A DNA stretch of 55,938 nt from Candidatus Accumulibacter regalis (lineage in GTDB: Bacteria > Pseudomonadota > Gammaproteobacteria > Burkholderiales > Rhodocyclaceae): the NCBI GenBank assembly GCA_000585075.1, contig JEMY01000076.1, forward strand, positions 1 through 55,938, read 5' to 3'. Below, piece after piece: positions 1 through 55,938 of the stretch. A program made the position numbers and the translations under genes. The notes under the pieces are model-generated. The model saw nothing but the letters and a program-made list of their open reading frames with translations. It did no database searches and was not told the origin of the DNA. Positions within the stretch are counted from its first letter, which is position 1; each line of letters begins with the position of its first letter.

Positions 1-256
1 CTTCCCCGGCGCGGCCGACTACGAGCAGGCCGAGGCCTGGGCCGGTCTGCGCCCGGCGACACCGAGCGGCCGGCCGATCCTTGGCCGCAGCAGCTGCCGC
101 AAGCTCTGGCTCAACGTCGGCCACGGCGCACTCGGCTTCACGCTGGCGCTGGCCAGCGGCCGGGTGCTCGCCGACCTCATCGCCGGCCAGCCGCCCTTCG
201 TCGCCCTGGACGGCTTCACCCTGCCCGGCCGGGAAAGCAGCGCGCGAAACGCTTGA
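1..256 (+). CDS. dadA: D-amino acid dehydrogenase, C-terminal fragment (cut by window edge)
   Basis: This is the last 84 codons of an FAD-dependent D-amino acid dehydrogenase; the reading frame is open from base 2 to a TGA. The protein oxidatively deaminates D-amino acids at the inner membrane and passes electrons to quinone. The tail carries the family's FAD-closing signature, WAGLRPATPSGRPILG followed by LWLNVGHGALGFTLA, which is typical of the DadA small subunit. The N-terminal Rossmann fold lies outside the window, so domain integrity cannot be judged. The convergent gene downstream encodes an amino-acid binding protein, which is compatible with amino-acid catabolism but not proof of a link. 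Confidence 0.88.
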   Translation, partial: FPGAADYEQAEAWAGLRPATPSGRPILGRSSCRKLWLNVGHGALGFTLALASGRVLADLIAGQPPFVALDGFTLPGRESSARNA

Positions 257-350
257 TCTGGCGGCGCGACGTTCGCGCAGCGATGCCCGAAGGGGCAAGA
301 CCGGGCAAGGCGCGCGCAACCGCGGGCGCAGGGGTCGCGCCCGCTGTCGA

Positions 351-1214
351 TTACTCGGGCAGGCCGTTGAGAAGAACCATCACCTTCAGGACTTCGCCCG
401 GGTCGCCGAGCGGTCCGAACCACTTCTTGAGGACGGGGCCGATCTCGCCACTGCGATACAACTGCGCCAGCGAACGGTCGACGGCCAGTCGCATGTCCGC
501 GTCGCGGCGCATCATCAGGCCGTAGGGTTCGTAGGTGAACTGACTTTCAGCAAGGGAATATTCCGTTCCGCCCCCGCCGAGCAGCGCGGTGGTGATCAAT
601 ACCGTGCGATCGGCGGCATAGGCGGTCGCCTTCTTGCTCTTCAGAGCCGCCAAGGCCTCGTTGTGGTCCTTGACCTTGATCAGTTGCACGCCCAGCTTGT
701 CGTCGGCCGCCAGCTGAGCCATGGCCTTTTCGGTGGTCGTCCCGGAGACCACGGCAATGCGCTGCCCCTTGACGTCCTGCAGGGACTTCGGGTTCTCACC
801 ACGCAGATAGAGCAGGCTGGCGCCATCGACAAAAGTCATCAGGCTGAAGTCGAAGTCGGCGCGGCGCGACAGCGTCTGCGTGCTGTTGCCGCACTCGATA
901 TCGATCTCACCGTTCTTCACCGCGTCAAAGCGGCTTTCTGCGCTCACCGGCACCCAGTGCACAGTCAGCTTCGCGATGCCCATTTGCCTGGCAATGTCGT
1001 CCGCCACGCGCATGCACAGGTCGACGCTGTAGCCCTGGGCCTTCTTGTCGTCGGCGGCAAACGAAAACGGCGGCGAGTTCTCGCGGTAGCCGAGCTTGAT
1101 CGTCGAAGTTTCCTTGATCCGGGCCAGGGTCGATTGCTCGGCCGCTGCCGGGGCGGCAAGGAAACAAGAGGCTGTGACGGTGGCCGCAATGAAAGTACGC
1201 AATATCATCATCAA
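351..1214 (-). CDS. Amino-acid ABC transporter periplasmic substrate-binding protein (family 3)
   Basis: A 287-residue family 3 extracellular solute-binding protein of the glutamate/aspartate (GltI-like) type. Residues 1 to about 25 form a signal peptide ending in AAPAAAEQ. The mature protein opens with the typical strand TIKLGYRENSPPFSF and later has GEIDIECGNSTQT, the hinge and ligand-loop pattern of this family. It should bind a polar amino acid in the periplasm and deliver it to an ABC permease. No permease or ATPase gene is adjacent in the window, so it is either an orphan binding protein or serves a transporter encoded elsewhere. Three consecutive ATG codons are possible starts; AAGGA lies just upstream of the first. 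Confidence 0.85.
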   Translation of the reverse strand: MMMILRTFIAATVTASCFLAAPAAAEQSTLARIKETSTIKLGYRENSPPFSFAADDKKAQGYSVDLCMRVADDIARQMGIAKLTVHWVPVSAESRFDAVKNGEIDIECGNSTQTLSRRADFDFSLMTFVDGASLLYLRGENPKSLQDVKGQRIAVVSGTTTEKAMAQLAADDKLGVQLIKVKDHNEALAALKSKKATAYAADRTVLITTALLGGGGTEYSLAESQFTYEPYGLMMRRDADMRLAVDRSLAQLYRSGEIGPVLKKWFGPLGDPGEVLKVMVLLNGLPE

Positions 1215-1352
1215 TCCTTGGTTGACGGCTCGTTCGAGCCATGAAAGAACAACCGCTTGCCAGACGCCTTTTCGGCTTTCTACGGCGAATGGCCGCGCTT
1301 CATCGGTGCTGCACTGGTGATGGCGAGAAGGTCGCCGCTGGGCGGAAGACGT

Positions 1353-2018
1353 TCAGCCAGCGATGAATCCCTGTTTCTTCAACTCGCCGTCAATAAGGCT
1401 CGTGACCTCGTCGATGAGTTGCTGCCGGGAATCCGGGCTCACCGATTCGCTGGTCATCGTCCACAGCATTTTCCCGCCCGGGACGTCGTAAAGGATCGTC
1501 TCGATCATGTACCTGGTCTGTTGATAGGCATAGCCGGGGACGGCATACAGCGAAGCGTAGGCATAACGGCCGTAGCCGTAAAAAGACCCGTAGGGACCGA
1601 GCATTCCTGGCGCGAAATAGGTCTGCGGCGGCACATAGACGTTTTCCTTATCCACTGACGCCAGGCGGGCGGTCAACGCGCCGTCGAAGCCTTCTTTCTG
1701 AAGACGCGCCGAGAGTGCTTTCTCGTTCTGTTCGTTGATTTCCTTCGCCTCCGGGAACAGGGTGTAACTGGCGACGCCCTGCGTCCCCTCGGGGAACGAC
1801 GACGCCAGACGATCCTCGACCGTGCGGCGCACGGCGTCGTCGCTGGCCGCGATGTAGACCAGAACCTTTTTCAGCGCCGCGCCGCGATAAGCGGGATCGC
1901 GCCACTCGGAGATCACCGAAGTCGAGGTACAGGCGGTCAGAAGCGCCGTGAATAGCGCGGCAAGCAGGGTGCGACGGAGCAGGCTGAAGCCCATGGCGAA
2001 TTTCCGAAAGGTGCGCAA
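1353..2018 (-). CDS. Putative outer-membrane lipoprotein (DUF4136-like)
   Basis: A 221-residue lipoprotein precursor. A hydrophobic segment ends in the lipobox LLTAC at about residues 26-30, so the mature protein would begin with a lipidated cysteine followed by STSVISEWRDP. The opening motif, in which an SEWRDP-like element is followed by KKVLV, is familiar from DUF4136-type lipoproteins of unknown function. A Gly/Tyr-rich stretch (GPYGSFYGYGRYAYASLY) sits in the middle. A second ATG at residue 9 is an equally good start. The gene stands alone between the ABC binding protein and the divergent nasA. The family assignment is from motif recognition only and the function is unknown. Confidence 0.65.
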   Translation of the reverse strand: MRTFRKFAMGFSLLRRTLLAALFTALLTACTSTSVISEWRDPAYRGAALKKVLVYIAASDDAVRRTVEDRLASSFPEGTQGVASYTLFPEAKEINEQNEKALSARLQKEGFDGALTARLASVDKENVYVPPQTYFAPGMLGPYGSFYGYGRYAYASLYAVPGYAYQQTRYMIETILYDVPGGKMLWTMTSESVSPDSRQQLIDEVTSLIDGELKKQGFIAG

Positions 2019-2239
2019 TGGGGAATGAGTATAGCCCAGTGTTCGTCACCCGGCGCCGTCAGGCGCCGCGCGCCGGCTCATGAGCGGCCGCCGCCACCGC
2101 CCCGCATCAAGGCGGTCTCCGGCCCGCGGCGCACCACGAGGGGGCGCCAACGGCGATCGCCCGCGTGTCACGCCCTCCAGATCAACGACTTGCAGCCATG
2201 GCACGGCTGTTGCTTTGCACAAGCAGGAGCCAGGAAACC

Positions 2240-5011
2240 ATGCACAAGCAAGTCAAATCCACCTGTTGTTACTGCGGCGTCGGCTGCGGACTGCTGATCG
2301 AGACCGACAAGGACCGCATCGTCGGCGTGCGCGGCGACCCCGAGCACCCGGCCAACCTTGGCCGCCTGTGCACCAAGGGTGCCTCGCTGCACCTCACCGC
2401 GCGCCCCGACTATCGCCTGCTGCATCCCGAGCTGCGCCGTCAACGCCAGCTGCCGCGCCAGCGCGTCGGCTGGGAGCAGGCGCTCGACCATGCCGCCGAG
2501 CGCTTCGCCGAAATCATCGCCGCGCACGGTCCGGACAGCGTTGCCTTCTACATTTCCGGACAGCTGCTCACCGAGGACTACTACGTTTTCAACAAGCTCG
2601 CCAAGGGGTTGATCGGCACCAACAACGTCGACACCAACTCGCGTCTGTGCATGTCGTCGGCGGTGGCCGGCTACAAGCAGACGCTCGGCGCCGACGCGCC
2701 GCCGTGCTGCTACGAGGACATCGCCGTTACCGACTGCCTGTTGATCGCCGGCGCCAACCCGGCGGTCGCCCATCCGATCGTCTTCCGCCGCATCGAGGAT
2801 GCGCGCGCGGCCAATCCCGGCCTGCGCATCATCGTCATCGACCCCCGGCGCAGCGAAAGCGCGGCGATTGCCGACCTGCATCTGGCGCTCAAACCGGGCA
2901 CCGATATTGCGCTGTACAACGGCCTGCTGCACGTCCTGCTCGGCGAGGATCTGGTCGATCGCGAATATATTGCCGCGCATACCGAGGGCTTCGCCGCACT
3001 CGAACAGACGGTCGCCGCTTTCCCGCCCGCCGTGGTGGCCGAAATCTGCGCCCTCGCCGAGGCCGAGATCATCCAGGCCGCACGCTGGTTCGGCAGGTCG
3101 GCAGCGGCACTGTCGCTGTATTGCCAGGGGCTCAACCAGTCGTCACACGGCACGCACAACAACGCCGCGCTGATCCACCTGCACCTGGCCACCGGACAGA
3201 TCGGCCGGCCCGGTGCCGGCCCCTTCTCCCTCACCGGCCAGCCAAACGCCATGGGTGGCCGCGAAGTCGGCGGTCTGGCCAATCTGCTCTCTGCACACCG
3301 CGACCTCGCCAACCCCGAACACCGCGCCGAAGTCGCGCGCCTGTGGGGCCTGCCGTCGGTTCCCGCGCAACCCGGCAAGGCGGCGGTCGAACTCTTCGCC
3401 GCGCTCAAGCGCGGTGAAATCAAGGCGGTCTGGATCGCGTGCACCAACCCGGCGCAATCGCTGCCCGATCAGGGCACCGTGCGCGCGGCCCTTCAGGCCG
3501 CCGATTTCGTCGTCCTCCAGGAAGCGTTCGCCAATACCGACACCGCCGCCTACGCCGACCTGATGTTGCCGGCGACCACCTGGGGCGAAAAGGAAGGCAC
3601 GGTCACCAACTCCGAGCGCTGCATCACGCACATCACGCCGGCGGTGTCCCGCCCGGGCGAGGCGCGCGCTGACTGGGAAATCGTCGTCGACTTCGCACGC
3701 CGGCTCGGCGCCCGCCTCGCACAGCCGCTGACCGGGCAGCTCTTCCCCTACGCCAGTCCCGAAGCGATCTTCAACGAACATCGCGAGAGCACGCGCGGCC
3801 GCGACCTGGACATCACCGGCCTCAGCTACGCGCTGCTCGACAGCGCCGGACCGCAGCAATGGCCGTTCCCCGAAGGCGCGAGCAGCGGCCGCCGGCGTCT
3901 CTACGCCGACGGCGTCTTCCCGACTCCCTCCGGTCGCGCCCGCTTCGTCGCCGTCGAGCACCGGCCGACCGCCGAGAGCACTGACGACACGCACTCGATC
4001 AGCCTTCTCTCCGGCCGCCTGCGCGACCAGTGGCATGGCATGAGCCGCACCGGCACCGTCGCCCGACTGTTCAATCTCGACGACGAACCCCTGCTCTCGA
4101 TGCACCCCGCCGACCTGCGCCAGCGCGGCCTGGTCAGCGGCGATGTGGCGCACGTCGGCAATGCGCGCGGTCAGCTGCACGTGCGCGTCAAGCCCGACGC
4201 CGGCCTGCTGCGCGGACGTGCCTGGTTGCCGATGCACTGGGGCAGCCAGTTCATGAACAGCGCCGGCGTCAACGCGCTCACCCTCTCGGCGTGCGACCCT
4301 TTCTCGCAACAACCCGAGCTCAAGCATGCCGCGGTCGCTGTCGCCAGGGCCGACCTGCCGTGGCAACTGGTGATTCTGCGCCAGGCGGGCGCCGGCGAAC
4401 TGGCAGCGCTCGCCCTGCTCGCCAGGGCGCGCACGCTGCTCGCCGACTTCGCCTTTGCCAGCGTCGGACTCTACGGTCGCAGCGAACCGCTGGTGGTTTT
4501 CCGCGCCGCGCACGGCGAAGCGCTGCCCGAATCCCGCCTGCAGGAGATCGACGCGCTGTTCGGCCTTGACGCCGATGACGCGGCGATCGTCTATGCCGAT
4601 CAGCGCCGGCAGATCAGCAAGCGCGCCATCGCCCCGGACGGCAAGCTGATCGGCATTCGTCTCGCCGGCGAAACACTGGCGCAGTCGTGGCTCAAGGAGG
4701 TGATGGCCGCCGAGGTCGAAGGGCCCGGAGGCAGCGACGGCGCCGCCGCAGGGCTCGATCCGGCGCTCATCCGCTGGGCGCTCGCGCCGATCGGAAAACG
4801 ACCGGGAAAGCTGCCGCAGCGCAGCCGCGTGGTCTGCAACTGCGCCGACATCAGCGAAGCGCAGATCAAGGCCGACCTCGACGGTGGCGCGACGCTGACG
4901 ATACTGCAGGAGAAGCGGAAATGCGGTACCTTCTGCGGATCGTGTCTGCCCGAGTTGCGGCAGATGGTCGCCAGTCAGGCGCAGCGCAGCGCCACTGAAG
5001 CGGTGGCCTGA
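2240..5011 (+). CDS. nasA: Assimilatory nitrate reductase, molybdopterin catalytic subunit
   Basis: A 923-residue molybdopterin oxidoreductase that reduces nitrate to nitrite in the cytoplasm for nitrogen assimilation. The N-terminal [4Fe-4S] ligands C9, C12, C16 and C44 have the CX2CX3CX27C spacing of NapA/NasA enzymes. Molybdopterin-binding domains follow, ending in a dinucleotide-binding region around SGRLRDQWHGMSRTG. The C-terminus carries an extra BFD-type [2Fe-2S] domain (CNC at 866-868, then C899 and C902), as in NasA/NasC proteins. I chose the ATG preceded by AGGAG rather than an upstream in-frame ATG, because the family start lies just before the first cluster motif. ybiB follows after 20 bases. 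No nitrite reductase or nitrate transporter is in the window. Confidence 0.92.
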   Translation: MHKQVKSTCCYCGVGCGLLIETDKDRIVGVRGDPEHPANLGRLCTKGASLHLTARPDYRLLHPELRRQRQLPRQRVGWEQALDHAAERFAEIIAAHGPDSVAFYISGQLLTEDYYVFNKLAKGLIGTNNVDTNSRLCMSSAVAGYKQTLGADAPPCCYEDIAVTDCLLIAGANPAVAHPIVFRRIEDARAANPGLRIIVIDPRRSESAAIADLHLALKPGTDIALYNGLLHVLLGEDLVDREYIAAHTEGFAALEQTVAAFPPAVVAEICALAEAEIIQAARWFGRSAAALSLYCQGLNQSSHGTHNNAALIHLHLATGQIGRPGAGPFSLTGQPNAMGGREVGGLANLLSAHRDLANPEHRAEVARLWGLPSVPAQPGKAAVELFAALKRGEIKAVWIACTNPAQSLPDQGTVRAALQAADFVVLQEAFANTDTAAYADLMLPATTWGEKEGTVTNSERCITHITPAVSRPGEARADWEIVVDFARRLGARLAQPLTGQLFPYASPEAIFNEHRESTRGRDLDITGLSYALLDSAGPQQWPFPEGASSGRRRLYADGVFPTPSGRARFVAVEHRPTAESTDDTHSISLLSGRLRDQWHGMSRTGTVARLFNLDDEPLLSMHPADLRQRGLVSGDVAHVGNARGQLHVRVKPDAGLLRGRAWLPMHWGSQFMNSAGVNALTLSACDPFSQQPELKHAAVAVARADLPWQLVILRQAGAGELAALALLARARTLLADFAFASVGLYGRSEPLVVFRAAHGEALPESRLQEIDALFGLDADDAAIVYADQRRQISKRAIAPDGKLIGIRLAGETLAQSWLKEVMAAEVEGPGGSDGAAAGLDPALIRWALAPIGKRPGKLPQRSRVVCNCADISEAQIKADLDGGATLTILQEKRKCGTFCGSCLPELRQMVASQAQRSATEAVA

Positions 5012-5031
5012 AGACGTATCACGGAGAGAGA

Positions 5032-6042
5032 ATGGCGAAGAGCGAGGAAATGGAAGGAATCGACCTGGCAGCGGTCATCCGGGAGATCGGACGCGGCGCA
5101 GCCGGTGCGCGCGACATGCCCTGCGGCGCAGCAGAACAGCTCTACGGCGCCATTCTCGATGGGCAGGTACCGGACCTCGAACTGGGCGCCATCGCCATCG
5201 CCCTGCGCATGAAGACCGAAACAGTCGACGAGATGGCCGGCTTTCTTGCCGCGGCCAACGCGCGCCTGCCAGGCCTTGGCCGCCCACCCGGCCAGCTGCG
5301 CCCGGTCGTCATCCCGACCTACAACGGCGCCCGCCGCAGCGCCAACCTGACGCCGCTGCTGGCGCTGCTCGTGCAACGCTTTGGCGTACCCGTCCTGGTA
5401 CACGGCCTCGCCGACGACTACGGACGCGTCACCAGCGAGCAGATCTTCGCCGAGTTTGGTTTGCCGGCGTGCGCCAGCCTGGCCCAGGCACAGCTGGCGA
5501 TCGACGAATTCGGCCTGGCCTACGTGCCGCTGCCACTCCTCTCGCCCGGCCTCGATCGACAACTTGCCTTGCGCAGCCGTCTCGGCCTGCGCAACAGCGC
5601 CCACAGCCTGGTCAAGATGCTCGACCCCTTCCACGGCGAAGCCTTGCTGCTGGCAGCGGCGACGCACCCCGACTACATCACCAGCATGCGCGCCGTGCTC
5701 ACCGCCACCGGCGCACACGCCCTCCTCCTGCGCGGCAGCGAAGGCGAGCCCTTCGCCAATCCCAAACGCCGCCCGCAGATCGAGCATCTGCACGATGGTG
5801 CCTGCGACGTCCTCTTCGAAGCCGAACGCGACAGCCTCAGGGTCCTGCCGCAACTGCCCGCCACCTGCGACGCCGGCAGCACCGTCGCCTGGATGCACCG
5901 CGTCCTCGCCGGCGAAGCGTCGCTGCCGCTGCCGATCGCCAATCAGCTTGCCTGCTGCCTCTACGCCTGCGGCCGCGCCAGCGACTTCAACCAGGCGAAA
6001 GCGCTGGTCGCCGTCGAATGCAGCGGGCTGGCGGTCGCCTGA
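5032..6042 (+). CDS. ybiB: DNA-binding protein YbiB (TrpD2/anthranilate phosphoribosyltransferase fold)
   Basis: A 336-residue member of the nucleoside phosphoribosyltransferase class III fold, related to TrpD. It begins with the helical TrpD N-domain (ELGAIAIALRMKTETVDEM, then FLAAAN). The C-domain follows with VIPTYNGARRSANLTPLLALL and KMLDPFHGEALLLAA. In YbiB proteins the TrpD catalytic residues are lost, and the E. coli protein is known as a nucleic-acid binding protein of the LexA/SOS regulon. A ribosome site (GGAGAG) precedes the ATG. The gene lies 20 bases after nasA and is probably co-transcribed with it. The link to nitrate assimilation is positional only. Confidence 0.83.
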   Translation: MAKSEEMEGIDLAAVIREIGRGAAGARDMPCGAAEQLYGAILDGQVPDLELGAIAIALRMKTETVDEMAGFLAAANARLPGLGRPPGQLRPVVIPTYNGARRSANLTPLLALLVQRFGVPVLVHGLADDYGRVTSEQIFAEFGLPACASLAQAQLAIDEFGLAYVPLPLLSPGLDRQLALRSRLGLRNSAHSLVKMLDPFHGEALLLAAATHPDYITSMRAVLTATGAHALLLRGSEGEPFANPKRRPQIEHLHDGACDVLFEAERDSLRVLPQLPATCDAGSTVAWMHRVLAGEASLPLPIANQLACCLYACGRASDFNQAKALVAVECSGLAVA

Positions 6043-6101
6043 GGCGCCGCCGAAAGCAATCGTCGGGGCCCACCAGCCCCTGAACCACACGGAGTACCCC
6101 C

Positions 6102-6479
6102 ATGAAGCGCCAGAGAGCCACCGTCATCGTCGAGATCGACGGCAAGATCCTGCTCGTCGAAAACCGCGGCGGACTACTGCTGCTGCCCGGCGGCGGCATC
6201 AACGCGGACGAATCGCACGCCCAGGCGGCCGCCCGCGAACTCACTGAAGAAACCCGCCTGCTCTGCGCTTCGCTGCAGTTCCTCTTCAGCCACGAATCGC
6301 AGACCAATTGCCACCATGTCTTCCGCGCCAGCGCCAGCGGCACGCCGCTCGCCGGCGACGACGCCATGGCGCTGCATTTCTTCGCTCGCGGAGACCTGCC
6401 GCTGAGCGCCAGGATGTCGGCGGCAACCCGGCAGATCATCGAGCGCTTCGAGGACACATGCCCGGCAGCAGCCGGCTGA
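6102..6479 (+). CDS. Nudix hydrolase
   Basis: A 125-residue single-domain Nudix protein. The Nudix box runs from G31 to L53 (G31, E37, R45, E46, E49, E50), so all catalytic metal-binding glutamates are present. The glycine near the end of the consensus box is replaced by R52. Members hydrolyse nucleoside diphosphates linked to another moiety; the substrate cannot be told from sequence. The histidine- and phenylalanine-rich stretch TNCHHVFRASASG follows the box. The start follows a weak GGAG-containing leader and gives the usual family N-terminus. It lies 59 bases after ybiB and could be the last gene of that transcript. Confidence 0.85.
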   Translation: MKRQRATVIVEIDGKILLVENRGGLLLLPGGGINADESHAQAAARELTEETRLLCASLQFLFSHESQTNCHHVFRASASGTPLAGDDAMALHFFARGDLPLSARMSAATRQIIERFEDTCPAAAG

Positions 6480-7196
6480 CCCCGACGGCGAGGGGCAGCA
6501 GCCAACGCGCTTCCTCAATCGAGGGCGTCATGCAATACATGGCTTTCGCCGCGCTGGCAAGCAAGTGGAATGCTGCAAACGTGATCAGACTTTCAGCGAC
6601 CCTGACAGCAGCGTGAAGCCCGTGTCGCGACCGGCTTTCGCCCGGCCGATACCGCTGCCCTCGTCACCCACTCCGGGCAACCATTCCCCAGCCACCGTCA
6701 TTGCGAGGAGGCGTAGCCGACGCGGCAATCCAGTTCCATTCTCTGACGACTTATCCGCCACATCAGCCAGGCGAATAGCAAAACCTCTGGATTGCCACGT
6801 CGGCTACGGCTCCTCGCAATGACGTGCGGGCGGGTGTGGCGCCACCTTTCTGACGACGCTTTCAACACGCCGGACAGCCCTTGAAACCAACTCGTCGCTG
6901 GCATCCCTATGTTCCACACTGCGTGCAGCACTCTAATGGCGGCAGCCACCAGCCGGAGTTCCCGGAGCACTTTCCCTGAACTGCCTGCACACGGTCGATG
7001 CAAAAGCCCGGGACGCCGTCGGAGCTCAGCACGCGGCGAGCGATACACGCCCGATCACGCCAGGTGATCGCCCACTCGCATTTGAAATATCGGCGACAGG
7101 CGACTAGGGTTATAGGACCTGCTGACACTTCGCTGTGCGCAATCCGGAGCGTGTTATCAGGATTTCTTTCAATCCGGAAAAGACAAGGAGGACGCC
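6480..7196. other. Long non-coding stretch holding a palindromic repeat
   Basis: About 700 bases with no recognisable gene. The middle is a dispersed repeat with a long inverted repeat, listed separately. The part after the repeat has open frames on both strands, but none has a family resemblance, a convincing start or a ribosome site. An AAGGAGG just before the ATG at 7197 marks the beginning of the next gene. Confidence 0.6.
6682..6923. repeat. Dispersed palindromic repeat, full copy (REP/MITE-like)
   Basis: Two 38-base arms (6696-6733 and 6787-6824) are reverse complements at 36 of 38 positions. They start with CGTCATTGCGAGGAG, end in GGCAATCCAG and flank a 53-base centre. The flanks are part of the unit too: CATTCCCCAGCCACCGTCATT before the arms and CACGCCGGACAGCC...TTGAAACC after them recur in the copy near 47.8 kb. 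CATTGCGAG...CAATCCAG palindromes are, from memory, widespread in proteobacterial genomes. There is no transposase inside, so it would have to move in trans if it moves at all. Confidence 0.8.
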
Positions 7197-7625
7197 ATGG
7201 GATTTCTCGACAAGCTGTTCGGCGGCACGAAGGACTACCCACCGCTGCCGGAAGACAATGCGGCACAGGCCAGACTTGAGCAGGTGAAAGGCCCTCTCGA
7301 AGAGTTGGCCCAGCGCGTTTCAGACCCCCTGGAGGTGGTTCCAGCCGACAGACAGGCCTTTGTTTTTGTTGGCAAACCTCCAAAACGTTTTGGCATCGCA
7401 TGGGTCCACGACGACAAGGTGAGTGGCCTCAAGGAGCTGGCAGACGACCACAAACTGTCGCAGGTCGAAGTCGGGAAAATGATCAATGAACTGGGCCAAG
7501 CGTATGAGCATGCCAGCGCTGCACCGCGCTTTTCAACCGAGGTTGGCGGCAAGAAGGTGGTGGTCATCCCCTCCGACGGCCTCGAGCGGGAGGTTCATCA
7601 GATCATCGAACGCGCGACACATTAA
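7197..7625 (+). CDS. Hypothetical protein, 142 residues
   Basis: I do not recognise the family. The protein is soluble with no signal peptide or membrane segment. It starts with MGFLDKLFGG, a short amphipathic opening often seen on small cytoplasmic proteins. It continues through an acidic helical region (ARLEQVKGPLEELAQRV), a strand-like part with VGKPPKRFGIAWVHDD, and a C-terminal half ending in VVVIPSDGLEREVHQIIE. A very strong ribosome site (AAGGAGG) lies 6 bases before the ATG, which supports real translation. The gene is isolated, flanked by the palindromic repeat and by a decayed universal stress protein. Confidence 0.6.
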   Translation: MGFLDKLFGGTKDYPPLPEDNAAQARLEQVKGPLEELAQRVSDPLEVVPADRQAFVFVGKPPKRFGIAWVHDDKVSGLKELADDHKLSQVEVGKMINELGQAYEHASAAPRFSTEVGGKKVVVIPSDGLEREVHQIIERATH

Positions 7626-7939
7626 GCCTCGACCTGCCGCGAAGTCGGCGGCATCAGGCTGAGAGCCGCTCAGAGCGGCAAGGGAGGTCACTTACGGCGG
7701 GGTCACCACGGTGGCCCCGGCGCATTTTTGCGACAATGCCTTTCGCCGCGGTTCAGCCGCGCGGCCCGAGTCCGGAACGACGACTAAGGGGACTTCGCCT
7801 TTTCCTGCGCACGCGGGCGGCATTCACGCTGCATCGACTGCCTTCGCCGGTGACGGGGTGGCACGCATTGCGATGGCCTGCGTCGATCAATCGCACTTTC
7901 CCGAGCATCTGGCCGGACTACGCGGCCTGGGCCGCGTGA

Positions 7940-8152
7940 CGCCTGGCGACGCCGCTGGAGTTCCTGCACGTCGTCGACCACCATCCGGAGATCGGCTTTG
8001 GCGACGACGACGGGGCAATCGGCGCCGACGCGCCCAGGAAGAATTGCTCAGTCGCCCTCTCCAGCGGCGACGCACTGCGCAGTCTGCTCTTCGGCAGCAA
8101 GACCTCTGATCTGCTGCGCTCGGCCACCATCCCGACCCTGTTGCTGCGCTGA
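7940..8152 (+). pseudogene. Universal stress protein (UspA) remnant
   Basis: A reading frame without any start codon encodes LATPLEFLHVVDHHPEIGF, which resembles the first strand and helix of a Usp domain. It ends in LRSLLFGSKTSDLLRSATIP followed by TLLLR and a stop, the classic Usp C-terminal strand with the FGS nucleotide-loop motif. The segment joining the two (about DAPRKNCSVALSS) is far too short, so the middle of the domain is missing. The start is also lost: the same frame is interrupted by TGA at 7937-7939. I infer an internally deleted, decayed Usp gene. Confidence 0.5.
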
Positions 8153-8489
8153 CCTCCCGCGGCGTTCGCCCGAGGCGGCGGGAACGGGGACCTCTCTCGC
8201 GGCGTCGGACCTGCCCGCTCGTGATCCCGTCAGGTGACTGCATTGGGGCGCCTGTGCCGAGAGCCGGCGGGCGGGCGATACTAATAGGATTAGAATCAGC
8301 CTGACACGGCAAGCCCATAGACGCCGCACCCCGCTACACTTCCGGCCACGGCATCACCACTGGCGAAGGCCCGCGCCCCATGCTGCCTGCCGAACTGGCT
8401 CGCTGGCGGCGCGGGCCGGCAAGGCTCGCCGTGCTGCGCCAAGCCAGCCCGCTGGCTCGGCCGGCGTCGAAGACCACAGGATCCTCGCG
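8153..8489. other. Intergenic stretch, no gene seen
   Basis: About 340 bases between the stress-protein remnant and the PLD-FHA gene. Short open frames exist but show no family resemblance. An AT-richer patch (GATACTAATAGGATTAGAATCAG without its last bases, around 8278-8300) is the only plausible promoter-like part. No clear -35/-10 pair or terminator is visible. Confidence 0.4.
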
Positions 8490-9728
8490 ATGCACCAGAA
8501 GATTTCGCTCATCGTGCAACCCGGAGACAGCTTCTTCCCGATCGTTCGGGCGATCGACCATGCCGATCACACGATCAACCTGACCGTCTTCCGCATGGAC
8601 GACCCGATCATCCAGCGCGCACTCATCGAGGCCCGCCAGCGGGATGTCCGCATTCGCGTGCTCATCTCCAGCAGCGCCCGCGGCTGGCGAGAGCAGAACC
8701 ACAAGCTGGTCAAGGAAGCCACCGAGGCGGGTATCGCCACCCGAGAACCCGCTGGCGACAGCAAGCGCGCGCGCTACCACTACAAGATGATGACGGTGGA
8801 CGACAAGGAGGCCTTCGTATTCACCTTCAACCCGACGCGCGAAAACCTGCACTACGCGCGCGACTTTGGCATCGAGGTCTTCAGCCCGGCCATCGCCGGC
8901 GAGATCAACCGTCTGTTCGACGCCGACTGGCACGACCGGCCTTTCCTAGCCGACCACGACTCGCCCCTGCTGGTCAGTCCATTCAACAGCCGGCAGAAGA
9001 TGACCGACCTGCTCGCCGCTGCGACGAGTTCGATTCAGATCACCGACGCCAAGCTGCAGGATCCGGCCATTGTCGCCCTGCTCGTGAAGAAGGCGCGCAG
9101 CGGTATCCCGGTTCGCGTCCTCGGCGACGAACGGCACACCAGCAGGCTGCCGGCAGAGATCGCCTTTCGCGCCGTTGCACGCTACCGGCTGCACGCCAAG
9201 TGCACGATCATCGACGGCGCCACGGCGGTCATCGGCAGCATGAACCTGCGCACGGAGAGCCTTGATCGGCGCCGCGAACTGTCGATCACGGTTGACGATG
9301 GCGAGGTCCTGCAGCGCCTGAACGCGGTCTTCGAAAGCGACTGGGAACGCCGGGCGGCGCCCCGCTCCGACAACGTGACAACGCAGGTACTGCGGGCGTT
9401 TCCGCCAGCGCGCCCGGAGCCTGCTGAATCGCCCGCGCCGGGCCTGGTGCTGATCTCGCGCAGCAACACGCTGCTGCGCCACGTCATCAACGACGGGACG
9501 ACGAGCATCGGACGGGCGGAGGAGAACGATCTGGTGATCAGAGACCCCTCGGTCAGCCGATATCACGCCCGCATGGAGCTGGATGCGGGCATCTGCACGC
9601 TGACCGACCTCGACAGCGGCAACGGCACCTTCGTCAACGGTGAGCGGATCGCGGGCGAGAAGTGGCTGCGTCCTGGCGATGTCCTCAGCTTTGCCCGGAG
9701 CGAAGAGTTTCGCCTGCTCGAAGTCTAG
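8490..9728 (+). CDS. Phospholipase D-like protein with C-terminal FHA domain
   Basis: A 412-residue cytoplasmic protein. Residues about 5-150 and 160-290 are two phospholipase D half-domains, each with a full HKD motif (H97, K99, D104 and H235, K237, D242), so an active phosphodiesterase or phosphatidyltransferase site can form. A Pro/Ala-rich linker (about 303-318) leads to an FHA domain (about 322-412). It has the phosphothreonine-binding residues G341-R342, S356-R357-x-H359 and N378-G379. The catalytic part resembles minimal cardiolipin synthases and PLD nucleases but has no membrane segment. The FHA domain suggests recruitment by a threonine-phosphorylated partner. No Ser/Thr kinase is next to it. 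The substrate (lipid or nucleic acid) is undetermined. Confidence 0.85.
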   Translation: MHQKISLIVQPGDSFFPIVRAIDHADHTINLTVFRMDDPIIQRALIEARQRDVRIRVLISSSARGWREQNHKLVKEATEAGIATREPAGDSKRARYHYKMMTVDDKEAFVFTFNPTRENLHYARDFGIEVFSPAIAGEINRLFDADWHDRPFLADHDSPLLVSPFNSRQKMTDLLAAATSSIQITDAKLQDPAIVALLVKKARSGIPVRVLGDERHTSRLPAEIAFRAVARYRLHAKCTIIDGATAVIGSMNLRTESLDRRRELSITVDDGEVLQRLNAVFESDWERRAAPRSDNVTTQVLRAFPPARPEPAESPAPGLVLISRSNTLLRHVINDGTTSIGRAEENDLVIRDPSVSRYHARMELDAGICTLTDLDSGNGTFVNGERIAGEKWLRPGDVLSFARSEEFRLLEV

Positions 9729-9864
9729 CTGCGGCGGCACGCTCGGCGGCCACCGCTTCAAGGCCTGCGTCAGAATGGGCGTGCCCGTCCAGCCATTGGC
9801 CAGGGCGTTGACCTCGCTCGCCGCCCCCTGCTCTTCGCATGGCCGACATCCGCTGCGCGCGAAG

Positions 9865-10590
9865 CTAATCGCGAAGGTCGGTCACCGGCTCGGCGCCAAA
9901 GCCGTCGTCCAGCAGATACGCCACCAGACGCCCGGCGCACTCGCCGGCGTCGGCAAGCTGGCCGTTGCGCTGCAGGGCCTCGAACTTGCCGCGCACGGGA
10001 AAGCGGGCCAGCGGCGTGGCGCGGATTTCGGCCTGCATCTCGGTATCGATGACCCCGGGCGCGACGCTCGCGATGCGCACACCCGGGACCCGGTCGAGGG
10101 CCACCGAACGCGCGTGCTGGTCGAGCGCCGCCTTGCTCGCGCAGTAGACGCTCCAGCCCGGGTAGGGGCTGCGCGCAGCGCCGCTGGAAACGTGCAGGAT
10201 GCGCTTTTCCGGGACTTCCGCGGCGACCGCGATGACGGCGTTGGCGAGGATCAGCGGGGTGGCAACGTTGATGTTCAGGGCACTGGCGATCGCCGCGTTA
10301 TCCGCGCTGCCGACCGCGCCGACGGGTTGCACCGTGCCGGCGTTGTTGATCAGCAGGATCGACGTGCAGCCGGCCAGAAATAGCCGCAGGTCGTCACCGC
10401 CAAGCCAGGATTGCAGCGCTGCGACGTCGCTCAGGTCGATGGCCCGCTCGTGGAACAACTGCGGGCAGGCCGCCACCAGCCCGGCGTTGCCGTGCCGAGC
10501 CAGGCCGAGCACGGCAATGCCGCGTGCCAGCAGGGTTTCCGCAATCGCCGCGCCGAGGCCGCGACTGTGTCCGGTAACGATGGCTTTCAT
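9865..10590 (-). CDS. Short-chain dehydrogenase/reductase (SDR)
   Basis: A 241-residue classical SDR that should use NAD(P)H to reduce or oxidise a carbonyl/alcohol. The glycine-rich cofactor motif TGHSRGLG is at residues 6-13. The structural motif NNAG occurs about one third in. The catalytic SS...YCASK (Ser-Tyr-Lys) follows, and the tail has the typical APGVIDTEMQ. I use the ATG preceded by AGGAAAC because it places the first strand (MKAIVTG) at the N-terminus as in the family; a longer frame would add 31 unrelated residues. The substrate is unknown. It is divergent from the OsmC-family gene, with about 170 bases between the two starts. Confidence 0.85.
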   Translation of the reverse strand: MKAIVTGHSRGLGAAIAETLLARGIAVLGLARHGNAGLVAACPQLFHERAIDLSDVAALQSWLGGDDLRLFLAGCTSILLINNAGTVQPVGAVGSADNAAIASALNINVATPLILANAVIAVAAEVPEKRILHVSSGAARSPYPGWSVYCASKAALDQHARSVALDRVPGVRIASVAPGVIDTEMQAEIRATPLARFPVRGKFEALQRNGQLADAGECAGRLVAYLLDDGFGAEPVTDLRD

Positions 10591-10759
10591 GTCGGTTTCC
10601 TCTGCGAATGGTGATTGCACGCCGGCAATTATGGCGGCAGGCACGCTGTGCGAAAAGAGCGGCGGCGCCACCCGCCGCGCCACTCGCGGCTTCCACGCGA
10701 CGCGGCAGCTGTGCTATTACTTGCCGTTCCCGATCAACCCCGCTCCGGGGAGACTGACC

Positions 10760-11239
10760 ATGGCCGAGTACTGCGCACAGCTTCTCTGGCTTCGTGGCGA
10801 GCAGGATTTCCTCGCCAACCGCTACAGCCGCCGCCACCTGCTGCGCTTCGATGGCGGCCTCGAAATTCCTGCTTCGTCGTCGCCGCACGTCGTTCCGGTA
10901 CCCATGTCCGATCCGGCGGCCGTGGATCCGGAAGAGGCCTTTGTCGCTTCGCTGGCCAGTTGCCACATGCTGTGGTTCCTTTCCATCGCCGCCCGGCGTG
11001 GTTTCTGCGTCGACCGCTACGCCGACAGCCCGGTCGGCGTGATGGCGAAAAACAGCGACGGCAAGCTGGCAATCACCGTCGTCACGCTCAAACCGGAGGT
11101 GGCGTTCGCGGGCAATCGCGCGCCTGGGCGCGAAGACGTGATGCAGATGCACCAGCAGGCGCACGCGGAGTGCTTCATCGCCAACTCGGTGAAATCGGAA
11201 GTGCGTTGCGAACCGGTTTTTGCCACATCACCCGACTGA
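10760..11239 (+). CDS. OsmC-family thiol peroxidase-like protein
   Basis: A 159-residue OsmC/Ohr-fold protein. The two redox cysteines are present, one in the helix SLASCHMLWFLS and one in HAECFIANSV near the C-terminus. Family members reduce organic hydroperoxides or act in osmotic and oxidative stress. The start chosen is the ATG after CCGGGGAGA; it gives the usual MAEYCAQLLW opening, whereas a longer upstream frame would add unrelated residues. It is read away from the SDR gene, so the 10591-10759 interval likely holds both promoters, although I see no clear hexamers. Confidence 0.85.
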   Translation: MAEYCAQLLWLRGEQDFLANRYSRRHLLRFDGGLEIPASSSPHVVPVPMSDPAAVDPEEAFVASLASCHMLWFLSIAARRGFCVDRYADSPVGVMAKNSDGKLAITVVTLKPEVAFAGNRAPGREDVMQMHQQAHAECFIANSVKSEVRCEPVFATSPD

Positions 11240-11269
11240 GCGGCCGGCAGCCCGGCCGTTTCAGGAGCG

Positions 11270-11935
11270 CTACCCCGGCCGCACGCCGAGCAGCGCTTCG
11301 GGCAACAGCCCCTCCACCACTTTCGCCAGCGCGGCCCCCAGGCGGGCGTGCTGGTCGGCGTCGAGATGCACGCCGTCGAGCTGACTGACTGCTGCCACCG
11401 TGCCGGCGTCGAAGTAGGGACAGCCAAGCGTGTCGGCGACCTCGCGGCAGGCGGCGGCGAGGCCGATGCACTTGCGCTCGCCGCCGACGAACTTCGGCGC
11501 GATCGTTCCGCGCGGTTCCTCCTGCGGCGGCGGCGCGACGAGCAGGATCGGCGGCACCGGCATAGCGGGCTCGATCGGCGCCTGACGGATGGCGTTGACC
11601 AGGGCAGCGAGGCCCTGCGCCGAGTGCCAGGCGTTGTGCGGGTGAATCGACTGGAAATCGTTGCTGCCCAGCATCAGGATCACCAGCGCCAGCGGCGAGT
11701 GGCTCTCGATGCGCTGAGCGAGGCCGTCGATGCCCTTGCGACCGGGCTTGAAGGGATCGTCCCAGACGGTCCGACGACCGTTGAGGCAGTCCTCGATGAC
11801 GCGCACGCGGCGGCCATCCGCGTTGAGCAGGTTTTCCATCACCCCCGGCCAGCGCTCGTCGAAACTCAGCCGACGACGCGTTTCGGGAATGATCCCCCAG
11901 GAGAGGGAATCGCCATAGAGAAGAATCTGCAGCAT
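11270..11935 (-). CDS. SGNH/GDSL-family hydrolase
   Basis: A 221-residue SGNH hydrolase, probably an esterase or acetylesterase. All four blocks are visible: GDSLSWG with the nucleophile serine near residue 9, a Gly in the second block, GSND in block III, and DGVHLD with the catalytic Asp-His near the end. There is no signal peptide, so the enzyme is cytoplasmic. The ATG used starts exactly at the first strand MLQILLYGDS; frames extending further upstream have no family character. The gene is convergent with the OsmC gene and about 140 bases downstream of the glyoxalase-fold gene on the same strand. Confidence 0.83.
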   Translation of the reverse strand: MLQILLYGDSLSWGIIPETRRRLSFDERWPGVMENLLNADGRRVRVIEDCLNGRRTVWDDPFKPGRKGIDGLAQRIESHSPLALVILMLGSNDFQSIHPHNAWHSAQGLAALVNAIRQAPIEPAMPVPPILLVAPPPQEEPRGTIAPKFVGGERKCIGLAAACREVADTLGCPYFDAGTVAAVSQLDGVHLDADQHARLGAALAKVVEGLLPEALLGVRPG

Positions 11936-12077
11936 CGCAGGCACCTCGAGGTCTTCATCGAAGGGGAGGAGCTTGCCATCTTCAGCGACGGTCGACAAGC
12001 TCTCTGCACGACGACAGCGCTCCGGCAAAACGACCGCTCTGCAGCATCCGGCCGGCGGGAGCGCCAGGGAAGCGTGC

Positions 12078-12461
12078 CTACTGCATCGAGTGCAGGCCGA
12101 TGATATTGCCTTCGCTATCCTGGACCAGCGCGATATGGCCGTATTCACCGATCGCCATCTTCGGCTGGATGACCCGGCCCCCCGCCTCGACCGCTCGCTC
12201 GGCCTCGTTGGCAGCGTCGTCGCAGTTGAAATAGACCATCGTGCCGCCCTTTCCCGGAGCGTTCATCGGGTGCCGCACCAGCGCACCGGCAGCGCCACCC
12301 CCGCCCTCGACCCACGAGAATGCGTACATTTCGCCGCCTTCGCCGATTTCGGGCAGGGCGATCAGCTCACGCCCGAATACCGCCGTGTAGAAGTCGCGCG
12401 CGCGGGTCATGTCTGAAACGTAGATCTCGAACCATCCAACCGGATTTGCGGGCTTTTCCAT
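12078..12461 (-). CDS. VOC/glyoxalase-fold protein
   Basis: A 127-residue protein with two beta-alpha-beta-beta-beta modules of the vicinal oxygen chelate superfamily. It opens with VGWFEIYVSDMTRARDFYTA and closes with the typical IALVQDSEGNIIGLHS. Family members bind a divalent metal and act on small molecules or bind drugs. The first metal ligand position here is a glutamate (WFEIYV). The substrate is unknown. The start is the ATG preceded by a GAGGAGTATC-like ribosome site. Longer frames upstream would run back into ypjD. Confidence 0.82.
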   Translation of the reverse strand: MEKPANPVGWFEIYVSDMTRARDFYTAVFGRELIALPEIGEGGEMYAFSWVEGGGGAAGALVRHPMNAPGKGGTMVYFNCDDAANEAERAVEAGGRVIQPKMAIGEYGHIALVQDSEGNIIGLHSMQ

Positions 12462-12543
12462 GCTGATACTCCTCGGTTTGTCATTCGAAAGGGATGGCGA
12501 TGCTCTGCCGGTGGAGAACAGGTACGCGAGAATGAGTACGGGC

Positions 12544-13383
12544 TCACAAGCGATGGAGCAGGACTTCGGCGACGAAGCGGCTGCCCATGTAGGCCAGCAG
12601 CAGAACGAGAAATCCGGCCAGCGTCCAGCGCAGCGCGATGCGCCCGCGCCAGCCATAGATACGCCGGCCGACGAGCAGGGCGGCGAAAATACCCCACGAA
12701 GCGAAGGCGAACAAGGTCTTGTGGTCGAGGACCATGGCCTTGCCAAAAATGGCTTCGGAGAACATGACACCGCTGACCAGCGCCACGGTCAGCAACAGGA
12801 AGGCGACAGTGATCATGCGAAAGAGCAGCGCTTCCATGGTCAGGATCGGCGGCAGGCTGGACAGGCTCTTGGTAATCGCCCGCTGATGCAGCTTGCGCTC
12901 GGCGAAACCCATGAAGATGGCGTGCAGTGCGGAGAGGGTAAACAGGCTGTAGGCCAGCATCGCGGTCAGGAAATGGAGCTGGAAACCCCAGGCGCCGGCA
13001 TGGGCGATGACGCGCAGTTGCGGAAACACGGCCGGTGACAGGGCGCCGAGTGCGGCGAGCGGCAGGACCATCGGCTGCAGACCATCCATGCGCGAACGGA
13101 AGCTCTCCAGCCAGTAGATGAGAACGGCCAGCCAGAGCATCAGCGACATCGCGAAGCTGAACGAGAAGCGCATGCCGCCAGCGCTGAAGAGCCCCTGGTA
13201 GAGCCCGAAACCCTGAATCACGAGGGCGCCGAAGAGGACCCCCCGCTCCCATCCCTGCATCGGCAGGGTGACCAGTGGGCGGTCGCTTTCACGCCAGCGC
13301 GTATGCCAGAAATGCACGCCCATCACCGCGTAAATCAGCGATGAAACGATGTGCGGGAGAAGCTGCAGTAGAATGTCTGGCAT
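12544..13383 (-). CDS. ypjD: Inner-membrane cytochrome c assembly-like protein YpjD (CcsA family)
   Basis: A 279-residue polytopic membrane protein with about eight hydrophobic segments. The CcsA/CcmC-type haem-handling region is recognisable: HAGAWGFQLHFLTAMLAYSL and later LDHKTLFAFASWGIF. These keep histidines that could ligand haem. The E. coli homologue YpjD sits next to ffh in the same divergent arrangement seen here, with only about 30 bases between the two starts. Its exact role is not established; cytochrome c maturation or membrane transport have been proposed for the family. Confidence 0.85.
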   Translation of the reverse strand: MPDILLQLLPHIVSSLIYAVMGVHFWHTRWRESDRPLVTLPMQGWERGVLFGALVIQGFGLYQGLFSAGGMRFSFSFAMSLMLWLAVLIYWLESFRSRMDGLQPMVLPLAALGALSPAVFPQLRVIAHAGAWGFQLHFLTAMLAYSLFTLSALHAIFMGFAERKLHQRAITKSLSSLPPILTMEALLFRMITVAFLLLTVALVSGVMFSEAIFGKAMVLDHKTLFAFASWGIFAALLVGRRIYGWRGRIALRWTLAGFLVLLLAYMGSRFVAEVLLHRL

Positions 13384-13413
13384 TTTTTGAGTTTACACCA
13401 AGCCGGAATCCAA

Positions 13414-14769
13414 ATGCTCGACAACCTGACCCAACGCCTTGCCCGCGTCATGAAGACGCTGCGCGGTGAAGCGCGCCTGACCGAAGCCAATATTGGTGAG
13501 GCGCTGCGTGAAGTTCGCCTCGCCCTGCTCGAAGCCGACGTCGCCTTGCCGGCCATCAAGGACCTGATCGCCGCGGTCCGCGAAAAAGCGATCGGCGAGG
13601 AAGTGATCGGCTCGCTGAGCCCGGGGCAGGCCCTGATCGGCGTCGTCCATCGTGAGCTGACCAAGCTCATGGGTGACGCCCACAGCGGCCTTAACATGGC
13701 CACCCAACCACCGGCAGTCATGCTCATGGCCGGCCTGCAGGGTGCCGGCAAGACGACCACCGTCGGCAAGCTGGCCAAGATGTTGCGCGAGACGCAGAAG
13801 AAGAAGGTGCTGGTGGTTTCCTGCGACGTTTATCGTCCTGCAGCCATCGAGCAGTTGAAGACCGTCGCTGCGCAGGCAGGGGTCGAGTTTCTGCCCTCGA
13901 CGTCGAGCGAAAAGCCGGTGGACATCGCCCGCAACGCGCTCGATTGGGCGAAACGACACTTTCACGACGTGCTGCTCGTCGACACCGCCGGCCGCCTGGC
14001 CATCGACGAGGCGATGATGAAGGAGATCGCCGAGCTGCACGCGGCGGTCAAGCCGATCGAAACGCTGTTCGTCGTCGATGCCATGCTCGGTCAGGACGCG
14101 ATCAATACGGCCAAGGCATTCAGCGAAGCGCTGCCGCTCACCGGCATCATCCTGACCAAGCTCGACGGTGACGCGCGGGGGGGCGCGGCGCTGTCGGTAC
14201 GCCACGTCACCGGCCGGCCGATCAAGTACGCCGGCGTCGGCGAGAAACTGACCGGTCTGGAAGCGTTCCACCCCGAGCGCATGGCGTCGCGAATCCTCGG
14301 CATGGGCGACGTGCTGTCGCTGATCGAAGACGCGAAGAAGGGCATCGACGAGCAGCAGGCGGTCGACTTCGCCAAGAAGCTCAAGTCAGGCCGGGGCTTC
14401 GACCTCAACGACTTCAAGGGCCAGATCAGCCAGATGCGCAAGATGGGCGGCCTGTCGTCGATGATGGAGAAACTGCCGGCGCAGTTTTCGCAGGCGGCGG
14501 GCCAGTTGCCGGCAGGCGGCGAGGAGAAGGCGGTGGCCAGGATCGAGGGCATCATCAACTCGATGACCCCGGCCGAGCGGGTCAATCCGGAGCTGCTCAA
14601 GGCCGCGCGCAAGCGCCGCATCGCGCTCGGTGCCGGCGTTCAGGTGCAGGAGGTCAATCGCCTGCTGAAGCAGTTCGAACAGACGCAGAAGATGATGAAG
14701 CAGTTCTCGAAAGGCGGCATCGGCCAGCTCATGCGCGGACTGAAAGGGATGATGCCGGGGATGCGCTGA
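13414..14769 (+). CDS. ffh: Signal recognition particle GTPase Ffh
   Basis: A 451-residue SRP54 protein that binds signal peptides on the ribosome together with 4.5S RNA and docks with FtsY. The N domain opens with MLDNLTQRLARVMKTL. The G domain carries the P-loop GLQGAGKTT, the DTAGR motif and TKLDGDARGG. The C-terminal M domain is methionine-rich (QMRKMGG, then MMKQFSKGGI) and ends in KGMMPGMR. A TTG nine codons upstream is in frame, but the ATG gives the standard family start. The gene is divergent from ypjD and convergent with the lytic transglycosylase. Confidence 0.97.
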   Translation: MLDNLTQRLARVMKTLRGEARLTEANIGEALREVRLALLEADVALPAIKDLIAAVREKAIGEEVIGSLSPGQALIGVVHRELTKLMGDAHSGLNMATQPPAVMLMAGLQGAGKTTTVGKLAKMLRETQKKKVLVVSCDVYRPAAIEQLKTVAAQAGVEFLPSTSSEKPVDIARNALDWAKRHFHDVLLVDTAGRLAIDEAMMKEIAELHAAVKPIETLFVVDAMLGQDAINTAKAFSEALPLTGIILTKLDGDARGGAALSVRHVTGRPIKYAGVGEKLTGLEAFHPERMASRILGMGDVLSLIEDAKKGIDEQQAVDFAKKLKSGRGFDLNDFKGQISQMRKMGGLSSMMEKLPAQFSQAAGQLPAGGEEKAVARIEGIINSMTPAERVNPELLKAARKRRIALGAGVQVQEVNRLLKQFEQTQKMMKQFSKGGIGQLMRGLKGMMPGMR

Positions 14770-14805
14770 CGACGGTGCACCCGGCAGGTCAAGCCGAACG
14801 CCGGA

Positions 14806-15426
14806 TCAGCGCAGGGCCAGTGTGCTCGGGGTGAACTTCCACTGGTTTTGCCAGGCTGCGCGCACCATGTTCGGGTAGGCGGCCTGGCCAAGACTGCCGT
14901 TGTAGCGGCCGAGCGCGCGGTAGAGATCGCCGCGCTCGATGTCCAGGTAGTGGCGAAGGATGGTGCATCCGTAGCGCAGATTGGTGCGCAGATGGAAGAG
15001 GTTGTCGTCGCTACGTCCGACCAGTTTGACCCAGAAGGGCATCACCTGCATGAAGCCGCGCGCGCCGGCGCTGGAGACGGCGTATTTGTTGAAGCCGCTT
15101 TCCACCTGGATCAGGCCAAGGACCAGCTGCGGGTCGAGACCCGCCCGCGTCGCTTCGTAATGCACCGAACGCAGGAATTCCTGGCGGGCCACCCGGTCGG
15201 GAATGCGTTTGACAAGGCGTCCCGACATCTCGCTGAGCCAGTCGCTGGCGACCGCCGAATCCTCGAACGAGCTGTGCTGCGGCGCGCGATCGGAGACCGA
15301 TCGCGACAGCGCGCCATGCACGCTGGCCGAAAGCGGTTCATACTTCTGCGCCCCGGCGAGCGCCGCGGACGGCGCCAGCAGCGGCAGCGCGAGCAGCAGC
15401 GGAATGAGCGTCAGGACGCGGCGCAC
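14806..15426 (-). CDS. Lytic transglycosylase, SLT domain
   Basis: A 206-residue exported soluble lytic transglycosylase that cleaves the MurNAc-GlcNAc bond of peptidoglycan. The N-terminus from the GTG ([19 protein letters not shown]) is a signal peptide ending near ALAGA. The SLT core is [20 protein letters not shown], with the catalytic glutamate in the ESGF motif, followed by [15 protein letters not shown] and GRYNGSLG. No ATG fits; the GTG lies inside the last codons of proS, overlapping it by 16 bases, which indicates translational coupling. The gene is the downstream member of a proS-transglycosylase operon. Confidence 0.85.
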
Positions 15427-17138
15427 AGCCGGGCTTTCAGGAAGGCGCCGATCTCGGCGAGCGGCAACATCTGCGACTCGGCGTCGCCACGTCCCTTGTA
15501 CTCGAGCTTGCCTTCGGCGAGACCCCGGTCGCCGACGACGACCCTGTGCGGAATGCCGATCAGTTCCATTTCGGCAAACATCACGCCCGGACGCTCGTTG
15601 CGGTCGTCGAGCAGAACGTCGATGCCGGCAGTGCTCAATTCGGCATACAAGGTCTCCGCCGCGGCCTTGACGGTTTCGCTCTTGGCGTAACCCATGGGGA
15701 CGATGCACACCTCGAACGGAGCGATCGCCGCGGGGAAACAAATTCCCCGCTGGTCGTGCCCCTGCTCGATGGCCGCCCCGACGATACGCGTAACGCCGAT
15801 CCCGTAGCAGCCCATTTCCATGATCTTGCTCTGCCCGCCCTCGTCGAGAAAGCTGCACTTGAGTGCCTCGGCATACTTGGTCCGGAGCTGGAAGATATGG
15901 CCCACCTCGACGCCGCGGCAAAGTTCCAGTTGGCCTTTTCCGTCTGGCGACGGGTCGCCGGCGACGACGTTCCTGAAATCGGCGACCAGCGTCGGCTCGG
16001 CAACGTCACGGCCAAAGTTCACGCCGGTGAGGTGGTACCCGGCCTCGTTTGCTCCACAAACGAAGTCGGCCATCGCCGCGACGCTGCGATCAACGTAGAT
16101 CGGCCGCTCGCCAACGGCGACCGGGCCGAGATAGCCGGGCTGACAGCCGAGGGCGCCGATGATCTCGTCTTCGCGCGCAAAGCGAAACTCGCCAAGCTGC
16201 TTGGCCGCCTTGACTTCGTTCAGATTATGGTCGCCGCGGAGCAGGATCATGGCCAACGGGCCAGGCTTTTCGGCTTCCGGGTCGACAACCACGGCAATCA
16301 CCTTGACCGTTCGGATCAGCGGCAGGCCGAGAAACTCGGCGACGTCGGCACAGGTGATGCGGCCCGGCGTGGCAACTTTCTGCATGGACTCGGCAGCAGG
16401 CGGGCGCGCGGCTGCCGGGGCAAGGGCTTCGGCGAGCTCGACGTTGGCGGCAAAATCCGAATCCGGACAATAGGCCAGTGCGTCCTCGCCGGAGTCTGCC
16501 AGGACGTGGAACTCGTGCGATCCGGTCCCGCCGATCGAACCCGTATCCGCCGCGACCGCACGGAATTTCAGCCCCAGGCGGGTGAAGATGCGCGTATAGG
16601 TTTCGAACATGTTGCGGTATTCGCGCTGCAGGTCGGCGAAACTGCTGTGGAACGAATAGCCATCCTTCATCAGAAATTCGCGGCCGCGCATGATCCCGAA
16701 GCGTGGCCGGATCTCGTCGCGGAACTTTACCTGCACCTGGTAGAAGTGCAGCGGCAGCTGACGGTAGCTCTTCACGTCCTTGCGCACGACGTCGGTAATC
16801 ACTTCTTCGTGCGTCGGGCCAATGACGAAATCGCGTTGGTGACGGTCCTTGCAGCGCAGCAATTCGGGACCGTACTTCTCCCAGCGTCCGGATTCCTGCC
16901 ACAGCTCGGCGGGCTGCACCGCCGGCATCGACAATTCGATCGCCCCGGCGCGGTCCATCTCCTCGCGCACCACCCTCTCCACCTTGCGCAGCACGCGCAG
17001 GCCAAGCGGCATCCAGGTGTAGATCCCGCCGGCCAGGCGTTTGATCATTCCTGCGCGCACCATCAGCTGGTGGCTGATCACCTCAGCGTCGGAAGGCGCC
17101 TCTTTGAGTGTCGCCAGGAAGAAACGGGAAGTGCGCAT
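15411..17138 (-). CDS. proS: Prolyl-tRNA synthetase
   Basis: A 575-residue class II prolyl-tRNA synthetase of the long bacterial type. Motif 1 to 3 regions are recognisable: [20 protein letters not shown], then [17 protein letters not shown], and [14 protein letters not shown]. An inserted YbaK-like editing domain (about residues 225-395) would hydrolyse Ala-tRNA(Pro). The C-terminal anticodon-binding domain ends the protein. I start at [15 protein letters not shown], five codons inside the longest frame, because this is the family's usual beginning. The next gene overlaps its stop codon. Confidence 0.96.
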
Positions 17139-17469
17139 GAGAATCCGCGGCAAAAGGATGGAAACGGCGATTTTACTCGACAGAGAGCCGATCGGCGACG
17201 CCTATTGCGCGCGCAGGCGCACGCAGTTCGGGCCACCGGCAGGGCGGGCCAGCGCCCCTCCGGCGCGGAGTCCTGCTGGCGATCGCCTGGCTGACGGGCA
17301 TGACTTTGATCTAATTGCGCCAACCTCCACCCGAGCTGCTGGTCATCGGCGGCAGAGCGTCTCTACTTCGCGCTTCGGTGAGCGTGCGCCGGCGGGCGTA
17401 TGCGCTCCTTTGCAAGGGCATCGAAGTGTGAAAAAATGCGCTCAATCAATAGAATCGCAGGTTCCATAA
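17139..17469. other. Divergent intergenic region between proS and rppH
   Basis: About 330 bases containing both promoters by position. No gene is visible; short frames on both strands lack family resemblance. The last 50 bases before rppH are AT-richer and include TAGAAT at 17450-17455, a possible -10 hexamer, but no matching -35 is evident. Confidence 0.45.
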
Positions 17470-18015
17470 ATGCTTGATCGTGAAGGCTATCGCCCGAACG
17501 TCGGCATCATTCTTTGTAATACCAAGAACGAGGTGTTCTGGGGCAAGCGTATCAGAGAGCATTCATGGCAGTTTCCGCAAGGCGGCATCAAGCGGGGCGA
17601 AACGCCGGAACAGGCGATGTACCGTGAATTGCACGAAGAGGTAGGCCTGTTGCCGGAACATGTGTTCATCCTTGGTCGCACCAAAGACTGGTTGCGCTAC
17701 GACGTTCCGACGCACTGGGTAAGACGCGAATGGCGTGGCAGTTACCGAGGCCAGAAGCAGATTTGGTTTCTGCTGCGGCTGATCGGGCGCGACAGCGATG
17801 TTTCCTTGCGCGCCTGCGACCATCCCGAGTTCGATGCCTGGCGCTGGAATCATTACTGGGTGTCACTCGACGCGGTAATCGAGTTCAAGCGCAGGGTCTA
17901 CGAAGAGGCATTGAACGAACTCGCCCGCTTCCTGAACGCCGACCACCGGCGGGCACGCCGTTCCACGACGCCTGAGGCGATGGGTTTGGCGATCGAGGCG
18001 ACAGGAAAGAAATGA
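17470..18015 (+). CDS. rppH: RNA pyrophosphohydrolase RppH (Nudix)
   Basis: A 181-residue Nudix enzyme that removes pyrophosphate from the 5' end of triphosphorylated mRNA, starting RNase E-dependent decay. It opens with the RppH hallmark [17 protein letters not shown] complete Nudix box follows ([20 protein letters not shown] plus VGL). The later element [11 protein letters not shown] is also diagnostic. The C-terminal tail is rich in Arg and Thr and likely disordered. The stop overlaps the ATG of the CNP1-like gene (ATGA), so the two are translationally coupled. Confidence 0.94.
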
Positions 18016-18596
18016 AATCCACCGTCCCTGAACTGCGGCGACGCACGCGCCCCAGCCGTGCCGTATCCCTCTCGCGCCTGGCCTGCTGCTTCTTGCCGCT
18101 GGTCGCCTTTTTGTCGTCGCCGGCCTCTTCGGCCAGCGACGATAGCGATGGTGGCAGCTCTGCAAAGCAACGCGCAGAAGCGATCGAAGTCCGCTTCCCA
18201 CCGTTTCCGCGGGCCGAGAACCTGATCCCGTTCACGGTCAGTGCGACCGCAGACAACAAATTCATGATCGACAGCGAGTCACTATCGGTGACCCCGGAGC
18301 GCGTCGTCTACTACACGCTGGTCATCGTGAGTTCCGCCGGCGCGCGCAACGTCAGTTATGAAGCGATACGCTGCGCCACCGGCGAGCGCCGAGTCTTTGG
18401 CTTTGGTCGCTCCGACGACACCTGGTCCAAAGCACGCAGCGAACAGTGGCTACGGATCGAGGAAAGCACGGTCAACCGGCAGCACGCAGCACTGTTTGGC
18501 GAGTATTTCTGCACCGTCGGCACCAGCCTGCGCGATGCCGATGACGCGCGCCGGATTCTCCGCTCCGGTGGCAATCGAACCAACCTTCGGCCCTAG
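18012..18596 (+). CDS. CNP1-like family exported protein
   Basis: A 194-residue protein with an N-terminal signal peptide (about residues 18-41, ending in SPASSAS). The mature part contains [13 protein letters not shown], then [20 protein letters not shown] and [17 protein letters not shown]. These match the CNP1-like (cryptic neisserial protein 1) family found in betaproteobacteria. The function is unknown. The ATG overlaps the rppH stop, and coq7 follows after about 55 bases, so the three may form one operon. A conserved Cys pair (C in AIRCATGE and in EYFCTVG) might form a disulphide in the periplasm; this is an inference. Confidence 0.8.
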
Positions 18597-18650
18597 GCTC
18601 GCCGATTTCTTTAACTCTCGACACGACAACGGGAAGAGCAAAGGCCGCGC

Positions 18651-19274
18651 ATGATCACCGACCGTATCGTCATCGAGTTCGACAAGGCTCTGCGTACGCT
18701 TTTTGCGCCCGCGCCGACCACTCGTCGGGTGCCCGGCAGCGAGCAGCCCGAAGCGGAGCTGTCGGACAAGGAACGAGCGCACGCCGCGGCCCTGATGCGT
18801 ATCAACCATGTCGGCGAGGTCTGCGCGCAGGCCCTCTACCAGGGGCAGGCGTTGAGCTGCAACGATCCGCAGGTCAGGCTGGCGCTGCAAGAAGCCGCGC
18901 ATGAAGAAACGGAACACCTGGCCTGGACCGAGCGCCGCCTCGCCGAACTGCGTGGGCGGACCAGCCTGTTGAACCCACTCTGGTACCTCGGCGCCCTGTC
19001 CATCGGAATCGGCGCAGGCAAGCTGGGCGACACGTGGAGCCTGGGTTTTCTTGCCGAGACCGAGAGACAGGTCGAGGCACACCTCGACCATCATCTCAGC
19101 GATCTACCATGGCAGGACCTCAAGTCACGCGCGATCGTCGAGCAGATGCGCCTGGACGAGATTTCACACGCCGCGACCGCCGTGCGCCTGGGCGCTCGCG
19201 AATTGCCGGCCGGCGCCAGGCTGGCGATGCGCCTGGTATCGCGCACGATGACGGGCACCGCCTACTACGTGTAG
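18651..19274 (+). CDS. coq7: Ubiquinone biosynthesis hydroxylase Coq7
   Basis: A 207-residue di-iron monooxygenase that hydroxylates the ubiquinone precursor demethoxyubiquinone at the membrane. The carboxylate-bridged di-iron ligands are visible: E56 in [14 protein letters not shown], the E86-T-E-H89 motif, a second set around E138-E142, and E170-x-x-H173. These fall in a four-helix arrangement typical of the family. The N-terminal 30 residues resemble those of other betaproteobacterial Coq7 proteins. GAAGAGC-like purine bases lie before the ATG. It follows rppH and the CNP1-like gene on the same strand. Confidence 0.94.
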
Positions 19275-19355
19275 GCTGGACGCGGCGGCGCACGAGTAGC
19301 GAGGCACGCGGGCCGGCAGCCACTGCTGACTTCCGGGCGCACCCTGCACCGCACC

Positions 19356-19775
19356 TCACTCGTCGACGATTTCGAAGTCGTGCGTGATCTCGGCGGTCTT
19401 GCTGAGCATGCTGGTCGCCGAGCAGTACTTGTCCTTCGACAACTCGATGGCACGCGCCACCGCCTCCGGCTTGAGCTGCTTCCCGGTGACGCGAAAGTGG
19501 AAATGAATGCGGGTAAATACCCGCGGCTCGACGTCCGCGCGCTCTGCCTGAAGGCTGACCTCGACGCCTTTAACCGCATGCCGCCCTTTCTTGAGAATCA
19601 GGACGACATCGAAGGCCGCGCAACCACCGGCGCCAGCAAGCATCAACTCCATCGGACGGGGCGCCAGGTTGCGGCCCCCAGCCTCGATCGCCCCATCCAT
19701 GACTACCGTGTGATTGGTCCCCGTTTCTGCGATGAACGACATCCCGTCGCCGGTCCACTTCACCTTACAGTCCAT
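19356..19775 (-). CDS. OsmC-family protein, YhfA type
   Basis: A 139-residue OsmC-fold protein of the YhfA subgroup. The redox cysteines are present in LAGAGGCAAFDVV and in KDKYCSATSMLSK, the usual motif with the C-terminal helix. Members are likely thiol peroxidases or bind small thiol-reactive compounds, but the YhfA subgroup has no settled function. The start follows an AGGAAAGGGC leader, a good ribosome site. It faces coq7 tail to tail. Its upstream region contains a perfect inverted repeat, described separately. Confidence 0.87.
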   Translation of the reverse strand: MDCKVKWTGDGMSFIAETGTNHTVVMDGAIEAGGRNLAPRPMELMLAGAGGCAAFDVVLILKKGRHAVKGVEVSLQAERADVEPRVFTRIHFHFRVTGKQLKPEAVARAIELSKDKYCSATSMLSKTAEITHDFEIVDE

Positions 19776-19891
19776 GCCCTTTCCTCCCCTCTTTTCCCAG
19801 CGGGCATGACAAGGTGTCAGACCCCGACCGCAAAGACCTGCGCCCGCCCCCTATTGTAGCCTCAAGGCCCATAGACCCGGCAGCCCGCACC

Positions 19892-19910
19892 AATGCTGCA
19901 TTGCAGCATT
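19892..19910. promoter_or_regulatory. Perfect 9+1+9 inverted repeat, candidate operator (PhaR-like)
   Basis: The sequence AATGCTGCA-T-TGCAGCATT is a perfect palindrome around one base. Its core fits CTGC-N3-GCAG, the consensus reported for the polyhydroxyalkanoate regulator PhaR of Paracoccus. It lies about 117 bases upstream of the YhfA-type OsmC gene and about 160 bases upstream of the small-RNA promoter, so it could act on either. The regulator identity is an inference. Confidence 0.4.
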
Positions 19911-20072
19911 TACGCCAAAAAACATCGTTCCCAGAAGGTCTACTTGAATTGCCTATTGTGTAACGCATGTACCAACGACATTCCACCACATTGTATTAAT
20001 GGGTTTTGTATTTGCCTCCTTTCATTTCATTCTAGATTTGCGGAAAAAGATGGCGCAGCGCACAAATAATAC

Positions 20073-20101
20073 TTGACCTTTACACTCGGGCGAGCCATAA
20101 T
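20073..20101 (+). promoter_or_regulatory. Sigma-70 promoter of the candidate small RNA
   Basis: TTGACC (-35) and CATAAT (-10) are separated by exactly 17 bases. Each differs from the consensus at one position. No coding frame starts downstream before a terminator, so this promoter would drive a short non-coding transcript starting near 20108. Confidence 0.7.
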
Positions 20102-20107
20102 GCTTTC

Positions 20108-20217
20108 AACGTAAGCAGTAAGCACCTTGCTGATCGGCCTTTTTTTCCGGTTGTCTCCTCCACCCTCCTCCTTTGGTGTGGATTTAGCGCGGCTCCAACG
20201 AGCCGCGCTTTTTTTTT
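20108..20217 (+). ncRNA. Candidate small RNA with tandem CTCCTCC motifs
   Basis: The predicted transcript of about 110 nt is bounded by a near-consensus promoter and a strong intrinsic terminator. It opens with a short hairpin (CAGTAAG-CAC-CTTGCTG, 20116-20132). A pyrimidine-rich single strand follows with CTCCTCC at 20155-20161 and again at 20165-20171. The second copy lies in the loop of a CACC/GGTG stem (20161-20164 with 20174-20177). CUCCUCC is complementary to Shine-Dalgarno sequences, and loops of this kind occur in small RNAs of other proteobacteria. No open frame of useful length is present. The RNA would be transcribed toward rplM, which has its own promoter. Confidence 0.65.
20186..20217 (+). 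terminator. Rho-independent terminator of the small RNA
   Basis: AGCGCGGCTC-CAAC-GAGCCGCGCT forms a perfect GC-rich stem of 10 base pairs and is followed by an uninterrupted T tract. This is the strongest intrinsic terminator in the window. Confidence 0.9.
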
Positions 20218-20333
20218 GTCTGCGATTGGCCGTCGATGATTGCAACGAGCAGTGGCCCCGCTCGCTGCCCGCCCAACGCCTGCGCAGCCGCCCATCGCAA
20301 ACGAATTTATTCTCCGCCGCGGCCAAAGATCGA

Positions 20334-20363
20334 TTGACACCCACTGTACAGTTACCCTAAGAT
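20334..20363 (+). promoter_or_regulatory. Promoter of rplM-rpsI
   Basis: A perfect TTGACA is followed after 18 bases by TAAGAT. This would start transcription about 35 bases before the rplM ATG, giving the ribosomal-protein operon a strong promoter separate from that of the small RNA. Confidence 0.65.
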
Positions 20364-20405
20364 GCTGGGCTTTCCGTGATCAGGCAAATAAGGACGGCGT
20401 TTTTG

Positions 20406-20834
20406 ATGAAGACTTTCTCCGCCAAGTCGCATGAAGTGACACGCGAGTGGCTTGTGGTTGATGCCACGGACAAGGTGTTGGGTCGCCTTGCAACCGAAAT
20501 TGCTCGTCGCCTGCGCGGCAAGCACAAGCCTGAGTTCACCCCGCACGTCGATACCGGCGACTACATCGTCGTCACCAACGTCGAGAAGCTGCGCGTGACC
20601 GGCAACAAGGCCGAAGACAAGAAGTACTATCGCCACTCGGGCTATCCTGGCGGTCTCTACGAGACGAACTTCAGCAAGATGCAGCAGCGCTTCCCGGGCC
20701 GCGTCCTTGAACAGGCGGTCAAGGGCATGCTCCCCAAGGGGCCGCTCGGCTACGCCATGCTCAAGAAAATGAAGTGCTACGCCGGCACAACCCATCCGCA
20801 CGCTGCCCAGCAGCCCAAGGTTCTGGAACTCTAA
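20406..20834 (+). CDS. rplM: 50S ribosomal protein L13
   Basis: A 142-residue L13, an early assembly protein of the large ribosomal subunit. The sequence [20 protein letters not shown] and the middle element [17 protein letters not shown] are diagnostic. An ATG ten codons upstream is in frame, but the family start is MKTFSAK. The gene is the first of the conserved rplM-rpsI pair, with rpsI 10 bases downstream. A dedicated promoter lies upstream and the pair ends in an intrinsic terminator. Confidence 0.98.
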
Positions 20835-20844
20835 GGGGTCACAA

Positions 20845-21237
20845 ATGGCTGATAACTATTTCTATGGCACCGGTCGCCGAAAGAGCGCCGTAGCGCGCGT
20901 ATTCATGAAGCGCGGCAACGGCAGCTTCGTGGTCAACGGCAAGCCGGTCGATGAGTTCTTCACGCGCGTTACTGGCCGAATGATTGTTCGCCAGCCGCTG
21001 CAACTCATCGAGCAACTGCCGGACTTCGACATTCTGGTCAACGTCGGCGGCGGTGGCGAATCCGGACAGGCTGGTGCAGTGCGGCACGGAATCACGCGCG
21101 CGCTCATCGCCTACGACAACGAGCTCAAGCCGGCGCTTTCCAAGGCTGGCTTCGTCACTCGCGATGCACGTGAAGTCGAGCGCAAGAAAGTCGGCTTCCA
21201 CAAGGCCCGTCGGCGCAAGCAGTTCTCGAAACGATAA
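20845..21237 (+). CDS. rpsI: 30S ribosomal protein S9
   Basis: A 130-residue S9 of the small subunit. It starts with [16 protein letters not shown] and ends with the hallmark tail [11 protein letters not shown], whose last arginine reaches into the ribosomal P site. It follows rplM after 10 bases in the usual operon. An AAGGGGT-like ribosome site precedes the ATG. Confidence 0.98.
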
Positions 21238-21279
21238 GCCGCCGGTCACGAATCGGCTGCGAACCATTGCCCAGCCAGA

Positions 21280-21304
21280 AGCCGCCTCAGGGCGGCTTTT
21301 GTGT
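21280..21304 (+). terminator. Rho-independent terminator after rpsI
   Basis: AGCCGCC-TCAG-GGCGGCT forms a seven-pair stem followed by TTT and further T-rich sequence, placed 42 bases after the rpsI stop. It separates the ribosomal-protein pair from argC. Confidence 0.85.
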
Positions 21305-21350
21305 TTTGGGAAACTCGGAACTATGATGGCAGGCTATCCGGGAGTCTTTC

Positions 21351-22379
21351 ATGATCAAGGTTGGAATCGTCGGCGGCACTGGCTACACCGGTGTCGAACT
21401 GCTGCGCTTGCTGGCACAACACCCACAGGTGCAACTTGTCGCCATCACCTCGCGTGGCGAGGCCGGCACGGCCGTCTCGGACATGTTTCCCAGCTTGCGG
21501 CGACGGCTGGATCTCAAGTTCGAGGATCCGGCCAGCGCTGATCTGCGCAGCTGCGATCTCGTTTTCTTCGCCACTCCCAACGGCGTCGCCATGACCCAGG
21601 CGCCGGCACTGCTCGACGCCGGGGTACGGGTAATCGACCTGGCTGCCGATTTCCGCATCAAGGACGTCGCCGAGTGGGAACGCTGGTATGGAATGTCGCA
21701 TGCCAGCCCCGACTGGGTGGAAAAAGCCGTCTACGGATTGCCCGAGCACGACCGTTCCGGGATCAGCAAGGCTCGCCTGGTGGCCAACCCGGGGTGCTAT
21801 CCGACAGCCGTCCAACTCGGCTTCATGCCCTTGGTTGAAGCGGGAGTGGTGGACCTTGGCCAATTGATTGCCGACACCAAGTCGGGGGTCTCGGGAGCCG
21901 GTCGCAAGGCCGAGATTCCGACATTGTTCGCGGAAGCCTCAGACAATTTCAAGGCCTACGCCGTCCCCGGGCATCGCCATCTGCCCGAAATCCAGCAAGG
22001 CCTGTCGACCATGGCCGCACAGCCGGTTGGCCTGACCTTCGTCCCGCATTTGACGCCGATGATCCGCGGTATCCATGCCACTCTCTACGCGCGTATCAAG
22101 AACGACGCCGACTTTCAGCGGCTTTTCGAAGAACGCTACCGTGGCGAAGCGTTCGTCGACGTCCTGCCCCCCGGATCGCACCCCGACACACGTTCGGTCC
22201 GCGCCGCCAATCTCTGCCGCATCGCCCTGCACCGGCCGCAGCAGGGAAAGGTCCTGGTCGTGCTTGCGGTCATCGACAACCTCGTCAAGGGCGCCGCAGG
22301 ACAAGCGGTGCAGAACATGAACATCATGTTCGGCCGACCGGAAACCGAAGGCCTTTGGCAACTGGCGGTGCTTCCCTAA
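21351..22379 (+). CDS. argC: N-acetyl-gamma-glutamyl-phosphate reductase
   Basis: A 342-residue NADPH-dependent enzyme of arginine biosynthesis that reduces N-acetylglutamyl phosphate to the semialdehyde. The N-terminal Rossmann motif is [18 protein letters not shown]. The catalytic cysteine C149 lies in [14 protein letters not shown], and the C-terminus has [20 protein letters not shown]. Length and motifs fit the single-domain long-type ArgC. The gene lies in the common betaproteobacterial order rpsI-argC-bactofilin-erpA, although the bactofilin gene is broken here. Confidence 0.96.
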
Positions 22380-22573
22380 GGCTCGAACGCCCGCGCCAGC
22401 ACGCGTGGGCATCAACGCCTCGAGCGCATGCGCGGCGCCCGCCGTCCGCCTCCGGCCAGTAGCTCCATAGGATATTATTCATCGACAGCGCCGGGCCAAC
22501 GGCGAAGGAGGCCAGGCGAACGCTTGAGCGGCTGCTCGCGGTCCGCCAGGAAGGCAAAAATGTTATCATCCGC

Positions 22574-22980
22574 TTGCCGTCGAAGGCGGCCCAGCGATCA
22601 TCGGAGTATCGTCTTGAAATCAAGCACACTCAGCGCATTGAAGGGTTTTTTTCAGTGTCCGTTGGCGCCACGCTGAAAAACGTCGAAGCTCGCGTCTTGC
22701 AGGACGGCCAGCTTCGCGCCCGGCAGATGCCGGCGCGCTCGCGCTCAGCGAACAAGCAAGAGTCGAGGGCAGGATCACGCTGTCGCATGCGGCAATCAAT
22801 GGCAACGTCATGGGTTCGATTGTGGCCAGCGACGCGCTGGAACTCCTCCCCAACGTACGTGTCAGAGGTGACGTTGAATACCGTCAAAGCGAAGTTCAGC
22901 TCGGAGCCATTGTCGAGGGCCGCCTGATGCGTCAGGCAGGCACCGGCACAGCGAAACTAAAACTTGCTTCAAGTGGCTGA
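22574..22980 (+). pseudogene. Bactofilin, frameshifted or truncated
   Basis: Bactofilins are polymer-forming cytoskeletal proteins with a right-handed beta-helix. The C-terminal half is clear: LALSEQARVEGRITLSHAAI, then VASDALELLPNVRVRGDVEY and QLGAIVEGRLM, ending at the TGA. That frame has no ATG, GTG or TTG before the middle of the domain and is closed by TGA at 22639-22641. A weak N-terminal match (KHTQRIEGFFS, then VGATLKN) lies in another frame from 22574, so a single frameshift around 22700-22735 would join them. A run of seven T's at 22646-22652 is another possible slip site. This is either a decayed gene or a sequencing error. It sits just before erpA, as in relatives. Confidence 0.6.
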
Positions 22981-23028
22981 CTTTCTCGTCAGCAGTCTCA
23001 TCAGATAACAGCTTCAGGAGGATCACCA

Positions 23029-23379
23029 ATGAACGCAGCAACTGAAATACCCATGCCTTTCGTCTTTACCGACAACGCGGCCGGAAAAGTGAAGGAATTG
23101 ATCGAGGACGAAGGCAATCCCGATCTGAAGCTTCGCGTTTTCGTCACCGGCGGAGGATGCTCCGGCTTCCAGTACGGTTTCACCTTTGACGAAGTCGCCA
23201 ACGACGACGACACGGCACTGCAGAAGAATGGCGTAACGCTGCTCGTCGACCCGATGAGCTATCAGTACCTGGTGGGCGCTGAAATCGACTACACGGAAGG
23301 CCTCGAAGGCTCGCAATTCGTCATCAAGAACCCGAACGCGTCGACCACCTGCGGTTGCGGTTCCTCGTTCTCGGTCTAG
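23029..23379 (+). CDS. erpA: Iron-sulfur cluster insertion protein ErpA
   Basis: A 116-residue A-type Fe-S carrier that delivers clusters to target apoproteins. The three ligand cysteines are C44 in [13 protein letters not shown] and C108, C110 in [10 protein letters not shown]. The domain [20 protein letters not shown] is typical. An excellent ribosome site (AGGAGG) precedes the ATG. It stands downstream of the damaged bactofilin gene and convergent with the channel gene. Confidence 0.96.
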
Positions 23380-23539
23380 CTGAAGGCAAGCAGAAAAGCC
23401 TCTCGTTGGCATCGCTGTCCTGTCTCACGCCGCAGGACAGCCGCACTCGCACACCCCAGCCTAGCCGCTGGCCAACCAGGTCGACCGACTTGGTCACAGA
23501 CTCCCGGCCGCCGCGAACCCGAGCGCGTGTCGAGCGCCA

Positions 23540-25258
23540 CTAGCCCCTGCCGGGGTCGCCGGCGCGCTTCGTCGGGTTGAACCAGCGCCACAGCAAGCCC
23601 TGCGCATCATGCCCGGTAAGTACGTATTCGAGGGCATTGCGATTGTCGAGCGCGAGGTTCTGCGCTGTCTTGGCGGCCCGCGTGCCGGCAAACAGCAGCT
23701 CGTCACCCGGTTTCAGGACCGTTTCATCTTCGGGCAGTTCCTGGTCGCGTCCGTCGCGCACCAGCAACAGCGGCAGCAAGGGCAGGAAGTCCTGGCGCGC
23801 GGCCGGATCGCGCCGCAATATCTCCATACGGATGGTCACCTGCTCCATCATGAGAAGCTTGTGCGCTGCCGGCGCGTCTGCGGCATTCAGTCGCACGCTC
23901 CAGACCAGGGGTACGCGGTGGACACAGAGCTCCTCAAGTTGCCGGGCGACGCTTGCCGCGCGCGTGTCCGGCCAGGCGCGGACATGGCGCAGGAAACGGG
24001 TCAGCAATGGCGAGGTGATCAGCGCCATGCACTCGCGTGCGACGATCCGTGACGGAACCATGGTGAAGTCGGCATCATAGGCGTCGAAGAGGACTTCGTT
24101 GGCCACCCGGTTCTGGCGCACCACGACGAATAGCGCCGGGTTGATCTCCTTGGCCGTCATCGCGATCGACAGGTTGTTGGTGTCATTGTCGCCACCGGCG
24201 ACGATGCCCACCGCGGTTTCTATTCCTGCCAGCCGCAGGGGCTCCGCTTCCATACCGTGGCCGACGATGTGGCGAACCGTGGCGGGCAGATTCTGTTCCG
24301 GCGCGATGACCGTCAGGCTGACGCCCTGCCGCTCCAGATTACGTACCACCGCCTGCCCGAACAGACCATAGCCACAAACGACCCAGTCGCCAACCGGCGG
24401 ATCGTGCCGCTCGGGTACTTTCTGTCCGGGCAGCCCGGTGAGCAGGTCGACCAGACGGAACCAACTCGGTGAATGAATCGCCTGCGCCAGATAGTCGGCA
24501 AACTTCTCGAAGTGATTGACCACGTAGTGCGTCCCAAAGGACATCATGTTGCGCTCCACCGACGGGCTGGCGACGCGCGCCACGACCATCAGCCGCGGAT
24601 TGACCAACCGGCTGGCAATGGCCACCGCAAGATTGGCCGAATCGTCGTCTGTGATCGCCAGCACGCCGCGACAACTACGGTGCTTCAAGCCGGCGAGAAT
24701 CAGGTTTTGCGGTTGCGCAGCATCGGCACAGAGGACGAGAATGTCCGCCGCGAAATCCTCGAGTTCCACTTCCTGGATGCGCTGGTCATTACGCTCGAGG
24801 GCCACCACCCGGATGCCGCTGCGATCGAGCGCGCGCGCAATCAGCATCCCGGTTTCGCCACAGCCGCAGACGATGTAGAAAGGCTCGCCGAGATGCCGTA
24901 CCCGGCGCGCAAACTGGCCGCTCTGCAGGACCTGCTGAAAACCCTTGTCCTGGACCAGCGCGAGCAGGCTGATGATCGAGTATGACCAGCCGATCACCGA
25001 GAGGAAAATGCACACCGTGACCCACATCCGCTGGGCGTCGGAAAAGGGCACCGGAATCTCGCCAAAGCCGATCGTACTGGCCGTGTAGCTGACGAAATAG
25101 AAGGCGTGAAAGAAACTCATCGGCGGCGCTGGCCGACCTTGCGCATCGATGCCGGGAACCAGCGTCAGTCCGAGCGTGGACACCGCATACAGGACAATCA
25201 GCACGATCAGCGGCACGCGCATCCGCCGCAGGGCGAGAAAGAAGATGCTGGTGTTCAT
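23540..25258 (-). CDS. Potassium channel-like protein with two RCK (TrkA-N/C) domains
   Basis: A 572-residue membrane protein. Two transmembrane segments (about residues 14-34 and 77-100) flank a pore loop with filter TIGFGE (T62 to E67), close to the TVGYGD of potassium channels. A first Rossmann RCK domain (about 127-245, with IVCGCGETGMLIARAL) and a second (about 292-430, with VVCGYGLFGQAVVRNL) follow. A C-terminal TrkA-C-like strand region ends the chain (LPEDETVLKPGDELLFAG). The RCK domains bind nucleotides or ions and gate the pore. Phe replaces the filter Tyr. Thirteen bases separate it from the upstream small membrane protein gene on the same strand. Confidence 0.85.
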   Translation of the reverse strand: MNTSIFFLALRRMRVPLIVLIVLYAVSTLGLTLVPGIDAQGRPAPPMSFFHAFYFVSYTASTIGFGEIPVPFSDAQRMWVTVCIFLSVIGWSYSIISLLALVQDKGFQQVLQSGQFARRVRHLGEPFYIVCGCGETGMLIARALDRSGIRVVALERNDQRIQEVELEDFAADILVLCADAAQPQNLILAGLKHRSCRGVLAITDDDSANLAVAIASRLVNPRLMVVARVASPSVERNMMSFGTHYVVNHFEKFADYLAQAIHSPSWFRLVDLLTGLPGQKVPERHDPPVGDWVVCGYGLFGQAVVRNLERQGVSLTVIAPEQNLPATVRHIVGHGMEAEPLRLAGIETAVGIVAGGDNDTNNLSIAMTAKEINPALFVVVRQNRVANEVLFDAYDADFTMVPSRIVARECMALITSPLLTRFLRHVRAWPDTRAASVARQLEELCVHRVPLVWSVRLNAADAPAAHKLLMMEQVTIRMEILRRDPAARQDFLPLLPLLLVRDGRDQELPEDETVLKPGDELLFAGTRAAKTAQNLALDNRNALEYVLTGHDAQGLLWRWFNPTKRAGDPGRG

Positions 25259-25271
25259 TCCGGCGTCGCCA

Positions 25272-25655
25272 TCAGCGCCGCAACATCACCGTCTCGGCAA
25301 TCAACAACACCAGCGAAACGAAGTTGGCCAGCAAGGCCCCGCCACTGAGCGAAACGACACTGGTAGTGACGTCGGCCGACATTCCCTCGCCGGTGACATG
25401 CACGGCGATGGCCCACACGCAGGCCGCCGCAACCAGTTGCAGGTCGGCCACCAGGCTGGTCGACAGGTGCACCGCGCCGATCTGCGTGCGGTCGCCGAAC
25501 TTCAGGACAGTGGCAATCAGGTTGACGACGATCGCGGCAAACAGCTCGTAGATGTGGTGGTGCGTCGGATTGTCGATATCGCCGATGAAGAAGCCGAAGT
25601 TCAGCGTTGCCGCAAGAACGATGAAAAAACCGAAAATCACCTTCTCGAGATTCAT
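25272..25655 (-). CDS. Small membrane protein (DUF6394-like)
   Basis: A 127-residue protein with about four hydrophobic segments: MNLEKVIFGFFIVLAATLNF, then IYELFAAIVVNLIATVLKF, LQLVAAACVWAIAVHVTG, and LLANFVSLVLLIAETVML. From memory it matches DUF6394. The start chosen begins the first membrane helix; a longer frame adds 16 polar residues. It ends 13 bases before the channel gene on the same strand, so the two are almost certainly co-transcribed. A role as an accessory subunit of the channel is an inference from gene order. The function is unknown. Confidence 0.7.
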   Translation of the reverse strand: MNLEKVIFGFFIVLAATLNFGFFIGDIDNPTHHHIYELFAAIVVNLIATVLKFGDRTQIGAVHLSTSLVADLQLVAAACVWAIAVHVTGEGMSADVTTSVVSLSGGALLANFVSLVLLIAETVMLRR

Positions 25656-25793
25656 GAGCACCTTCTCCACGGCAGACCAGGCCAGCGCACGATCGCCCGG
25701 CACTTAGCTCGACAGCATACTCGCCTGAGCTAGGAAAGAAAACCGGCCAGCAGCCGCGCCGGTGAGCGGTGATGCAGAAGGCCGCAAAGGTCG

Positions 25794-28700
25794 CTAAGGC
25801 ACCGCGATGCTCACCGCGGCAGCGGCAGCGTCACCGCCAGCGGCGCTCTTGCGCCGCGCCAGCAGGCTGTAGACGGTAGGCACGACGAAGAGTGTGAAGA
25901 AGGTGCCGAGGAGCAGGCCGCCAACGATCACCCAGCCGATCTGCTGGCGACTCTCGGCGCCGGCGCCACTGGCCAGGGCGAGTGGAATCGTCCCCAGCAC
26001 CATCGCACCAGTGGTCATCAGAATCGGCCGCAGGCGCATTTCCGCAGCGTCGATCACCGCCTCACCGACCGCCTGCCCCCGCTCCAGCAACTGGTTGGCG
26101 AACTCGACAATCAGGATGCCGTGCTTGGTGATCAGGCCAACCAGGGTCACCAGCCCGATCTGGCTATAGACGTTGAGCGAACCGCCGCTGAGCAGCAGCG
26201 CCAGCAGCGCACCGGTCATCGACAGCGGCACCGTGAGCATGATGATGAAGGGATCGCGAAAACTCTCGAACTGGGCAGCCAGCACCAGATAGATGAAAGC
26301 CAGCGCGAGAACGAAAGTCAGCGCCAGCGACGACGACGAAAGCTTGAACTCACGCGACTGGCCCGCGTAATCAACCGCGTAGCCGGCCGGCAGAACGTGC
26401 CCGGCGGCCTCGTCCAGAAAGCGCAGCGCATCCCCCATGCTGTAGCCCGGTGCGAGGTTGGCGGTGATGGTCACCGCCCGACGCTGACCGAAATGGTTCA
26501 GCTCACGGGGACTGACGGTTTCGCTGACAGAGAGCAGATTGGCCAGAGGAATCATGCTGCCGTCCTTGGCGCGGACAAAGATGTCACGGATGTCGGAAGG
26601 CGTCGCACGATCGCTGTCCGCGACCTGCACGATCACGTCGTACTGCTCGCCCGCGCGCTTGAAGCGCGTCACCTGGCGACCGCCGAGCATCGTTTCCAGC
26701 GTGCGCCCGACGGTCTCGATCTGCACACCGGTATCCGAGGACTTGTCACGATTGACCAGCACCGAGAGCTCGGGTTTGTTGAGTTTGAGATCGGTATCGA
26801 CGTTGGTAAAGCCCGGATTCCTGGCCACCTCGGCGAGAATCTTGCCGGTCATCTGCTCCAGCTCGACGTAAGACGCCGAGGTCAGGATGACGAAGTTGAC
26901 CGGCCGCTCGCGCGGATTCTGACCGAGCGAAGGCGGCTGCACCGGAAACGCCAGCACGCCGGGAATGCCCATGAACTTCGGAAACAACTCCTTGACCACC
27001 GCACCCGAATTGCGCGAACGCTCGTCCCAGTCGCTCAGCCCGACGAAGGAAATGCCCTGACTGACGGTCGGGTTGCCAGCGACGACGAAGTAGCGCTCGA
27101 CGTCCTTGGTATTGGCGTAGATGTCTTCGAGTTGGCGCGCGTACCTGTCGGTATAGTCCAGCGTCGCGCCTTCCGGGGCCAGAAAGACGCCGAGAATGAT
27201 GCCCCGGTCTTCAACCGGCGCCAGCTCGGACTTCAGCGCCTTGAGCAGGAAGACATTCGACCCGGCAACGACGGCGAAAACCAGCATCACCAGCCAGCGC
27301 CGCTGCAGGGCCATGGTCAGCGCCCGACGATAGCCCCGCGTCAGCCCGTTGAGGACGTTCTCGACCCAGACGTAGACCTTCCCGTGGCGCGTCTCGTGTT
27401 TCAACAGCAGCGAACACATCATCGGCGAGAGGGTCAAGGCAACGAAACCCGAAACCAGCACCGCGCCGGCCAGGGTCAGCGCAAACTCGACGAACAGCTT
27501 GCCGGTGCGACCGGTCATGAACGCCACCGGCGCATACACGGCGGCCAGGGTAATGGTCATCGCCACGACCGCGAAACCGATCTCCTGCGCTCCCTGCCGG
27601 GCTGCCTGCTGCCGCGGCATGCCCGCTTCGATGTGCCGGTAGATGTTCTCGAGGACGACGATCGCGTCATCGACGACCAGGCCAATGGCCAGCACCAGCG
27701 CCAGCAGGGTCAGCGTGTTGATGCTGAAGCCGAGCATCAGCATCAACGCAAAAGCGCCGATCAGCGACACCGGAATGGTCACCAGTGGAATCAGCGTCGC
27801 GCGGAAGTTGCGCAGGAAGAGGAAGATGATCAGCAGGACCAGCAACATCGCTTCGCCAATGGTCTCGAAAACCGCGTCGATCGAACGTGCGATGAACACC
27901 GACGAGTCGTAGGCGATATTTACCGTCATTCCCTCGGGCAGCTCGTCGATCACTTTCGGAAGTTCGCCGCGCAGCGCCTTCGACAGCTCGAGCGGATTGG
28001 CCGTCGCCTGCTTGATGACCCCGAGAGCGACGGCCGAGCGACCCTTGAAACGAACGCTGCTGCGCTCGGATGCGGCGCCGACTTCGACCCGCCCGAGGTC
28101 AGCGATGCGCACCGGGTAGCTGCCTTTGCCGTCGCTGGCCTGCTTTACGATGATCGCGGCGAACTGTTCCGGCTCGGTCAGATCGGTCCTGGCGACCACC
28201 GAGAACTCACGGCTGCGGCTTTCGATGCGCCCGGCCGGCACTTCGACGTTCTGCCGGCGCAGCGCATCCTCGACATCCTGTGGCGTGAGATTGAAGGCCG
28301 CCAGGCGATCGCGGTCGAGCCAGATGCGCATGGCGTACCGGCGTTCGCCGAAAACGCGCACGTCGGCGGCTCCCGGCAGCGTCTGCAGGCGCGGCTTGAC
28401 AATGCGGTTGGCGACGTCAGTGACTTCCAGCGCCGAATGGTGGTCGGACGAGAACGCCAGCCAGATGATCGGATTGGCGTCGGCTTCGACCTTGGCGATC
28501 ACCGGCTCGTCGATGGCCGTCGGCAATTTGTTGCGCACCCGTGAGACACGGTCGCGAACGTCCGCCGCCGCCGAATCGGGATTGCGCTCCAGCTTGAAGC
28601 GCACTGAAATCTGGCTGTTCTCCTGGCGCGAAATCGAGGTAATCACGTCCACCCCCTCGATACCGGCCAGCGAGTCCTCGAGCGGTTTGCTGATCTGCGA

Positions 28701-28880
28701 TTCGACGATCTCGGCAGAGGCGCCGCGATAGGTGGTGTCGACGGTGACCACCGGTTCGTCGATCTTGGGATACTCGCGCACCGGCAGGCGGGTATACGAG
28801 ACCAACCCGACGAGCATGATGGCCAGCGAGAGCACCGTCGCAAACACCGGCCGACGGATGCACAGATCGGAGATTTTCAT
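25794..28880 (-). CDS. RND multidrug efflux permease (HAE1 family)
   Basis: A 1028-residue inner-membrane proton-drug antiporter of the AcrB/MexB type. It has twelve membrane helices and two large periplasmic loops. It begins MKISDLCIRRPVFATVLSLA and carries the proton-relay aspartates in GLVVDDAIVVLENIYRHIE (helix 4). It also has the typical VTIPVSLIGAF helix and a second-half VGLITKHGILIVEF. The C-terminus lacks the long tail of AcrB. Its ATG overlaps the adaptor stop (ATGA), so adaptor and permease are translationally coupled. No outer-membrane channel gene is adjacent, so a TolC-like protein encoded elsewhere must complete the pump. Confidence 0.94.
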   Translation of the reverse strand: MKISDLCIRRPVFATVLSLAIMLVGLVSYTRLPVREYPKIDEPVVTVDTTYRGASAEIVESQISKPLEDSLAGIEGVDVITSISRQENSQISVRFKLERNPDSAAADVRDRVSRVRNKLPTAIDEPVIAKVEADANPIIWLAFSSDHHSALEVTDVANRIVKPRLQTLPGAADVRVFGERRYAMRIWLDRDRLAAFNLTPQDVEDALRRQNVEVPAGRIESRSREFSVVARTDLTEPEQFAAIIVKQASDGKGSYPVRIADLGRVEVGAASERSSVRFKGRSAVALGVIKQATANPLELSKALRGELPKVIDELPEGMTVNIAYDSSVFIARSIDAVFETIGEAMLLVLLIIFLFLRNFRATLIPLVTIPVSLIGAFALMLMLGFSINTLTLLALVLAIGLVVDDAIVVLENIYRHIEAGMPRQQAARQGAQEIGFAVVAMTITLAAVYAPVAFMTGRTGKLFVEFALTLAGAVLVSGFVALTLSPMMCSLLLKHETRHGKVYVWVENVLNGLTRGYRRALTMALQRRWLVMLVFAVVAGSNVFLLKALKSELAPVEDRGIILGVFLAPEGATLDYTDRYARQLEDIYANTKDVERYFVVAGNPTVSQGISFVGLSDWDERSRNSGAVVKELFPKFMGIPGVLAFPVQPPSLGQNPRERPVNFVILTSASYVELEQMTGKILAEVARNPGFTNVDTDLKLNKPELSVLVNRDKSSDTGVQIETVGRTLETMLGGRQVTRFKRAGEQYDVIVQVADSDRATPSDIRDIFVRAKDGSMIPLANLLSVSETVSPRELNHFGQRRAVTITANLAPGYSMGDALRFLDEAAGHVLPAGYAVDYAGQSREFKLSSSSLALTFVLALAFIYLVLAAQFESFRDPFIIMLTVPLSMTGALLALLLSGGSLNVYSQIGLVTLVGLITKHGILIVEFANQLLERGQAVGEAVIDAAEMRLRPILMTTGAMVLGTIPLALASGAGAESRQQIGWVIVGGLLLGTFFTLFVVPTVYSLLARRKSAAGGDAAAAAVSIAVP

Positions 28881-30052
28881 TTTCCGCTACCTGCCGCAGC
28901 GGCCGCCTTGCCGTCGCTCGCCGGCGCAGCAGCGGGCGCGCCCGCGCCCAGCGAGCGTACCGGAGCACCATCGCGCAGCTTCAGCTGGCCGGCAGTGACG
29001 ATCTCGTCGCCGGCGCTCAAGCCCTCGACAACCTCGACCTGGGCGTTGCGGCGCAGGCCGGTCTTGATCGGCACGCGTTGCGCCTGGCCATCGACGACGC
29101 GATAGACGTAAGGCGCCTTGCTGTCGGGAACCAGCGCCTGCTCCGGAATCAACAGCACCTTGTCGCGCCGGTCGAAGATCAGGCGGACGCGGACGAACAT
29201 CCCCGGGCGCAGCTTCCGCTCGCTGTTCGACAGCTGCGCGCGCAGAGAAATGGCACGACCGCTGGCCTCGACCAGCGGATTGATCGCCTCGAGCACCGCC
29301 GCGAAGACCTGCCCCGGCAGCGCGTCGCTGGACACTTCCAGTGGCTGCCCTGGACTGAGTTGCGCCAGATACGATTCCGGCAGGCGGAAGTCGACCTTCA
29401 GCGTCCCGATGTCCTCGATATTGATCAGTTCCTGGCCTTCCTTGACGTAGTCGCCGACGCTGACATTGCGAATACCGAGGACCCCGGAGAACGGCGCCCG
29501 GATACGCGTCTTGTCGAGCCTGGCCTGCGCCAGGGCCAGCGCCGCCTCCTGTACCTTCAGCGCCGCCTGGGTATTGTCCAGCGCCTGCCCGCTGACGAAT
29601 TTCTTGGCGAACAGGTCCTGCGTCCGCTGCTGATTGGCCTGGGCCAGCGCCAGAGCCGCCTTCGCCTGATCGAGCTCGGCTGCCTGCGTCGCGTTGTCGA
29701 GCGCCACCAGCAGCGCGCCCTTGCTGACTGCGACGCCATCCTTGAAGTTGATCGAAGCGATACGGCCGGCGATCTCGGGGCGCAGGACGACCGACTCGTT
29801 CGAGCGCAGGGAGCCGACTGCAGTGGCATCGACCGCGAGTTCCGACGCTTGCACGCGCGCTGTCTCGACCGCCATCGGGAAAGCACCCGGCGGCGCGGGG
29901 CGGGCGACTTCCTTGCCGGCGCCAGCGGCTGGCGCCGGCGGCAGCGTCGGCGCACTGGGCAGACGAAAACCCGTATAGGCGAGGTAGCCGACGGCGACAA
30001 GTCCGACCATTGCGACAGCCAGAACCACGAATCGATGATTTCCGCGCGACAT
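28877..30052 (-). CDS. RND efflux periplasmic adaptor (membrane fusion protein)
   Basis: A 391-residue adaptor that bridges the RND permease and an outer-membrane channel. An N-terminal anchor helix (about residues 9-27, VVLAVAMVGLVAVGYLAYT) is not a lipobox. A Pro/Ala-rich linker, lipoyl half-motifs around a long alpha-helical hairpin rich in Ala and Gln (AELDQAKAALALAQANQQR) and the beta-barrel domain with GQPLEVSSDALPGQ follow. The tail is Ala-rich and probably disordered. It is the first gene of the two-gene efflux operon. No regulator gene is next to it. Confidence 0.92.
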   Translation of the reverse strand: MSRGNHRFVVLAVAMVGLVAVGYLAYTGFRLPSAPTLPPAPAAGAGKEVARPAPPGAFPMAVETARVQASELAVDATAVGSLRSNESVVLRPEIAGRIASINFKDGVAVSKGALLVALDNATQAAELDQAKAALALAQANQQRTQDLFAKKFVSGQALDNTQAALKVQEAALALAQARLDKTRIRAPFSGVLGIRNVSVGDYVKEGQELINIEDIGTLKVDFRLPESYLAQLSPGQPLEVSSDALPGQVFAAVLEAINPLVEASGRAISLRAQLSNSERKLRPGMFVRVRLIFDRRDKVLLIPEQALVPDSKAPYVYRVVDGQAQRVPIKTGLRRNAQVEVVEGLSAGDEIVTAGQLKLRDGAPVRSLGAGAPAAAPASDGKAAAAAGSGK

Positions 30053-30342
30053 GGCGATCCAAATCCGCCGCCGCAGCGGCCAAGTGAAGGGTCTGCAAAG
30101 CTGCCAACAGCATGCTGGCCGCCGGCGGGCGAAGTGTACCGAAGCCAGCTCGCATCGCCAACCCCGCTGCAGCCGGGGTGCGCAAGCTGCGGCGCCCGCC
30201 GGCCGCCAGTGCTAAAGTTCGCCCCGAGACCTGCCGTTAACCGTTTGTCTGCCGAGTGTCTGAAGGCCACTCGGATAGCTTGTGCAGCGGCCCTGCGAAT
30301 CGAGAGACCGCCGCTGGCGAGGAATGAGGAGAAAGCCGAGCC

Positions 30343-30702
30343 GTGAGAATTCCCGCTGAAGTCGTACCGCCCGCCACCAACGTCGGCAGAGAGCCCGACG
30401 ATGTCAGCAAGCCGGAGCCCGTCACCGGTGCAAAAGGCATCGGCAGCGGCCTCTCGACCGCGCTGCCCAAGCACCCCTGGCCTGCCCGTGAGCGGCGGCC
30501 GCGAGAGCAGGCGCGGCGCGCGCAGCAAGAAACCCCCGAAGCCACGCCGGCCGAGACGGCCGAGGCGGCAACTCCGCCCGGAGCGGTCGAGCGCCGGCAG
30601 AAGGAACGCCGCTCCAGCACGCAAGCGGTGATACTCGACACCCGTTCAGAACGCGGGCGTCGAAAAGCCGGCGGCGACGTCAAGATCAACATCAAGGTCT
30701 GA
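30343..30702 (+). CDS. Small hypothetical protein with Arg-rich C-terminal motif
   Basis: A 119-residue, mostly disordered, Pro/Ala/Glu-rich protein starting at a GTG preceded by GAGGAG. The last 40 residues are the only part that looks conserved: VERRQKERRSSTQAVILDTR, then GRRK and VKINIKV. The pattern ERR-x2-ERR, then LDTRS-x-RGRR and a closing IxIKV strand is, from memory, found in small betaproteobacterial proteins of unknown function. There is no signal peptide. It lies between the efflux operon and purM and is convergent with purM. Confidence 0.5.
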   Translation: MRIPAEVVPPATNVGREPDDVSKPEPVTGAKGIGSGLSTALPKHPWPARERRPREQARRAQQETPEATPAETAEAATPPGAVERRQKERRSSTQAVILDTRSERGRRKAGGDVKINIKV

Positions 30703-30827
30703 CCACCAGGCGCTCGCCACACGGCGGCGAACAACGAGTGCCGGCAAAGGCGCCGGCAAACGCGCAGCGCCGCTGTCCCGGCTTTGGCGCAGAAAGTCCT
30801 ATCCCCCGTCGTCATGGCGCACGCCCT

Positions 30828-31865
30828 TCACACCAGCGTGGTCTGCGCCTCGCCCTCGTTGCGCGCCTTGATGCTGCCGATGACCAGTGCCGGCTCGCCA
30901 GCGTCGTTCAGAATCCTGACCGCCTGTGACGCGTTCTCGCGAGCGACGACGACGACCATGCCGATCCCGCAGTTGAAGACGCGGTGCATTTCGTCATCGC
31001 TGACGCCGCCTTCGTGCTGTAGCCAGTCGAACAATTTCGGCCGCTGCCACGCCGCCTGGGCGATCTCGGCACGAACATTTTCGGGCAGGATGCGCGGAAC
31101 GTTACCGGTCAGCCCGCCGCCGGTAATGTGCGCCATCCCCTTGACCGGCAGAGCCTGCATCAGCGCCAGGAGCGGCTTGACGTAGATCCGTGTTGGCGCC
31201 ATCGCCGCGTCGGCCAGGGTCCGCTCGCCGTCGAACGGCGCGGCCAGGTCGGCACCGGAACGGGCAACGATCTTGCGCAGCAGCGAATAGCCGTTGGAAT
31301 GCGCCCCCGACGACGGCAACCCGAGCAGCACATCGCCCGGGACGATCGTTGCGCCATCGATGACCGCCGACTTTTCGACGACGCCGACCGCGAAACCGGC
31401 GAGATCGTATTCGCCTTCGGGATACATCCCCGGCATTTCGGCGGTCTCGCCGCCGATCAAGGCGCATCCGGCCAACTCGCAGCCCTCGGCAATGCCCTTG
31501 ATGACGCGCGCCGCGGTCCCGACATCGAGCTTGCCGCAGGCCAGGTAATCGAGGAAGAAGAGCGGTTCGGCACCTTGCACGAGAATGTCGTTCACGCTCA
31601 TCGCCACCAGGTCGATACCGATCGTGTCATGCCGCCTGAGCTGAAATGCGAGCTTCAATTTGGTGCCGACGCCATCGGTACCGGAGACCAGAACCGGCTC
31701 ACGGTAGCGCTTCGGGACCTCGAACAGGGCGCCAAAGCCGCCGATACCGCCGAGAACGCCTTCGCGCAGCGTCTTCCTGGCAAAGGGCTTGATACGTTCG
31801 ACGAGTTCATCGCCGGCGTCAATGTCGACACCGGCATCGCGATAGGAGAGAGATTCCAGAGTCAT
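30828..31865 (-). CDS. purM: Phosphoribosylformylglycinamidine cyclo-ligase
   Basis: A 345-residue AIR synthetase that closes the imidazole ring in purine biosynthesis, using ATP. Motifs include [20 protein letters not shown], then [18 protein letters not shown] with the glycine loop, and [20 protein letters not shown]. The C-terminal ATP-grasp-like lobe has [20 protein letters not shown] start at [12 protein letters not shown]; the longer frame upstream runs back through hda antisense. It is divergent from hda with 144 bases between the two starts, as in many betaproteobacteria. Confidence 0.96.
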
Positions 31866-31904
31866 CTTGTAGCGCGTCCCGAGCAAGGCAGGCAGATGCC
31901 GCGT

Positions 31905-31923
31905 AGTGGTAGAATGGACCACT
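31905..31923. promoter_or_regulatory. Inverted repeat between purM and hda, possible operator
   Basis: AGTGGT and ACCACT flank a 7-base centre (AGAATGG) that contains a possible -10 hexamer TAGAAT with its first base. The site is about 40 bases upstream of the purM start and 90 bases upstream of hda. No regulator can be named. Confidence 0.25.
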
Positions 31924-32009
31924 TTGCTCTGCCCGATCCCGAATCTTATCCGAAATGGCCCTCCCGCGTGCTGATCGCACCGCAAACCGACAAGCCTGAC
32001 CCCCCCCGG

Positions 32010-32666
32010 ATGCGCCAGTTGATTCTCGACCTGCTGCCCGAAGAGCGGCCCAGCTTCGAGAATTTTGTCGCCGGCGGCAACGCTGAAGCGCTGACCGGAC
32101 TGGCCGCCTGGCTGGCGCCGGTCAACCGCGAGCCGCTGTTCTTTCTCTGGGGCGAGGCGGGTGCCGGGAAATCGCATCTGCTGCAGGCCAGCGAAGCCGC
32201 GTACAGCGACGCGCGCATCGACCCCGATCTCGCGCAAATCGCGCCGGATGGCTGCACGCACGCCGTCGATAACGTCGAAGCGCTCAGCGCGCGTGGGCAA
32301 ATCAGCCTGTTCAACCTGATCAATCGCCTCTGCGCCAGCGGCGGGCGATTGCTCGCCGCAGCCAGCGTGCCGCCGCTACAACTTCGCTTGCGCGAGGACC
32401 TGCGTACGCGCCTCGGCAGCAGCCTGGTGTACCGGCTGCAGCCCCTGAGCGACGGCGAAAAGCTGGCCGCGCTCGGCGAGCAGGCGCGGGCGCGCGGTTT
32501 GCTCCTGCCGGCGGAGGCCTTCGCCTATCTTTTCCTGCGCGCGCCACGCGACATGCGCAGCCTGACGGCCCTGTTGATGGCCATCGACCGTTACTCGCTC
32601 GAGCACCAGCGCCCGGTCACCCTGAGCTTGCTGCGCGAAGTTCTGCAGACGCCACTGGAGCGCTGA
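32010..32666 (+). CDS. hda: DnaA regulatory inactivator Hda
   Basis: A 218-residue DnaA-like AAA+ protein. With the sliding clamp it triggers ATP hydrolysis in DnaA to prevent over-initiation of replication. It opens [20 protein letters not shown], whose first residues contain the clamp-binding motif. A Walker [12 protein letters not shown] follows, then a Walker B-like element and [16 protein letters not shown]. It lacks the DnaA DNA-binding domain, as expected. The ATG follows a run of eight C's and has a weak ribosome site. HAD, pcnB and folK genes follow on the same strand. Confidence 0.93.
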
Positions 32667-32686
32667 GCTGCGCGAAAGGCATAGCC

Positions 32687-33352
32687 ATGGATCTTGTTCT
32701 TTTTGACCTCGACAATACCCTCATCGCCGGCGACAGCGACTTTGAATGGGCGCAGTTCCTGATCGCCAAAGGCGTTCTCGACCGCGCCTTGTACGAAGCC
32801 CGAAACCTCGAGTTCTACGAACAGTACAAGGCCGGAACGCTCGATATCGAGATCTTTCTCGACTTTCAGCTGCAGCCCCTGGCGCGCTACCCGCGCGCGC
32901 AACTCGACGCCTGGCTCGGCGAATTCATGCGTCGACACATCCTGCCGATTGTCGGTCGCAAGGCACGCGCGCTGGTTCACCACCATCTCGACAGCGGCGC
33001 CCTGTGCGCCATCGTCACCGCCACCAACAGCTTCGTCACCGCGCCGCTGGCCCGCAATCTCGGCATCGCGCACCTGATCGCCACCATTCCGGCGCACGAG
33101 AACGGGCAATTCACCGGCCAGCCGCGCGGCACACCCTCGTTCCGCGAAGGCAAGATCATCCGCGTCGAGGACTGGCTCGAAGCGATGGGCCTGTGGTGGG
33201 GCAGTTTCGAGCGCAGCTGGTTCTACAGCGACTCGCAGAACGACCTGCCCTTGTTGTCGAAGGTCAGCAATCCGGTCGCGGTCGACCCTGATCCGACGCT
33301 GCGTGCGCACGCCGAAACCGCCGGCTGGCCGGTCATCAGCCTCCTCGGCTGA
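32687..33352 (+). CDS. HAD-IB family phosphatase (SerB-like)
   Basis: A 221-residue haloacid-dehalogenase phosphatase. The nucleophile motif is LFDLDNTLIAGDS (D8, D10). The second motif is the Thr in IVTATNSF, and the fourth is YSDSQNDLPLL. A helical cap (about residues 16-85) marks class IB, the group that includes phosphoserine phosphatase, CicA and histidinol-phosphatase-like enzymes. The substrate is not certain. It follows hda by 20 bases and precedes pcnB by 91 bases, forming a conserved betaproteobacterial cluster. Confidence 0.88.
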   Translation: MDLVLFDLDNTLIAGDSDFEWAQFLIAKGVLDRALYEARNLEFYEQYKAGTLDIEIFLDFQLQPLARYPRAQLDAWLGEFMRRHILPIVGRKARALVHHHLDSGALCAIVTATNSFVTAPLARNLGIAHLIATIPAHENGQFTGQPRGTPSFREGKIIRVEDWLEAMGLWWGSFERSWFYSDSQNDLPLLSKVSNPVAVDPDPTLRAHAETAGWPVISLLG

Positions 33353-33443
33353 AGCGGACGGCGGATCGAGCGCTGATCGCGCGGGCAATATCGGCTATCA
33401 TGCCGCGCCTATAGGGCCACAACACAGGAACAAGAAGCAAGCG

Positions 33444-34811
33444 ATGATCCGCAAGTTCATATCCCGCGTTCTCGGAAGAAAAAACGCTGGCAACCGCAAC
33501 CAGCCGGCGATCATCGCGGCCAGCCAGCACGGTCTGCAGCGTGAACAGATCAGCCGTGGCTGCCGGCAGACCGTCGAGGCCCTGCAGGAGAATGGCTACC
33601 AGGCCTACATCGTCGGCGGTGCGGTTCGTGACCTGCTCGCCGGATTGACGCCGAAGGACTTCGACGTCGCCACCAACGCCACGCCGGAGCAGGTCCGGCG
33701 CTGTTTCCGCCGCTCGCGGATCATCGGCCGCCGCTTCCAGATCGTGCACGTGAATATGGGTGTGGAGACCATCGAAGTCACCACCTTCCGCGGCCATCAC
33801 GGCGAGCAAGGCGAGCACGGCGGCAACAAGGCGCAGACCGACGCGCAGGGCCGCCTGCTGCGCGACAACGTCTTCGGCAGCCAGTCGGACGACGCCGCGC
33901 GCCGGGATTTCACGGTCAACGCGCTGTACTACGACCCGAGCTCGGAAACGATCATCGATTACCACCACGGTGTCGCCGACCTGCAGCAGAAGACCCTGCG
34001 CATGATCGGGGACCCGAAGACACGCTACCGCGAAGACCCGGTGCGCATGCTGCGCGCCGTGCGTCTGGCGGCCAAGATCGGCCTGGCCATCGACCCCGCG
34101 GCGCGGCGGCCGATCCGCGAAATGGCCGATCTGCTCGACAACGTGCCGCCGTCGCGACTCTTCGACGAGATGCTCAAGCTGCTCACCTCCGGGCATGCCC
34201 TGCGTTGCGTCACGCGCCTGCGTGAAGAGGGACTGCACGCCGGCGTACTGCCGCTGCTCGACGTGATTCTCGAGCAGCCGCTTGGCGAGCGCTTCGTCGC
34301 CCTCGCGCTCGAAGCCACCGACCGGCGCGTCGAAGAAGGCAAGCCGATCTCGCCGGGCTTCCTCTTCGCCACCCTGCTCTGGCATCAGGTCCTGGCCACC
34401 TGGGAGCCGCTGAAAAGCCGCGGCGAACCGCCGATCCCGTCGCTTTTCGTGGCCATGGACGAAGTCCTGCACGTACAGGCGGAAAAGCTCGCCATCACCC
34501 GGCGCATTGCCGGCGACATCAAGGATATCTGGGGTCTGCAACCGCGCTTCGAACAACGCTCGGGAAAGCGACCCTACGGCGTCCTGCAGCAACCGCGTTT
34601 CAAGGCCGGCTACGACTTCCTGCTGCTGCGCGCCGAGTCCGGCGAAATCGACCCGGCGATCGGCGACTGGTGGAGCGAATTTCTGCACGCAGGCGACGAG
34701 GCGCGCGCGGAGATGCTGCTGCCAGCGGCGCCGGCCAGCGTCAAGAAACGCCGTCGTCGTCGCCGTCGCCCAGCCGAGGGCAGCGAGCAAAATCCCGACG
34801 CTGCAGAATGA
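33444..34811 (+). CDS. pcnB: Poly(A) polymerase I
   Basis: A 455-residue class II nucleotidyltransferase that adds poly(A) tails to RNA and thereby promotes decay. The catalytic region has AYIVGGAVRDLL, then DFDVATNATPEQ with the two metal-binding aspartates. RRDFTVNALYY follows, then the RNA-binding KTRYREDPVRMLRAVRLAAK. The C-terminus is an extremely basic tail (KKRRRRRRR). I start at MIRKFISRVLGRKN, after an AACAAGAAGC leader; the long upstream frame would reach into the HAD gene. Its stop overlaps the folK ATG. Confidence 0.95.
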   Translation: MIRKFISRVLGRKNAGNRNQPAIIAASQHGLQREQISRGCRQTVEALQENGYQAYIVGGAVRDLLAGLTPKDFDVATNATPEQVRRCFRRSRIIGRRFQIVHVNMGVETIEVTTFRGHHGEQGEHGGNKAQTDAQGRLLRDNVFGSQSDDAARRDFTVNALYYDPSSETIIDYHHGVADLQQKTLRMIGDPKTRYREDPVRMLRAVRLAAKIGLAIDPAARRPIREMADLLDNVPPSRLFDEMLKLLTSGHALRCVTRLREEGLHAGVLPLLDVILEQPLGERFVALALEATDRRVEEGKPISPGFLFATLLWHQVLATWEPLKSRGEPPIPSLFVAMDEVLHVQAEKLAITRRIAGDIKDIWGLQPRFEQRSGKRPYGVLQQPRFKAGYDFLLLRAESGEIDPAIGDWWSEFLHAGDEARAEMLLPAAPASVKKRRRRRRRPAEGSEQNPDAAE

Positions 34812-35374
34812 GTGACGGCGACAAGACATCGACGCACCCCGAGCAACCCGAGCACTCCCACTCCGCTCTCGCCACCCCCACCGAGCACCTGGCCTACGTC
34901 GCGCTGGGCGCCAACCTGGCCGACCCACAGGCGCAGGTCCGCGCCGCCGCGCGCGCGCTGGCCGGCGTCGCCGAATGCCGGCTGCAGCGCCTCTCCTCGC
35001 TGTATCGGACGGCACCGGTGGGAGGCCGCGTAATCCGCCGCCAGGCCGATTTCATCAACGCCGTTGCTGCTCTGCACACCCGCCTGACACCGGCGCAGCT
35101 GCTCGACGCCCTGCTGGCCATCGAACGGGTGTTCGGACGCCGCCGCGAGTATCATCACGCCCCGCGCACACTCGACCTCGACCTGCTGCTCTACGACGAC
35201 CTGGTCGTCGATAGCCAGCGCCTGAGCCTACCTCACCCGCGCATGCACCTGCGCGCCTTCGTCATCGCACCGCTGCTCGAAATCGCACCGCAGGCGCCGA
35301 TCCCCGGCCGCGGCAGCGCTGCCGCCTGGTGGCCGGCGGTCAGCAGGCAAGCCGTCGAGAGGCTGGCCGACTAG
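34808..35374 (+). CDS. folK: 2-amino-4-hydroxy-6-hydroxymethyldihydropteridine pyrophosphokinase
   Basis: A 188-residue HPPK that transfers pyrophosphate from ATP to the pterin in folate synthesis. Motifs are YVALGANLADPQAQVRAA, then LDALLAIERVFGRRREYHHA and RTLDLDLLLYDD with the two Mg-binding aspartates, followed by LPHPRMHLRAFVIAPL. The first 27 residues before AYVALG are polar and not typical. The ATG overlaps the pcnB stop (ATGA), which indicates coupling. No panB or panC follows within the window. Confidence 0.95.
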   Translation: MSDGDKTSTHPEQPEHSHSALATPTEHLAYVALGANLADPQAQVRAAARALAGVAECRLQRLSSLYRTAPVGGRVIRRQADFINAVAALHTRLTPAQLLDALLAIERVFGRRREYHHAPRTLDLDLLLYDDLVVDSQRLSLPHPRMHLRAFVIAPLLEIAPQAPIPGRGSAAAWWPAVSRQAVERLAD

Positions 35375-35439
35375 CCGCGCCGGGGCTGCGCGGCGGGCCC
35401 GCTCTGGAACTGCCGACGACGCCAGAATCCCGGCCCGCC

Positions 35440-38400
35440 TCAGTCGGGCAATCCGTCGTGGCTGCCGCGTGGTTTGACAATCGCCTCGTAGTAAGCGAAT
35501 GCATCGCGCAGGTGCTCGCGCAGTTGCTCCTCTTCCCAGGGCTTGGTCAGGAACTTGTAGATCGATCCCTGATTGACGGCGTCGATCACCGAATCGAGCT
35601 GGGTGTAGCCCGAAATGACCAGCCGCACGGTGTCCGGGTGCAGCAGCTTGACCCGGGCCAGGAACTCGGTACCGCTCATCTGCGGCATGCGCTGGTCGGA
35701 AAGAATCACCTGCACCTCGTCTCGGGCCAGGATTTCCAGCGCCTCCAGAGCACTGTTCGCGGTCAGCACGCGGTAGCTCTGGCCCCGCAGGACGCGGCGA
35801 ATCGACGAAAGGATGCTCGGCTCGTCGTCGACGACCAGCAGGCTGTGCCGCTCACTCGGCGTTCCGCCGACCGGCAGCGACCGGCCCGTGCTGAGCAGGG
35901 TGGCGAAATCGTCCGCCGGCAACGGCTTGCTGAACAGATAGCCCTGCATCTGGTCACAGCCGTTCTTTTTCAGGTAGCCGAGTTGAGCCTCGGTCTCGAC
36001 CCCTTCGGCGACCACCTTGAGGTGCATGCGGTGCGCCAGCGCGATCACCGAAGTGGCAATATTGGCGTCCTTGGGATCGCTAACGATGTTGGTGACGAAG
36101 GAGCGGTCGATCTTCAGCTCGTCGACCGGGAAGCGACTCAGGTAGGCGAGACTCGAATAGCCGGTACCGAAGTCGTCGAGCGAAAGGCCGACCCCGATCT
36201 CGCGCAGACGTTCGAGTCGCTTGATGGCCTGGTCCGGCGCGGCCATGAGCATGCTTTCGGTCAGCTCCAGCGTCAGCATCCAAGGGGCGACGGAATGGCG
36301 GCTCAAGGCCGCGGCGAGTACCGACTCCAGCTCCGGGCTGGAAAACTGGCGCGCCGAGACATTGACCGCCACCTTGACCACCGGCAGGCCGGCATCGCTC
36401 CAGGCGCGGATCTGCCGGCAGGCCTCGTCGATGACCCAGGCGCCGATGGGCACGATCAAGCCGGTCTTCTCGGCCAGCGGCACGAAACTGGCCGGCGGCA
36501 CCAGTCCGGCACCGGGTCGCTGCCAGCGCAGCAGCGCCTCGCCGCCGACGATCACGCCACTGGCCAGATCAAGCTTCGGCTGGTAGTGAAGGAGCAGTTC
36601 GCCATTGCTCAGCACCCGCCGCAGCGCGCTCTCCATTTCCAGGCGCTCGAGTGCACCCTGGCCAAGTTCATCGGTGTACAAGGCGTATTGATTGCCGCCG
36701 CGCTCCTTGGCCCTCGACATGGCTGCGGTGGCCGTGCGCAGCAGCTCGTTCGCCGTCGTGCCGTCTTGCGGAAAGACGCTGATCCCGACGCTGGCGCGGG
36801 CGTAGGCTTCATGTCCATCGGCCAGCATGAAAGGCGTGGCGAGTGCGGCCAGCAGGGCGCGTACGGTGCTCTCCGCATTCTCGGCGTCCTGCCGACCCTC
36901 GATCACCGCGGCGAATTCGTCGGCCGCCAGGCGCCCGAGTGTGTCTTCCTTGCGCAGGCGGGCCTTCAGGCGAGCGGCGACGGCCAGAAGCAGTTCATCG
37001 CCGAGCGTGTGCCCGAGGCTTTCATTGACGTTCTTGAACTGATCCAGGTTGATGATCAGCACCGCCGACTTGCCGCCTTGACGCTGTGCGCGGTCGAGAC
37101 CGTGCTGCAGGAGCGAGCGCAACAACAAACGGTTCGGCAGGTCGGTCAGCGGATCGTAATGGGCCAGACGCTCGACCTGTTCCTCGCTGCGTTTGAGCTT
37201 GGTCAGATCGGTGAACACGCCGACGTAATGCGACGCCTGACCCTGCTCGTCATTGACCACGCTCAAGGTTGCCCACTGCGGATAAATCTCGCCATCCGCC
37301 CGGCGATTCCAGATCTCGCCCTGCCAATGGCCGGTCTGCGTCAGGCTGGCCCACATCGCCTGGTAAAAGGCCCGATCGTGGCGTCCGGACTGCAGGAAGC
37401 GCGGATTCCTGCCGACCACGTCAGCCGCCGCGTAACCGGTGATCTCGCAAAAGGCCGGGTTGACGGTGATGATCTCGCCGCCCAGGGAAATCATCATCAC
37501 GCCGTCGCGAGTGCTTTCCAGGGCCGTTGCATAGAGACGCTGGCGTTCCTTGAACTCGTGCTCGGCGCTGAGATCGTTCCAGCTGCCGATGACTTCGAGC
37601 GCTTGCCCGCTGGCGTCGCGAATCAGGCGCATGTCGTCACGCAGCCAGCGGACGCCGCCGCTGGCGTCGAGAAAGCGATATTCGTGCGTCAGTTCGCCGT
37701 CGTCGAGCAGGCGCGTTTGCGCGCTGCCAAGAACACGATCGCGATCGTCGGCGTGCAGGTGCGCCGACCACCAGTCCGGCGCCATGCAGTCAGCGGGCGC
37801 ATAACCCATCACGCGCGTGATGTTCTCGCTGACCCACACCGGCAGAAAGCGTTCGCTGCCTTCGCCGCGTTCGCCGTCCACGCGTAGCGCGTAGAGGATC
37901 GTCGGACTCGCCGCCAGCAGGTGTGCCAGTCGGCTGCTCGTCTGGCGCAGGCTCGACTGCTCGCGCCGCAGTTGCGCGTGGCGCAGCGCATTTTCCAGAA
38001 TCGTCGGCAAGCCGGAAAGATAGCCGCTCTTCTTGATCACGTAGTCTTCGAGGCCGAGACGCAGGGCAGCGGCGACCACGTCCTCGTTGCCCTGGCCGGT
38101 GACGAGGACGATCGGCAGGTCGAGGCTGCGCTGATCGCGCACCGTCTTGGCGACGTCGAGCGCGTTCAGCGCCGGCAGTTGATAGTCGAGCAACAACAAG
38201 TCGTAGCCGAGAGCTTCGTCGGCGTGCTCGGGCAGATGCGCCAGGGCCTCCTCGCCACTGTCCACGACGTCGAAGCGGAAAAGCGGCGCGTGCTCGGCAA
38301 AATGGCGCTGGGTGAGGTCGATATCGAAACGGTTGTGCTCGGCGTAGAGGACGCGCATGAGCCGCCCCTGGCGCGCGGAGCGGGTGCGAAAACGATCGAG

Positions 38401-38790
38401 CGCCGCCGCCAGAACGCGCGCCAGTCGCTCGCCATAGTTGCCGTGCTTGCTCAGGTAATCGTCTGCCCCGGCCTTCAGCGCAGTCAGCGCCGAAGCCTCG
38501 TCACCGGAGCCGGTGAGCACGACAAAGGCCAGCGGCAGCCCTTGCCCGCGCACATGCGCGAGCAGATCGAGGCCGCTGCCGTCGGGAAGGTTGAGGTCGG
38601 CAAGAACGATGTCGAAGTCGGCGGCGCCCACTTGCAGCCGTTCGCGCGCCGCAGCAACGCTGCTGACGACTTCGACCGCCGTTTCGGGTGCGTTGCGGGC
38701 GAGCGCACGCTGGCCAAGGTCGGCGTCGCTGGCGTTGTCTTCGAGATAGAGAACGCGGCGCGGAGCGCCATGCTGCGTGGGCGACTTCAT
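35440..38790 (-). CDS. Multidomain c-di-GMP signalling hub (REC-REC-PAS-PAS-GGDEF-EAL-REC)
   Basis: A 1116-residue soluble protein. Two receiver domains open it, with acceptor D65 in the first and the Asp in LLLLDYQLP in the second. Two PAS domains (about residues 295-540) follow. The GGDEF domain has AADEF in place of GGDEF (GRLAADEFAAV), so cyclase activity is doubtful. The EAL domain keeps EALLRW, NVSARQF, LELTES, LDDFGTGYSSL and AEGVET, so phosphodiesterase activity is likely. A third receiver with LSDQRMPQMSG closes the protein. It starts 8 bases after the stop of a single-domain response regulator and is surely co-transcribed with it. Confidence 0.88.
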   Translation of the reverse strand: MKSPTQHGAPRRVLYLEDNASDADLGQRALARNAPETAVEVVSSVAAARERLQVGAADFDIVLADLNLPDGSGLDLLAHVRGQGLPLAFVVLTGSGDEASALTALKAGADDYLSKHGNYGERLARVLAAALDRFRTRSARQGRLMRVLYAEHNRFDIDLTQRHFAEHAPLFRFDVVDSGEEALAHLPEHADEALGYDLLLLDYQLPALNALDVAKTVRDQRSLDLPIVLVTGQGNEDVVAAALRLGLEDYVIKKSGYLSGLPTILENALRHAQLRREQSSLRQTSSRLAHLLAASPTILYALRVDGERGEGSERFLPVWVSENITRVMGYAPADCMAPDWWSAHLHADDRDRVLGSAQTRLLDDGELTHEYRFLDASGGVRWLRDDMRLIRDASGQALEVIGSWNDLSAEHEFKERQRLYATALESTRDGVMMISLGGEIITVNPAFCEITGYAAADVVGRNPRFLQSGRHDRAFYQAMWASLTQTGHWQGEIWNRRADGEIYPQWATLSVVNDEQGQASHYVGVFTDLTKLKRSEEQVERLAHYDPLTDLPNRLLLRSLLQHGLDRAQRQGGKSAVLIINLDQFKNVNESLGHTLGDELLLAVAARLKARLRKEDTLGRLAADEFAAVIEGRQDAENAESTVRALLAALATPFMLADGHEAYARASVGISVFPQDGTTANELLRTATAAMSRAKERGGNQYALYTDELGQGALERLEMESALRRVLSNGELLLHYQPKLDLASGVIVGGEALLRWQRPGAGLVPPASFVPLAEKTGLIVPIGAWVIDEACRQIRAWSDAGLPVVKVAVNVSARQFSSPELESVLAAALSRHSVAPWMLTLELTESMLMAAPDQAIKRLERLREIGVGLSLDDFGTGYSSLAYLSRFPVDELKIDRSFVTNIVSDPKDANIATSVIALAHRMHLKVVAEGVETEAQLGYLKKNGCDQMQGYLFSKPLPADDFATLLSTGRSLPVGGTPSERHSLLVVDDEPSILSSIRRVLRGQSYRVLTANSALEALEILARDEVQVILSDQRMPQMSGTEFLARVKLLHPDTVRLVISGYTQLDSVIDAVNQGSIYKFLTKPWEEEQLREHLRDAFAYYEAIVKPRGSHDGLPD

Positions 38791-38798
38791 TCGACAGC

Positions 38799-39230
38799 CT
38801 AGCGCGGCGGCGTGTTGAGCAGGCACCAGTACATCTCGACCTGCGCCGCAACGTCCATGAACTTGACGAAATCGACCGGCTTCACGATGTACGAATTGGC
38901 GCCCATGCTGTACGCGGCCTCGATGTCCTTGTCCTCTTCCGAAGTGGTCAGCACGACCACCGGCAGCGTACGGCTGACCGCATGCGCCTTCAACCGGGAG
39001 AGCACCTCGAGGCCGTCGATGCGCGGCAGCTTGAGATCGAGCAGGATCAGCAGCGGCGGCGTCTCGCCAGCTTCCCAGCGAGGAATCCAGGCCAGCGCCT
39101 CCTCGCCGTCGCGGGCGACGTGCACCGGGTTGACCAGGTGCCGCTTGGCAAAGGCGCGCAAGGTCAGATCGACATCGGCAGGATTGTCTTCGACCAGCAG
39201 GATCGGCCGATGCAGGCGCTCCATCATCAC
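38799..39230 (-). CDS. Single-domain response regulator (Rcp1-like)
   Basis: A 143-residue stand-alone receiver. The acidic pair is in LLVEDNPADVDLT, the phosphoacceptor is D65 in LILLDLKLPRIDG, the Thr is in VVVLTTSEED, and the Lys is in YIVKPVDF. The form with NPADV...T and KPV resembles the Rcp1 type, which usually partners a phytochrome or PAS kinase. There is no output domain. It lies directly upstream of the c-di-GMP hub, so the two probably share one phosphorelay. The start is the first of three ATGs. Confidence 0.9.
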   Translation of the reverse strand: MMMERLHRPILLVEDNPADVDLTLRAFAKRHLVNPVHVARDGEEALAWIPRWEAGETPPLLILLDLKLPRIDGLEVLSRLKAHAVSRTLPVVVLTTSEEDKDIEAAYSMGANSYIVKPVDFVKFMDVAAQVEMYWCLLNTPPR

Positions 39231-39284
39231 GCGCTTATCTCCAAAAAAATCGCGGCGCGAGTCTCGCCAGTGCCGACAAGGCGA

Positions 39285-39863
39285 TCACGACTTCGCCAGC
39301 CGGCCCATCAGGTAGAACTCGTCGTTCGGCCGCATGGACGTCATGTTCGCCAGGCGATTGGACATCGCGAAGAAGGCGGCCACGGCGCCGATGTCCCATA
39401 TGTCCGGGTCGGAGAATCCGTGCTCGCGCAAGGCAGCGAAATCAGCCTCGCCGACTTCCGCGGCGTGCAGCGAAACCTTGAGCGCGAAGGCGAGCATCGC
39501 GCCCTGCCGTGGCGTGATATCGGCCTTGCGGTAATTGACCGCCACCTGATCGGCGAGTTGCGGGTTCCCGGCGCGCACGCGCAGGATCGCGCCGTGCGCG
39601 ACGACGCAGTACTGGCAGTCGTTGGCGCCACTGGTGGCGACGACGATCATCTCGCGCTCGGCCTTGCTCAGACCGCTCTCCTTTTCCATCAGCGCGTCGT
39701 GATAGGCGAAGAAAGCGCGGAACTCGTCGGGTCGGTGGGCGAGGGTGAGAAAGACGTTGGGGACGAAACCGGCTCTTTCCTGCACCGCAAGGATGCGACT
39801 GCGCAGGTCCTCGGGCATTTCGTCGAGCGACGGCACCGGAAAGCGACTGATCGGCTTGTCCAT
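39285..39863 (-). CDS. AhpD-like peroxidase-related protein (carboxymuconolactone decarboxylase family)
   Basis: A 192-residue all-helical protein. The redox motif is CQYCVVAHGA with the two active cysteines three positions apart and the His three positions later, as in AhpD-type alkylhydroperoxidases. The N-terminal motif PEDLRSRILAVQERAGFVPN and the late WDIGAVAAFFAMSNRLAN are typical of the peroxidase-related subgroup. It is likely a peroxide or carbonyl detoxifier. A ribosome site is weak. It lies alone upstream of the response regulator, with about 55 bases between. Confidence 0.85.
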   Translation of the reverse strand: MDKPISRFPVPSLDEMPEDLRSRILAVQERAGFVPNVFLTLAHRPDEFRAFFAYHDALMEKESGLSKAEREMIVVATSGANDCQYCVVAHGAILRVRAGNPQLADQVAVNYRKADITPRQGAMLAFALKVSLHAAEVGEADFAALREHGFSDPDIWDIGAVAAFFAMSNRLANMTSMRPNDEFYLMGRLAKS

Positions 39864-39982
39864 GGCTCAGTCCTCCCCGGCAGTGCCGACTGGCAGATCT
39901 TCGCGCTTGTGGGTGGGAAGCGAATTCATCTCTCTCTCCGTGGTCACCAATCATTTATTCCCTGCATGATACACAAATCTGC

Positions 39983-40004
39983 AAAAACCCCGCTCAAAGC
40001 AGGG
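39983..40004 (-). terminator. Rho-independent terminator after gabD
   Basis: Read on the minus strand, CCCTGCT-TTG-AGCGGGG forms a 7-pair stem with one G-T pair and is followed by five T's. It lies about 70 bases after the gabD stop. Confidence 0.7.
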
Positions 40005-40073
40005 CGGTTCGACGCTCGCCAGAGCCGCCCGGGACGCCAGGCCGCCGAGGCAGTCGACGTTTGCCGGCGTGCA

Positions 40074-41525
40074 TCAAACAGTGCTGAAGCAGAGATACTT
40101 GATCTCGAGGTACTCGTCGAGCCCGTGCTTCGAGCCTTCGCGGCCCAGCCCGGACTGCTTGACGCCGCCGAAAGGCGCCACCTCGTTGGAAATCAGGCCG
40201 GTATTGATGCCGATCATGCCGTATTCGAGCGCTTCGCCGACGCGCAGGCAACGCGCGACGTCACGCGAATAGAAGTAGGCGGCGAGACCGAACTCGGTGT
40301 CGTTGGCCATGCGTACCGCTTCCTCTTCGTCGGCAAATCTGAACACCGGCGCCAGCGGACCGAAGGTTTCTTCGCGCGCGACGCGCATCTCGCTGGTCAC
40401 GTCGGCGAGCACCGTCGGCTCGAAGAAAGTCCCGCCGCGCTGATGCCGGCTGCCGCCGGTGACCACCCGCGCGCCCTTGCGCAGCGCGTCTTCGATGTGC
40501 GCCTCGACCTTCTTCAACGCCGCTTCGTCGATCAACGGTCCCTGCGTAACGCCTTCGTCATTGCCCGGACCAACGCGCAGCGACTGCACGCGCCTGGCCA
40601 GCCGGGCCACAAAAGCGTCATAAACGCCGTCCTGAACCAGCAGCCGGTTGGCGCAGACGCAGGTCTGGCCGGTGTTGCGATACTTGGCAACCAGCGCCCC
40701 TTCGACGGCCGCATCGACGTCGGCGTCGTCGAAAACGATGAATGGCGCGTTGCCGCCCAACTCGAGCGAAAGCTTCTTGATCGTCGGCGCGCTCTGCGCC
40801 ATGAGCAGGCGGCCGACCTCGGTCGAACCGGTAAACGACAACTTTCGCACCAGCGGGCTGGCGGTCAGCGTCGCGCCAATGGTCTGCGGGTCGCCGGTGA
40901 GGACGTTGAAGACGCCGGCCGGCAGCTCCGCGTCGTGCGCCAGCCGGGCCAGCGCCAGCGCCGTCAGCGGCGTCTGCTCGGCCGGTTTGACGACCACCGT
41001 ACAACCGGCGGCAAGCGCCGGCGCCACCTTGCGGGTAATCATCGCCAGGGGGAAGTTCCACGGCGTTATCGCCGCACAAACGCCGATCGGCTGGCGAATG
41101 GTCAGCAGCCGCCGGTCGGCGGCCGGACTGGGAATGCTTTCGCCGTAGGCACGCTTGCCCTCTTCGGCAAACCACTCGACAAACGACGCCCCGTAAGCGA
41201 CCTCCCCGCGCGCCTCGACGATCGGCTTGCCGCATTCGGCAGTCATCAACTGCGCCAGGTCCTCGGTGTTGTCGACGATCAGATCGAACCAGCGGCGCAA
41301 CAGCGCGGCGCGTTCCTTGGCCGTCTTCGCCTGCCATGCCGGCAGCGCCACGGCAGCAGCTTCGATCGCCCGCCCCGTCTCGGCGGCGGTCATCAGCGGC
41401 ACATCGGCAATCGCCACGCCGCTCGCCGGGTCGACGACGGCCAGCGTACGGCCATCGTCGGCGGCTTCCCAGCGACCATCGATGTAGCAATCGGAGCGCA
41501 ACAGGCGCGGATCGTTCAGGTGCAT
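40074..41525 (-). CDS. gabD: NAD(P)-dependent succinate-semialdehyde dehydrogenase
   Basis: A 483-residue aldehyde dehydrogenase of the GabD type, oxidising succinate semialdehyde to succinate for the TCA cycle. The cofactor region has AITPWNFPLAMITRKVAPAL and SFTGSTEVGRLLM. The general-base motif is LELGGNAPFIVF and the nucleophile Cys is in NTGQTCVCANRLL. The ending VAPFGGVKQSGLGREGSKHG is also diagnostic of the GabD clade. It is followed by an intrinsic terminator. It is divergent from the NlpC/P60 lipoprotein gene, with only 44 bases between the starts. Confidence 0.92.
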   Translation of the reverse strand: MHLNDPRLLRSDCYIDGRWEAADDGRTLAVVDPASGVAIADVPLMTAAETGRAIEAAAVALPAWQAKTAKERAALLRRWFDLIVDNTEDLAQLMTAECGKPIVEARGEVAYGASFVEWFAEEGKRAYGESIPSPAADRRLLTIRQPIGVCAAITPWNFPLAMITRKVAPALAAGCTVVVKPAEQTPLTALALARLAHDAELPAGVFNVLTGDPQTIGATLTASPLVRKLSFTGSTEVGRLLMAQSAPTIKKLSLELGGNAPFIVFDDADVDAAVEGALVAKYRNTGQTCVCANRLLVQDGVYDAFVARLARRVQSLRVGPGNDEGVTQGPLIDEAALKKVEAHIEDALRKGARVVTGGSRHQRGGTFFEPTVLADVTSEMRVAREETFGPLAPVFRFADEEEAVRMANDTEFGLAAYFYSRDVARCLRVGEALEYGMIGINTGLISNEVAPFGGVKQSGLGREGSKHGLDEYLEIKYLCFSTV

Positions 41526-41569
41526 GACAATCTCCGGATTTCTGAAAACCGCAGTTTATACTGTGCGCC

Positions 41570-42055
41570 ATGCGTGCACTACAGATCCTCGTCGCTATCG
41601 TCATGGCGCTGCTGCTGGCCGCGTGCAGCGCCACGCCCGAGCGCAGGGCGAGCCAGTCGGCAGCCAGACCGGTGGCCAGTGAAAAAGGCATGGACGTGGT
41701 GATCTTCGCGCTCGGCCTGGTCGATACGCGTTACCGCTTCGGCGGCAAGAACCCCGAAGCCGGCTTCGACTGCAGCGGCATGGTCGCCTACATCTACGGA
41801 CAGGCGGCCGGGGTCAAGGTCGGCGGCAGCGCGGCAGACATCGCGCGCCGCGGCCGTCCGGTCGACCGCGATGAGCTGCGTCCAGGCGACCTGGTCTTCT
41901 TCAACACCCGCAACGCCTCCTTGTCACACGTCGGCATCTACATCGGCGACGATCGTTTCGTACACGCGCCGTCGACGCAAGGCCAGGTGCGCATCGACAA
42001 GCTGGCCGCCAACTACTACGCGCAGCGCTTCGAAACGGCGCGCGCGTATTTCTAG
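41570..42055 (+). CDS. NlpC/P60 family lipoprotein (C40 peptidase)
   Basis: A 161-residue lipoprotein hydrolase that likely cuts peptide bonds in murein stem peptides. Signal and lipobox are at residues 1-19 (VMALLLAAC). The catalytic Cys is in GFDCSGMVAYIYGQ, and the His is in LSHVGIYIGDDRF. A third polar residue follows in FVHAPSTQGQ. No Shine-Dalgarno sequence precedes the ATG, and a TATACT hexamer lies only 7 bases upstream, so the messenger may be leaderless. It is divergent from gabD. Confidence 0.9.
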   Translation: MRALQILVAIVMALLLAACSATPERRASQSAARPVASEKGMDVVIFALGLVDTRYRFGGKNPEAGFDCSGMVAYIYGQAAGVKVGGSAADIARRGRPVDRDELRPGDLVFFNTRNASLSHVGIYIGDDRFVHAPSTQGQVRIDKLAANYYAQRFETARAYF

Positions 42056-42099
42056 CAACGGCGGCGCGGCCCGCTGCCAGGCAGCAAGTCCCTGCGCCA

Positions 42100-42555
42100 T
42101 CAATCGTTGCGCAGCTCGACACGGCCGTCGACGACGCGCACCCGGTCACCCTCGCGCACCACAGGCTCGTCGACCTGTTCAAAGGCCGCGAAGCTGCCGT
42201 CTTCGTAGCGCACGGTGACGATGTGGACCAACATCGGCGCGGCCGCCTGGCGGGCGTCCTTGACCGTGCTCCCGGAGCCGAAGATCGGCGTGGTCAGCAT
42301 GTGCGCGTCGGGTGAATCGAAATCACGTCCCGCAGCATTGCCAGGATCGCGCCGACCCGGCCCCTGGCGATTCTCGGTGCGCGTCCGATAGACCACACCG
42401 CAACGGTCGCAAGGCCCGCTACGCTGCTCCTGCTGCATCTCGCGATAGGTATCTTCGGCACTCGGCAACTGCAACTGCAGTGTGCTCTGCGCCAGCGCCG
42501 GGGGCGGCAAGGCAAGGGCCAGCAACACGCCAGCGACGACAATCCGGTGTTTCAT
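42100..42555 (-). CDS. Exported hypothetical protein
   Basis: A 151-residue protein with a signal peptide (KHRIVVAGVLLALALPPPAL, cleavage near AQS). The mature part has a low-complexity polar stretch with a Cys pair in GPCDRCGVVYRTRTE, which might form a disulphide or bind metal. It ends in a strand-rich module (VHIVTVRYEDGSFAAFEQVD, then VREGDRVRVVDGRVEL) that resembles the C-terminal strands of SlyB-type lipoproteins. The start gives a good signal peptide; a longer frame would add 51 residues without one. It is convergent with the NlpC/P60 gene. The function is unknown. Confidence 0.65.
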   Translation of the reverse strand: MKHRIVVAGVLLALALPPPALAQSTLQLQLPSAEDTYREMQQEQRSGPCDRCGVVYRTRTENRQGPGRRDPGNAAGRDFDSPDAHMLTTPIFGSGSTVKDARQAAAPMLVHIVTVRYEDGSFAAFEQVDEPVVREGDRVRVVDGRVELRND

Positions 42556-42734
42556 GACAGGCAACTCCCTCTCTGCACAGTGGGTGGCGACGGCCGGGCC
42601 CGGTGCAGGGCTACGGGCAGGCCAGGCGGCCGATCTTAGCACCACGGTGCGCCCCTGGCGCAGACGCCAAGTGTGCGAAAGCAAGTTAGTATTGGCCTGT
42701 CGGCCCACCCGGGCGAGCTCTCGGATACCGTCCC

Positions 42735-44483
42735 ATGGACCCCAAGTCCTTCGTTGACTCCGCAGTGCTGTTGCTAGTCGTCGCCTCGATCGCCGTGGCC
42801 GTGTTCCGGCACTTCGGCCTCGGTTCGGTCCTCGGCCTGCTGGTCACCGGCATCATCGTCGGCCCGCATACGGCGGGGCCTTTCGTCACCGCCAACGTCG
42901 AGGACGTGCGCCAGTTCACCGAACTCGGGGTGGTGCTGCTGTTGTTCCTGATCGGCCTGGAAATGAAGCCACGCCACCTCTGGGACCTACGGCGCACGCT
43001 CTTCGGCCTCGGTTCTCTGCAGATTCTGCTTTCCGCGCTGCTGATCGCCGGCTATTTCAGGCTCTTCGAGCATGGCTGGGGTACGGCCCTCTTGATTGGC
43101 AGCAGCTTTGCCCTCTCGTCCACCGCTTTCGTCGTGCAAATGCTTAGGGACCAGGGCGATATCGCCAGCCATCACGGACAGACCGCCTTCGCCGTGCTGC
43201 TGATGCAGGATCTGGCGGTGGTGCCGCTGCTGGCGCTGGTGCCTGTCCTCGCCGACGTCGGGCCCCTGCCCAAGGACATGCCCCTGTGGGAGCAGATTGG
43301 ACTGGCCGCGGCGATGGTCGCGCTGGTCGTCGTCGGCGGTCGCTACCTGGTACCGCGCATCCTCGACCATCTGGCACGGCAGAACAATCGCGAGGCCTTT
43401 CTGCTCGCGGCCATGGGCGCCGTGTTCATTGCTGCCGGGGCGATGCACCACGCCGGCATGTCGATGGCCCTGGGCGCTTTCCTGATGGGAATGATGCTGT
43501 CCACCTCGCGCTACAGCCTGCAGATCGAGGCCGGCATGGAGCCGCACAAGGGGCTGCTGATGAGCCTCTTCTTCGTCGCTGTCGGCATGTCGCTGGACAT
43601 CGGCGTCCTCGTCCAGCACCCCTTCGAGTTCGGCGGCCACTTACTGGCGATCATCGCCATCAAGGCTCTCGTTCTCTACCTCCTCTGTCTGGGCTTCGGA
43701 ACCGGGCGCAGCATTGCCCTGAAGGTGTCCTTCCTGCTCGCCCAGGGCGGTGAGTTCGGCTTCGTTCTCTTCGGCGCCGCCAAGGCGCTGGGCATCATCG
43801 ACGATCGCCTCTTCGTCATGGGCGCGGCGGTCATCTCGATCACCATGTTGCTCACCCCGATGCTGGTGAAGCTCGGCAACGCGCTCGCCGAACGCGCTTC
43901 CGAAGCCCCCGCCGCCGTGCACCAGAGCTTCCACTACGCCGGGCAAGGCGACGAACCGGCCGTGCGCGTGGTCATTGGCGGCTACGGCCGCGTCGGCCAC
44001 ACGGTCGGCACCATCCTGGCCAGTACCGGCATCTCCTACGTGGCCTTCGACACCGACGCCGCGCTGGTCGCCAAATGGCGCGCCGAGGGTCATCCGGTCT
44101 TCTACGGCGACCTCGGCGACCCGCAGTTGCTGATCGCCGCCTCGCTGCAAAACGTCGACCTGGTCGTGCTGACCATCGACAAGCGGCATACGGCGGTGCG
44201 TGCCGCGTCGCTGATTCGCTCCCAGCTGCCGCAAGTGAACATCGTCGCCCGTGCGCGCGACCTGTCCAGCTGCGAAGCCCTGCTGCGAGCCGGCGTCAGC
44301 AAGGCCTATCCGGAAACGCTCGAGGCAAGCCTGCGCCTGGCCGCCGAAACCCTGGAGTCGCTGGGTATCAGCAATGCCGAAACCGACCTGCTGTTGCGCG
44401 AAGTGCGCAGCGCCGACTACGCACTGGTGCGCTCCGGCCCCGAAGGTCGGCCGTCGCCAGCCCACCATGACCGGAAGTCCTGA
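42735..44483 (+). CDS. CPA2-family cation:proton antiporter with C-terminal RCK/TrkA-N domain
   Basis: A 582-residue Kef-type transporter that exchanges K+ or Na+ for protons. About twelve membrane helices run from VDSAVLLLVVASIAVAVF, with the conserved VTGIIVGPHTAGPF, LLFLIGLEM and the ion-binding aspartate in LLMQDLAVVPLLALVP. SFLLAQGGEFGFVLFG is typical of KefB/KefC. The C-terminal Rossmann domain (from VRVVIGGYGRVGHTVGTIL, about residues 410-560) binds nucleotides and gates transport. A glutathione-type regulatory subunit gene is not adjacent. It is divergent from the exported protein gene upstream. Confidence 0.9.
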   Translation: MDPKSFVDSAVLLLVVASIAVAVFRHFGLGSVLGLLVTGIIVGPHTAGPFVTANVEDVRQFTELGVVLLLFLIGLEMKPRHLWDLRRTLFGLGSLQILLSALLIAGYFRLFEHGWGTALLIGSSFALSSTAFVVQMLRDQGDIASHHGQTAFAVLLMQDLAVVPLLALVPVLADVGPLPKDMPLWEQIGLAAAMVALVVVGGRYLVPRILDHLARQNNREAFLLAAMGAVFIAAGAMHHAGMSMALGAFLMGMMLSTSRYSLQIEAGMEPHKGLLMSLFFVAVGMSLDIGVLVQHPFEFGGHLLAIIAIKALVLYLLCLGFGTGRSIALKVSFLLAQGGEFGFVLFGAAKALGIIDDRLFVMGAAVISITMLLTPMLVKLGNALAERASEAPAAVHQSFHYAGQGDEPAVRVVIGGYGRVGHTVGTILASTGISYVAFDTDAALVAKWRAEGHPVFYGDLGDPQLLIAASLQNVDLVVLTIDKRHTAVRAASLIRSQLPQVNIVARARDLSSCEALLRAGVSKAYPETLEASLRLAAETLESLGISNAETDLLLREVRSADYALVRSGPEGRPSPAHHDRKS

Positions 44484-44582
44484 GCGCGGCACGCCGCGCT
44501 GCGGGCCAGCGCCAAGGCCCAAAAACAGGCTACCATTGAACCCCTCAGATCGCCTGCCCAAGCTGTCGCCGTCACCAAGGCC

Positions 44583-45482
44583 ATGTCATCCGTGATCCCG
44601 ATCCGTTACATCGAACCCGTCTACCGGCCACCCAGCGAAGCGCAGTCGCTGATCCTGCCGATCACCGACGGTTGTTCGTGGAATCGCTGCACCTTCTGCG
44701 AGATGTACACCGCGCCGCAGAAGCGCTTTCGTGCCCGCGACGAGGCCGAGGTGCTCGAAAGCATCGCGCGCACCGGCGAACGCTTCGGCAACGAAATCCG
44801 CCGCGTTTTCCTGGCCGACGGCGACGCCCTGGTCCTGCCGACGCGCCGCCTGCTCGCCGTCCTCGACGCCATCCGCCAGCACCTGCCCGCCGTGCGCCGT
44901 GTTTCGAGCTACTGCCTGCCGCGCAATCTGCGCCGCAAGTCGGTCGACGAACTGAGCGAACTGGCTGCCGCCGGCCTGTCGATCGCCTACGTCGGCGCCG
45001 AGTCCGGCGACGATGAAGTCCTCGCACGGGTCGGCAAGGGCGAGACCTTCGCTTCGACGCGGGCCGCGCTCGACAAGCTCGGCGCCGCCGGCATCACCCG
45101 CTCGGTGATGATTCTCAACGGCCTCGGCGGCCCGGCGCTGTCCTTGCGCCACGCTGAAAACTCGGCGCGCCTGGTCAACGCCACACAACCCGAATACCTG
45201 GCGACGCTGGTCGTCAGCTTCCCTCTTGGCGAAGAGCGCTTCCGCGCCGGTTTTCCCGACTGGCGAGCGCTGAGCCAACGCGAGTTGTTCGTCGAAATGG
45301 ATGCCTTTCTCGACCAGCTGCAACTGACGCGCACGGTCTTTCGCAGTGATCACGCGTCGAACTGGCTGGTCCTCAAGGGCACGCTGGGGGCGGACAAGCA
45401 GCGCCTCCTGAAGCAGGTACGGCAGGCGATCGCCGATCCGCAAGGCGCGGCGCTGCGCCCGGACTGGGCGCGGGGGCTGTAA
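44583..45482 (+). CDS. Radical SAM protein of unknown substrate
   Basis: A 299-residue radical SAM enzyme that uses a [4Fe-4S] cluster and S-adenosylmethionine. The cluster motif is CSWNRCTFC with CX4CX2C spacing, at about residues 31-39, instead of the usual CX3CX2C. Other parts of the fold are visible: VFLADGDALVLPTRRLL, then SSYCLPRNLRRKSVDEL and IAYVGAESGDDEVLARVGKG. There is no extra cluster domain. The sirtuin gene follows without any gap, so the two proteins may share a pathway. The start is an ATG 100 bases after the antiporter gene. Confidence 0.85.
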   Translation: MSSVIPIRYIEPVYRPPSEAQSLILPITDGCSWNRCTFCEMYTAPQKRFRARDEAEVLESIARTGERFGNEIRRVFLADGDALVLPTRRLLAVLDAIRQHLPAVRRVSSYCLPRNLRRKSVDELSELAAAGLSIAYVGAESGDDEVLARVGKGETFASTRAALDKLGAAGITRSVMILNGLGGPALSLRHAENSARLVNATQPEYLATLVVSFPLGEERFRAGFPDWRALSQRELFVEMDAFLDQLQLTRTVFRSDHASNWLVLKGTLGADKQRLLKQVRQAIADPQGAALRPDWARGL

Positions 45483-46319
45483 GTGGCCACCGACTACGCA
45501 CGCTGCGCCGAACTGATCGCCCAGGCCGACGGCCTGCTGATCACTGCCGGCGCCGGCATCGGCGTCGATTCAGGACTGCCCGATTTTCGCGGCACGCAGG
45601 GCTTCTGGGGCGCTTACCCGGCGCTCGGTCGCGCACGCATCGCCTTCGAGCAGATCGCCAACCCGGCCGCCTTCGCACGCCACCCCCGCCTCGCCTGGGG
45701 CTTCTACGGGCATCGCCTCAAGCTCTACCGGCGGACCGTTCCCCACCCCGGCTTTGCCATCCTGCGCCGCATCGGCACAATGCTGCCGCAAGGCGCTTTC
45801 GTGTTCACCAGCAACGTCGACGGGCAATTCCAGAAAGCCGGTTTCGCCGACCATCGCATCAGCGAATGCCACGGGTCCATCCATCACCTGCAGTGCAGCG
45901 CCGACTGCACGGGTGATCCGGGCGACATCTGGCCCGCCGACGACTTCGACCCGGAGATCGACGAAAGCGAATGTCTGCTCACCGGCGAGTGGCCGCTCTG
46001 CCCCCGCTGCCGGAAAATCGCCCGCCCGAATATCCTCATGTTCGGCGACTGGGGATGGCTGGCGCAGCGCAGCGACGCCCAGGAAGGTCGCCTGCAAGCC
46101 TGGCTGCGCGGCGTCGAACGCCTGCTGGTCATCGAAGTCGGCGCGGGCACCCACATTCCCACCGTGCGTCGGCTCGGCGAGCGCCTCAAGGGGCATCTGA
46201 TTCGCATCAACCCCGGGGAGCCGCAACTGCCCGAAGGAAAGGGAAGCACCGGCGTGGCGATCGCCGGCGGGGGACTGGAAGCCCTGCGCGCCATCGCTGC
46301 GCGTCTCGACCAGAAATAA
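45483..46319 (+). CDS. Sir2-family NAD-dependent protein deacylase
   Basis: A 278-residue sirtuin. The NAD-binding motif is ITAGAGIGVDSGLPDFRG. The catalytic region has FVFTSNVDGQFQKAGF and the histidine in ECHGSIHHLQCS. Zinc ligands are CSADC followed by CPRCRK. The GTG start immediately follows the stop of the radical SAM gene, with no intergenic base, which indicates coupling. The ending RINPGEPQLPEGKGSTGVAI is normal. Sirtuins remove acyl groups from lysine and release nicotinamide; a few act on ADP-ribose or tRNA. Confidence 0.9.
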   Translation: MATDYARCAELIAQADGLLITAGAGIGVDSGLPDFRGTQGFWGAYPALGRARIAFEQIANPAAFARHPRLAWGFYGHRLKLYRRTVPHPGFAILRRIGTMLPQGAFVFTSNVDGQFQKAGFADHRISECHGSIHHLQCSADCTGDPGDIWPADDFDPEIDESECLLTGEWPLCPRCRKIARPNILMFGDWGWLAQRSDAQEGRLQAWLRGVERLLVIEVGAGTHIPTVRRLGERLKGHLIRINPGEPQLPEGKGSTGVAIAGGGLEALRAIAARLDQK

Positions 46320-46388
46320 CGCACTCGCCCGTCGGCAGCAGTCGCGCCAGGATCGCCTTGGCCCGCCGCAGGCCGGCGGCGACGGCCA

Positions 46389-47537
46389 TCAATCACGCCG
46401 GAACGGCAGGTGCTCTGCCGCCTGGTCGCGATAGTCGGCCAGCGCCTGCCCCTGCTGCGCCAGATGACGGGCAAGCAAGGCGCGCATTTCCGGATCGGCA
46501 ATCCAGTGTGCGGAATGTACGACGGTCGGCGTAAAGCCGCGCGACAGCTTGTGTTCGCCGCCGGCGCCGGGCTCGAAGCGCGCCAGTCCGTGCTCCAGAC
46601 AATAGGCGATGCCCTGGTAGAAGCAGAGTTCGAAGTGCAGGCTGTGGTAGTGGCCGCTGCTCCCCCAGTAGCGCCCGTAGAGCGCTTCGTCGCTGCGAAA
46701 ACAGATCGCCACGGCCACCGGCAGCCCGCGATCACGGGCGACGAAGACGACCATGCGGCGGCCCAGCGCGGTCGCCAGGTCGGCAAAACAGGCGGCCGAG
46801 AAAACGGCATGATTGTTGAATTTCTCGAAAGTGTCGGCGTAGAGGGCGTGCAGCAGAGGCCATTCGGCAGCATCGATCTGATCCCCGTGGCGCGTTTCTA
46901 TTGCCAGGCCGCTCTCCTGCACCCGCCGCCTCTCGGCTTTCACCTTGCGCCGCTTGGCGGCGCTGAAGGTCGCCAGATAGCCGTCGAAATCGCCGCAGCC
47001 GGGATTCAGCCAGTGGAACTGCACGTCGTGGCTGATCAACAGGCCCGCGTTGTGCAGCCGTTGCACCTCGTCGTCGTCGGGCAGGGCGACGTGCCATGAA
47101 GACAGTCCGGCGCTGGCGAGCAGCTTGCGCGCGCCATCGACCAGCGCCTGGCGAACGCTGGCCGCCTGCAGCCCGGCGGCGACGAGAAAGCGCGGCCCGG
47201 CCACCGGCGTGTGCGGCAGGCAGCTCATCAGCTTCGGGTAGTACTCCCGGCCGAGCTGCCGGTAAGCCGCCGCCCACGACCAGTCGTAGATGAAATCGCC
47301 ATGTGAATGGGTCTTCACGTAGAGCGGCAGAAGACCGACGACGGCGCCGCTTTCGTCGCTCGCCAGCAGATGGCGGGCGGCCCATCCCCACGCACGCGCC
47401 GCAGCCCCGTGCTGCTCGATGATGGTCAGAAAATCGGCGTTCAGAAACGGATGCCCGGCCGGACAGAGGCGCGCCCACGCCGAGCGCGGAAGCGCACTCG
47501 CCGACGGCGCGACAGTGATCGAAATGCAGGACTGCAA
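46389..47537 (-). CDS. GNAT-fold N-acetyltransferase, peptidogalycan-type (DUF482)
   Basis: A 382-residue member of the FemAB-like DUF482 family, described in proteobacteria as peptidogalycan biosynthesis or GNAT protein. Blocks include HPFLNADFLTIIEQHGAA, then YDWSWAAAYRQLGREYYPKL and YLATFSAAKRRKVKAERR. It ends in a second GNAT half with YGRYWGSSGHYHSLHFELCF and PGAGGEHKLSRGFTP. No signal peptide or membrane segment is present. The acyl donor and target are unknown. It is convergent with the sirtuin gene and shares its upstream region with the repeat. Confidence 0.85.
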   Translation of the reverse strand: MQSCISITVAPSASALPRSAWARLCPAGHPFLNADFLTIIEQHGAAARAWGWAARHLLASDESGAVVGLLPLYVKTHSHGDFIYDWSWAAAYRQLGREYYPKLMSCLPHTPVAGPRFLVAAGLQAASVRQALVDGARKLLASAGLSSWHVALPDDDEVQRLHNAGLLISHDVQFHWLNPGCGDFDGYLATFSAAKRRKVKAERRRVQESGLAIETRHGDQIDAAEWPLLHALYADTFEKFNNHAVFSAACFADLATALGRRMVVFVARDRGLPVAVAICFRSDEALYGRYWGSSGHYHSLHFELCFYQGIAYCLEHGLARFEPGAGGEHKLSRGFTPTVVHSAHWIADPEMRALLARHLAQQGQALADYRDQAAEHLPFRRD

Positions 47538-47957
47538 AAGGTTCTCCCGGAGGATGGCGGTAGCTTGGCGGATGAAGCAGCAGCGTCAATGGTACGTCAG
47601 GCGTGCCCGTCGCGACCGTCACCCGGCGCTGGCTGGGCGCACGCCGGAAGTCGGGCACGACAAGACCCGGGAGGCCAGTGCAGAGCTGCCCTGGCCGCCA
47701 CATCCGGCCAGGCATTCCCCAGCCACTGTCATTACCGCGTCGGCTACGCCTCCTCGCAATGACGTGCAGGGCGCTCTGGCGCCGCATCTCCGACGCGACT
47801 TTCAGCACGCCGGACAGCCGCTTGAAACCCTGTCGGCGCTGGCATTCCCAGGTTCCGTACTGCGCCCACCACGGCGCTTGTCCTTTCCCTTGATAGGTGT
47901 GCAGCTTTGGTGCATCATCGCCCGCCAACGACGCCCTTCGGCGCAGGTGGTTGCGAA
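47538..47957. other. Intergenic region containing a shorter copy of the palindromic repeat
   Basis: About 420 bases with no gene. The repeat copy at 47713-47864 takes up the middle. Some frames remain open by chance in this GC-rich sequence. The kinase gene starts at the end of this stretch. Confidence 0.5.
47713..47864. repeat. Dispersed palindromic repeat, one-armed copy
   Basis: It shares both flanks with the full copy near 6.7 kb: CATTCCCCAGCCACTGTCATT at the start, then CGTCGGCTACGCCTCCTCGC and AATGACGTG, then the CACGCCGGACAGCCGCTTGA and AACC block. The left arm and the 53-base centre are missing, which looks like a deletion between the arms. Confidence 0.75.
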
Positions 47958-49607
47958 ATGAACGTGAGCAGGCAAACGCATGGCGCCGACGCGCTGCGGG
48001 AATACCGGGCGATCTTCGACAACGCGGCGGTGGGAATCGTCTTCACCCGCGATCGGACCATCTATCGCTGCAATCGGCGCAGCGTCGAATTGCTCGGCTA
48101 CCGTCCGGGCGAACTCGAAGGGCTGCCCGGCCGGGACATGTATCCGTCGCAGGAAAGCTACGAGGAAATCGGTCGACAGGCAGGTCCCCTGCTCGCTGCT
48201 GGCCTGGCTTTCGAAAGCGACTGGCAATACAAGCGCCGCGACGGGCAGCTCGTCTGGTTTCACGTCTACGGGCGCGCGGTCGATCCGCAGCGCACCGATC
48301 AGGGAACGGTCTGGATTCTCGAAGACGTCAGCGAAGCACGCCGTGTCCATGAAGCGCACAGGCAGGCGCTGGCTGAAATGCAGGCGATCATGGACAACGC
48401 CTCGGTGGCCATTCTTTTTACCCGCGAACGCAAACTCGCGCGCTACAACCCGAGATTCGCCGAGCTCTTCGGCTACCCTGGCGAGAGCGCCATCGGCCTG
48501 CCCGGCCGGGCGCTCTATCCCAGCGACGAGGACTATGCCGAAATGGGTCGCCTGGCGTCCCCGCTGCTCTCGCAGGGCAGGCCATTCCAGCACGAACAGT
48601 TCCTGCAACGGGCCGACGGCAGTCGATTCTGGGCCAACATGATCGCCTACCTGATCGATCCGGAGGATCCGGGCAAGGGAACCATCTGGCTGGTCGAAGA
48701 CCGTAGCCAGTTCAAGCGCGCCGAGGAGGCGCTGCAAGAGAATCTGCTGCAGCTCAAGGAAAGCAACCGCCGTCTGGAAGACACGCAGAGCCAGCTGCTG
48801 CAAGCGGAAAAAATGGCCTCGATCGGCCAGCTGGCCGCCGGGGTGGCGCACGAGATCAACAATCCGGTCGGCTTTGTCAGCTCGAACATGCGCACGCTGG
48901 CCACCTACACCGACGGCCTGCTCAAGTTGATCGACGCCTACGCGGCGGTGACCGAGAAACTGCAACTGCCGGCCGACGCCGCCGCCACACTGCAGGCGCT
49001 GCGCACAGCGATCGATCTCGACTATCTGCGCGACGACCTCAAGGACCTCCTGCACGAATCGGACGATGGTCTGCAACGCGTTCGCCAGATCGTCCAGGAC
49101 CTGAAGGATTTCTCGCACATCGATTCCGGCGAGTGGACAGCGGTCGACCTCAACGCGTGCATCAAGAGTACGCTGAACGTGGTCTGGAACGAGCTCAAAT
49201 ACAAGGCGAAAATCGATTTCGTTCCGGGTGACCTGCCGGAGGTGCGGTGCAATGCGCCGCAGGTCAATCAGGTGATCATGAACCTGCTGGTCAATGCCGC
49301 GCAGGCCATCGAAAGCAGCGGCACGATCAGCATCCGCAGCGGCCATGACGGAGCCATGGCCTGGTTCGAGATCGAAGACACCGGCAGCGGCATGAGCGAG
49401 CAGGTTCGCAAGCGCATTTTCGAACCGTTCTTCACCACCAAGGCGGTCGGAACGGGAACCGGCCTCGGACTTTCCGTTTCCTATGGCATCGTCAACAAGC
49501 ACGGCGGGCGAATGGAGGTCTTCAGCACCCCGGGCGTCGGCACGCGCTTTCGTGTGTCACTGCCTATCGCCGGCCGTCCCGATAGCGAACCGGCAACGCT
49601 CGCATAG
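47958..49607 (+). CDS. PAS-domain sensor histidine kinase
   Basis: A 549-residue soluble kinase. Two PAS domains (about residues 12-125 and 140-250) each end with a PAC-like strand pattern. A coiled coil (about 255-285) leads to the dimerisation helix with the phosphoacceptor H298 in GVAHEINNPVGF. The ATPase lobe has NAAQAIESSGTISIR, EIEDTGSGMSE and GTGLGLSVSYGIV, all intact. There is no receiver domain, and no response regulator gene is adjacent. I start at MNVSRQTHG because the longer frame runs into the repeat region. No transmembrane helix is seen, so it senses a cytoplasmic signal. Confidence 0.9.
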   Translation: MNVSRQTHGADALREYRAIFDNAAVGIVFTRDRTIYRCNRRSVELLGYRPGELEGLPGRDMYPSQESYEEIGRQAGPLLAAGLAFESDWQYKRRDGQLVWFHVYGRAVDPQRTDQGTVWILEDVSEARRVHEAHRQALAEMQAIMDNASVAILFTRERKLARYNPRFAELFGYPGESAIGLPGRALYPSDEDYAEMGRLASPLLSQGRPFQHEQFLQRADGSRFWANMIAYLIDPEDPGKGTIWLVEDRSQFKRAEEALQENLLQLKESNRRLEDTQSQLLQAEKMASIGQLAAGVAHEINNPVGFVSSNMRTLATYTDGLLKLIDAYAAVTEKLQLPADAAATLQALRTAIDLDYLRDDLKDLLHESDDGLQRVRQIVQDLKDFSHIDSGEWTAVDLNACIKSTLNVVWNELKYKAKIDFVPGDLPEVRCNAPQVNQVIMNLLVNAAQAIESSGTISIRSGHDGAMAWFEIEDTGSGMSEQVRKRIFEPFFTTKAVGTGTGLGLSVSYGIVNKHGGRMEVFSTPGVGTRFRVSLPIAGRPDSEPATLA

Positions 49608-49655
49608 ACCCGGCCGCGGGCGTGCCGGGAAGACGCCGCCGGCAGCAGCCGGCAC

Positions 49656-52373
<2,718 letters not shown>

Positions 52374-52694
52374 GAAGGACCTCCGGACGGAATTGTGCGA
52401 GCTACGGGAAACAGGCAGATAGCTGGCAGTGCGACTCTTTCCCCGGTTGGACAATCCGCCAGCGCGGCCTGCGTCGCGGCAGCTGTGAGCGAGTTCTGAC
52501 AGGCGACTGCCTAATAATAGACCCTAATCCTCCGCCACCACATTGTAGAGGAAACGGCGCGCCGCCCGGCACTGCCCCGGCCCCCGCCACCGACCCGCGC
52601 CTGCGCGCCGGACACGCTTTGTATACAATCGAGGCGTATCAACCTCGTGACGCTTCTTTCAAGCGCTCACCACCCTCACGCCAAGGAGACCCGA
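52374..52694. other. Divergent regulatory region between acnA and DJ-1/PfpI gene
   Basis: About 320 bases without a gene. An AT-richer patch near 52510-52530 (TAATAATAGACCCTAATCC) may hold the acnA promoter on the minus strand. A perfect palindrome closer to the DJ-1 gene is listed separately. Confidence 0.5.
52619..52628. promoter_or_regulatory. Palindrome TTGTATACAA, candidate operator overlapping a -10
   Basis: TTGTATACAA is a perfect 10-base palindrome in a GC-rich surrounding. It overlaps TACAAT, a plausible -10 hexamer, about 65 bases before the DJ-1/PfpI ATG. No good -35 is seen, so activation or a different promoter class is possible. GntR-type regulators use similar short palindromes; the assignment is an inference. 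Confidence 0.35.
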
Positions 52695-53276
52695 ATGGCC
52701 GCAAAAATGATCCTCTTGCTGACCGGTGATTTCACCGAAGACTACGAAACGATGGTCCCTTTCCAGGCCTTGCAGATGGTCGGCCACACGGTGCACGCCG
52801 TCTGCCCGGGCAAGACCGGCGGCGAACAGGTGCGCACCGCCATCCACGATTTCGAAGGCGACCAGACGTACAGCGAAAAACCGGGACACCGCTTCACGCT
52901 CAACGCCGAGTTCGCGACGGTGAATGCCGAAGACTACGACGCGCTGGTCATTCCGGGTGGCCGTGCCCCGGAATACCTGCGTCTCGACCCGGCGGTGATC
53001 GCCATGGTGCAGCATTTCGCCAGCAGCGGAAAACCGATCGCCGCCATCTGCCACGGTGCGCAACTGCTGGCCGCCGCCGGTGTCCTGGGCGGACGCTCGT
53101 GCAGCGCCTATCCGGCCTGCGCACCAGAGGTGCGCGCGGCCGGTGGCAACTTCGCGGACATCCCGATCGATGAGGCGGTGGTCGATGGCAACCTGATCAC
53201 CGCGCCCGCCTGGCCCGCACACGCCGACTGGCTGGCCAAGTTCCTCAAGGTCCTGGGAACGCGCATCGAGCCATGA
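52695..53276 (+). CDS. DJ-1/PfpI family protein
   Basis: A 193-residue class I glutamine-amidotransferase-like protein of the PfpI/YhbO group, proposed deglycase, chaperone or protease. The nucleophile elbow is [15 protein letters not shown] with C119-H120, and the conserved acidic residue is E15 in [23 protein letters not shown] is also typical. The length is near normal (PfpI itself has 166 residues). A strong AAGGAG precedes the ATG; a longer frame would add 16 residues and is not supported by the ribosome site. It is divergent from acnA. Confidence 0.9.
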
Positions 53277-53306
53277 GGCGCTGAGCAGCGGCGGGGGAGC
53301 GGCGGC

Positions 53307-55277
53307 TCACCACAGCTTGCGCGTATCGAGCCAGCTCACCCGCCCGGTGCGCCGCTTGACTTCGTGGTACATGTGCGCGGTTCCGCCGCGGCCGTCGCCG
53401 CCACCGCCGTTCCACAGGCAGATGAAACGCACCTTGTCGATCCCCCAGGCCAGGGCCGTATACAGCAGCCAGAGGTTGCAGCGCTCGTAAGCGTTCGCCG
53501 CTTCGCCGCGCACGTCTGTCGGCAGCGAACCGAGCTCCGCCGGCATGATGCGCGGCTCGTCGGCGAGCATGGCGGTCAGCGTGAAATAGCGCTGCCGCCA
53601 GTGCTCGCCGTTGCTCGCCGGCAGGACCGAGCGCTCGATGAACTCGGGCTCCTCGAAAGGCAGCATCGGTTGCAGGCGGACGCCGCGCGCCTGACACGCT
53701 TCCAGAAACAGCAGGTCGCCACCGCTGGCGGCCTGCGACAGCGCCAGATCACCGGCGCCCGCGCCGAGCTGGTCGAGCGCCTCGGCGATCCTCGCCGCCG
53801 CCAGCGCCTCCCTGTCGGCCGGAAAGCGCGGCGGTTCGCGGCCGGCAGCGTCGATCATGTGACCGCTGAAGAGCAGTACCTGGCGCGGCTCGAACGGCGG
53901 GCTGCTGCGCTCGATCTCGCGTTCGACGATGGCCAGCGCGGCAGCCGTCTCGGCTGGCCGGAAGTCGATGTCGCGCAGCAGGTACAGCGTCTGGCGACTC
54001 GAATCGAGCGCGAACCAGTCGCGGTTGGCCGCCGCCACCATGTTCGCGTATTCCTTGCCGACGCTGGCCAGCGGATTGACCAGCAAACAGAGTTCGGCGT
54101 AGCTGGCGCGCGCCCAGTAGTCCTTGCGGTCGCGCTCCTGGGCGGTCAGGCTGGACCACAGGACACCACCGATGAGGTTGTCGATCACCGTCTGGCTGGT
54201 CTCGCCGCCACAATGCCGGCGCAGCAGTTGCAGGGTCAGCGCGTTGATCCCCGAGTAGTGGTGCGCCGGGTCGGCGATGAAAGCCTGGTAGTAGGGTTCG
54301 ATGGCCTCGCCGAGCGCCGCATTCTCGTGCCTGGCGGCGGCCTGCATCTGTGCTGGCGTGAGCCCCGGCTGGCGCCAGCGCGCCAGCCAGCTCTCCTTTT
54401 CGACGCGCCCGAGCAGGGCCCAGCATTCGGCATCGCGAGGATAGTCGCGGGTCAGCTGCCGCACCCACTCGCGCGCCTCCTCGAAGCGGCCCAGGCGACC
54501 CAGGCAGACCGCCTTTTTCTCCCGGCTGGCCTTGTCGTCGGCGTCGATGGCCAGCGCCAGGTCGAATTGCTCGAGTGCCAGCTGATACTGCTTGAGCTTG
54601 AGCAGGGCGTTGCCGGCAGTGCGTTTGGCTTCGCGGTGCAGGGCGCGGATCGGCGTCTCGTCGGCGAGCACGAGAATGTCGCCGGGACGGTTTTTCTGCC
54701 GCGCAATCTCCATTCGTCGATCCCAGCTGGCATGGGCGTCGGAAAACTCGTTGCGCTGCTCGAGCAGCAACTGCCGCCACTGCGGCTGTTCGAGATTGGG
54801 GATCAGCTGAAAGACCGGGCTCACCTTGCGCCGCGTCGAGCTGGCCATGCTGGCGCGCACCATCGCCGTCAACGCCGCACAGTCCGCCGCCAGAGTCGCC
54901 GGGTCGGGGGCGCCGTCCTTCAGCGTGTAGCGCAGCTTGCGATCGGTATAGATGTCGAAGGGCTGGCTGGGGCGCGGCCCCTGCACCAGCACGACGCCGC
55001 GCGCGCGCAGCGCGTGGCGGACGCCGAGCTCGTACCAGACATTCGGATTGTCGAGCGTCAGGTCGGCGACGACCAGGTCGGCAAGCAGCAGCTCCTGGAA
55101 CATGTCGGCGCGGATGTCGCCGGGACGCTCCTCTTCGTCGGCCCGGAAGACCTCCATCCCGGCCGCCTCCAGCGCCGGCCGGATGTACTCGGCGTACACG
55201 CGATTGAAGTCGATCAGCTGCCCATCGTGCCCCGGCTTGCTGCCGAAAGGCATGGCGACAAAGGCGTGTGCTTTCAT
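53307..55277 (-). CDS. TIR/deoxyribosyltransferase-like-TPR-SLOG-like signalling protein
   Basis: A 656-residue soluble protein. Residues 1 to about 120 are a nucleoside 2-deoxyribosyltransferase/TIR-like domain: HAFVAMPFG, then ADLVVADLTLDNPNVWYELG with E83 at the position of the catalytic glutamate. Helical TPR-like repeats follow (about 195-300: KTRAGNALLKLKQYQLAL-type and RLGRFEEAREWVRQL). Then comes YYQAFIADPAHHYSGINALT, typical of the MAP3K TRAF-binding (DUF4071-like) region. The C-terminal part has LLFSGHMIDAAGREPPRFPA, then ASGGDLLFLEACQARGVRLQ and MLPFEEPEF, like SLOG/LOG nucleotide-binding domains. It stands alone on its strand. The role in signalling or defence is an inference; domain names are from memory. 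Confidence 0.72.
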   Translation of the reverse strand: MKAHAFVAMPFGSKPGHDGQLIDFNRVYAEYIRPALEAAGMEVFRADEEERPGDIRADMFQELLLADLVVADLTLDNPNVWYELGVRHALRARGVVLVQGPRPSQPFDIYTDRKLRYTLKDGAPDPATLAADCAALTAMVRASMASSTRRKVSPVFQLIPNLEQPQWRQLLLEQRNEFSDAHASWDRRMEIARQKNRPGDILVLADETPIRALHREAKRTAGNALLKLKQYQLALEQFDLALAIDADDKASREKKAVCLGRLGRFEEAREWVRQLTRDYPRDAECWALLGRVEKESWLARWRQPGLTPAQMQAAARHENAALGEAIEPYYQAFIADPAHHYSGINALTLQLLRRHCGGETSQTVIDNLIGGVLWSSLTAQERDRKDYWARASYAELCLLVNPLASVGKEYANMVAAANRDWFALDSSRQTLYLLRDIDFRPAETAAALAIVEREIERSSPPFEPRQVLLFSGHMIDAAGREPPRFPADREALAAARIAEALDQLGAGAGDLALSQAASGGDLLFLEACQARGVRLQPMLPFEEPEFIERSVLPASNGEHWRQRYFTLTAMLADEPRIMPAELGSLPTDVRGEAANAYERCNLWLLYTALAWGIDKVRFICLWNGGGGDGRGGTAHMYHEVKRRTGRVSWLDTRKLW

Positions 55278-55345
55278 TCCCGTCTCCGAGCAAAGGCAAG
55301 CGACCGATACCGAGCGCTCGTGTAGTGCTGGTCACCATACCAAAG

Positions 55346-55380
55346 TCATGGCGAGGAGGCGGATCCGACGCGATTCGCCG
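55346..55380. repeat. Divergent single arm of the palindromic repeat
   Basis: GTCATGGCGAGGAGGCGGAT followed by CCGACGCG is close to the left arm of the repeat near 6.7 kb (GTCATTGCGAGGAGGCGTAG, then CCGACGCG). The second arm and the flanks are absent, so this is probably a vestige. Confidence 0.45.
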
Positions 55381-55830
55381 TCAGCGGGCAACGACGCGAG
55401 CGCCGTCGCCATGCCCCTCGACATAGACCACCTGCCCCTTGCGCAGGCCCGCGACGCCGGGCTGGGTGACCGAAATCAGGATGCCGCTGCCGGTACGAAC
55501 GACGATCTGCTGCCCGGGAACGGGCTGCGCATGGGTTTTCTCGACTTCGTTACCGGCGACCGCTCCGCCAACCGCTGCCAGCACCATCGCCACGTCGCGG
55601 CCGCTACCCGCACCGATCAGGCTGCCGACACTCAACCCGGCCAGACCGCCGACCACCGCGCCGACACCGGCGTGATGGGAGGTCGGCAACGGGACGTCGA
55701 CGATCTGTTCGACCACGCCGGTACGAACCCCCATTTCCCCCGCCTGCTGGCCGACGCCCGCACAGGCGGCGAGGAAGCCAAGCAGGGCAAGGACCGACCG
55801 GCGGGACGGGAATCCGTGCACCAGGGCCAT
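55381..55830 (-). CDS. Glycine-zipper outer-membrane lipoprotein (SlyB/Pcp-like)
   Basis: A 149-residue lipoprotein. The lipobox LAAC ends a hydrophobic signal (SVLALLGFLAAC). A glycine-zipper segment follows (VGAVVGGLAGLSVGSLIGAG and VAMVLAAVGGAVAGNEVEK), typical of SlyB/Pcp proteins that insert in or lie under the outer membrane. The C-terminal strands (QQIVVRTGSGILISVTQ, then GLRKGQVVYVEGHGDGARV) complete the family. The start is uncertain; a frame 17 codons longer is open, but the signal peptide fits the inner ATG better. The gene is close to the window edge and has no obvious partner. Confidence 0.82.
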   Translation of the reverse strand: MALVHGFPSRRSVLALLGFLAACAGVGQQAGEMGVRTGVVEQIVDVPLPTSHHAGVGAVVGGLAGLSVGSLIGAGSGRDVAMVLAAVGGAVAGNEVEKTHAQPVPGQQIVVRTGSGILISVTQPGVAGLRKGQVVYVEGHGDGARVVAR

Positions 55831-55938
55831 CGCCGGGGAACGGGCGCGGCTCGGCAGGCGTGCAGCCGCCGCAGAATCCACCGCTAGCGTTTCCGGGGCG
55901 CGCGCTGGCGCCGGGGGGGCGCGCCTGCCGCACCCGCC

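Follow-up and report, generated by a model that had tools for sequence, protein, structure and literature searches.

A DRHyd-TPR-S-SLOG protein of Candidatus Accumulibacter regalis is probably the signalling centre of a modular conflict-type system with exchangeable effectors

The primary paper on the bacterial origin of ASK signalosome components is reportedly that of Burroughs and Aravind (2020, J Bacteriol), in which the TPR-S region is said to have been proposed as a sensor of NAD-derived signals. Components of the animal ASK signalosome have been traced to bacterial conflict systems (PMC8195603). In Thoeris, a TIR enzyme makes cADPR-type signals that are read by a SLOG-bearing effector (PMC11204291), and type IV Thoeris is described as using a caspase-like protease as effector (PMC12847820). 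DRHyd domains, which are related to TIR, are described as enzymes of conflict systems whose substrates are nucleotides or NAD+ (PMC7159879, PMC9503650); the second of these papers describes the YpsA-like clade as including cADPR sensors (PMC9503650).

We analysed a window of 55,938 nucleotides from Candidatus Accumulibacter regalis, calling genes as stop-to-stop open reading frames with no trained gene finder. The gene of interest encodes a protein of 656 residues, here called the core. An earlier note on this DNA had placed it correctly at 53307..55277, to which we add that it lies on the minus strand. Its features are as follows.

53307..55277, minus strand: core coding sequence, a DRHyd-TPR-S-SLOG protein of 656 aa (open reading frame with ATG at 55277 and stop at 53307)
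54837..55277, minus strand: N-terminal deoxyribosyltransferase/DNPH1-like (DRHyd) domain, residues 1-147 (predicted fold)
55029..55031, minus strand: codon of Glu83, the candidate catalytic residue (conservation and alignment to DNPH1)
53898..54737, minus strand: helical TPR region, ASK1-like, residues 181-460 (predicted fold)
54231..54590, minus strand: Pfam TPR-S, Tetratricopeptide Repeats-Sensor (4.2e-21, 75.9 bits, cut-off 27.6)
53310..53888, minus strand: C-terminal SLOG domain, YpsA-like, residues 464-656 (predicted fold)

The three-part architecture that had been claimed for this protein, with an N-terminal enzyme fold, a TPR middle and a SLOG C-terminus, is upheld by Pfam and by the predicted folds. 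The AlphaFold model of the full-length protein, computed with 55 aligned sequences as input, has a pLDDT of 88.8 and a pTM of 0.86 and is confident for most of the chain; no residue is below 50 pLDDT, and of the 56 that fall at 50-70 some are in the N-terminal domain. Fold searches with parts of this model, a check proposed beforehand, gave matches that include DNPH1 for residues 1-144, ASK1 for residues 181-460 and YpsA for residues 464-656. The signatures VAMPFG (residues 7-12), NPNVWYELG (residues 77-85, with E83) and GINALT (residues 343-348) are all present as previously read. Foldseek with the whole model gave TPR-type chains among the matches listed, and a sequence-only PDB search with the whole protein gave, in the best 60 of 137 matches, TPR or helical proteins over the middle and little else. 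The domain assignments are far beyond chance. No protein kinase family occurs among the 18 Pfam families matching the protein at E up to 1, and judged by its sequence it is not an ASK kinase.

For comparison we used the best 80 of 245 confirmed relatives, drawn from one-genome-per-species contigs. By record title these are mainly Betaproteobacteria, the other hosts being Nitrospira, Methylococcaceae, Chlorobiaceae, Deltaproteobacteria, a planctomycete and a member of the Ignavibacteriae. All except two (78/80) align to the core over essentially its whole length, although one of these 78, L070, has a broken frame; the two partial relatives are L011, which is ended by its contig, and L012, which covers residues 67-656 only and thus lacks residues 1-66. 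The closest relative, L003, is 92% identical to the core. Three alignments were made: A1, with 54 of the 80 loci plus the window, hand-picked with near-duplicates and truncated rows (including L012) dropped; A2, with 24 of the loci, the window and 3 paralogues; and A3, with 24 of the loci and the window. The A1 sequences share with the window protein, on average, 72.6% identity over residues 1-150, 51.8% over 231-349, 44.2% over 350-460 and 65.6% over 464-656, the middle as a whole lying at 44-54%. Thus, both Rossmann-type domains are tightly kept while the helical middle drifts, as would be expected if the middle recognises variable things.

The best structural match of residues 181-460 is the central regulatory region of ASK1, and Pfam places MAP3K_TRAF_bd at residues 284-441 (27.7 bits against a cut-off of 24.1). 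With TPR-S also above its cut-off, the earlier proposal of TPRs and an ASK-like TRAF-binding region in the middle of the protein holds. TPR-S by itself is not rare, since a control search found matches in 5 of 14 well-known genomes, above the cut-off in 2 of them. The proposed HMM check thus bore out the TRAF-binding part of the prediction; for the SLOG part, it gave only weak matches to YAcAr (YspA, cpYpsA-related SLOG), in 5 of 25 sequences with a best E of 0.032.

A C-terminal Rossmann domain of SLOG type had nevertheless been correctly anticipated, as the predicted fold of residues 464-656 is closest to YpsA. Its sequence profile, searched against the PDB, found only weak unrelated matches, mostly esterases, and the SLOG assignment was therefore drawn from the folds, the weak YAcAr matches and the genomic context. 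No ThsA SLOG chain occurs among the fold matches listed for this domain. Residues G472, H473, D476, R484, F485, P486, D510, G519, D521, E526, E543, R599 and N601 are each present in 55 of the 55 A1 sequences. The LOG motif is PGGxGTxxE; the corresponding motif here is GGDLLFxE, in which the spacing of GG and E is kept (G519 and E526 in 55/55, G520 in 54/55) and GT is absent. The domain might also cleave, as an N-glycosidase, instead of sensing.

The core gene had been described as stand-alone, with no kinase, caspase or nuclease adjoining it. This description is very probably wrong, because the end of the window is also the end of its contig, C76, because another contig of the same assembly, C66, carries effector genes, and because gene order and partner counts in relatives place such genes beside the core. 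C66 is 9473 bases long, and the frame of a giant protein runs off its end. The last 19 bases of C66 are exactly the first 19 of the reverse-complemented window, whereas other combinations of ends share 0-4 bases (the same junction read backwards excluded). In L003, the end of C66 maps to 5875-7366 and the end of the window to 7513-7969 and 7993-9139, on one strand; in L019, the two ends map to 6233-7734 and 7998-9139, respectively. From the overlap, the reading frame and the order in these relatives, we infer that C66 joins C76 and predict the gene order caspase-like, CHAT giant, Gly-zipper protein, core, as follows.

C66 2458-3354, plus strand: caspase-like open reading frame (Peptidase_C14, 3e-19), directly upstream of the CHAT giant
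C66 3396-9473, plus strand: hydrolase-CHAT giant, a 2026-aa open frame, 69% identical to the giant partner in a relative
55884..55938 of the window, minus strand: predicted last codons of the hydrolase-CHAT giant (from the 19-bp contig-end overlap, reading frame and L003/L019 order)
55381..55881 of the window, minus strand: gene for a small Gly-zipper protein, by eye a probable lipoprotein (Rick_17kDa_Anti, 24.5 bits, cut-off 24.2)

Pfam finds CHAT (1.2e-31), DUF7379 and LCAT in this giant. Its TPR-S match scores 27.2 bits against the cut-off of 27.6, and 34.8 bits by genome search; in the CHAT giant of L045, the TPR-S match is above the cut-off at 47.9 bits, which suggests a sensor common to producer and effector. 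The giant has SHSRGG and AHSMGG in its hydrolase part and SAHG and SCCH in its CHAT part, and the caspase-like frame has SGHG and DSCHSG, all of which we take to be motifs typical of active enzymes. The Gly-zipper gene is probably accessory. In L003, a similar stretch separates the CHAT gene from the core; none was detected in L019, and in L006, L008 and L011 the CHAT frame ends about 57 bases before the core, which leaves no room for such a gene. Upstream of the caspase-like gene on C66, at 2-1396 on the minus strand and thus opposite to it, is a patatin-like protein (1.5e-18), possibly outside the system. The genome also encodes, at C18:71447-72769, a second DRHyd-TPR-S protein of about 460 aa that is 33% identical to the core and has no SLOG domain; it lies near UPF0178-like and DEAD-box helicase genes (both identified by eye), and no effector was seen beside it.

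Within the genus, 17 genomes carry a CHAT giant with 69% identity or more, and in 13 of them a core adjoins it on the same contig and strand; of the other giants, three are ended by a contig end (G000, G002, G009) and one has no core (G018). These co-location counts are our reading of two match tables, and the genus genomes may overlap the 80 loci. The giant of G018 has one in-frame stop, as do those of G014 and G002, which retain the core. Conversely, a core that is full-length or almost so is present in 19 genus genomes, of which 4 (G001, G005, G022, G027) lack a giant at that level of identity. In two relatives (G010:C33:153461-154792 and G008:C33:38588-39922), the DRHyd-TPR-S paralogue is interrupted by a single in-frame TGA, and these copies may be decaying.

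In 57 of the 80 loci, the core has a recognised effector on its own strand no more than 4 kb away (BLAST to exemplars, at least 60 bits), a count that includes the exemplars themselves, which came from the same loci and were chosen as same-strand neighbours of the core. The classes are caspase plus CHAT giant, patatin, TIR-nSTAND1-WD40, SLATT and TIR. The other 23 loci have no recognised partner within 4 kb, and some, not all, of these are on short contigs. For hits of at least 80 bits, the gene is on the core's strand in 24/24 caspase-like, 32/32 CHAT-giant, 26/27 patatin, 5/5 nSTAND1 and 3/3 SLATT cases, where CHAT hits include ORF fragments and related genomes are not independent; there was no strand bias for TIR (4 same, 3 opposite) or the TIR-like WD exemplar (1 same, 2 opposite). 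Patatin directly follows the core in 16 of the 80 loci. By Pfam, the exemplar partners are Patatin, Peptidase_C14, CHAT, TIR_2, nSTAND1 plus WD40, and DUF4231/SLATT_3, with the TIR domain of the nSTAND1-WD40 type scored in L092; two further neighbour types (in L058 and L079) matched no Pfam family. The patatin and caspase exemplars match defence effector models of PADLOC; none of the CHAT-giant, STAND and SLATT exemplars has a match in PADLOC-DB. Near the core in one locus (L035:11787-13706) is a protein in which a DRHyd domain precedes a weak match to a macro domain (E 0.00076, below the cut-off); it may join a producer to an ADP-ribose reader.

We placed the partner classes on a tree of cores with 78 rows (L011, L012 and L070 left out), counting only the 55 labelled rows (31 CHAT, 21 patatin and 3 STAND), with three loci that have CHAT plus another class counted as CHAT. 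The class changes at least 10 times on this tree, compared to 14-23 times (mean 19.5) in 200 shuffles of the labels. Thus, some partners have descended together with the core and others have been exchanged; exchange is real, not rampant. We consider it probable, with about two-thirds of our confidence, that the core is the signalling centre of a modular conflict-type system, a nucleotide-signal switch for exchangeable death effectors.

Some match to the core at E 1e-20 occurs in 23 of the 28 genus genomes. In the family, 28 of 199 genomes (25 of the 165 good ones) and 13 of 68 genera have the SLOG domain; in 12 of the 28, it lies in an open frame of less than 310 aa, probably a separate small protein. 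Four such stand-alone loci were inspected: in L094, SLOG, patatin and DRHyd-TPR-S genes stand in a row, L095 has a CHAT giant upstream, and L093 and L096 have no recognised partner. A conjugative Rhizobium plasmid has a SLOG gene of its own (45% identical) immediately before a DRHyd-TPR-S gene, after which come SLATT, patatin and another DRHyd-TPR-S gene; on another such plasmid, a TIR-nSTAND1-WD40 gene is followed by SLOG. When two domains form one protein in some genomes and are encoded side by side in others, they very likely act jointly. Of 72,556 plasmid records, 60 match the core and none of these matches covers 80% of the protein; among 50,697 phage records, there are 2 weak matches to the N-terminal part only. 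An Agrobacterium plasmid (NZ_CP045855) carries a DRHyd-TPR-S gene plus a DUF4231 gene adjoining two TIR genes, together with genes for a 7-cyano-7-deazaguanine synthase and a DNA lyase and with transposases, and resembles a defence island on a conjugative plasmid.

The core might instead be a physiological sensor of stress or nucleotide homeostasis, responding to oxidative or nucleotide damage and steering lipid and protein turnover with no anti-phage role. High conservation and frequent presence in the genus agree with such a role, ASK kinases are themselves stress sensors, and a link between YpsA and oxidative stress has been described (PMC7272460). We nonetheless regard this explanation as unlikely, because the core is patchy in the family, because plasmid-borne partial relatives have transposases nearby, and because caspase/CHAT, patatin, SLATT and TIR-STAND partners are exchanged.

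The N-terminal domain raises another alternative. Residues 1-147 have the NDT/DNPH1 fold, the fold matches listed being DNPH1, NDT and MilB-type chains. Glu83, which aligns with the Glu of the YELG motif in DNPH1, is present in 55/55 sequences of A1 and in 28/28 of A2, the 3 paralogues included; D67, D76, N77, N79, R87 and R91 are likewise 55/55 in A1. Pfam Nuc_deoxyrib_tr gave weak matches in 6 of 28 members (best E 0.0053), with none listed for the window protein, and PHROG_3634, a family of unknown function, matches residues 25-121 at 8e-21. TIR_2 reaches 13.9 bits against a cut-off of 28, and we did not class the domain as TIR; a weak match to a TIR-effector model is the sole PADLOC-DB match of the core. 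In one genome (L098, G004:C21:40400-43000), a shortened core lies beside an intact-looking CHAT giant, residues 68-166 with E83 among them being missing within one open frame; it may be a decaying copy or a non-enzymatic variant. Retention of that giant implies that E83 is not strictly needed for the persistence of the pair, unless the copy is decaying.

The weak TIR_2 and PADLOC TIR-effector matches could mean that the DRHyd domain is itself the killer, depleting NAD+ directly, with TPR-S and SLOG purely regulatory and the neighbouring hydrolases acting as parallel effectors; DUF4062 TIR-like NADases are described as acting in this way in phage defence (PMC13174449). We think this improbable, as the folds listed for residues 1-147 are of DNPH1, NDT and MilB type and coupling to interchangeable hydrolases and proteases is an arrangement that belongs to a signal producer and not to an enzyme killing on its own. 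That effector genes adjoin the core by coincidence and that it acts alone, as the earlier note proposed, is very improbable and largely refuted by the strand counts, the 13/17 co-location in the genus, the contig-end overlap and the gene order in relatives, despite the 23 of 80 loci without a recognised partner within 4 kb, the 4 of 19 genus genomes with a core and no giant beside it, and the SLOG-less C18 paralogue with no effector seen adjoining.

As a signalling centre for exchangeable effectors, the core may work as follows. Stress or infection would be sensed, probably through the fast-evolving TPR region, upon which the DRHyd domain, with Glu83 as its catalytic residue, would cleave an N-glycosidic bond in NAD+ or in some other nucleotide. 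The product would be bound by SLOG, and perhaps by TPR-S, including the TPR-S-like region of the CHAT giant, thereby setting a threshold, and its binding would switch the partner on. This partner would be the caspase-like protease plus the lipase-type hydrolase/CHAT giant in the genome studied here and a patatin phospholipase, a SLATT membrane protein or a TIR-nSTAND1-WD40 protein elsewhere, and its activity would stop growth or kill the cell. Enzymatic activity of the core, a messenger derived from NAD, a SLOG domain that senses rather than cleaves, and phage defence as the outcome are what this scheme presumes. In its fullest form, a single polypeptide would combine the producer (DRHyd) and the sensor (SLOG and TPR-S) of a new nucleotide messenger and control plug-in death effectors, some of which (CHAT) carry the same TPR-S; it would be a CBASS- or Thoeris-like system with an ASK core at its base, and a surviving relative of the form from which the animal ASK signalosome arose. 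We advance this fuller version tentatively, at somewhat less than an even chance.

Because TPR-S is a named Pfam family and bacterial ASK ancestry is published, proteins of the DRHyd-TPR-S kind are already known from computation. The fused DRHyd-TPR-S-SLOG form with exchangeable effectors looks new, none having been found in the literature searched, which was available in part. That same partial literature yielded no experimental study of a bacterial DRHyd-TPR-S protein and, for DUF4071, papers on animals by title plus one on an Arcobacter plasmid; the main text of the DefensePredictor paper contains 0 occurrences of SLOG, caspase, patatin or deoxyribosyltransferase. The present analysis corrects the impression of a core protein working alone. 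If our reading is right, the locus offers a tractable bacterial ASK-type DRHyd-TPR-S core whose candidate active site is intact and which has a nucleotide-binding domain in the same chain, and in which one could ask what messenger, if any, an ASK-type core makes or reads, and test in a bacterial relative whether the N-terminal domain of ASK has an enzymatic function. DRHyd would then join TIR and CD-NTase as a class of producer in bacterial immunity that works through nucleotide signals, and its exchangeable effectors would fall into at least four classes.

Set against known systems, the core has the fold and the position of the catalytic Glu in common with DNPH1 and the nucleoside 2'-deoxyribosyltransferases, from which it differs in being multidomain and in a conflict-type context. 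YpsA-like SLOG proteins have the closest fold to its C-terminus, but at 13-14% identity only, and here SLOG is fused to DRHyd-TPR-S or encoded beside it. The DUF4062 TIR-like NADases (Swarozyc) also join a TIR/NDT-like enzyme to auxiliary domains in bacterial immunity (PMC13174449), but their partners and sensor differ, and DUF4062 is absent from the 18 Pfam families matching the core at E up to 1. The likeness to Thoeris is one of plan: a producer of an NAD-type signal, a SLOG sensor and an effector in one operon, the caspase-like gene being the predicted neighbour on C66. Thoeris pairs a TIR-domain producer, ThsB, with an effector that is a SIR2-SLOG ThsA, a macro or a caspase-like protein. 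The likely producer here is DRHyd rather than TIR, however, scoring below the TIR_2 cut-off and having DNPH1/NDT-type folds listed, and SLOG is on the producer chain, whereas in Thoeris it is on the effector; the core would work like Thoeris and is not a member of it. The ASK/MAP3K core and its bacterial TPR-S relatives are alike in having a DRHyd-like domain followed by a TPR-S/TRAF-binding region, but in the protein described here there is no kinase domain, SLOG occupies the C-terminus, and control is presumably exerted on separate effector genes.
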